A stretch of DNA of 31,682 bases, from IMG/VR virus record IMGVR_UViG_3300038360_000203, positions 1-31,682 of that record; one strand, written 5' to 3'. Of this stretch, positions 1-31,682 are shown piece after piece (within the stretch, counting starts at the first letter, position 1; each line of letters opens with the position of its first letter). Below the pieces are notes generated by a model, which ran no database searches, was not told where the DNA came from, and saw only the letters and a list, made by a program, of their open reading frames with translations. Position numbers and translations under genes: made by a program. This DNA comes from a virus.

Positions 1-214
1 CCTCATAAACCCATTCTGATAAATCAATTGCTCTTACTGGAAGGGTTCCGTGTAAATCATTTATGTGTAATTTTTCACGCCATGATTCAGACATCCTGAA
101 ACCAAACTCTTTGGCAACTTCACATATAATCAGGATAAGAATAGGATCATATCTCCGTTCCATTAATCCAGTCAGAACTTTTGTGTCTTTTATTATTATT
201 TCACCTGGTTTCAT
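1..214 (-). CDS. Partial phage protein, possible M15-peptidase-like endolysin (N-terminal 71 residues)
   Basis: The gene starts at an ATG that overlaps the stop of the upstream gene in an ATGA junction and runs off the left edge, so only 71 residues are visible. An HxNDLHGT segment followed by VRAIDL near residues 51-66 has the spacing of the zinc-site His and Asp of D-Ala-D-Ala carboxypeptidase/M15-type endolysins (H...G..D). The second His and catalytic Glu would lie outside the window, so this is a resemblance and not proof. The place fits lysis: it follows the tailspike and fibre genes and is coupled to a gene with one membrane segment. It could also be an unrelated conserved phage protein. 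Confidence 0.4.
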   Translation of the reverse strand, partial: MKPGEIIIKDTKVLTGLMERRYDPILILIICEVAKEFGFRMSESWREKLHINDLHGTLPVRAIDLSEWVYE

Positions 215-477
215 TGCTTAATTCCAAGATGCTCAACGATTCTTGCAGTTAAAATTGTTTGTCCTGTGACCTGTAATTTTATTTCCTTAAGCGTGTCTTG
301 TATTTCGGAATCCCTCTTTTCAATCCCATGGTGAATGGTTTTACAAAGCGCCTTATCTGTTTTTTTATCTTCAATATCAGCAATCTTTTTATTCTGGCCT
401 TTGAAAACAAAAAGCAATAGACTTGATACAGCACCGCCACCGATAAACCCGCTTACAAATTTTGTTATTGTTTCCAT
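211..477 (-). CDS. Small membrane-anchored coiled-coil protein (holin or spanin-like candidate)
   Basis: This 88-residue protein has one N-terminal hydrophobic segment (about residues 8-25, rich in Gly, Val and Leu), then a charged helical region of about 45 residues likely to form a coiled coil. It has no signal-peptidase or lipobox motif. A good Shine-Dalgarno (AAGGA) precedes the ATG. It is translationally coupled through ATGA to the possible endolysin downstream. A short membrane protein next to an endolysin candidate suggests holin, anti-holin or spanin function, but no family signature is visible, so the role is inferred from context only. Confidence 0.5.
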   Translation of the reverse strand: METITKFVSGFIGGGAVSSLLLFVFKGQNKKIADIEDKKTDKALCKTIHHGIEKRDSEIQDTLKEIKLQVTGQTILTARIVEHLGIKQ

Positions 478-498
478 ATTCCTTGCCTTTTGACTCCG

Positions 499-1314
499 TT
501 ATTCACTCGTAATATACCAAAACCCAACAGCAAAATCCCATAAAGTATCTACATGTGTGTTATCTATCAAATCAAATGCTCCGGAATCGTCCACGTTTAC
601 CAAATGAAAAAAACTCTCTCCGCTTGCCGCTTTAGGGTAAACCCCGTTGGTGATTGTCCCACCATGCCCCCAAAGTATTGCGCTTCCGATTGCGTTTTCT
701 GAAAATTCAGATAAACTCGCAACTGCAAAAGGCAGGGAAAATTGAAGATTCCCCAGGGGTGAGCCATCGGCATTAAGTATAGCCACTTCTCCCTGCACAA
801 AAACTAGGTTACCAAATTTCCGATAAGCCAAAGTTTCTCTTGATCCATTAAGATTGTAGTATCCTGAAGTTGACCCAGTAACAGTTACTGTGTACGAGCC
901 TTCTTCATAGTCATCTAAGGTGTTCGGGTCCGCTGAAGGTACAGATGTTGCAGGAAATTTAGCCTGTCCCCCTTGGATATCTATGGTTGTAAAATTACCC
1001 GCTGCCGGGGTTGTACCACCGATTTCACCAGGTTCGGCCATTTTAGCTGTAATATTTGCCGGTGTCGTCACTTTATCCGTTGCGGTCCCGGTCACTGTTT
1101 CGGCATCCGTGGCAAGCTCTGAAACACCCTCTGCTGCATCCGTTGCCGCTGTGACTTTTCCTCCTGGGATTCCATTGTCATCAAGTCCGGTCATTGAGGT
1201 GATGTCATCATTTACGCCTTTCTTTGCACCCCTGGTTTGAATAGTAATCCCATCAGCAAAAGTTAAAGATGTTATCGAAAAAACCAAAATTAAAACTAAA
1301 AGAATTTTTTTCAT
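499..1314 (-). CDS. Tail-fibre-like virion protein with N-terminal signal peptide
   Basis: The 271-residue product has a typical secretory signal peptide: two Lys, a hydrophobic core, then a SLTFA-D cleavage site near residue 20. The middle is low-complexity and Thr/Ala-rich. The segment around residues 120-170 (PNTLDDYEEGSYTVTVTG, then a YRKFGNLVFVQGE stretch) matches a module seen at the end of many phage tail fibres and appendage proteins (LDDYEEGTW... followed by a GxLVxVxG strand). SD AAGGAGA lies four bases before the ATG. It sits directly downstream of the tailspike gene, which also has a signal peptide. Likely a receptor-binding or accessory tail protein. An export signal on a cytoplasmically assembled virion protein is unusual. 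Confidence 0.65.
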   Translation of the reverse strand: MKKILLVLILVFSITSLTFADGITIQTRGAKKGVNDDITSMTGLDDNGIPGGKVTAATDAAEGVSELATDAETVTGTATDKVTTPANITAKMAEPGEIGGTTPAAGNFTTIDIQGGQAKFPATSVPSADPNTLDDYEEGSYTVTVTGSTSGYYNLNGSRETLAYRKFGNLVFVQGEVAILNADGSPLGNLQFSLPFAVASLSEFSENAIGSAILWGHGGTITNGVYPKAASGESFFHLVNVDDSGAFDLIDNTHVDTLWDFAVGFWYITSE

Positions 1315-1323
1315 ACTATCTCC

Positions 1324-3336
1324 TTAAAAACGAGTTGCCCATTTAATTCCTATCGTCATACTACCACCCGTGAGTGTATCGCCCCCTGCAAGCACAACCG
1401 ATAACTGCTGTTTGGTTGCTATGTCTATAAATGTGGTGGCATCACCGTCCGGTATTCCGTTATGCCCGCCTGCATCCCAGGGATTTGTACCATCGCTGAT
1501 AGCAATCGGTGCCACAATATCACCTGCTGCTGCTGTTTGAATTGCAATTGTTGTGGCATCTGTATTATCATCAACGAAGGTATCATCAACCCAAATCCAG
1601 ACTTTTTTAACCAGTGCTTTGGCAGGTAACCACACACCCGAATTCCAGGTCCCTGCTGTTGCCAGGTCTGAAAACTGAAACCTTATCCGTAAAAGGCCTT
1701 CTGTAGTGTTTGTATCACCATCAGGACTAAAACCCCCACCGGTTTCATTTATTTCACCCTTATCATCACTTATATAACCTAATGTGAAGCTTGAAATGCT
1801 GGGGTTTATTAATGTTATTGCCGTTGCGTTTGTAGACAAAATACCCCACCCGGAAGTATTTTGTGTAACAAGGCTTATAAGTGTACCTTTAATACAGTCC
1901 ACCATTTTTAAACCATTGACTGTCCCTGTCCCTGTACCACTGCATGATATCATTGTGAAGCTGCTCACCGTGTCAAAATCGTAAGCATCCCCCCCACTGT
2001 TTTCTGATGAAATTGTGTTAAGTTCAAGGTTTGCGGTATTTGTTATATGGAAACCGTCATCTGTGGAAGAGTCGGCGAAACTCTTATATATTTTTATCCA
2101 TACACCACTATCAATATTAAACCCATACCTACCGGCCGCTATAGACCCAACACCTTCAACTCCGATATTTTGTGATCCACCGACTGTGTCTTGCAAAGAA
2201 AGACAATCTCTTTGTGGGCTTCTTAATCTGGTCCTTTTCCCGATCTTTGAGTAAATACCACCGTCAACGTGAATCCCGTCTACAAAACCCGATATTTCAA
2301 CCGCTTCAATATCAAATCTTATATCTGTGTTGCTCCCATCCAAAAAAATTCCATGCCCGACTGTTCTGGTCGCTATTCCAAGGCTGTCAGTCAAAGCAAT
2401 ATTGTTTATCTTTATTCCGTTTGATACCGTTGTATCAAGGGCGTAAATACAATGGTCATTGGCGTATTGTTTAAAGAAGGTTGTTTCTGAGTTAATACCT
2501 TTGATTTCGGTCCCACGTTTCTGGATTGTGATTCTTCCGTCAAGTTCATAATCACCTGCCAGAAACTGGACAATCCCACCATTTGAAGACAAACTGCTTA
2601 AAGCTGAATTAATAGCTGCTGAATTCGCAATTCTTACTGCCCCTGAAACTGAACCCGTGACAGCACCAAACCATTCGGAGTAAACAACCTGCAATCCATC
2701 AAAATCAAAGGTGCTTGTTGCAATTTGATAAGGCCCAGCTTCAGGATCATTAACCATTGTTAATTTTCCAGCACCGCTAAACCTTGCACCCCGTTCAATC
2801 ACCAGCGTGATATTAGCCGGGATTGTTTCACTTGTTGTCAGCGTGTAAGTGGTTGTTGCGCTGCCGGAATTGTGCCTTAAGACAATCGTTGCCTGGTCTG
2901 AGTCGATCAGGTCAATGTAGTATTTCAGGGTGTTTGAATCGCCTGTTACTCCCTGGTCGGCTGCTGAATAATCAGGATAATAATTGTCCTGCGCCGAACC
3001 TTCCTCCGGGCCTCGGATATTATCAACCGGAAAGCCGTCAACCTGAACACCTGCCGAAGTCGTTACGTTTATCTTATAGACTCCCTTTAAATAAAACTCT
3101 GCCTGCCCTTTAGAATCAAGAACGATTGGGTTTGAAGCGGCAACCGTAAAATCCTCATCCGTATAGGCTGTTTTTAAAGTTGTTGTGCCTGGTCCATAAG
3201 TATATACAAGACCGCCGGATACCGGATCTCCGTCTGAATCAATGGCCTGGAATAACGGGTAGACGGAAGGATTTCCAGCAAAAGAAAAAGTCACCGTTAA
3301 AATAAAAAATAATGCTGTTAAGATAAGTTTTTTCAT
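1324..3336 (-). CDS. Tailspike-like protein with parallel beta-helix domain and signal peptide
   Basis: The 670-residue protein begins with a signal peptide (MKK, hydrophobic core, SFA-G near residue 20). Residues about 25-110 resemble the N-terminal module of many phage tailspikes: GGLVYTYGPGTTT, a YTDEDFTVAASNPIVLDSKG stretch and an AEFYLKGVYKI strand. A long Asn/Gly/Ser-rich region (about 220-540) with regularly spaced I/L/V turns (GIFLDGS, GIHVDGG, GLKMVDC, WGILSTN) reads as a right-handed parallel beta-helix of the pectate-lyase type. About 120 C-terminal residues form a separate domain. The probable role is host-surface binding and possibly polysaccharide cleavage. Catalytic residues cannot be assigned by eye. 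The SD lies inside the end of the preceding small reading frame. Confidence 0.75.
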   Translation of the reverse strand: MKKLILTALFFILTVTFSFAGNPSVYPLFQAIDSDGDPVSGGLVYTYGPGTTTLKTAYTDEDFTVAASNPIVLDSKGQAEFYLKGVYKINVTTSAGVQVDGFPVDNIRGPEEGSAQDNYYPDYSAADQGVTGDSNTLKYYIDLIDSDQATIVLRHNSGSATTTYTLTTSETIPANITLVIERGARFSGAGKLTMVNDPEAGPYQIATSTFDFDGLQVVYSEWFGAVTGSVSGAVRIANSAAINSALSSLSSNGGIVQFLAGDYELDGRITIQKRGTEIKGINSETTFFKQYANDHCIYALDTTVSNGIKINNIALTDSLGIATRTVGHGIFLDGSNTDIRFDIEAVEISGFVDGIHVDGGIYSKIGKRTRLRSPQRDCLSLQDTVGGSQNIGVEGVGSIAAGRYGFNIDSGVWIKIYKSFADSSTDDGFHITNTANLELNTISSENSGGDAYDFDTVSSFTMISCSGTGTGTVNGLKMVDCIKGTLISLVTQNTSGWGILSTNATAITLINPSISSFTLGYISDDKGEINETGGGFSPDGDTNTTEGLLRIRFQFSDLATAGTWNSGVWLPAKALVKKVWIWVDDTFVDDNTDATTIAIQTAAAGDIVAPIAISDGTNPWDAGGHNGIPDGDATTFIDIATKQQLSVVLAGGDTLTGGSMTIGIKWATRF

Positions 3337-3538
3337 TTATTCACCTTTATCATTTGAAAATTCTATTAGAACCATAATTCTTTCTGTATCGTTTTTGGCC
3401 TTCATTAACATTCTGGTATAAACATTGTCAGACTTTAACCCTATTGATTTTGCAATTTTTTTAGAGGTAATGCCTTGCTTTTAATTTATTTTTGCCTATA
3501 ATTATAAAATGCGTACAATCCCTAAAAAATATTATCAT
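3337..3538 (-). pseudogene. Small helix-turn-helix gene interrupted by an apparent single-base frameshift
   Basis: An ATG at 3538 overlaps the preceding stop as ATGA and opens a frame reading MIIFF to GKNKLKA, which then stops. Another frame continues with a convincing HTH segment (GITSKKIAKSIGLKSDNVY), then KAKNDTERIMVLIEFSNDKGE, and ends in TAA immediately before the tailspike ATG. That second frame has a TAA just before it and no start codon ahead of the HTH. The whole span is 202 bases, 67 codons plus one, so deletion of one A in TTAAAAGC near 3478-3484 (or +1 slippage) would give one 66-residue protein. A mutation, sequencing error or programmed shift are all possible. The protein resembles small DNA-binding proteins that recognise target DNA with an HTH. 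Confidence 0.5.
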
Positions 3539-3672
3539 ATGGTTTGGATGGGAGCTTTTTCATGTTTTGCAATCTCTTTAAGATTGGTTCTTGACTCCTC
3601 TATTTCTTTATTTGACAAAATCACTATTCCCCCTGTTATAGCAATCTTGGGCGCTTTGGTTGGTTTGTTCAT
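3535..3672 (-). CDS. Small hypothetical protein, 45 residues
   Basis: This short frame starts at an ATG inside the stop of the 713-residue ejection-type gene (ATGA) and ends in a TGA that itself overlaps the start of the next small frame (ATGA). Two such overlaps in a row argue that it is translated. The product is lysine- and isoleucine-rich: a short basic start (MNKPTKAPK), a hydrophobic stretch (IAITGGIVIL), then a charged helix (NKEIEESRTNLKEIAKHEKA). I do not recognise a family. The hydrophobic plus strand reading across the same DNA has no ribosome binding site and is taken to be a shadow. Confidence 0.5.
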   Translation of the reverse strand: MNKPTKAPKIAITGGIVILSNKEIEESRTNLKEIAKHEKAPIQTI

Positions 3673-5810
3673 GGCCCTGATATTGCATCTGGTAAAATGT
3701 CTTTCATTCTGGTTTTCGCACTATCGCGACTAAAAGCACCAAAAGCCACCATTGATAAAAAGTTAGTCATTGCAGGAAAAGCTTTCTCTGATCCTGGACC
3801 CAATTGAAACATTTTGTTTAGTTGGTCTGCTGCTGATTTAGAAGTCATTGCTTCAGCAAGCAATTTTGAATTTTTATGCAAAACAGACTCCAGGAGCATA
3901 TCACCGAATAACCTTTTTTTAGTATATAAAGGTTGTGTAATAGCTCTTACACCTTTCCTTAATCCCTTCCCACCCATCTCTTCCATCATTGCCTGTCTGG
4001 TTGCCGTGGCTGATTGTTTGCCTAAAATCATTCCTGACCTCTGAAGAACTGCCATAAAATTTTCAAGATTCTTAAATTTCTTCGGCCCCATTGCAGATTT
4101 TAAAACCCTTCTTTGCCCAAGATCACCCCACACTTTTTTATAGAAATGACCTCCAATATTTGTAGTATCCCCGGTTGCTGAGAGTTTTGTTGATTCGAAT
4201 ATATCTTGCAAGTGTGAAGAAACAGCCTTATCCCAAACGTCTTTATCTTGTTTTATAATAAGACGTTTGATTTTTGATACTATCATTGGGTCTTTTTTGA
4301 CTTCAGGTGATGATAAAAGCTTTTTAGATGCCATTACAACCTTGTCGCCTTCAAGCTTTGAAATATCGTACAAAACAGTTTTCTTGCCCTGTTTTGTCAC
4401 CTCTTCTGAAAACTCACTAAATATCGCCCTTGCTCTCTTATAATCCGGGCTTGCTGCATCCATTTGTTTTAATAATAGGTTTTTTATATTTTTATAGTTT
4501 TTCTTTACAATATTACCCTGGGAGTCTTTACTTGCCTGCCCTATCAACCTATCTATTTCAATCTTGGAATCGTGTAGGCCCTTTAACGTGGTATCAAATA
4601 AAGATTTCTTGATTGGTTTTCCTTCGGCGTTTAAAATCGTTTTGGTTTTGGGTAAGTCTGGTGCCATGATTGATTTTTTAGCTTTTAATAAATGCTGCCT
4701 GACTCCTCCCTTTGCTGTTTTGAGTTGTTCTTCTATTAACGCTACTACAGGCTTAACATCTACCATTTTGCTATCTTTAAAAGCTTTTTTATAAATGGGT
4801 GAAGCTTTGGCCCTTCTGACAAGGACAGGGGCTTCAACTGCCTTTTTTGCAGCCTTTGTAAGCTGTTCACCAATAGCAAGATTGCCCTCCTTTGTTGGAG
4901 AAAGCCCTTTAAAAAATTTATAAACTGCTGTATCAATCTGTTCAATTTGTTTGGTTCTTGCTTTTTGTATGATTTTAGAGGATGATTCCAGATCCCCCAG
5001 TAAGTTGAATTTATCAGATAGAAGTTTGCTTCCTGTTGTTTGTGGAGGGTAAAGGTCAATCCCAAACTCTTTACCAAGATTTTCGAGCTTTTTAGTTTCT
5101 TTTACGTTGATAAGGTTTCTATTTCTCCCTGCTGCTGCTGCCAGCTTACCGCCTCTTACAGCTCCAACTTTATTTACAAACATGGCACCGGCCCGGCCCG
5201 CAACATCACCACCACCGGCAATTGCTCCTTCTTTTGTCATATCTATTATATTACCAGAGGTTGTCTGTGGTTCGTCTAAAGCAATATTTGCAATGGATTT
5301 TCTTATACCCTCCCCACCTGCTGCACCAAGAGCTGCAGTCCCTGGCCCTGCTGTTGACCCAATAATTGATAATATAATAGAGGGAGCGTGTGCGCCTGTT
5401 TTGGCAACAAACCTTTTTATATTTTCGTACCATGTATCTTCTGTCTCTTGGTAAAGCTTGCCATCATCACCGGAGTAAACTATTTCCCCACCGTGTATAC
5501 CATACCGCCTTAACCTTTCCTGTTCAGGCATGTCTGGGAATCGTGTAGCAGCATACACTTTTAATTGGGTTTGTGGATCATCGGCAAGACCAGCTTTTAA
5601 ATTTGTAAAAAATCCCGCTGAATCGGTTTGTTTTCCAAACTTAGGAGTTAATACACTGTCAAGGGGTTTGTTTCCAATAAATTTATCTTCTGACCCAAGA
5701 TCACCTAAAAGAAAACTATCTGCGTAATTAATTTCTATGTTTTTGCTTTTAACATCGGGTTTTTTATCTTCAAGCCCTTCCGTTAAAAACATATTTGCAT
5801 AATCAACCAT
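3669..5810 (-). CDS. Large internal virion / DNA ejection-type protein
   Basis: The 713-residue product opens with two related short motifs (YANMFLTEGLED near residue 5 and YADSFLLGDLGSED near 30). It then has an extended hydrophobic Ala/Gly-rich region at about residues 135-225 (IILSIIGSTAGPGTAALGAAGG) and a long Lys-rich helical C-terminal half. Large Ala/Gly-rich plus helical proteins at this position, next to a gp7-like gene, are typical of podovirus ejection proteins that enter the host envelope with the DNA (P22 gp16 and gp20 analogues). The start overlaps the upstream stop as TAATG, with SD GGGAG. It shows no lysozyme or protease motif that I can see. The ejection role is inferred from position and composition. 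Confidence 0.6.
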   Translation of the reverse strand: MVDYANMFLTEGLEDKKPDVKSKNIEINYADSFLLGDLGSEDKFIGNKPLDSVLTPKFGKQTDSAGFFTNLKAGLADDPQTQLKVYAATRFPDMPEQERLRRYGIHGGEIVYSGDDGKLYQETEDTWYENIKRFVAKTGAHAPSIILSIIGSTAGPGTAALGAAGGEGIRKSIANIALDEPQTTSGNIIDMTKEGAIAGGGDVAGRAGAMFVNKVGAVRGGKLAAAAGRNRNLINVKETKKLENLGKEFGIDLYPPQTTGSKLLSDKFNLLGDLESSSKIIQKARTKQIEQIDTAVYKFFKGLSPTKEGNLAIGEQLTKAAKKAVEAPVLVRRAKASPIYKKAFKDSKMVDVKPVVALIEEQLKTAKGGVRQHLLKAKKSIMAPDLPKTKTILNAEGKPIKKSLFDTTLKGLHDSKIEIDRLIGQASKDSQGNIVKKNYKNIKNLLLKQMDAASPDYKRARAIFSEFSEEVTKQGKKTVLYDISKLEGDKVVMASKKLLSSPEVKKDPMIVSKIKRLIIKQDKDVWDKAVSSHLQDIFESTKLSATGDTTNIGGHFYKKVWGDLGQRRVLKSAMGPKKFKNLENFMAVLQRSGMILGKQSATATRQAMMEEMGGKGLRKGVRAITQPLYTKKRLFGDMLLESVLHKNSKLLAEAMTSKSAADQLNKMFQLGPGSEKAFPAMTNFLSMVAFGAFSRDSAKTRMKDILPDAISGP

Positions 5811-7102
5811 TATTGACTCCCAAATTCTTCAGCTAAACGACTCTTTATCTGTTCCATTATTGACTGAGTGTCCATACCCGGATTTTGGGTTTTGACCTCT
5901 TCTTCAAGTTCTTTTCCTCGCTGATTGATAAGTTCATTCATTTTATCAAGAGACACGACTGCGCCATTGCTAACCATTTTGTTTAATGTTGCCTCGTCAA
6001 TTCCAGTAGTTAGATAATAGTTGTACCTTGCAGACACAGCCCTTAACTTTTTATATTGATTTACAAGTTTAGCCTTAAACTCTGAGGGGCTGTCTCCATC
6101 AAAAATACCCTCTCCTGGATTTGGTTGTGCTTTCTTTAATCTCTTAGCCTCTTTTTCGCTCATTTGAACGCCGGTGATTTCCTTTATATAGAGATTGATA
6201 TTTTCGAGAGAATCTTGCTTGTAAACACTGAATTCCTCTAATCTCTGTTGATCTTCTCCTGAGATATCTACTCCCATTTTTTCTTTTATATCTGTCCATG
6301 CAACTCCTAACCGGGTAGGAATTTCCTGATATTCAGGTTTAAAGCTTTTAACAATATTACTGATTCTCACCAAACCTTCATTAGTATTAATAACTTTTTT
6401 TTCAAGATCCCCAATTGTTTTTTTCTGAATATCACCACTTCCACCCATATCAACAAGTAGGTTCCCTTCACGATCATATATTTTCATACCCTTTTTGGCT
6501 GCCGGAGTGACTCCTGACAAAACCTTTACCTGGCCATCTTTATTGGTCACATAAGAAATTGGTTCTCCTTGTTCGTTTAAGCCTTCTTTTGGCTGCCCCC
6601 ATGTTTCGATAGTTCCTTTCGGATCTCTCTTTGTCATAGACCCGCCATTTTTGGTAAACCATTGCCACGTTTTTGGATTTTCCGCCCATTGAGGATCTTT
6701 TGAAATAACATCAAACATTTCAGAAACAATTGCGCCCGGACCCTTTATAGTATGAACCCCATAATCAAGCTCAACGTCACCGGCTGCAATATTAAATTTC
6801 AAATCAGGATTTGTGCCACCGGCTGATTCATAGAAAGCCCTTTGCTGTTCCTGGGTTGTGCCTTTTAAAGCGGCTGTTATGGCTGACGCTTCTAATTGGT
6901 GATGACGTTGTTTTTTAACAGTTTCCCGGTCCTCGTCATAACTTCCAAGCTGTTTTTCAGCAAGCATATTTCTTGTTTTAGTTCCCTTCAATTGTTCCTG
7001 GGCAACTTGTCCTTGAAATTCTTGATTTCTAATTGCAAGGGCATTTCTTGCAGCTTGTGAGACAGACGGAACTTTTGCCGGTTGTATTAATAGATTTGGC
7101 AT
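5810..7102 (-). CDS. Putative DNA ejection / internal virion protein
   Basis: The 430-residue product has a polar, Gln-rich helical N-terminus (SQAARNALAIRNQEFQGQVA, about residues 15-35) and a mixed central part (about 60-210) containing turn-rich segments such as YDREGNLLVDMGGSG. A charged helical C-terminus ends in SRLAEEFGSQ. Its place between a gp7-like gene and the large Ala/Gly-rich gene suggests it is one of three ejection proteins, as in P22, where gp7, gp20 and gp16 are encoded together. It is coupled on both sides by TAATG junctions. I recognise no enzymatic motif. A scaffold-like or chaperone role for the other ejection proteins cannot be excluded. Confidence 0.55.
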   Translation of the reverse strand: MPNLLIQPAKVPSVSQAARNALAIRNQEFQGQVAQEQLKGTKTRNMLAEKQLGSYDEDRETVKKQRHHQLEASAITAALKGTTQEQQRAFYESAGGTNPDLKFNIAAGDVELDYGVHTIKGPGAIVSEMFDVISKDPQWAENPKTWQWFTKNGGSMTKRDPKGTIETWGQPKEGLNEQGEPISYVTNKDGQVKVLSGVTPAAKKGMKIYDREGNLLVDMGGSGDIQKKTIGDLEKKVINTNEGLVRISNIVKSFKPEYQEIPTRLGVAWTDIKEKMGVDISGEDQQRLEEFSVYKQDSLENINLYIKEITGVQMSEKEAKRLKKAQPNPGEGIFDGDSPSEFKAKLVNQYKKLRAVSARYNYYLTTGIDEATLNKMVSNGAVVSLDKMNELINQRGKELEEEVKTQNPGMDTQSIMEQIKSRLAEEFGSQ

Positions 7103-7812
7103 TACCTACCCCCATAATTTATTGAATACTGAGGACTAAGGGCATTCCCGTAATTAGGTTGAGTCGTTTGAGCCGGCTTATTATATTTATTCATATAATA
7201 CATATCCAAAGCATTTTGGCCCATACCCCCGATAGCGTTCCCATATATATTTCCTTGATTGATATACCCGGTTGCCCTTGCGTTTCCTCCTGCAATCATA
7301 TTTTGACCAATTGCCTGACCTGTTGCCAAGGCGTTTTGACTGTTTTGGGTTGCTGTGGTCTGTCCTACCCCGGCCATTGATTGAAGAGGATTTAATGATT
7401 GGTACCACCTATTCAGGAAGTTATCGTATTTTGTTGAAGCGTAATCAGAGGCATATCGTGTAAGTTCTTTTAAAGTTCTGCCACCCCCGAGCCTGCCTTG
7501 TGCTGATCCTTGTCTTAACAAAGGCTTTTCCACAAATTCCTGATAACCAAAATTATAGCCTGGGTCTTCTTCAGGTTTGAACTCCCCTGGTCCGGCCTCA
7601 ATTTTAGGAGCAAGCAAATTTAAAGACCGTTCCCCGGCTTCTCTCCATGGGGCCGTATCTTCCCGGCTTTGTTCAAACATTTCAAGCTCTGCTACTATGG
7701 CCGCATCTGCCCCGGCTTGTTGTGCTGCAGATGCTTTACTGGCTGACTTGCTTTGGATCACACTACTTGCAACTCCACCCACTACGATTGCGCCTGCTAC
7801 CCAAAAAGTCAT
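7102..7812 (-). CDS. P22 gp7-like DNA transfer (ejection) protein
   Basis: The 236-residue protein starts with a hydrophobic Gly/Ala/Val segment (residues 4-18), then an Ala-rich helix. Around residue 50 it shows the motif REDTAPWREAGERSLNLL, characteristic of phage DNA transfer/injection proteins (D..PWR.AG..AL..L). The C-terminal half is Gly/Asn/Gln-rich with GNAIGGMGQNALDMYYM-like stretches, again usual in this family. P22 gp7 (229 residues) is similar in length; it leaves the virion during infection and helps form the conduit through the cell envelope. The ATG overlaps the upstream stop (ATGA) after a GGGGG-type SD. Confidence 0.75.
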   Translation of the reverse strand: MTFWVAGAIVVGGVASSVIQSKSASKASAAQQAGADAAIVAELEMFEQSREDTAPWREAGERSLNLLAPKIEAGPGEFKPEEDPGYNFGYQEFVEKPLLRQGSAQGRLGGGRTLKELTRYASDYASTKYDNFLNRWYQSLNPLQSMAGVGQTTATQNSQNALATGQAIGQNMIAGGNARATGYINQGNIYGNAIGGMGQNALDMYYMNKYNKPAQTTQPNYGNALSPQYSINYGGR

Positions 7813-8243
7813 ATTGGACCCCCTGTTTTTAATCTTAAAAAATCTTCTTCTGATATTGTGGCTTCATTTTCTAATTTATCTAAATCAGTCTCGTTATTTT
7901 CGTTTGGATGGACAGTCGCAAGGAATGTATCGGTTTTAGAATATGTTATTCTTCTTGATCCAGCCGGAGTTATCCATATACACGGTCCTGTTTTATGTTC
8001 AACTTTGTTTGAATCTCCATCCTCAAGATAAATAGATAGATTTCCTGATAATAAAATACTTGTTGTTTCGTGCCTGTGCCTTTTCCCAATTAGCAATGTC
8101 CCGGCCCTTGCAAGTCTTTGGCGAATATACGTTTTATCAGGGAATATATGATTCATCGGGCAATCAGGTTGAGGCATTGCAGATACTTTTTGGGTAAGTT
8201 CTTCATATGCAGTATTTTTTGCTATTTGTTTTTCTTTAATCAT
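7809..8243 (-). CDS. Cupin-like phage protein
   Basis: The 144-residue product contains a short cupin-type beta-barrel pattern: RAGTLLIGKRHRHETTSILLSGNLSIYLEDG (about residues 45-75), where the HRHET residues correspond to metal ligands in cupin motif 1. It is followed by HKTGPCIWITPAGSRRITYSKTDTFLATVHPNE as the second half-barrel. Small cupin-like genes of this kind recur in podovirus tail modules; their role is not established. Start and stop both form four-base ATGA overlaps with the flanking genes, which places it inside the virion assembly operon between the tail fibre and ejection genes. Whether it is a virion part or an enzyme cannot be decided here. Confidence 0.65.
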   Translation of the reverse strand: MIKEKQIAKNTAYEELTQKVSAMPQPDCPMNHIFPDKTYIRQRLARAGTLLIGKRHRHETTSILLSGNLSIYLEDGDSNKVEHKTGPCIWITPAGSRRITYSKTDTFLATVHPNENNETDLDKLENEATISEEDFLRLKTGGPI

Positions 8244-9700
8244 GCAGTCCTCACCCTTAATAAAATATTCCCAAGGTCAAACGCCTTATTAGCTGACGTT
8301 GTTACTTCAAATATAGTGCCTTCACTATTTGAACCCATAACATCAATATTCAAATTGTCCCGATTCCAGTCCCCTTGCTCTCCATTAACTATATTGATTT
8401 CCGTGTTATGATCTGTGTTCATATCTGAAACATAAGCCGGAGGCGTTGGCGCTGCCCCTGCGTTATATGTCCACCCGGTAGTTTTATGATGCCGGATACC
8501 TATATTTGCAGCTCCATCATTTGCACCACCCAACCAGGTAGCTTCAACTCCACGAATTTTAAAATCATTATTATTATTGTCCCAATATTTGCAAAAACCA
8601 TAATTACAGAGAAGATCCGGTCCTGAAACTTTCACGATCGCAATCTGACCTATCCATTTTTTTGAAGTTTCGTAATACGTCCCGGCTGCGCCATCATCTG
8701 CAATGGTCAAATCCTGTGTGTCTCCTGCTGTCCTAACTCCTGCATCTGTAATGGATGTTCCGGTTATCCTTATTACTGTATCAACTCCACCGGCTGCACC
8801 CGCTGCCTGGACTGCAAAAAAGTGGGCTGCATAACTTGAATTGGCTGTACCAAAATTTATAGACGGGTTAAAGTCATTATCAGTTGCACCAAAATCATAA
8901 TACCCACCATAATAAAAAGTTCCGGTTGATCCTGAAGGGGATTTGAAAGCCCAGGCTTTTTCTGACATTACAAAATTTCTTGTGATTTCTTCCCAGGTAC
9001 TTGAACCCTGATACAGTATAATTATATCATCATCACCTAAAACAGCTTTACCATGGATATTTAAACCATTGCCATTGTTTAGCTCCACGGTATTGGCATC
9101 TGACTTACCTTCTAAAATTAAAATTTGCCCTGCGGTTCCGGCTGCAATCTGTGGGTTTGCTGTGACAATTACGGCCCCGCCATCGCCTTGAATGTGCATA
9201 ATGGGTTTTGTAACTGTTATTCCACCGGCTGCGGTTATGTCAATTGTGCTGGATGGATCAAGTATTAATTCCTGGTTGATTGTTAATTTCTCGTCTGTTA
9301 CAGCGTCCGGTCTGGAAAGGGTTATGGTTCCGTCAAGATTATCGGTTACGGTTATTTCTTTAGATGTCCCGGCAATCCAAGAGGCAAGGCTTGAAACACT
9401 GACAAGTTTTTTATCAGCATCTGAAGATATCAGCCTGGAAGCTGTTAAGTTTGGGATGATTATATCAAGCGCATTCAGGATATTATTAATATTATCCCAT
9501 GCAAGGTTTGCGTTATCTTCATCCAGAAAACCATCTTCAACGAATGGTATTGATCCGTCCGTGAAATTGGTTGGTATATTTTCAAGCATCCTTTCAATGA
9601 CAGGAGTTAGAGACAGAACAAAATACCTTTCCCAAACAGGATTCATCCTTCCGGTTTTTTGGTCAATTATTGGCTCTCTTATAGGTGCTGATCCTGCCAT
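8240..9700 (-). CDS. Tail fibre / receptor-binding-type protein
   Basis: The 486-residue protein begins with PIREPIIDQKTGRMNPVWERYF, an N-terminal anchor-like segment of a kind common in phage fibre proteins. It continues with short beta-rich segments: SSDADKKLVSVSSLASWIAGT followed by KEITVTDNLDGTITLS (about residues 90-135), the repeat-like fibre module often found ahead of a receptor-binding domain. The last 250 residues are Gly-, Asn- and Thr-rich beta structure (IRITGTSITDAG, WLGGANDGAANIGIRHH). It carries no signal peptide, unlike the two appendage genes further down. TAATG coupling to the gp10-like gene fits a tail part. Its partner is probably the gp10-like plug, by analogy. Confidence 0.65.
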   Translation of the reverse strand: MAGSAPIREPIIDQKTGRMNPVWERYFVLSLTPVIERMLENIPTNFTDGSIPFVEDGFLDEDNANLAWDNINNILNALDIIIPNLTASRLISSDADKKLVSVSSLASWIAGTSKEITVTDNLDGTITLSRPDAVTDEKLTINQELILDPSSTIDITAAGGITVTKPIMHIQGDGGAVIVTANPQIAAGTAGQILILEGKSDANTVELNNGNGLNIHGKAVLGDDDIIILYQGSSTWEEITRNFVMSEKAWAFKSPSGSTGTFYYGGYYDFGATDNDFNPSINFGTANSSYAAHFFAVQAAGAAGGVDTVIRITGTSITDAGVRTAGDTQDLTIADDGAAGTYYETSKKWIGQIAIVKVSGPDLLCNYGFCKYWDNNNNDFKIRGVEATWLGGANDGAANIGIRHHKTTGWTYNAGAAPTPPAYVSDMNTDHNTEINIVNGEQGDWNRDNLNIDVMGSNSEGTIFEVTTSANKAFDLGNILLRVRTA

Positions 9701-11151
9701 TATTCGGTTCCTATCGTTATATCAGCATAAAGGGCAATCATAACCCTGTTTACCGGGTCTGTTATTCTGAACCTGAATATTCTTTCCCTGGATCTTCCGA
9801 GTTTGCGCCATATAACTCTATGGGTTGTTTTCCCGATCTTGCCAAGGCTGGCCCACTTCTCACCTGACCAGTTTTGACCTCCATCATCCGACCATTGGAG
9901 CATTATTTGAGGATCATCCCCAGGAGAAACAATATTTCCGACTCCTGATTTCATGTGAAGTTCAAGCCTATGATAAAATACACGCCTTCTTTGAGCATCG
10001 GTATATCTTGTTACCCTGGTTGCCTGGTAAGTTTCCCCGGCATCTGTGAAAACGTCCGGGTCCAGCTCGTATATCTTGCCGTGTTGATAATCTCCAAATA
10101 AATGTTTCCTCGCAAATTTAACGTAACAATTAGCCCGCCATCTGCCACCGTTTAACCCGGTTGATCTAAGGTGCCAGACTCCGGTAGAAACGTCATAGCA
10201 GTATGTTTTATTTGCGGTTGGAAACGTAATGCAATAAAAGGCCTGCCCTGCGTATCTGTGTCCAAATGCAAAAGCGTCTGAGATTGTGGAAAATTCTTCA
10301 ATCAAAGAACTTATTTCAGGCGTTGAGATTATAACAGGTGTGTACCCGTCTGCTTTTCTGACATTGTTCCATGAATCAATCCAAAATAAAGAATTGTCGA
10401 GTTTCACGATACAGGCAGGAGATCCACCCAAGCCGACCTCTTGAAAAGGGTGTTGTGTTTTTGTAAATGGAAAATCCGGATTTGCTGAATTATAATAAAA
10501 CCCCACTTGATCCGAACCCATAGCCCATAGCTCGTCATGATCTGAAATTATAGCCTTTAAATTACCGGAAAGGCCTTCGGCTCGCTCAAAGTCCAGCGCC
10601 TCCCATCTTGTGAAGTCTGAAGCCTCGTAAGCTGCAAGGGATGCAGCGTCAAGCGTGGATATATAAAATCTTTTTGTATCTTTTTTGCCTACAATGGCAT
10701 ACCCGTCTTGATAGGTTAAACTTGACCCAGGCGGGAAGTCCACATCTGTGATTTTTGTTAATACGTCAGATTCAATGACATACGCTTTACCGTCAGTTAA
10801 ATCGAGTATCATTATCTGAGTGCCGTTTGTTTCTATCTGCACCGGTCCTGCATCATTATCAAGCGTGGTTGCAATCGCTGTATAAGTTCCGGCCTGGTCT
10901 ATATTGTAGACAGTATTGCCTATAAGGACATAAAGAACAGTATCAGAAAATTTAAACTCTGCTCTTACTGCCTTATCTTCAACTGTGGTATCAACCCATT
11001 CCTTTAAACCTGGAACGGGCAGCAATGAAGCAAAGCGGCCCCCTGATTTATCAATAATCGGGTAAAGGTTAATACATTCCTGGGCATCGACTTTAAGGGT
11101 CCGGCTTTTATAATGGCCACCAACTAAAGGAATTTCAATTCTTTGTGACAT
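9700..11151 (-). CDS. P22 gp10-like tail stabilisation / plug protein
   Basis: The product (483 residues, close to P22 gp10 at 472) shows features of the phage stabilisation protein family: an N-terminal IPLVGGHYKSRTLKVDAQECINLYP segment, LLPVPGLKEW near residue 50, and repeated beta-propeller-like strands such as LWAMGSDQVGFYYNS and SLFWIDSWNNVRKADGY. In P22, gp10 closes the portal after packaging and binds gp4 and the tailspike. I place the start at the ATG at 11151, which overlaps the upstream stop as TGATG and has GAGG eight bases ahead, rather than the TTG one codon upstream. It directly follows the gp4-like gene, the same order as in P22. Confidence 0.82.
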   Translation of the reverse strand: MSQRIEIPLVGGHYKSRTLKVDAQECINLYPIIDKSGGRFASLLPVPGLKEWVDTTVEDKAVRAEFKFSDTVLYVLIGNTVYNIDQAGTYTAIATTLDNDAGPVQIETNGTQIMILDLTDGKAYVIESDVLTKITDVDFPPGSSLTYQDGYAIVGKKDTKRFYISTLDAASLAAYEASDFTRWEALDFERAEGLSGNLKAIISDHDELWAMGSDQVGFYYNSANPDFPFTKTQHPFQEVGLGGSPACIVKLDNSLFWIDSWNNVRKADGYTPVIISTPEISSLIEEFSTISDAFAFGHRYAGQAFYCITFPTANKTYCYDVSTGVWHLRSTGLNGGRWRANCYVKFARKHLFGDYQHGKIYELDPDVFTDAGETYQATRVTRYTDAQRRRVFYHRLELHMKSGVGNIVSPGDDPQIMLQWSDDGGQNWSGEKWASLGKIGKTTHRVIWRKLGRSRERIFRFRITDPVNRVMIALYADITIGTE

Positions 11152-11885
11152 CAATCATACCTCACCAGGTCGTTATTTCCAGATCGTTTGTTTGCAAAAT
11201 CAAAAGCAATGGCATTAACTTTATTGGCTGCGTTCAAGCTCCTGATATTGTCTTTTCCTTTTTCTGCCTTTGCCACAACCAACATGGAGGGCTCAACCCC
11301 ATTTTCAGGTGCCAGCTCTAACGCCAGATTATAAATCAATGGATTGTGGTAATACCTTGGAATACCAAGCGTAAGCATGACTTTATCCGTTAATTTTGCA
11401 CCATCGGTTAAAGGCTTCTCTGATGTTATGTAAAGGTCATAACTTCCGGTTGGTGGTCTATAAAGGTTTATTGTTCCGTTTGGAGTGGTTGGATTATACC
11501 AAAGATATTCCGGCCTATCACCGGAGCTTGATTTGTCTCCGAACCGTTCAAAGGCCTGCTGTCCTATAATCCTAACCGGGTAATCATATGAAGATTGACG
11601 AACAAAAGCCGAAATGATTTGATCCGGTCTTACTGTATCAAAATCCTGACCGGCATTCTCTCCAATAGTATAAACCGATTGGCCGGAAACAAGAGAAAAG
11701 TTTTCCTGTGTTGTGATTGGAATAAGCATTCCATCCCCGGCCCATTCTGCAATCATATCCTGGAAGGACAGAAGGCCATCATTCATATCATCAGCCTCAA
11801 TCGTTTCACCAGAGGCATAAACAGCTATTTTCTGGTATGCTTTCTGGATGATTTGCCTTACTGTCCTTGCAGGAGGAGCGCTCAT
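11151..11885 (-). CDS. P22 gp4-like head-tail adaptor (tail accessory factor)
   Basis: The 244-residue product matches the gp4 family pattern: an N-terminal helical TVRQIIQKAYQKIAV, DDMNDGLLSFQDMIAEWAGDGMLIP (about residues 32-57), a beta segment QSVYTIG, and a RPEYLWYNP...NLYRPPTGSYDLYI stretch. A C-terminal helix containing YNLALELAPENGVEPS completes it. P22 gp4 forms a dodecameric ring on the portal to which gp10 binds. This one is longer than P22 gp4 (166 residues) but of usual length for homologues in other podoviruses. An SD (AAGGGG) precedes the ATG, and the gene is coupled to the gp10-like gene by TGATG. Confidence 0.8.
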   Translation of the reverse strand: MSAPPARTVRQIIQKAYQKIAVYASGETIEADDMNDGLLSFQDMIAEWAGDGMLIPITTQENFSLVSGQSVYTIGENAGQDFDTVRPDQIISAFVRQSSYDYPVRIIGQQAFERFGDKSSSGDRPEYLWYNPTTPNGTINLYRPPTGSYDLYITSEKPLTDGAKLTDKVMLTLGIPRYYHNPLIYNLALELAPENGVEPSMLVVAKAEKGKDNIRSLNAANKVNAIAFDFANKRSGNNDLVRYD

Positions 11886-11888
11886 TGT

Positions 11889-12317
11889 TTACCCCTTTTT
11901 CTTTCTGATTGCAGTGTATAACTGGGTTTTTGTCCAGTCTTCATTGATCGTCAGCCCAATATCATCGGCCTCTTTCATGAGTTCAGTGATATTCATATGA
12001 GACAACGGTTTTTTGCCAGGGGTTGTCTTTTTATCTTTTACAGGTTCCGGCTCTTTTTTTGGAGGATCAGGGTCATCATTCACAACATCAACATCAGATT
12101 TATCAAGTTCAGCCTGAAGCCTTTTTATTTCGGCCCGTTTTTCATCAGCAGATTTTTTCTTTTTGATTGGATTTTTCAATTTATCCACCGGGCCTGTATT
12201 CCAATCGCCTGATTTTAATTTTATATCAAGCTCGTCTTCATCAGTGACCTTTAATCCGCTTGGATATTTATAGTCACCATCATTGAAAATTATTGCCGGA
12301 ATTCTTTTCTTTTTCAT
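11889..12317 (-). CDS. Lysine-rich protein with a C-terminal HeH/Rho-N-like helical domain
   Basis: The 142-residue product is strongly charged. Residues about 50-105 are Lys/Glu/Pro-rich and probably disordered. The last 35 residues (MNITELMKEADDIGLTINEDWTKTQLYTAIRKKKG) fit the short helix-extended-helix (HeH) or Rho-N/LEM-like fold often found in phage head-completion or head-associated proteins, which can bind nucleic acid. It lies between coat and gp4-like genes, a slot that in many phages holds head-tail or decoration genes. The SD is AAAAGGAAATTG before the ATG. Function is not established; binding to packaged DNA or to the head is a guess from domain and place. Confidence 0.55.
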   Translation of the reverse strand: MKKKRIPAIIFNDGDYKYPSGLKVTDEDELDIKLKSGDWNTGPVDKLKNPIKKKKSADEKRAEIKRLQAELDKSDVDVVNDDPDPPKKEPEPVKDKKTTPGKKPLSHMNITELMKEADDIGLTINEDWTKTQLYTAIRKKKG

Positions 12318-12336
12318 TTCAATTTCCTTTTGAATA

Positions 12337-12366
12337 CCCTGGCCCGTTAAGACCAGGGATTTTTTA
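12337..12366 (+). terminator. Hairpin with plus-strand U-tract between coat and HeH gene
   Basis: A six-base perfect stem (CCCTGG at 12337-12342 with CCAGGG at 12353-12358) has a ten-base loop and on the plus strand is followed by ATTTTTT. On the minus strand, the direction of the late genes, the hairpin lies just after the coat stop but lacks a U-tract. It can therefore act as a terminator for antisense transcripts and perhaps as a protective 3-prime stem for the coat message. Confidence 0.45.
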
Positions 12367-12390
12367 TTAAAATAACTTAATCAATAATTC

Positions 12391-13638
12391 TTACCCGGCG
12401 ATACGACATGCAAGGAAAGGATTAAGCACTTTGACACCGTAAAGAACATCAAAGCGGATTGTTTCGGTCAGTGTTGATCCGGTCAAATAACGGATAACTG
12501 AAATCTGGTATCCATCATAAACCTCGCTTGCACCCCAAACAACGGAGGCAGGCTGTTCAATTGGGACCATGCAAAGCCCGAAAGCATCTTTATGGAAAGC
12601 CAAAGAAACAGGATGAACCAGAGCGGAGGACCCAGCAACCGTCACATTATCATTATCGGCTGGAAGATCATTCACTGTCTGGTACGGTAGCCATTCTTCA
12701 GCGGCTGCACTTGAATAAATCAAGTGGACCCCATCTTGACCAGGTATACATTTTAATGCTGCAATCTCACCCGACCCGTCCATGCTGGCCGCTTCGGTTA
12801 CAACGAATTGACGCAAACTACCAGTAGCCATGCCAGAAACAGGATTAACGCTGTTGACTGTGGCAAAGGTGAAGATATCACCCACATTAGCGGTTTGTGC
12901 TGCACCGGTTGATTTAAGCGCAACGGTTGTATCCCCTTCAGAACTTGCACCATCTTTTTGAATATCGGCAACAGCGGCCCACGTTCCAACGGTATGGGTA
13001 TTGACGTTCTGAGATTCATACATTGCAAACCCGGCGAAAGACTTTGTAATTTCGCCTTTCCTTATAGCTTCGGTCACGATTGCCTGTTGGAATATGCCTT
13101 TCAATGTATCGGCAATTTTAGCGCAAGCCTGGGCCTCAATAACACAATATCTGTTATCAAGTGGGCAGGCTTCTTCAGTCATCCGTGCTTTTGCCTGGGC
13201 AAACACATAAAAGGTGCTTGGGGTTGTTCCAGGAGTACCAACCTGATTGGGAACGCCTTTATAAAGCCCAAGTAATGCAACATCGATTGTATTAGCCAGC
13301 GCCTGCATTGCAGGAGCCAGATAATCCTTTGACCATTTATCAAGATCAAGGGTCATTTCTTCGGCATTAAGCGCCCATGCAACGTGCTTCCACTGATCAA
13401 CTGTATATGTGGTTTTACGTCTTTTCAGGTCAACGGTATCAACTGTTCTGCCGGTTTTAGTACGAAAATATACCGGAGCGTTTACCGTGATTGCATCGCC
13501 CTGATTCCATCCATTATGTCTTTTTTTAAATTCTTCTTCATATCCACGGTGAACAAGTCGGCCCATGACACAATTGTTTTTAAGGTGTCTAAGCGCTTCC
13601 TTGGCTACCACTGTAGGATTACTAAAAGCATTGGCCAT
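12391..13638 (-). CDS. Major coat protein, P22 gp5 family
   Basis: The 415-residue product (P22 gp5 is 430) fits the P22-type coat family. It starts MANAFSNPTVVAKEALRHLKNN, followed by RGYEEEFKKRHNGWNQGDAITVNAP and a KRRKTTYTVDQWKHVAWALN segment (about residues 70-95), and ends in strands containing TLTETIRFDVLYGVKVLNPFLACRI. The fold is HK97-like, with an inserted domain probably at about residues 225-345. Hundreds of copies form the shell around the scaffold encoded just upstream. SD AAGGA lies nine bases from the ATG, and the gene follows the scaffold gene by 16 bases, as in P22. Confidence 0.88.
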   Translation of the reverse strand: MANAFSNPTVVAKEALRHLKNNCVMGRLVHRGYEEEFKKRHNGWNQGDAITVNAPVYFRTKTGRTVDTVDLKRRKTTYTVDQWKHVAWALNAEEMTLDLDKWSKDYLAPAMQALANTIDVALLGLYKGVPNQVGTPGTTPSTFYVFAQAKARMTEEACPLDNRYCVIEAQACAKIADTLKGIFQQAIVTEAIRKGEITKSFAGFAMYESQNVNTHTVGTWAAVADIQKDGASSEGDTTVALKSTGAAQTANVGDIFTFATVNSVNPVSGMATGSLRQFVVTEAASMDGSGEIAALKCIPGQDGVHLIYSSAAAEEWLPYQTVNDLPADNDNVTVAGSSALVHPVSLAFHKDAFGLCMVPIEQPASVVWGASEVYDGYQISVIRYLTGSTLTETIRFDVLYGVKVLNPFLACRIAG

Positions 13639-13654
13639 GATTTAATTTCCTTTA

Positions 13655-14464
13655 TTATCCAACCCCGTCAGCTGCGTTCCTTGTCTTCATGAAATCGTCC
13701 ATGCTCAAATCGTTAAGGTCAACATCGGTTGCGGTTTTACCCTCAATCGGCTTTGACGGAGTTACAGTTTTTGTTTTGGTTTTCTGAGGAAGTATTTTTT
13801 TACCACCACCAGAAAACATAGCTTCAATTTTTCCTATCTCTCTCGCCGTACCAATGGGCGAAAGGTTTGATATTCTGACTGATTCTTCTACGTTCTGACC
13901 AAGGTAATATGCAATATCCACAACATTTTCAGAGTCCATCATAGCTTCAAGCATATTCTCATTGATCGTTGGTCCACCGTCATCGGGTGTCTTCCTTGCC
14001 ACCTCGTTAAAGTCCTTGTACTTTTCAGCACCGGAATCAATAACGGAAAAGAAATCTTCTTCACGCTCTTTTGATTGGCGTTCGGTCATTTTTTCAGCTT
14101 TGGAGTGTTCCCGCTGGTCAACCTTCCAATCGGTCAAGGCTTCCACATATTCTGCGTTTGTTTCAAACTCTGATTCGTCCGGTTTTGCCTTGGGCGGTTC
14201 TAACTTCTCAGGAGCATGACCCCTGGTTAACTTTCTTTGAAGGTATTGGGTTCTTTTGTTGGCCTTATCAATTTGCGTTCCCTGGTTTTTAACAAGCTCC
14301 ATAAGTTCTTTTATGGTGGGCTCTTTTTCTGGTTCAGGCGCAACGTACCCTTCGTCACCTTCCTTCAATTCTTCCTCTCCGGATTCTTCCGGGCTTAATT
14401 CTTTTCCTTCTTCTTCCTCAACCGTTGTTCCTTCTACGATTGGATTTCCATCTTGATCAAACAT
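13655..14464 (-). CDS. Scaffolding protein
   Basis: The 269-residue product is highly acidic at the N-terminus (runs of Glu in residues 10-50), has a central charged helical region (about 60-180), and is basic at the C-terminus. It ends with TDVDLNDLSMDDFMKTRNA, a conserved terminal helix seen in many phage scaffolds. Position immediately upstream of the coat gene and size (P22 gp8 is 303 residues) support the call. It would be an internal template for procapsid assembly and then leave the head. SD GAGGAAG lies six bases before the ATG, just after a transcription terminator (14506-14541), so its expression probably depends on readthrough or antitermination. Confidence 0.75.
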   Translation of the reverse strand: MFDQDGNPIVEGTTVEEEEGKELSPEESGEEELKEGDEGYVAPEPEKEPTIKELMELVKNQGTQIDKANKRTQYLQRKLTRGHAPEKLEPPKAKPDESEFETNAEYVEALTDWKVDQREHSKAEKMTERQSKEREEDFFSVIDSGAEKYKDFNEVARKTPDDGGPTINENMLEAMMDSENVVDIAYYLGQNVEESVRISNLSPIGTAREIGKIEAMFSGGGKKILPQKTKTKTVTPSKPIEGKTATDVDLNDLSMDDFMKTRNAADGVG

Positions 14465-14505
14465 TTTTACTTCCTCTCGGCTTACACCGGCTATCTATGG
14501 TTAAT

Positions 14506-14541
14506 AAAAAAACCCATTAAGAGGCTGATCCTCTCAATGGG
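14506..14541 (-). terminator. Rho-independent terminator upstream of the scaffold gene
   Basis: On the minus strand a 12-bp stem (CCCATTGAGAGG / CCTCTTAATGGG) encloses a five-base loop and is followed by seven T. The single non-Watson-Crick pair is G-U on the minus strand but A-C on the plus strand, which fixes the orientation. It lies between the DUF2292-like small gene and the scaffold gene, only about 40 bases before the scaffold ATG. Confidence 0.8.
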
Positions 14542-14542
14542 C

Positions 14543-14615
14543 TCGGTTTTTCCGATACCTATGTTTTATTATCCGGCTTACCCTGCCGAATTCACCCGCC
14601 GATCATAAGACCGGC
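14543..14615 (-). ncRNA. Candidate structured leader RNA preceding the scaffold terminator
   Basis: Between a small gene and the terminator, the minus strand can form a row of hairpins. The first is a seven-bp stem with a UUAU loop and one G-U pair (14598-14615), next CGGC/GCCG (14574-14588), then UCGG/CCGA with an A-rich loop (14543-14555), and then the terminator. The G-U pairs favour minus-strand RNA. No riboswitch class is recognised. It may be an attenuator or antitermination element controlling head genes. Confidence 0.35.
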
Positions 14616-14627
14616 CACGCTTACAGA

Positions 14628-14753
14628 TTAAATCTTAACTGTCTCCTCTTTCCTGATAATTGGGTTGATCTTCCCGAAATTAAAGGAAATGATAATTTTC
14701 CCGCAATACTTCTTGGCAATCAGGTATTTTATGAGTGTGATCAATCTGTTCAT
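14628..14753 (-). CDS. Small DUF2292/YezD-like protein, 41 residues
   Basis: This short frame begins at an ATG overlapping the upstream stop as TAATG. The product has an N-terminal basic amphipathic helix (MNRLITLIKYLIAKK) followed by GKIIISFNFGKINPIIRKEETVKI. The second half follows the pattern of the DUF2292 (YezD) family: a G.(V/I).I strand, a GK turn, a second strand and a final TE-(K/R)-(I/L) type end. Function of the family is unknown, but such small proteins recur in phages and in sulfur-related bacterial loci. It lies directly ahead of the structured leader and terminator. Confidence 0.55.
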   Translation of the reverse strand: MNRLITLIKYLIAKKYCGKIIISFNFGKINPIIRKEETVKI

Positions 14754-15055
14754 TAACTTGGCCTGATTACCTTTAATGGTTCCTGCCCTGGAACAATGAT
14801 CCTGCTCTTTTCCTTTTCCTTCCGTTTGGCTTCAATATCAGCGTTCAGCTTTGCCGTGGAAAAGTTGTGATCAACAATAACATTCATGGCACCACCCAGG
14901 ATCTGCATGACCAAAAGAGGATCATTGATAGGACCATTCACCGTGATATTGTGTTTGGTATCAACAGTGATCTCAAGCTTGAACATTAACTCACCTTGTT
15001 TATCCTTATCGTTCAAGGCTTTCTTCTTCTCTTTTAAGCGGTTTGCTTTTGACAT
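14753..15055 (-). CDS. Hypothetical phage protein, 100 residues
   Basis: The product is lysine-rich at both ends (MSKANRLKEKKKAL and IEAKRKEKEKSRIIV). Between them, about residues 25-70, lies a compact alpha/beta-looking core (LEITVDTKHNITVNGPINDPLLVMQILGGAMNVIVDHN). I recognise no domain. The start overlaps the previous gene by 22 bases and has GGAGA ahead of it. It forms part of the short run of unknown genes between portal and scaffold, a slot that in podoviruses often holds accessory head genes. The gene is probably real, because of its coupling on both sides and its conserved-looking core. Confidence 0.55.
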   Translation of the reverse strand: MSKANRLKEKKKALNDKDKQGELMFKLEITVDTKHNITVNGPINDPLLVMQILGGAMNVIVDHNFSTAKLNADIEAKRKEKEKSRIIVPGQEPLKVIRPS

Positions 15056-15750
15056 TTTTTGTCTTCTCCATACGTTTTATAATTATGGGTGCCTCTGTAA
15101 ACCGGCCCCAGTGCATCTGCAAATTTTTTCCAGCCGGCCATAATCTCTTTGATATCTGTCTCAGTTTGTGGCCGCTTGAAGTTATCTATCTTTACCCGGG
15201 AAAATACTTCTTTCTCAATTTCCATCTGTCCTGGTTTGATCTCCCAGGTGTCGGACGGTCCGAATTCAGCTTCATACTCGGTACAGCCTCTTTTCAAGAA
15301 AGCTTTCATGTTCGTGCCGGTTAAAGCAAAATTAACAACATCAAGACGTTTAAGACCTTCCATTAGGCTATTACAATAAAAATAAGCCCCATACAGTGCA
15401 TCAACAGACTCACGCTTTTCAATCCCAAGCTTTGACGCAAAATCAATCTCTTTCATGATGGGATACAGGCTTAATAATTCTTCATAGCTTTCAGGCCGGA
15501 TAACAACTTTGTAGCATTCCTGGCACTCAGAAGGGATAAATCGATCTTCAGGAGAAAGCCTTTTTGAAATCAACTGATGAAGGAAAGTTCTAAGCATGGT
15601 GCAATTATGACTTGAATACCGGATATAGACCCATGGTCCACCAGGCTTTTGATTTGTGCAAAAATTAACCTTTCCGTCAACCAGTGAAGGGATTATGCCT
15701 GATTTTCCAAGGGTTATAACAGCTTCGTTTATTAAATTTCTTTCCATCAT
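15034..15750 (-). CDS. Hypothetical Cys-containing phage protein, 238 residues
   Basis: The start is an ATG overlapping the upstream stop (ATGA). The product has a beta-rich N-terminus (residues 15-50: SLVDGKVNFCTNQKPGGPW, VYIRYSS), then RFIPSECQECYKVVIRPESYEELL near residues 90-115, where CQEC could bind metal. A helical C-terminus ends in a HNYKTYGEDKKCQ tail. Cysteines are frequent (eight or more). I do not recognise the family. It sits between a small beta-rich gene and a Lys-rich gene downstream of the portal. An enzymatic or adaptor role cannot be told from the sequence. Confidence 0.5.
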   Translation of the reverse strand: MMERNLINEAVITLGKSGIIPSLVDGKVNFCTNQKPGGPWVYIRYSSHNCTMLRTFLHQLISKRLSPEDRFIPSECQECYKVVIRPESYEELLSLYPIMKEIDFASKLGIEKRESVDALYGAYFYCNSLMEGLKRLDVVNFALTGTNMKAFLKRGCTEYEAEFGPSDTWEIKPGQMEIEKEVFSRVKIDNFKRPQTETDIKEIMAGWKKFADALGPVYRGTHNYKTYGEDKKCQKQTA

Positions 15751-16073
15751 GCCAGCTCAATTAAAAGTTTATGGCCTGCGCTGAACACTCCTTCACTGAA
15801 ATCAATGAAAGGATTGATATATTGTCCCCCTTCATCAAAATAAACCCGGTCCACAAGCTCAACGTCACTACTTGCCAGGGTGGTAATGGTTGCGCCAGCT
15901 GCATCATTAAACTTCACAACACATTTGTCATTGTTGGAGCCGGCCACAAACTCCATCCGCTTGATTTTTTTATCAACATGGGCTCCGCTGTCTCTGAATA
16001 TCTCAGATGACTTCAAGTCGGCTGCTATCGCTGTTATCTCAAAAAAATTACCTGATCTTACTATGGTTGCCAT
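15747..16073 (-). CDS. Small beta-rich structural-type protein next to the portal
   Basis: The 108-residue product is almost entirely beta-strand-like (residues 37-57: KRMEFVAGSNNDKCVVKFNDA; 62-90: TTLASSDVELVDRVYFDEGGQYINPF) and ends in AGHKLLIELA. It has no signal peptide or membrane segment. SD GGAGG lies six bases before the ATG, and TAATG couples it to the portal gene. Small all-beta proteins in this part of a head operon are often decoration or head-surface proteins, but there is no family signature, so the role is inferred only from context. Confidence 0.5.
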   Translation of the reverse strand: MATIVRSGNFFEITAIAADLKSSEIFRDSGAHVDKKIKRMEFVAGSNNDKCVVKFNDAAGATITTLASSDVELVDRVYFDEGGQYINPFIDFSEGVFSAGHKLLIELA

Positions 16074-18052
16074 TATTGGCCTCCTTGTGTCTGCATTTGC
16101 TCACGCTCTTTTAAAGCTGAAACAAAGGTTGTTATTTCCTGTAACTGCTGGCCCTGCTCTTTGGCTTCAGCGGTCATTAATTTGGCGATTGCATCAATCT
16201 TTGAATCAAACCCCTCTATCATGGTTTTAATCCCTTCAAGCTCAAGTTTCTTCATTTCTAACTGCTGTTCAAAGCTCGGCCCTTCCGGTTCTGGTTCTTC
16301 TTCTCCTGGTTCCAGTGTGCGTAATCCAGGAGGAACAAGTTTTTTAGCTCTTTTCAATAGTTCGTCAGACATGGGGATATCAAGCAGGCTCACCACCAGA
16401 TCCGGGGATGCTGCAGCAAGATTCGGCATTAACTCAAGAACCTCTATCAAAGTATTAAGTGCCTCTTCTCTTTGGGTTGTGTATGCAGGCCCTATGGTTG
16501 CCACAACGTCATATTTTCCAATACCGATATCGTTGATATAATCTGAATTGTCTGTTTGAACTAAAAATTCTTCGTCAAACTGTCCTTGCTGCATGATTGG
16601 AGAATCCGGCCTTGCATTGATCGGTACTGTCCTTTCCGTGTCACCCTCACCCCTGATCCTGATAATACGCTCTGAATCGTAAACATGAGGAATGATATCA
16701 ATCAAAACTTTAGCTGAATAAATAAGGGCATATTCAAACATATCTGTATAATTATATCCGGAAATATTGCTTTGCGCTGTCCTGGCAACAATGGCTTTCC
16801 CTGAAATCTCGGAGCTTTCATCCCCTAGGGAAGCCCTGTAAACATTCATTGCAGACATGATATCATGCTCCATGCCTTGTTTAGCTGCAAGCATGGCCGT
16901 TGATACCTGTTGTGCCTGTTCTCTCCTCGGTCCTAATCCCTGAGTTTTAGGATCTGCCTCATAGAATAGATATTTATAATTTCGTGTAGCTGATTGATCC
17001 CATTGTTTCTGATGTTTCCCCATCATGGCAGGAGTCATCAAATAAGGCTCTCTTACTGCCTGTATCTGTTCAGCTTCGGCGCTGGTCCAGTAATTATACA
17101 TCTGCTGTGGTTCTTTGGCGAACCTGACCATGCCACGGGTTTTCTGCACTCCATTGACATTGGTTTCAATTCCAAGCTCAGAAATCAAAGGAAGATATTT
17201 CCCTGGCCAATCGTCAAACGGACCTTCAATTACTTGACTTGCAACCATCTTGCACCATCTGACATTTGGGTGACTGACTTCTTTTTCTTTGATTGATGTT
17301 TCCCCTGGGAGCAATGTCCAAACTGTCATTTCCAGACCATCACGATCAACCCTGTAGGCTGTCTTTGTGCCTTTATCTTTCCACCAGTATTCTGCCACCC
17401 TGACTGAATCTTCCCTTTTCCAATCATTGTATGATTCATCGTCCGGCCAATCATCAACGGGTATGCCTGGATATTCTTTCTTGAAAGTTTCCATGGGAAC
17501 ATCTTCAGAAATAAAAAAGAAGTTTCCGTCTGACCGGTCTATTTTCTTTGCAGCTGGGTCAAATGTCACTGATAAGCTGTTGGGTATCCTGCCTATTTCA
17601 ATATCCTGCTCAAAAGGATCGTCTTCTGAATCAACGATATTAATTCTCCAAAACCCTCGGCCCCCGTTTAAAACACATGAATGAGAAGTATTGTATGCTG
17701 CCCTGGCTGTGGAGTTGTATTCTACGTTCCTGATAATAGAGGCGATTATTTCGGCAATCTTCGGATCCGCTAAACTATCAACTGCTTTGACTTTGATAGA
17801 CGGTTTGAGTTTCCTGAATTCCCCTTCTGTCTGTGCTACCTTCTCAGCGGTCTTGTTCATAACCAGGCATGGACGTGGCGGGTTTGCTCCTTCCCTTATT
17901 TCACGGGTTTTCTTATCCCACTGACACCCTTCGTCATTAATTGCAAAGCGTGTGTCCTGTTCTGCAAGTAAGCGCTCTTTCTTATCAATCTTGCGGGCAG
18001 AGTTAAACCTCAACCTTGCTTGTCTTAAAAGGGCCTCTTTTTTCTTACTCAT
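16073..18052 (-). CDS. Portal protein, P22 gp1 family
   Basis: The 659-residue product (P22 gp1 is 725) shows the portal pattern of this family. It has an N-terminal helical segment with RPCLVMNKTAEKVAQTEGEFRKLKPSIKV (about residues 60-90) and ARAAYNTSHSCVLNGGRGFWRI (about 118-140), the core wing region. A SLSVTFDPAAKKIDRSDGNF stretch follows at about 160-180. A long helical region (about 330-480) corresponds to the stem and crown. The C-terminus is Gln/Glu-rich helix. Twelve copies form the vertex through which DNA enters; it binds terminase during packaging and then the gp4-like protein. SD GGGAG precedes the ATG. It follows the terminase group, the usual order. Confidence 0.85.
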   Translation of the reverse strand: MSKKKEALLRQARLRFNSARKIDKKERLLAEQDTRFAINDEGCQWDKKTREIREGANPPRPCLVMNKTAEKVAQTEGEFRKLKPSIKVKAVDSLADPKIAEIIASIIRNVEYNSTARAAYNTSHSCVLNGGRGFWRINIVDSEDDPFEQDIEIGRIPNSLSVTFDPAAKKIDRSDGNFFFISEDVPMETFKKEYPGIPVDDWPDDESYNDWKREDSVRVAEYWWKDKGTKTAYRVDRDGLEMTVWTLLPGETSIKEKEVSHPNVRWCKMVASQVIEGPFDDWPGKYLPLISELGIETNVNGVQKTRGMVRFAKEPQQMYNYWTSAEAEQIQAVREPYLMTPAMMGKHQKQWDQSATRNYKYLFYEADPKTQGLGPRREQAQQVSTAMLAAKQGMEHDIMSAMNVYRASLGDESSEISGKAIVARTAQSNISGYNYTDMFEYALIYSAKVLIDIIPHVYDSERIIRIRGEGDTERTVPINARPDSPIMQQGQFDEEFLVQTDNSDYINDIGIGKYDVVATIGPAYTTQREEALNTLIEVLELMPNLAAASPDLVVSLLDIPMSDELLKRAKKLVPPGLRTLEPGEEEPEPEGPSFEQQLEMKKLELEGIKTMIEGFDSKIDAIAKLMTAEAKEQGQQLQEITTFVSALKEREQMQTQGGQ

Positions 18053-18054
18053 CG

Positions 18055-18465
18055 TTAATCGCTCCCTTTGATAACTTTCAGTGATCTAAGCCCTGGGATA
18101 TATTCTTTCTCAAACCTTATGTGCATTGTGCGGCCATCGACATTGAACCTGTCACCGTTTCGGATTGTTGCGAATTGTTCAGGCGTGAAGTTTTTTAATG
18201 GCAGGAATGCTGGCAGGTCTTCAAGCTCCATGCAGGAATGCTGGCAGGTCTTCAAGCTCCATGGTTGAATCGTTGAATCAATGGAGTCCATGACTGTTTC
18301 TGATTTACCGTTGCCCTGGGCTATTGTTTTAGGATCACGGCTTATATTCTCAATCGGTTTCATTAAAACCCTGTCAAGCTCATTTTCAAGGCCTATAACC
18401 ATTGTCTTCTCATCGGTCTTTAAAGCTGTCCTGTGGTCAAGGTGTTCCATTATCCCACCATCCAT
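18055..18465 (-). CDS. Hypothetical protein apparently built by an out-of-frame tandem duplication
   Basis: The 136-residue frame contains two copies of a 31-bp repeat read in two different frames: first as WSLKTCQHSC, then as MELEDLPAFLP (about residues 68-88). Because 31 is not a multiple of three, the duplication changes the frame. With a single copy the upstream frame would stop at a TAA right after it, while the downstream part (ending in IPGLRSLKVIKGSD) would begin at its own ATG in the repeat. The visible gene may therefore be a fusion of two overlapping genes, or a frame-restored gene. An alternative start at 18450 (TAATG with the terminase stop) is equally good. Function unknown; it lies between large terminase and portal. 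Confidence 0.55.
   Translation of the reverse strand: MDGGIMEHLDHRTALKTDEKTMVIGLENELDRVLMKPIENISRDPKTIAQGNGKSETVMDSIDSTIQPWSLKTCQHSCMELEDLPAFLPLKNFTPEQFATIRNGDRFNVDGRTMHIRFEKEYIPGLRSLKVIKGSD
18201..18262. repeat. Perfect 31-bp tandem direct repeat (two copies)
   Basis: The unit at 18201-18231 is repeated exactly at 18232-18262, beginning GCAGGAATGCTGG and ending CTTCAAGCTCCAT. The absence of any mismatch suggests a recent duplication. It lies wholly inside a reading frame and shifts it by one base. Confidence 0.95.
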
Positions 18466-19832
18466 CCACCACCTGAGCTGATACCCTGCCCGGGCAATGT
18501 CAAATTAGGTAAAAGGTTTTTCCTGTGATCAGATACGGCGAAAGTCCTGAAAGCATCTGAAGGATGTGTTGCCCAATCATGAACAGGCCTATTCCCAAGC
18601 TTCTTTTTCTTATCGTCATATTCTGCCCTATAATTCTCAAGCCCTGATATGCCATCAAAACAAAGCGTTTCATCAAAATAGCACTGAGCAAGTATATTTC
18701 TCATAGCCGGTATATGAACATTGACAATCATATCCATGTTCCTTGCCCTGGGTACTACCTCAATCGGTTTAATACCAAGAGATTCACCAACCTCTTTTCT
18801 TGACTTGGCAATCTCGCTGTTTGTCATTTCTCTTTGTTCTGCATCGTGCGGCATCCAGTGATTTCCATAATTGTACTCTGCCCGGTGTTCTGATCCTTCC
18901 TTCTGGCCTTTCATGACCTTTGCGTAGTGTTCAAGCCCGTATCCGGTGCCTTCGTAATAATCAATGAAATTATAAGTCTGACCTACCGGCTGCATGAACC
19001 AGATAGACATGGAGTCATCAACTCCAAGATCCCAAAACGTATCGACTTCAATACCGGTCCTGTGTGGAATCCTTGTGATCCTTCCTTTTTTCCGGGCATC
19101 CTCGATCTGCTGTGCAAGGTATGCTCCCAGGGTGGCCCCGGAGAAAGAACATAAATATTCCTGGTTGAACATGGCTTCCCCAAGTTCTTTGCCAAAAATT
19201 TTAATATACTCGCTCTTGATGTTCTTAAGCTGCCTGATGGTGAAAACGTCCGTCATTTCAGCCGTTGTCTTTTGGGAGAACCAACCTTCAGTTTTCAAGC
19301 CGTGCTCATAAGTAGTCTTGCCGTGGTTGTTGCCCCGGGAAGTGTAGATGAAGATTGCAAAACCGTTGTTTTCTTCCAGGATCGGTGCCAGGTATGCCCA
19401 GGCCATTGGGTTCGATATAGCCCATTCACTGAGAACAATACCAACAGGAGGAGCGCCAACAATCGAATTATAATTATCTGATCCAACCACCTGCCAGGAT
19501 GAACCATTCCGAAATTCAATATACATTTCCTGGTTAAGCGTTTTAGATCTCATTGCCTGCGGAAAGGCTTCATCAATTCTTTTCAAGCCGGTCCGGGGAT
19601 TGATTGCGTTCCAGATTGCTTTTCTGCCCTGCCCGTATTCTGGCAGCATATGCCAGTAATTACCCACTTTCTTTTGAGATTCTTTAGCTGTGAAATGTAA
19701 CGCTACATCGTCTTTTCCCCACCGTCTATGAGCTACTTCAACAGCTCTCCGGCCACCTTTTTCAAGATAAGACCAAAGCTCCATCTGATCCGGCCGGGGA
19801 TGCCAGTCGTTATTGGGTAAGGTTATTTTCAA
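18450..19832 (-). CDS. terL: Terminase large subunit
   Basis: The ATPase and nuclease that pumps DNA through the portal. From the chosen start the Walker A region is HRRWGKDD (residues 35-42), with Asp where Thr/Ser is normal; a related HRRAGKDE form occurs in some environmental terminases. Walker B is GIVLSE (131-136). The nuclease half shows DTFWDLGVDDS and, near the C-terminus, HDWATHPSDAFRTFA. I set the start at the TTG at 19832, whose TTGA overlaps the stop of the upstream gene and which has AGGA eight bases ahead. The frame is open to an ATG at 19919, but that would add a Cys-rich, non-conserved 29-residue extension inside another gene. Length 460 residues, against 499 in P22 gp2. Confidence 0.87.
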   Translation of the reverse strand: MKITLPNNDWHPRPDQMELWSYLEKGGRRAVEVAHRRWGKDDVALHFTAKESQKKVGNYWHMLPEYGQGRKAIWNAINPRTGLKRIDEAFPQAMRSKTLNQEMYIEFRNGSSWQVVGSDNYNSIVGAPPVGIVLSEWAISNPMAWAYLAPILEENNGFAIFIYTSRGNNHGKTTYEHGLKTEGWFSQKTTAEMTDVFTIRQLKNIKSEYIKIFGKELGEAMFNQEYLCSFSGATLGAYLAQQIEDARKKGRITRIPHRTGIEVDTFWDLGVDDSMSIWFMQPVGQTYNFIDYYEGTGYGLEHYAKVMKGQKEGSEHRAEYNYGNHWMPHDAEQREMTNSEIAKSRKEVGESLGIKPIEVVPRARNMDMIVNVHIPAMRNILAQCYFDETLCFDGISGLENYRAEYDDKKKKLGNRPVHDWATHPSDAFRTFAVSDHRKNLLPNLTLPGQGISSGGGWMVG

Positions 19833-20176
19833 TCGTTTCGTCCTGTCAAAACAATCAGATCCGGTGTGCCGGCACTTGCCTTGGCATAGAAAACAACTCC
19901 GTCCGTGAACTGAGCGCAATCATCCGAAAAGATAGCGTCAGCCGGGACCAGGCCGTTAACCGTTCCCGCTGCCGTGTTGGAAATGTACCAGCTCGTACCG
20001 TCTTCAGTCCATGCCGTGATCGGCAAACACTCATTTCCCACGCTTGCCGGGATTGTAACTGCGGTATAAGTTGAAGCGTTCAAGGCTGTTTTGTCCGGGA
20101 TCTTGATTACAGCATACACAGAAGATGCCAAAATAATAATAATCAAATTTGTTAATAAAAATTTTTTAATAGTCAT
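19829..20176 (-). CDS. Small signal-peptide protein between the terminase genes
   Basis: The 115-residue product starts with a strong secretory signal (MTIKKFLLTN, then LIIIILASSVYA). The mature part is beta-rich with ALNASTYTAVTIPASVG, WYISNTAAGTVNGLVPADA and YAKASAGTPDLIVLTGR. It resembles small phage beta-sandwich proteins found next to head and tail genes (often called head fibre or decoration), where the pattern S.YTA.TIP.SVG recurs. Start and stop form ATGA and TTGA overlaps with small and large terminase, so it belongs to the packaging operon. A secreted product here is unusual; it may be displayed on the virion or in the periplasm. Confidence 0.55.
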   Translation of the reverse strand: MTIKKFLLTNLIIIILASSVYAVIKIPDKTALNASTYTAVTIPASVGNECLPITAWTEDGTSWYISNTAAGTVNGLVPADAIFSDDCAQFTDGVVFYAKASAGTPDLIVLTGRND

Positions 20177-20574
20177 GTTTCTTCCTCTTCACAAAAGTTT
20201 ACAAGCTCGATAGTCAATGATCCATGATGCTCTTTGACTTCCTTTACTTTGCCTTCCGTCCTGTCCAAAAACTCTTTGATTGCTGTTACATTTCCGTTTT
20301 TCCCTTCTTTGTGTAGGGTTTGATACAATTCTTTTCTTTGAGGCGTTGACTGTTCTTTGATGGTTTCCAGGGCTTCAGCTTCAATCGCTGTTAGGTCTTG
20401 CGGGGATAGTGTGCGGTAGATTTGATTTGGATTTTTGTATCCGAGGATGGTGGTGGAATACTCTTGACGTTTTGGCCAGTCATTATCAAAGTCTGTTAGA
20501 AACGATAAAATCTTGGCTTTGTTCCTTTCTCCTGCTGGTCCAAGCTTTTCATCGCCGTTTTCTAACCTTGCCAT
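20173..20574 (-). CDS. terS: Terminase small subunit (putative)
   Basis: The product (133 residues from the chosen start) is mostly helical. Its C-terminal part LHKEGKNGNVTAIKEFLDRTEGKVKEV (about residues 95-120) fits the small-terminase pattern (A..G...A...LLDR.EGK), and the gene lies just ahead of the packaging genes. A central segment, ILGYKNPNQIYRTLSPQDLTAIE, could contain the DNA-binding helices. I start at the ATG at 20574 because GAGG lies six bases before it; the GTG at 20586 that extends the frame by four codons has no such site. It would recognise the packaging start on the phage DNA and recruit the large subunit. Confidence 0.7.
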   Translation of the reverse strand: MARLENGDEKLGPAGERNKAKILSFLTDFDNDWPKRQEYSTTILGYKNPNQIYRTLSPQDLTAIEAEALETIKEQSTPQRKELYQTLHKEGKNGNVTAIKEFLDRTEGKVKEVKEHHGSLTIELVNFCEEEET

Positions 20575-20611
20575 TTCAAGCCTCACATAAAATATTTGCT
20601 ACGAATGGCCT

Positions 20612-20641
20612 ATTATTTCAAAGGGTTTTAGGTAATGGCAA
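20612..20641 (-). promoter_or_regulatory. Candidate late promoter for the terminase operon
   Basis: On the minus strand TTGCCA (five of six to the -35 consensus) is followed after 18 bases by AATAAT (five of six to the -10). The -35 lies within the palindrome ATGGCA-AGAAA-TGCCAT (20635-20651), a possible operator or activator site. The transcript would start about 30 bases ahead of the small terminase ATG, in the only gap of this size near the packaging genes. Confidence 0.45.
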
Positions 20642-20648
20642 GAAATGC

Positions 20649-20676
20649 CATGCTCAGTTTTGAAATTCTGAGCATG
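20649..20676 (-). terminator. Hairpin at the end of the Cys-rich gene
   Basis: A perfect nine-base inverted repeat (CATGCTCAG / CTGAGCATG) with a ten-base loop covers the stop codon of the upstream gene. No clear U-tract follows on the minus strand, so it may be a weak terminator, an RNA stabilising stem or part of the regulatory region with the adjacent palindrome and promoter. Confidence 0.35.
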
Positions 20677-20944
20677 AAAGTTTTAAATCAGCTTTTGGGG
20701 CCTTCTTCATAAATTGTTCGATGACATACCCAATAATCCCGCACTTAGGACATTTAAGTGGAATTTTTCGGCACTCATTGGAATATTTTTCAGACGGCTG
20801 CCGGAGAAGTTTTCTGCTACAACGATAGCAAAATTTTTTCGGGTCCGTTGTCGGATCGACAAAAAGACTGAACTCCGGTAAACATTTATCTGGATAACAT
20901 CCGTCTGATTTTCCGGTTCTTGCGCATTCTGAACAATTATTCAT
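20654..20944 (-). CDS. Small Cys-rich zinc-ribbon-like protein
   Basis: The 96-residue product contains ten Cys. CSEC and CYPDKC lie near the N-terminus, FCYRCSRK is near residue 40, and PLKCPKCGIIGY near residue 65 is a typical zinc-knuckle CxxC. These pairs suggest one or two zinc ribbons. Such small proteins in phage early regions are often of unknown role. An SD (AAAGGG) precedes the ATG. It lies just ahead of the candidate late promoter, at the end of the early region. Its TGA falls in a strong inverted repeat. Confidence 0.55.
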   Translation of the reverse strand: MNNCSECARTGKSDGCYPDKCLPEFSLFVDPTTDPKKFCYRCSRKLLRQPSEKYSNECRKIPLKCPKCGIIGYVIEQFMKKAPKADLKLSCSEFQN

Positions 20945-20965
20945 TTATCCCTTTCTCCAAAAAAA

Positions 20966-21682
20966 TTATATGCCGATTGATTCACAAAAAAGACCGCATT
21001 CGTCAACGATAGGCGGTTTATGGAGACCCCTTTCAGGCTCAAGCTCGTCTAAATAAACCCCTTTTATACAAGTAGCTTTAATTATTCTTTCCATCTTTGC
21101 CCTTGAATTGAAAACGCTTGGGAAGTCTTTTCTTATATGATTCCAATAACCCATGCCGCCCTTTACACAACCAATACAATTATTATTGTGGTATCCAAGA
21201 TCGTACATTTTTGGCCTTTTTATTCCGCTTGCCTTTAATATTTCATGCGCTTGTTTTTTTGGTATTTTCTTTTCGATCAATGGGCAGATATGCTCTTGGT
21301 CGGGCATTGTATTAAAAAGCCTATCGAGTCTTTCTTGTTCCTCGGAATCCATGCCCCAAACATATTTTAATAGTTCTGTTTGTTGTGTCTCCCAGTCTTT
21401 ACGAACTTGTTTTTTTAAAAATTTTGTGCAAGCTGCGCCCGTTGGCCCGTTAATATACCCACGCCCCCCTGAAGAAAAGCAAGCGTTTTCAACAGTCTTA
21501 TAATCGGATTGTAGTATGGTTATGGATTTCCCAAACCAAACCTCACAATCTTTGACAAAACGCATTGTGTCCTGGTGTTGGTCTTCTATATGTGTGTATA
21601 TAATCTCATCAATTTCAGGTATATATAATTTTGTTGCAACCGCACTTGAGGCACCTGCGCTAAACCATGCTATTGTTTTCAT
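20966..21682 (-). CDS. PP-loop ATPase, PAPS-reductase-like phage protein
   Basis: Residues 5-16 (AWFSAGASSAVA) form the PP-loop that binds ATP phosphates. The C-terminal part has GYHNNNCIGCVKGGMGYWNHIRKDFPSVF (about residues 163-191), a signature of a phage-borne branch of the phosphoadenosine phosphosulfate reductase / nucleotide alpha-hydrolase family, and PTGAACTKFLKKQVR (about 80-94). Length 238 is normal for this branch. These enzymes adenylate or act on a nucleotide-activated substrate; in phages the substrate is unknown, and involvement in nucleic-acid sulfur or base modification has been proposed for related proteins such as DndC. It neighbours a DNA methyltransferase, which makes DNA modification plausible but unproven. 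Confidence 0.75.
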   Translation of the reverse strand: MKTIAWFSAGASSAVATKLYIPEIDEIIYTHIEDQHQDTMRFVKDCEVWFGKSITILQSDYKTVENACFSSGGRGYINGPTGAACTKFLKKQVRKDWETQQTELLKYVWGMDSEEQERLDRLFNTMPDQEHICPLIEKKIPKKQAHEILKASGIKRPKMYDLGYHNNNCIGCVKGGMGYWNHIRKDFPSVFNSRAKMERIIKATCIKGVYLDELEPERGLHKPPIVDECGLFCESIGI

Positions 21683-21743
21683 CTTGTCCTTTTCAATCAG
21701 CGGTTCATCCGCTGAATGTAGTTAATTAGCCTGGCTCGCCCAG

Positions 21744-21803
21744 AGCTAACGATTTAGCTCACTGGCACAGCGGTATCGTGTCCAGTGCAGCGCCTTGTTA
21801 TGT
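21744..21803 (-). other. attC-like site (integron cassette recombination site)
   Basis: In minus-strand orientation, over 60 bp, the order is: an R''-like box ACATAAC, a short spacer, GCTGCACTGG, a 16-base variable tip, CCAGTGAGC, a spacer and an R'-like box GTTAGCT. The two inner arms pair over nine bases with one extrahelical G in the first arm, as in integron attC sites. The boxes match the RYYYAAC and GTTRRRY consensus at six of seven positions each. The methyltransferase stop codon lies inside it, the usual relation between a cassette gene and its attC. Confidence 0.5.
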
Positions 21804-22377
21804 GACGCATTATGTATTCGCCCAATTCTGGCAAAATACAATTTCTTAAAACCTGCCGCTTGTTTTTGACCTTGGATTGTGCCACGACTTCATACCCGTC
21901 AAAATCTGATATTTTATTCTTGCTTCTTATTTTTGCCGGCTTAAAATCCATATGAGGCACAGTATCGCTTGACCAAAATAAATGACGATGCAGAATGAAT
22001 GACGGGTCAACCAAAGGCTTATAGTAAGGCTTTGTATTTTCAACGACCCATTGCCCCTTGAAATATGTTTTCAAGAAAATGATCTGTGAGTAAAGCGACA
22101 TATCCGGCATTATTGGGTCAAAGCCTTTTCCAATAACCCCGACATTGTGCCGATATTGTCCGTGACTTGGGCATGGTGGTGAAGCCCATATAAAATCATA
22201 TTCGGCATAGTGTTTTTCGAGATAATCCAGAGCATCACCGACAACAACCGTATCATCATGGTAAATAGCCTGATAGACTTCCGCTATATCAGGATCAATC
22301 TCAACAGCGGTCACTTGATGGCCTGACCATAGTTTACGATTCCCGCCAATACCGGCATATAAATTCAAAACTTTCAT
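21754..22377 (-). CDS. C5 cytosine DNA methyltransferase-like protein
   Basis: The product starts MKVLNLYAGIGGNRKLW (motif I, SAM binding), with AVEIDPD as motif II and WASPPCPSHGQ (about residues 66-76) holding the catalytic PC of motif IV. VVENTKPYYKP (motif VI, Glu-Asn) follows. At 207 residues it is shorter than free-standing restriction methyltransferases and matches a small phage family with a reduced target-recognition part. I choose the ATG at 22377 (AAGGA ahead) over an upstream in-frame ATG. The conserved end is RNCILPELGEYIM; the last 17 residues (RHITRRCTGHDTAVPVS) are encoded by the attC-like site and look unrelated to the enzyme. It probably protects phage DNA from host nucleases. 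Confidence 0.8.
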   Translation of the reverse strand: MKVLNLYAGIGGNRKLWSGHQVTAVEIDPDIAEVYQAIYHDDTVVVGDALDYLEKHYAEYDFIWASPPCPSHGQYRHNVGVIGKGFDPIMPDMSLYSQIIFLKTYFKGQWVVENTKPYYKPLVDPSFILHRHLFWSSDTVPHMDFKPAKIRSKNKISDFDGYEVVAQSKVKNKRQVLRNCILPELGEYIMRHITRRCTGHDTAVPVS

Positions 22378-22412
22378 AAATTCCTTTCCAATTAGACACA
22401 TAATAATGCAAT

Positions 22413-22586
22413 TCAGCGGCCCACACTGTAATGAAAGCCACATTTAGTACAGACTAAACCCTTACCGCCTGGTGCTGTGACCATGTAATGATTGCAAGGG
22501 TCCGTTGCAATTGCCTGATTACTCGGCCCTTTGCCAATTACAAACCCGATAATTGCACCCGATATAAAAATTAAAATATATTCCAT
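22413..22586 (-). CDS. Small membrane-anchored zinc-binding-type protein, 57 residues
   Basis: The product has one N-terminal transmembrane helix (MEYILIFISGAIIGFVIGKG) and a short soluble tail with CNHYM, VCTKCGFHYS. The Cys and His spacing (C..H, then C..C...H) suggests one zinc site. SD AAAGGA lies seven bases before the ATG. The neighbouring genes are spaced by short gaps and follow the same strand. It is below the length usually listed but has good coding character. The role is unknown; membrane-anchored zinc ribbons may act as small adaptors. Confidence 0.55.
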   Translation of the reverse strand: MEYILIFISGAIIGFVIGKGPSNQAIATDPCNHYMVTAPGGKGLVCTKCGFHYSVGR

Positions 22587-22670
22587 TTGTCATTCCTTTG
22601 GTCCGAGTAATAAGGTGTTATACTGATCTGTATATCTTGTAATTTGTAATGTTATCCAGACACGGCCCCA

Positions 22671-22823
22671 TTATTTCCGGTAACTATCCCCATTAAACGT
22701 AATTGAAAATCCATTCCCATCTTTCAGCCGGTCAATGGTCCTTAAATCTAAAAAGCCATCTTCCACCGGGTCCTTGGAATTGGATATCAAGACGGTTGGC
22801 CGCACCTCATTGTATCGCCCCAT
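22671..22823 (-). CDS. Small hypothetical protein, 50 residues, with in-frame downstream extension
   Basis: The ATG at 22823 lies within the end of the helicase-loader-like gene (37-base overlap) and has GGAG ahead. The product reads MGRYNEVRPTVLIS, DPVEDGFLDLRTIDRLKDG, FSITFNGDSYRK, a compact beta-alpha pattern with good coding character. After its TAA the same frame stays open for another 26 codons to 22590 (beginning WGRVWITLQITRYTDQY), which also looks coding. The gene may therefore have been 76 residues and be cut by a nonsense mutation, or be read through. I recognise no family. Confidence 0.45.
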   Translation of the reverse strand: MGRYNEVRPTVLISNSKDPVEDGFLDLRTIDRLKDGNGFSITFNGDSYRK

Positions 22824-23428
22824 GGGAATTCGTCTCCATAATTTATCCCAATAAGTTCACAATCAGGGTACACCAAGCTAATAATAGCCCCTGAACAATG
22901 CCCGTCTAAATCTGCTGATTTGATAAGCCTTTTTAAATTATCAGCTGGTATCATCCCTGCTTTTTCGGCTATATCAATCAGCGGCACCGGCATTTCTTCG
23001 AGTTCAGTAAAGGCCTCAACAAAATCACGCCTGAACCATTTCAAATCTTTCTCGTCCATATTCCCAAGCTGATAAAATGACCACCTGTTTTCCATAAGAT
23101 ATCTTGTGGATGGATTTTTAAACCGATGTTCACAAGCTCTGCCATAGTATTTGAAATATTTCAAAATAATATCACACTGAAATTGGGCTTGTGTCTTGAT
23201 TGGGTTTTCCTCAATGGATTCAACAAGCTCAGACGTTGACGGGATGGCTGGCCAGTTCCTTCGCCTGTGATGGATTAATTTATCCGTGGCTGCTGAAACT
23301 TGTTCAATGCTGTATTTTTTCAATGCTTCAAACTTAACAGAAAGCTGTTCTTTAGAAATCTTTACGCCTGCGTCATTGGCAAAAAGCCATAGCAACCGCA
23401 TAAATTCTTCTTTGTCTTTAATTTCCAT
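22787..23428 (-). CDS. Helicase-loader-like replication protein
   Basis: The 213-residue product has the general form of phage helicase loaders (the G39P-like group). EFMRLLWLFANDAGVKISKEQLSVKFEALKKYSIEQV sits near the N-terminus, ATDKLIHHRRRNWPAIPSTSELVESI near residue 70, and the C-terminus is helical. Such domains bind the replicative helicase and deliver it to the initiator. I start at the ATG at 23428 (AGGAG seven bases ahead), so that it overlaps the preceding gene by 11 bases, rather than using the upstream ATG of the frame. It follows a winged-helix initiator-like gene, the usual initiator-loader pair. No AAA+ motif is present, so it is not DnaC-like. Confidence 0.5.
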   Translation of the reverse strand: MEIKDKEEFMRLLWLFANDAGVKISKEQLSVKFEALKKYSIEQVSAATDKLIHHRRRNWPAIPSTSELVESIEENPIKTQAQFQCDIILKYFKYYGRACEHRFKNPSTRYLMENRWSFYQLGNMDEKDLKWFRRDFVEAFTELEEMPVPLIDIAEKAGMIPADNLKRLIKSADLDGHCSGAIISLVYPDCELIGINYGDEFPWGDTMRCGQPS

Positions 23429-24218
23429 TAGCCCACTCCTTGCATACTCTTGTGTTATGTTCTCCGGCCGATTCATAGCCATTAACTTTTTTATTTTTGC
23501 TGAAATAATCAGGGGAAGGTCTTAACCACTCTCTTTCCATTGCAATATCAAGACACTCAGAAACGATAAGGCCTGAATCCCTGCATCCTGAAATATCTCT
23601 AAATAAACCATCAATGCCCTTGGTTGTTTTATAACGCCTGGCTGATGTCATTTTTTGGCGATATTCAAAAAACTCAAATATCTTGTCTTTGGTTTCAATA
23701 AATCCAGTTTGTATGATTTTTTCTTTAAGATGATTTTTTAAATTTGGCTTGGGGGATATAGGGGGTTTATTCTTTATTTCTTTATTCTTCTCATTCTTAA
23801 CATTCTTGTTTATAGTGTGACCCCCGAAATTCCTTCGTCCTCCCTTCGTTGATCCTTCGCCGTTGCCTTCGTAGTTTTTAGGGTCTTGATAAAGATCATA
23901 ATTACAGACAGTTATAATAATTCCTCTTGTTGCCTTCATCGTTGCCGTCATGTTTCCTTCGTTTAACCTTCGTAGAGCCTTCGTAAGTTGAGGCTTGGAA
24001 TACACCATTTTACGGTATCCTACGTACCAGTGAAGGTCTTCTTGGATCTCTGAAAACTGAAAAAACTTTTGACCTCTTTTAAATTTTCCGTTGTCGTTAT
24101 GGTTGACGTTTCTTAAAAGATAAAACCAAAGTTCTCTCGTTACAGGTGACATTTTAGATGCCTCTGAGCCGTCAAATATTCTTGGCTGCAAAACATATCC
24201 ACCTTTAATTTTTGGCAT
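23418..24218 (-). CDS. Phage replication initiator-like protein (winged-helix)
   Basis: The 266-residue product contains a winged-helix-like N-terminal half: VTRELWFYLLRNVNHNDNGKFKRGQKFF (about residues 26-53), IQEDLHWYVGYRK, LTKALRRLNEGNMTATMKATRGIIITVCNYDLYQ (about 75-110). The middle (about 115-180) is Lys/Asn-rich and disordered-looking. The C-terminal part has FEFFEYRQKMTSARRYKTTKGI, a pattern seen after the DNA-binding domain of many phage O/DnaD-type replication proteins. It would bind the phage origin and recruit the loader encoded next. No repeats typical of an origin are visible within the gene except the Lys/Asn-rich linker region. Origin location is not determined. Confidence 0.6.
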   Translation of the reverse strand: MPKIKGGYVLQPRIFDGSEASKMSPVTRELWFYLLRNVNHNDNGKFKRGQKFFQFSEIQEDLHWYVGYRKMVYSKPQLTKALRRLNEGNMTATMKATRGIIITVCNYDLYQDPKNYEGNGEGSTKGGRRNFGGHTINKNVKNEKNKEIKNKPPISPKPNLKNHLKEKIIQTGFIETKDKIFEFFEYRQKMTSARRYKTTKGIDGLFRDISGCRDSGLIVSECLDIAMEREWLRPSPDYFSKNKKVNGYESAGEHNTRVCKEWANGN

Positions 24219-24285
24219 TTATTATCTCTTTTTTAGTGGTTAAAAGGTTTGGTCCTGGCACTTAATTAAGTCATCAAGCGCTTAA

Positions 24286-24312
24286 AGGCCCCAGGCGGCC
24301 TGGTCTTTTTTT
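24286..24312 (+). terminator. GC hairpin with plus-strand U-tract, downstream of the helicase gene
   Basis: CCAGG-CGG-CCTGG (24291-24303), or alternatively AGGCC/GGCCT, is followed on the plus strand by TC and seven T. On the minus strand there is no U-tract. This would stop plus-strand (antisense) transcription heading into the helicase gene. The palindromes ACTTAATTAAGT and AAGCGCTT lie just to its left. Confidence 0.4.
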
Positions 24313-24330
24313 AGGAGGGACCCATGAAAA

Positions 24331-26088
24331 CTATGCTTCTACAAGCTGCTTAACTCCACTGCTCTCTTTTATGAACCTGGAAGCAGGATTTTTAATAAAT
24401 AATTCCTTATCTTTTTCAAACGGCCTGGTAGTCAAAATCAACTGATCTTCTGCCCTAGTAAAAGCGACATAAGCAAGCCGTCTTTCGTCCTCAAGCTCAT
24501 TTTTTTTGATTGACTGTTTACTAGGGAAGATTCCTTCATTTAACCCGGCAATGATCACCGTTGGCCATTCCAGGCCTTTGGCTGCATGAATCGTCATAAG
24601 CTGCAATTTTTCAGGATCATCTTTGATTTCATCCTGAAGGTCGAACGTGGCCAGCCAATTCAGATAATCGTCAATTGTTTTGTCGTAATTATCCAAGATC
24701 CAGACATAAAGAAAATCAAAAATTTCCCCGGCATCAAATCCAAACTCAACATCTTTCATCCAGTCAACAACCGTGCTGATATCTCCACGCTCGGAAGCTT
24801 TAAACCAATCCGGCCATGTTCCGGAATCATCTGTGTCAAGATCACACCATGCCTGAAAATGGCTTTTATATTCCGTGACAGCCTTGATCCGGATCTCTTT
24901 GTATTCATCGGTTGTAACACCTATATAATCCCGGATAAGAAGAAAGGAAAAATTATCAAATGGGTTAACTATCAGCTTCAGGAAAGCATGGAAACGCCGG
25001 AAGTTTTCAGACCGGGTAAGGGCTGTTTTTTTACCAATGTATTCATGTTTGATATGGGCTTCATCCAGGAGGCGGGAAAGTTTTATGAGCATGAAATGAT
25101 TACGGGCCAGGACAGCAACATTATGTCTATAAAAAGCCAGAAGACCGGCAATTCTACTTGAATCCATACTATCAACGGTCTCAATTTTTCTGCACATATC
25201 TTTTTTTGAAACCATAGTCTTTTCAAGCCGATTCCGGTTGTGCTCAATCAAATTATTGGCCGCTTCAACAATATTACCGCCTGACCTGTAATTAGTCTGC
25301 AGCCGGTAAATATCAAATAACCCCTGGTTTCTGACAAGATACTCAGGATCAGCCCCCCGGAAAGCATAAATAGACTGATCAATATCACCAACCGCAAACA
25401 ATGAAGCACCACAAAGTTTACAAAGCAGATTGACGATTTCCCACTGTAAAGGGTCATTGTCCTGGACTTCATCAACCAGGATATGCCTTAGGTCTAAAAA
25501 CTGTGTAATTTTGGGAATAAGCTCGATAAAAGTTGTAAGGATGGTCCCATATGTCAAAGCATTGTTTTCTGTGCACCTGACAAGAAAAGCGTCCATGAGT
25601 TCATTTGCTTCCAAGGTTTCAGGGTCACGGAAACCGACTGTGTAAAAAAGATCAAACGCCCGGTCAACGTCACGCTTTTTTAAGCCTTTCCAGGCCTTGC
25701 CGGTGTGATACCCCAATTCCATGGCAACATCTTTTAAAAGGAATTGTTCTTCCCATGAAGAGTACACCGTGATTTTCCCGGGCCTGAGCCCCACCAGTTC
25801 ACCAAACCTCTGCAAATAGTTTAAAGCGACTCCGTGCATGGTACCCATGGTCACATGAAAGGCTTTTGAACCTATGGCAGTTTCAAGGCGTTTCTGCATT
25901 TCCTGGCTGGCTTTGCGGGTAAAAGTGAAAGACAGGATCTCATAAGGGCTTACCTTGCAGGCTTCAACTAAATGCTGAATTCTTGCAGTAAGAACCCTCG
26001 TTTTACCACTGCCAGCTCCTGCAAGAACCAGGGCCTTATCAGAATCGGTTATAACGGCTGCTGATTGCTCAAAACTAAGTTCCATCAT
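24331..26088 (-). CDS. UvrD/PcrA-type superfamily 1 helicase
   Basis: The 585-residue product shows the SF1A helicase motifs. Q-motif FEQSAAV (residues 6-12) and Walker A AGAGSGKT (23-30) lie at the N-terminus; motif Ia is EILSFTFTRKASQEM. Motif II is HILVDEVQDND (about 204-214), and motif III reads LFAVGDIDQSIYAFRGADP. Motif V is IHAAKGLEWPTVIIAGLNEG (about 500-520), and motif VI is RRLAYVAFTRAEDQLIL. It is shorter than UvrD (about 720), so the 2B domain may be reduced. It unwinds DNA 3-prime to 5-prime in repair or recombination. It is coupled by ATGA to the split Rad50-like ATPase, suggesting joint work on DNA ends. Confidence 0.88.
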   Translation of the reverse strand: MMELSFEQSAAVITDSDKALVLAGAGSGKTRVLTARIQHLVEACKVSPYEILSFTFTRKASQEMQKRLETAIGSKAFHVTMGTMHGVALNYLQRFGELVGLRPGKITVYSSWEEQFLLKDVAMELGYHTGKAWKGLKKRDVDRAFDLFYTVGFRDPETLEANELMDAFLVRCTENNALTYGTILTTFIELIPKITQFLDLRHILVDEVQDNDPLQWEIVNLLCKLCGASLFAVGDIDQSIYAFRGADPEYLVRNQGLFDIYRLQTNYRSGGNIVEAANNLIEHNRNRLEKTMVSKKDMCRKIETVDSMDSSRIAGLLAFYRHNVAVLARNHFMLIKLSRLLDEAHIKHEYIGKKTALTRSENFRRFHAFLKLIVNPFDNFSFLLIRDYIGVTTDEYKEIRIKAVTEYKSHFQAWCDLDTDDSGTWPDWFKASERGDISTVVDWMKDVEFGFDAGEIFDFLYVWILDNYDKTIDDYLNWLATFDLQDEIKDDPEKLQLMTIHAAKGLEWPTVIIAGLNEGIFPSKQSIKKNELEDERRLAYVAFTRAEDQLILTTRPFEKDKELFIKNPASRFIKESSGVKQLVEA

Positions 26089-26648
26089 GCCGCCACCTCC
26101 TCAAGTTCAATTTTAACAAATGGTGACGGCACATTTCCCACAGGGTGACAGGTATTTATGATCACCTGTTTTTCAACCTTGGCCAGATCTTCAAGGGCTG
26201 CGGCCATATGATCACTATCAAGCTCTGCAGCTTCCAGGACTATAATATCTGCATCCAGGACATGAGCCAGTGCAGTATCAAATATTTGTTTTTGGCAACC
26301 TGAAAGGCCATTATATGGAGTTGTTTTTCCGTCTTCATCTTCCCAACCGATCACAAGACCATCCACGCAATCAAAAACAGCATTTCCAACCGGAAGAATG
26401 GCGTTAAGTTTTTCAACTATCTTCTTAGCTGAATCGGCAACCGCATCATTCTTTTTTTTGATCAGATCCTTTTTGTCTTTTTTTGCCTTTACCAGATCTT
26501 TTTTAATGGTTGCCCGTTCCTGATTGGTCGTTTCAATCGTTTCATTAATGCCCTGGATTTTCAAAAAAACGGCCTCATTTTTTCTAAGCCCTTGGCCTTT
26601 TGCAATTAACCCGTCTATTTGGTCCTGCATCATTTTAATATCACTCAT
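26085..26648 (-). CDS. C-terminal half of a split SMC/Rad50-like ATPase
   Basis: The 187-residue product begins with a helical coiled-coil arm (residues 1-80, rich in Lys and Asp) and continues with an ABC-type C-terminal lobe. Signature LSGCQKQ lies at 115-121, a Walker B-like strand ADIIVLEAAEL at about 133-143, and H-loop INTCHP at about 164-169. There is no Walker A. The preceding gene supplies exactly what is missing. The Walker B strand has Glu where Asp is usual and Ala where the catalytic Glu is expected, so hydrolysis may be weak or use another residue. ATGA overlap with strong GGAGGT SD couples it to its partner. Confidence 0.7.
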   Translation of the reverse strand: MSDIKMMQDQIDGLIAKGQGLRKNEAVFLKIQGINETIETTNQERATIKKDLVKAKKDKKDLIKKKNDAVADSAKKIVEKLNAILPVGNAVFDCVDGLVIGWEDEDGKTTPYNGLSGCQKQIFDTALAHVLDADIIVLEAAELDSDHMAAALEDLAKVEKQVIINTCHPVGNVPSPFVKIELEEVAA

Positions 26649-27676
26649 GCCGCCACCTCCTTTTTGAATTTTTTAAGCTCCTGTTTTGCAATGATGGCCG
26701 CTGCACAAATCTGGCAACCGGAATTATTGAGAGCGTCAAGAATTTTCTGGATAGAAACAACCGGGTCATGCTCCTGAAGGTCGTCAAAAGGACCAGGTTT
26801 ACCAGCTGCAAAATCATGAATTCTCTGATTACCGGGAGTGGATGCCTTAAAATTCTCATTTATCATGGGTGGATGACCACCATCAAAAGACGGATCTGGT
26901 TTTGATGGATGAAAGTCCTCAGCATTATCAGCCATAATTCTATCAAATTTTTCCTGAGATTCTTTTTTTTGCTCGGCCTTTGCTTTTTCCGCTGCATCAG
27001 TTTTGGCCTGCTCAATCTCAACCTGTTTTAAATTCTCCTGTGCTTCCTTGACCTGGGTAATGACCTTTTCAATATCTGCCCGAACCTCTGCCAGGGTCCC
27101 GGCAGGTAATTCAACCTCACTCTTACTTACTGTCAGGCGTTTGATGGTAGACACTGCAGATGTTTCTTTTTTCTGAAGTTCGTTAACGGTCTTTTTCGCC
27201 TTGTCAATTTGAGTTTCAAGATTTTTCAGGTTGGCCTTTGGCGGGAAAAGATCAAAAAGACAATCAATTTTTTTCTGATCAGACTTGGCCATAAAATCAC
27301 CAACATCAATAATTTTAGGATTACCGGCCTTATATAATTCCAAGGCGAAATCCTGGGCAGAATATTTTTTCTTGTTCACTCGTAGCCGTTGACTGACACT
27401 ACCCTCTTCAGATCGGGAAAGATGGCGTTCAAACTCGACACCATTGCAGATTACAGCCGTGGTTAATGTGTTACCCTGGCCGAAATCATTGAGGATATCA
27501 GCCGGTTTTTTATTGGTTTTTACAGCAAAAGGAATATAGCCAAGGATAGTTAAAGCAATTGCCGCTGCCCGGGTAGACTTCCCGGACCTGTTTTTACCAA
27601 AAAAAAGGGTTTTAGGGTGAATATCTTCGTTGATATCGAAACCCTTAAAACCCTTGGTTTTTATATGAGTTATCAT
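26645..27676 (-). CDS. N-terminal half of a split SMC/Rad50-like ATPase with zinc-hook-like CxxC
   Basis: The 343-residue product starts with a Rad50/RecF-type ABC head: beta strand, then FFGKNRSGKST (residues 25-35, Walker A), AIALTILGYIPF. A long coiled coil follows from about residue 140 to 240 (ETQIDKAKKTVNELQKKE, AQENLKQVEIEQAKTDAAEKA). Near the end lies SGCQICAAAI (about residues 319-328), a CxxC in the place and form of the Rad50 zinc hook, and then only 19 more residues. The signature and Walker B lobe are in the next gene. Together they would rebuild a head, an arm, a hook and the second arm. Role: DNA-end or recombination work with the neighbouring annealing-type protein and helicase. 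SD AGGAGGT precedes the ATG. Confidence 0.75.
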   Translation of the reverse strand: MITHIKTKGFKGFDINEDIHPKTLFFGKNRSGKSTRAAAIALTILGYIPFAVKTNKKPADILNDFGQGNTLTTAVICNGVEFERHLSRSEEGSVSQRLRVNKKKYSAQDFALELYKAGNPKIIDVGDFMAKSDQKKIDCLFDLFPPKANLKNLETQIDKAKKTVNELQKKETSAVSTIKRLTVSKSEVELPAGTLAEVRADIEKVITQVKEAQENLKQVEIEQAKTDAAEKAKAEQKKESQEKFDRIMADNAEDFHPSKPDPSFDGGHPPMINENFKASTPGNQRIHDFAAGKPGPFDDLQEHDPVVSIQKILDALNNSGCQICAAAIIAKQELKKFKKEVAA

Positions 27677-27698
27677 GGTTTACCTCCTTTTTTAGGTT

Positions 27699-27723
27699 GC
27701 GGGTGGGTAAATGTCACACCCGC
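27699..27723. other. Inverted repeat between recombination genes
   Basis: GCGGGTG (27699-27705) and CACCCGC (27717-27723) form a perfect seven-base stem with an eleven-base loop in the 59-base gap between the annealing-type gene and the split ATPase. No U-tract follows on either strand, so it is not a standard terminator. It could be an RNA element controlling the ATPase genes or a processing site, or an operator. Confidence 0.35.
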
Positions 27724-27735
27724 ATTATCACCCCT

Positions 27736-28959
27736 CTATTCAGCCGCCTGTGTATCAAGAATCGAGCTTATCTTCTTGCAGACATCAACCGCCTGGGCAT
27801 CGTCCAGCAGTTCAGGCAGGATGTTTTCAAGATCGATTGACAAGCAGGCCTCTTTGTATTCTTCCGGGAATTGCTCTGCCAGGGTGACCGTCTGCATGAC
27901 TTCCTTTGAAAGATCCTGTGGTGGTTCCTGTTCCTTTTTTTCTTCCTGGGCAGGTCTTTTAACTTCCGGCTGGTCTTCAGGATCTGTGGCATCTTCCAGG
28001 GCTTGAAAGTTTTCATCGTCTGAAGCTCGTTCAAGTCCCTTTTTGATATCAAGTTGTTTGATTTTATTATCACCAAAACCGGAAGAATCACCTTCAATTA
28101 TACCGGCAACACGGTCCTGAAGCTGTGAATATTGAGTTGCATCCCATTTAACCACATTATTGCCGGTTGGCCTCCATGCAAGGACAGGAATAGTCCATTG
28201 ATTACCAGGGGCTTTTTGCAGACCGGAAAGATGTTTCAAGGCGTTTCTTTTGGCAAAAGTTTGGGCAAAATCCATGGCCTTTTTTTCACGGTTCAGGATA
28301 GTTGAATACCATCCTATGACTTCATCATGGGAAGTGTTCACCCAAAGCTTTGTTGATTCATCAAACGGGTATGATGCCCATGTATGATTTCCTTTTGATT
28401 TTTCAGGTTCAACATTTGCAGGGAGAAGTTTAAAGGCCTGGGGTGTTTTCTTGGCTTTGGCAAGTAAATCAATCATCCGGTAAGAAGGAGTATCAAAAAT
28501 GGTGGTCCAGTCCGACACCTGGGGAATGCCCATGGATGAAAACTTAAAAGCAACCGCCCTGGCATGAACCGCTAAAATACGCCTGTTATCCGGATCACGT
28601 TCCGCATAAGGATTTGGAAACCATTGGGTGCCAACAAGAACTTCCTTGGGAAAAATAACACTGGTACCGGTCTTTTCTGCCCAAACCTCGTACCCCTGAG
28701 CAGACATTACAAATGGACCATTATAGACTGGTTGGATCAATGTTCCTTCGTTTGCCGAAAGCGTCAAAGCGCTCTTAAAAGCTTTGATCTGCCCTTCTCC
28801 GTCCGTAAGCACAAAGGCCTCGTCAACGCCAAGGACAGCAATATTTTTTCTTTGGATTGCTGTCACGTAATCAAGTACGGCCTTTGCTTCAGGCGTTTTC
28901 ATTTCTTCAAGCGTGATAAGGGCATTTTCTACCTTTACCGCTGGTGTATTGGGTGTCAT
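27736..28959 (-). CDS. Phage recombination-type protein, possible single-strand annealing protein
   Basis: The 407-residue product has a mixed N-terminal half and a segment around residues 95-160 (FPNPYAERDPDNRRILAVHARAVAF, DTPSYRMIDLLAKAKKTPQAF). Then, about 175-245, comes SYPFDESTKLWVNTSHDEVIGWYS followed by KKAMDFAQTFAKRNALKHLSG. The pattern of basic strands, an aromatic surface and a final A.TFAKRNALK helix recalls phage annealing recombinases, and it stands next to the split Rad50-like ATPase and a UvrD helicase. The last 100 residues are acidic and low-complexity, then helical. No sure family match is visible by eye, so the annealing role is an inference from place and pattern. Start by ATGA overlap with the Cys-rich gene. 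Confidence 0.4.
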   Translation of the reverse strand: MTPNTPAVKVENALITLEEMKTPEAKAVLDYVTAIQRKNIAVLGVDEAFVLTDGEGQIKAFKSALTLSANEGTLIQPVYNGPFVMSAQGYEVWAEKTGTSVIFPKEVLVGTQWFPNPYAERDPDNRRILAVHARAVAFKFSSMGIPQVSDWTTIFDTPSYRMIDLLAKAKKTPQAFKLLPANVEPEKSKGNHTWASYPFDESTKLWVNTSHDEVIGWYSTILNREKKAMDFAQTFAKRNALKHLSGLQKAPGNQWTIPVLAWRPTGNNVVKWDATQYSQLQDRVAGIIEGDSSGFGDNKIKQLDIKKGLERASDDENFQALEDATDPEDQPEVKRPAQEEKKEQEPPQDLSKEVMQTVTLAEQFPEEYKEACLSIDLENILPELLDDAQAVDVCKKISSILDTQAAE

Positions 28960-29135
28960 GATACTTTCTCCTTTTCTAAAATTTCAATGCAGTGGTCACA
29001 AACACAATCTTCATTAATAGTGAGCCCACCGCATATATCGCAAACCTCAACTTCCGGCTGGCAGATCCCGCCGCCACACTCCCCGGTATTGGGACCTGAT
29101 TTTATTTCATTATCGCATTGGGACCCGTAACACAT
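28956..29135 (-). CDS. Small Cys-rich protein, 59 residues
   Basis: The product has nine Cys in 59 residues, among them CQPEVEVCDICGG and CVCDHCIEIL. Pairs at about residues 32 and 35 (CDIC) and 46 and 49 (CDHC) would make a treble-clef or zinc-ribbon site. Its ATG follows the previous stop by two bases and its TGA overlaps the ATG of the recombination-type gene (ATGA), so it is translated as part of the operon. No function is known; small zinc-binding proteins of this sort may regulate or recruit the enzyme encoded beside them. Confidence 0.6.
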   Translation of the reverse strand: MCYGSQCDNEIKSGPNTGECGGGICQPEVEVCDICGGLTINEDCVCDHCIEILEKEKVS

Positions 29136-29137
29136 AA

Positions 29138-29575
29138 TTAAACCTCTTCTGTTTCCAGTTCTTCATCTTTAAGAAGAGAATCGTCCGTATCATCTGAAAT
29201 TTCTTCTGTTACTTCTTCCCTGGGATCAAACATTTCCCGTTGGAATTCTGTACTTGTCATGGTCCTGACGCTAACCTGTTCGTCCGTATCGGCACGGTGG
29301 GTGAAGACCTGTTTATTTTCATAATCAAAGATCTCATAGCAATCGTGGTTTCTATAGGCATAACCCTGGTTGTATTCCCTGGAATATCTTGAAACCGCAG
29401 CAGCAGCCCCGTTGATTTCGCCGGTAAGCTGGCTGGTAACTTCTTTTTTCTTGTCTTCTAAAGATTGCTTTTCGGCTGTCTTAACCGCAAGTTTGCTGGC
29501 AATCTCTTTCAATTCATTTTCAGTGAAAACGTACTTAATGTGCATGCTCTTGATTTCGAGCCCTTTTTCCTTCAT
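29138..29575 (-). CDS. Phage early protein with coiled-coil and acidic tail
   Basis: The 145-residue product has a helical N-terminal half (ELKEIASKLAVKTAEKQSLEDKKKEVTSQL, about residues 21-50). A compact beta part follows, YRNHDCYEIFDYENKQVFTHRADTDEQVSVRTMTSTEFQ (about 74-112), and the final 25 residues are acidic. The middle pattern, a tyrosine/cysteine strand, then a tripartite R-x-DT-x-E-x-V, then MT..E.Q, is shared by many hypothetical phage proteins of the early region. Function is unknown. It is spaced only three bases from the small membrane gene upstream and two from the next gene. It may bind the adjacent recombination proteins. Confidence 0.55.
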   Translation of the reverse strand: MKEKGLEIKSMHIKYVFTENELKEIASKLAVKTAEKQSLEDKKKEVTSQLTGEINGAAAAVSRYSREYNQGYAYRNHDCYEIFDYENKQVFTHRADTDEQVSVRTMTSTEFQREMFDPREEVTEEISDDTDDSLLKDEELETEEV

Positions 29576-29578
29576 CCC

Positions 29579-29752
29579 CTACCCCCTATTATTAATAATA
29601 ATTCCCCAGGAACTTATGGAGAAAACAGCAACCCCGCCGATACAAACAAAAATCTGATAAGAGAATGGTGCTTCAGAATTTATAGAACCACCGGCCATGA
29701 TTAATCCAAATACCCACAAGCACCCTAAAATAATATTACTTGCTGTTTTCAT
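29579..29752 (-). CDS. Small two-helix membrane protein, 57 residues
   Basis: The product holds two hydrophobic helices (IILGCLWVFGLIMAGG, then IFVCIGGVAVFSISSWGIII) joined by a short polar turn (SINSEAPFSYQ). SD AAAGGAGG precedes the ATG by about five bases. It is below the usual length cut-off but follows the operon order and spacing, with three bases to the next gene. It could be a superinfection-exclusion or membrane anchor protein; nothing in it decides. A perfect inverted repeat (GGCCGG / CCGGCC, 29764-29795) lies just ahead of its ribosome site. Confidence 0.55.
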   Translation of the reverse strand: MKTASNIILGCLWVFGLIMAGGSINSEAPFSYQIFVCIGGVAVFSISSWGIIINNRG

Positions 29753-29814
29753 GTGCCTCCTTTGGCCGGAATCGCCCGCAAAAGTGAAACCGGCCCGTTG
29801 TTAAAAATTAATAA

Positions 29815-30312
29815 TTAAACAATCATCCAATCATCAGCCAGCATGTCAGTTTGACTTGCCAGCCAGCCAGGTAGCCATTTTTTATCAGCTGTCCACATTG
29901 CGATATAAGGAAGTGTTACAAGTGGCGTGTCTTCACCGATCCATTTTGCAGTACGGTCATTTACTTTTCTTTCTGTCCCCTGGGTGGTGAATGGGGGAAG
30001 TGTCATTCCAGACATGAGAACAACCCACATATCTTTTCCGTTCCAACCTGCCCGGGCAACTTTTTTTCCGAGCTTAAGGGCTTCAATCGCCAAGCCAAAA
30101 TTCATTGCATTGCAAGGCCTGTAAGCTTTAAAAGCTTCAGCAGGGCTCCATGATACATACCCGTCTTCATAAACAACCATGTGGCCTGGTCTTTCAGGAT
30201 CTTCATCAGGGGGGATTGTCCAGCCCCTGTGAGAATTGTAGCCACCAAGACTCATTGGAGCTGCCTTGATAATCTTTGTCCCAATAAATTCTTGCATTTC
30301 TTGTTCATCCAT
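29815..30312 (-). CDS. tad2: Tad2-like anti-Thoeris protein (DUF2829) with extra N-terminal domain
   Basis: The C-terminal hundred residues match DUF2829: MNFGLAIEALKLGKKVARAGWNGKDMWVVLM, then TPLVTLPYIAMWTADKKWLPGWLASQTDMLADDW. This is the family of Tad2, which binds the Thoeris immune signal (a cyclic ADP-ribose isomer) and so blocks the defence. An extra N-terminal part (IKAAPMSLGGYN, GWTIPPDEDPERPGHMVVYEDGYVSWSPAEAF) is a separate small domain common in phage proteins. I start at the ATG at 30312, with AGGA eight bases ahead; the frame is open to 30357 and beyond. The place among early genes suits an anti-defence role. Not shown: that ligand-binding residues are all kept. Confidence 0.75.
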   Translation of the reverse strand: MDEQEMQEFIGTKIIKAAPMSLGGYNSHRGWTIPPDEDPERPGHMVVYEDGYVSWSPAEAFKAYRPCNAMNFGLAIEALKLGKKVARAGWNGKDMWVVLMSGMTLPPFTTQGTERKVNDRTAKWIGEDTPLVTLPYIAMWTADKKWLPGWLASQTDMLADDWMIV

Positions 30313-30429
30313 ACGCTTAATCCTTTCTTTAAAGTTATTGCCTCTTAACCCATCCACCCTTTCAGCTCTTTGGTTTCCCTTTGGGTCCGTTTGGCTTTTC
30401 GGTGTGGCCGAGTAATATTTTTGTATTAC

Positions 30430-30627
30430 CTATGTATTATTGCCTTCCCGGTCTTCAATTTGTATTCTGTTGACCAGGGAGGGAACCGCCTTGATTGTGT
30501 CGATTGAAAGTAAAATACAGGTTCGTATGATCTCGCTTTTACCCTTGTCTATGTCGAATGATGCTTTGCCCAGTAGATCAGCGAATTTTTCAGATACTTT
30601 AAACGTGATCGTTATTTCGTTTGACAC
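30430..30627 (-). CDS. Ribbon-helix-helix (CopG/Arc-like) DNA-binding protein
   Basis: The 65-residue product starts with a strand ITITFKVSEKFADLL, then helices with KASFDIDKGKSEIIRTCILLSIDTIKAV. A basic/hydrophobic strand, a helix and a second helix beginning after a Gly-Lys-Ser turn fit the RHH fold, which acts as a dimer that inserts its strand in the DNA major groove. It lies straight after the Cro-like gene in the early operon, with stop to start contact, so it probably regulates early or late promoters. Its TAG is followed by an open frame running in the same phase into the Tad2-like gene. A GTAATA/TATTAC inverted repeat follows the stop. Confidence 0.6.
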   Translation of the reverse strand: MSNEITITFKVSEKFADLLGKASFDIDKGKSEIIRTCILLSIDTIKAVPSLVNRIQIEDREGNNT

Positions 30628-30831
30628 TTACGCCTCCACTTTTAGCTGGTTAAAAACCTGTTTTAAATCTGACGGCTCTGATCTTTTCCATTCTGATATT
30701 GATTTACCTGGGAACATTTTTGATAGACGTTCAGCCATTGGCCAACTTATTTTTCTTTCTCCACCAAGTAGCATTGAAAGGTATTGTTCACTGATTTTAA
30801 ATTGATCCGATATTTCTTTTCTTGATTTCAT
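30628..30831 (-). CDS. Cro-like helix-turn-helix regulator
   Basis: The 67-residue product carries an HTH of the Cro/C1 type: KEISDQFKISEQYLSMLLGGERKISWPMAERLSKMFPG (about residues 5-42), followed by ISEWKRSE. It faces the repressor gene across a region with repeated TTAAC/GTTAA half-sites, as Cro and CI do. The ATG lies only about six bases beyond the -10 of a TTGACA promoter and has no Shine-Dalgarno, so the message is probably leaderless. It would repress the lysogenic repressor and set the early lytic program. The stop directly abuts the RHH gene. Confidence 0.7.
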   Translation of the reverse strand: MKSRKEISDQFKISEQYLSMLLGGERKISWPMAERLSKMFPGKSISEWKRSEPSDLKQVFNQLKVEA

Positions 30832-30834
30832 ATT

Positions 30835-30942
30835 GTTAATTTATTTTAAACTTTAACAGATGTCAAGCGATATTTAACAAATAGTTAAGCAATTCTTTAA
30901 ATAGTTGAAAAGATTAGGAATGTTTAACATTGACCTTGTTAA
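30835..30942. promoter_or_regulatory. Operator-like half-site array in the immunity region
   Basis: TTAAC or its complement GTTAA occurs at 30835-30839, 30853-30857, 30874-30878 with 30884-30888, 30924-30928 and 30938-30942. The pair at 30874-30888 is a perfect palindrome TTAAC-AAATA-GTTAA. The pair at 30924-30942 has a nine-base spacer, and a weaker copy lies near 30897-30908. The array spans the divergent repressor/Cro-like interval, as operators for such regulators would. Confidence 0.6.
30838..30866 (-). promoter_or_regulatory. Early (PR-like) promoter for the Cro-like gene
   Basis: On the minus strand TTGACA (perfect -35, 30866-30861) is separated by 17 bases from TAAATT (four of six to the -10, 30843-30838). 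The expected start falls at or within a few bases of the Cro-like ATG at 30831. An operator half-site lies in the spacer, so repressor bound there would block transcription. Confidence 0.6.
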
Positions 30943-30954
30943 TAAAGGTGATAT

Positions 30955-31542
30955 ATGTTGAAAATAATGGAAGATGAACAAAAAATATTTAGGGCCTGGC
31001 TGTATAAAATTGTTAAAAAAGACAAAACTATTACAGGCCGGAAGCTTGCAAAAAAAATTGGTGTTAAAGAACCAACATTGACGGCTTATCATTCTGGAAG
31101 GAAGGATGAAACAGGGGAAAAAAAATTTCCTGTGATACCCATTGATAAACGCAATGCAATACTCAGCGTCACAAAAACAAGCGATAAAGAAATGATGGAA
31201 GCAGGCCGTCAAGAGATAGTCCCACCCCAAAACATAGACCAAAAAATAGAAGCAAAGGTAGACGCAAAGTTCAAAGAATATACAGCCAATATACAGACTG
31301 CCACCGGCCAACTCAAAACAAATGGCGATATAATAGATTTCAAAAATCCGGACCAGGTAAGACACCATCAGTTATTAAATAAATTCCCAAACACAAAAGA
31401 AGCGCTTGAAATGAACGAGCTGGCTCTTGAGTATGTTCAAAAAGACCCAAACGCTATCAAGGAATTAATCAAATATATAAAATATCAGATGTCGCAAATT
31501 GAGGGGGATGGGGACAGCCTGGGGGAAGCCAACACCAAATAG
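30955..31542 (+). CDS. CI-like repressor with HTH domain, no S24 peptidase domain
   Basis: The only complete plus-strand gene. The N-terminal half has DEQKIFRAWLYKIVKK, TITGRKLAKKIGVKEPTLTAYHSGRK (about residues 25-50), a CI-type HTH, and RNAILSVTKTSDKEMMEAGRQ. The C-terminal half is helical and charged (IEAKVDAKFKEYTANIQ, NPNAIKELIKYIKYQM type), possibly oligomerising. It lacks the Ser-Lys peptidase region of lambda CI and LexA, so RecA-driven self-cleavage is not expected and induction would need another way. AAGG lies six bases before the ATG. Divergent to the Cro-like gene over operator half-sites. Best explained as the lysogeny repressor. Confidence 0.7.
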   Translation: MLKIMEDEQKIFRAWLYKIVKKDKTITGRKLAKKIGVKEPTLTAYHSGRKDETGEKKFPVIPIDKRNAILSVTKTSDKEMMEAGRQEIVPPQNIDQKIEAKVDAKFKEYTANIQTATGQLKTNGDIIDFKNPDQVRHHQLLNKFPNTKEALEMNELALEYVQKDPNAIKELIKYIKYQMSQIEGDGDSLGEANTK

Positions 31543-31597
31543 GCAAGCTGATTTATTTCAGCATGTTCCAAAAAAAAACAATATTGACTGGAACGAC

Positions 31598-31613
31598 TAG
31601 GTAATAGTACCTA
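31598..31613. other. Inverted repeat ahead of the right-edge gene
   Basis: A perfect six-base inverted repeat (TAGGTA-ATAG-TACCTA) lies downstream of a TTGACT sequence (31584-31589) and ahead of the partial gene. It may be an operator in a plus-strand promoter or an RNA hairpin. The -10 is unclear, so the call is weak. Confidence 0.3.
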
Positions 31614-31633
31614 TATGGAGGGATCTTTTAAAA

Positions 31634-31682
31634 ATGAAAAAGATATCTTACAACATACGAAAAATAATTATTTCAGCCGGGT
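31634..31682 (+). CDS. Partial gene at the right edge (first 16 residues)
   Basis: An ATG with GGAGG 12 bases upstream opens a frame that reads MKKISYNIRKIIISAG and runs off the window. The spacing of the ribosome site is longer than usual. Only the basic, hydrophobic start is visible; it could be a signal-like or HTH-type start. It lies beyond the repressor and is in the same direction, so it may be a lysogeny-expressed gene. Too little is visible for a function. Confidence 0.35.
   Translation, partial: MKKISYNIRKIIISAG

Follow-up and report, generated by a model that had tools for sequence, protein, structure and literature searches.

Genes A and B of a viral operon probably encode the two halves of one Rad50/SbcC-like ATPase, which would act as a two-chain DNA clamp with a detached hook. 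The window, that is, the whole stretch of 31,682 bases that was analysed (IMG/VR virus record IMGVR_UViG_3300038360_000203), carries P22-like portal, coat and tail-accessory genes along with a head scaffold gene, and A and B lie in it between the gene of an upstream protein belonging to phrog_32428 and that of a UvrD-like helicase (Table 1). The two-gene form is real, goes beyond a chance arrangement and is widely inherited, and an A-B heterodimer is well supported by the anatomy of the two proteins and by their homology.

Table 1 Features of the split ATPase module, with positions in the window
Feature	Position	Strand	Basis or remark
Helicase, UvrD/Rep-like, 585 aa, conserved module member	24331-26088	-	3' of gene B
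Gene B, 187 aa, C-lobe of the ATPase preceded by an arm helix	26085-26648	-	
H-loop histidine H168 of TCH (B residues 166-168)	26145-26147	-	H in 25/30
Atypical Walker B / D-loop strand IIVLEAAELD, B residues 135-144	26217-26246	-	
ABC signature motif LSGCQ, B residues 115-119	26292-26306	-	
B arm helix, 83 residues, residues 2-84	26397-26645	-	AlphaFold2, mean pLDDT 91
Gene A, 343 aa, N-lobe of the Rad50/SMC-type ATPase followed by arm helices, tether and CxxC hairpin	26645-27676	-	
A C-terminal helix-turn-helix hairpin, residues 305-318 and 325-342, confident	26651-26764	-	AlphaFold2 model
Shine-Dalgarno AAGGAGGT of gene B, strong, inside the end of gene A	26655-26662	-	just 5' of the B ATG
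CQIC, zinc-hook-like Cys pair, A residues 321-324	26705-26716	-	alignment
A linker, disordered and variable, residues 253-304, pLDDT 41-63 in 10-residue blocks	26765-26920	-	AlphaFold2 and alignment
A arm helix 2, residues 195-252	26921-27094	-	AlphaFold2 model
A arm helix 1, residues 150-187	27116-27229	-	AlphaFold2 model
Walker A motif GKNRSGKS, A residues 27-34	27575-27598	-	ORF translation
Upstream protein, 407 aa, phrog_32428, conserved module member	27736-28959	-	

Translation of the open reading frames bears out the layout described in an earlier, sequence-only reading of this DNA: A holds Walker A, an arm and a CQIC motif exactly 19 residues from its end, and B opens with an arm followed by the signature and the H-loop, an order also seen in its AlphaFold2 model. 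The ATGA overlap that had been noted is present, spanning four bases between A and B, and B overlaps the helicase gene in the same way. Across 30 relatives, G32 and K33 of Walker A are invariant, and the break between the two arm helices of A, LPAGTLAE (188-194), is among the most conserved stretches of the protein. In B, where mean column identity is 43-49%, L115, S116, G117, E139 and E142 are invariant in 30 proteins; the signature LSGCQ of the window is a variant of the LSGG found in 28 of 30 relatives.

Profile and structure comparisons give matches to both lobes of the head, supporting the proposal that a Rad50/SMC-type ATPase is encoded here by two genes. The B profile matches the Rad50 C-lobe 3qkr_B (E 1e-6) and SMC3 (4e-8) over coil, signature, Walker B and H-loop, and also 1ii8_B, and the A profile has a weak sequence match to the Rad50 N-lobe. 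Foldseek pairs the A model with the N-lobe chains of SMC and Rad50 structures (5h66_A, 1ii8_A, 3qkr_A) and the B model with the C-lobe 5h66_B and with Rad50 and SMC heads, with TM-scores that stay mostly at a modest 0.2-0.6 owing to differences in the arms and tails. The single-chain models of A and B contain only lobes, helices and the small hairpin, with no SMC globular hinge domain. Ordinarily, a Rad50, SbcC or SMC protein is made as one chain. The heads in 1II8, 1F2T and 5H66 nevertheless have their N- and C-lobes on separate chains, which shows that a split head is able to fold and assemble; we take these two-chain heads to have been engineered for structural work. A and B would likewise form one head from two chains, differing from these constructs in being natural and in carrying a hook hairpin. 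Nature thus appears to use a split otherwise known from laboratory constructs, and no description of a naturally split Rad50 was found in the literature searched, which lay mostly outside subscription journals.

Homologues in which the two parts are fused, whose existence the sequence-only reading had suggested checking, were found in seven single genes (L047-L053, 556-726 aa), with the A part N-terminal and the B part C-terminal (A profile scan). In profile-profile alignments (hhalign), A aligns with L049/L050 at 1.8e-25, and B with L047 at 2.3e-24 and with L049/L050 at 9.7e-9. L049 and L050 belong to phrog_32642, which window A itself matches at 4.9e-9, and also match phrog_77 (SbcC-like). 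Together with L047, which was also found in a second contig, they are flanked by homologues of the upstream protein and helicase of the window, in the same order. The phrog_32642 ATPase resembles A/B in its operon place, with a phrog_32428 protein on one side and a UvrD-like helicase on the other, in sharing both end lobes and in having a mid-chain Cys pair, but it is a single gene of more than 700 aa with longer arms, and its Cys pair lies in the centre of the coil rather than on a C-terminal tether as in A.

The fused proteins also indicate where and in which direction the gene was divided. Six of the seven carry a Cys pair near mid-chain, as CxxC in L052 and L053 and as C-x6-C or C-x7-C in L048-L051, and L047 has none; conservation of the motif in single-gene homologues, the lack of which would by the earlier reading have counted against it, is therefore seen for a Cys pair in most of them and for CxxC itself in two. 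This places the break of the split family shortly after the hook position, so that the earlier placement of the break at the hook holds in this respect, but not as an in-line junction of the two arms, since the AlphaFold2 hairpin lies beyond a disordered linker. In a tree built from both lobes combined, five fused proteins make up one side with 100/100 support, and all 33 split pairs lie on the other side together with L047 and L052, whose placement is unsure on account of their long branches; single-lobe trees disagree on the positions of these two and were not relied on. L047 is one of the two fused proteins nearest the split ones. The tree test does not reject one origin for the split (p-AU 0.232). 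Given that Rad50 and SMC proteins are single-chain as a general rule, the simpler course is for a fused ancestor to have undergone fission, with re-fusion or a second fission possible. An ancestral split, one of two origins considered earlier, is accordingly not favoured by the single-chain state of Rad50/SMC and of the fused relatives or by the grouping of five of the latter.

The other origin considered earlier, a fission confined to one phage lineage, does not fit the spread of the pair. A followed by B as separate genes occurs at 33 loci, the window included, in IMG/VR contigs and in Thermodesulfobacteriota genomes, the bacterial relatives being found in sulfate reducers; this count is of complete loci, L004 and L045 having A at a contig end and L034 having B near one. 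The split pairs are nearly always accompanied by the phrog_32428 protein and the UvrD-like helicase. Two of the loci are in named genomes, a Desulfobacteraceae MAG (L054) and Solidesulfovibrio alcoholivorans DSM 5433 (L055). In samples of the two classes, 3 of 291 and 4 of 247 genomes had matches that we accept as real, counts that leave out the short P-loop matches making up most of those listed. Such a low frequency fits occasional prophages. Relatives were reached through scans with the upstream gene and the helicase and then through alignments, as single-protein scans with A and B (P0001, P0002) gave no relatives and one alignment (A2) was too divergent for a genome scan. Named phages gave no matches to A, B or the upstream protein, nor to the A protein of L013 or the fused L047 and L049.

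In the explanation that we prefer, an old gene fission just past the hook position would have separated A from B, A giving the Walker A lobe and one arm, and B contributing the second arm along with the lobe that carries the signature and H-loop. The two chains would pair by their arms, running antiparallel, and through a common head. Two heterodimers would then come together to enclose two ATP molecules and clamp DNA, each signature lying opposite the Walker A of the partner heterodimer. The CxxC hairpin tethered to A would be the detached hook, which could join two heterodimers via zinc. A/B share with Rad50/SbcC the ABC-type head, arms, a CxxC hook-like hairpin, the signature and the H-loop, and differ in having two chains, short arms (~80-100 aa), a tethered hairpin, no Mre11/SbcD in the module and no DE pair. 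Points against a clamp of this kind are the disordered linker, the missing module nuclease and DE pair, and L047 and L007, which do without the Cys pair. A stably inherited natural split indicates that the covalent link at the hook end is dispensable, and since A and B are small (343 and 187 aa) they are handy for biochemistry and permit testing of what the hook and the connection of the arms contribute.

The putative zinc hook on A is moderately supported. The hairpin is far better conserved than the linker that precedes it (mean entropy 1.84 versus 2.87 bits), the linker being ~50 aa in the window and of differing length among relatives. Neither this linker nor the absence of a DE pair in B figured in the sequence-only reading. 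Its consensus is S[IL]..ILD.M..AGC..CAA.LVAK.ELKK, and AlphaFold2 places C321 and C324 in its turn. Among 30 A proteins the C321 column holds cysteine in 29 of 29 and the C324 column in 29 of 30, while 44 other cysteines scatter; the spacing in split A proteins is mostly CxxC, with CxxxC in L041, L042 and L059, and the pair has been lost in the split L007. Among the Pfam matches listed for window A there is no zinc-hook model. With the head still composite, the hairpin could instead be a small tethered module that binds the helicase or the upstream protein, or a structural zinc/redox switch, rather than a dimerising hook, a reading to which we grant a substantial chance that falls somewhat short of even. 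It would account for the disordered linker, differing in length among relatives, that separates the hairpin from the arm, for the conservation of I312, K331 and E333 beyond the cysteines, and for L007 and L047 managing without the pair; Rad50 hooks, moreover, are in line with the arms and the A hairpin is not. Weighing against it, the Cys pair near mid-chain in six of seven fused relatives sits at the location of a hook, and a Cys pair in a hairpin turn resembles a hook apex.

The hairpin was also matched on its own in G296 (C12:74437-74532 and C16:2-97), in 38-residue open frames of which one is at a contig edge; these are probably assembly fragments.

Rad50/SMC proteins usually have hhhhDE ahead of the D-loop. 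The catalytic region of B has no DE pair and reads hhh[LVIYKQ]-E-x-[AGS]-E-x-[DG], with [LVIYKQ]-E-x-[AGS]-E in 30 of 30 proteins. The fused L049 has DE, whereas N or A occupies the place of the catalytic Glu in several fused relatives. Where the residue following the Walker B acid is A or N (most split B proteins, L047, L048, L050 and L053), a Glu is found at the third position past that acid, and where the following residue is acidic (L049, L051 and L052) no Glu is found at that position. As a lead from the alignment, which is ambiguous by one residue here, the catalytic glutamate of B may be displaced or lost. The same pattern in 30 B proteins, with N or A for the catalytic Glu in several fused ones, would suit an SMC-like structural clamp that binds ATP and hydrolyses it slowly or not at all, as opposed to a Rad50-type DNA-end machine, and SMC heads score equally with Rad50 heads. 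We nevertheless hold such a clamp to be unlikely, as conservation extends to Walker A, the signature and, for the most part, the H-loop, and the invariant E142 could take over catalysis. Less likely again is a Rad50/SMC-type ring designed with an open far end, in which the arms would be unjoined at the hook, the tethered CxxC would serve as a zinc/redox latch of a DNA entry gate and a displaced catalytic E142 would alter the ATP cycle.

For the two-chain clamp with a detached hook, the most likely role would be in the processing of phage DNA ends, in recombination or in restarting replication. A role on DNA is suggested by the operon neighbours, namely the UvrD-like helicase, the conserved upstream protein and, in the window, the gene of a DnaD-like helicase loader (replication loader) that the module precedes; the exact role is weakly supported. 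Across 31 loci compared, the upstream protein recurs in 27, the A/B group likewise in 27 and the helicase in 29, and no other gene is widely shared. The upstream protein, though strongly conserved alongside the module, has no family match in Pfam, PDB or NCBIfam, and its lack of a Pfam, PDB or lambda Bet match gives no support to an identity as a RecT/Bet-type annealing protein (SSAP). No Mre11/SbcD-like nuclease is among the genes common to the 31 loci, a count that covers module loci rather than host genes, and A/B may use a host-encoded Mre11/SbcD partner.

An ABC-type ATPase gene adjoining a UvrD helicase also recalls the GajA-GajB pair of Gabija, and the helicase matches GajB models at E 1e-70 and the fused relatives match LmuB weakly at E 1e-12 (PADLOC). 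A Gabija/Lamassu-type defence or counter-defence module is nonetheless very improbable, because GajB models match UvrD helicases generally, neither A nor B has a Toprim nuclease domain (Pfam, models), no effector gene is conserved, and the module stands in a phage replication context, ahead of the DnaD-like loader in the window. The split of the ATPase is a further difference from Gabija.

The junction itself varies between loci. Gene order is fixed, but the distance from A to B in most loci lies anywhere between -11 and +18 nt; B is preceded by a Shine-Dalgarno sequence in most, and in L006 the two genes are separated by ~1.15 kb with other ORFs. The variation in spacing and the L006 insertion show translational coupling to be common, not essential. 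Equimolar synthesis of the two products, which the earlier reading expected from the ATGA overlap, may accompany it. Although the four-base frame overlap and the CAAAAAG run shortly before it, at which the frames would be joined by a -1 shift, might suggest that a single gene was recently frameshifted or wrongly sequenced, or that frameshifting is programmed, we regard these as practically discounted and, with a pseudogene, ruled out by the 33 split loci, the Shine-Dalgarno of its own that B has in most of them, the variable spacing and the L006 insertion.

A and B both terminate in EVAA (26645-26664 and 26085-26104 in the window), as their last codons also contain the Shine-Dalgarno sequence and the start of the gene that follows (GGAGGTGGCGGCATGA). 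Elsewhere in the window, a gene near the module at 29815-30357 encodes a protein in which Pfam recognises a domain like Tad2 (Thoeris anti-defence 2; E 4.5e-25), and a cytosine-5 DNA methylase-like gene of 229 aa, short for its family, lies at 21754-22443. A PAPS-reductase-like gene is also found in the window, at 20966-21682, and the stretch between A and B in L006 (8124-9278) holds a PAPS-reductase-like ORF, recognised by eye, and a small ORF.
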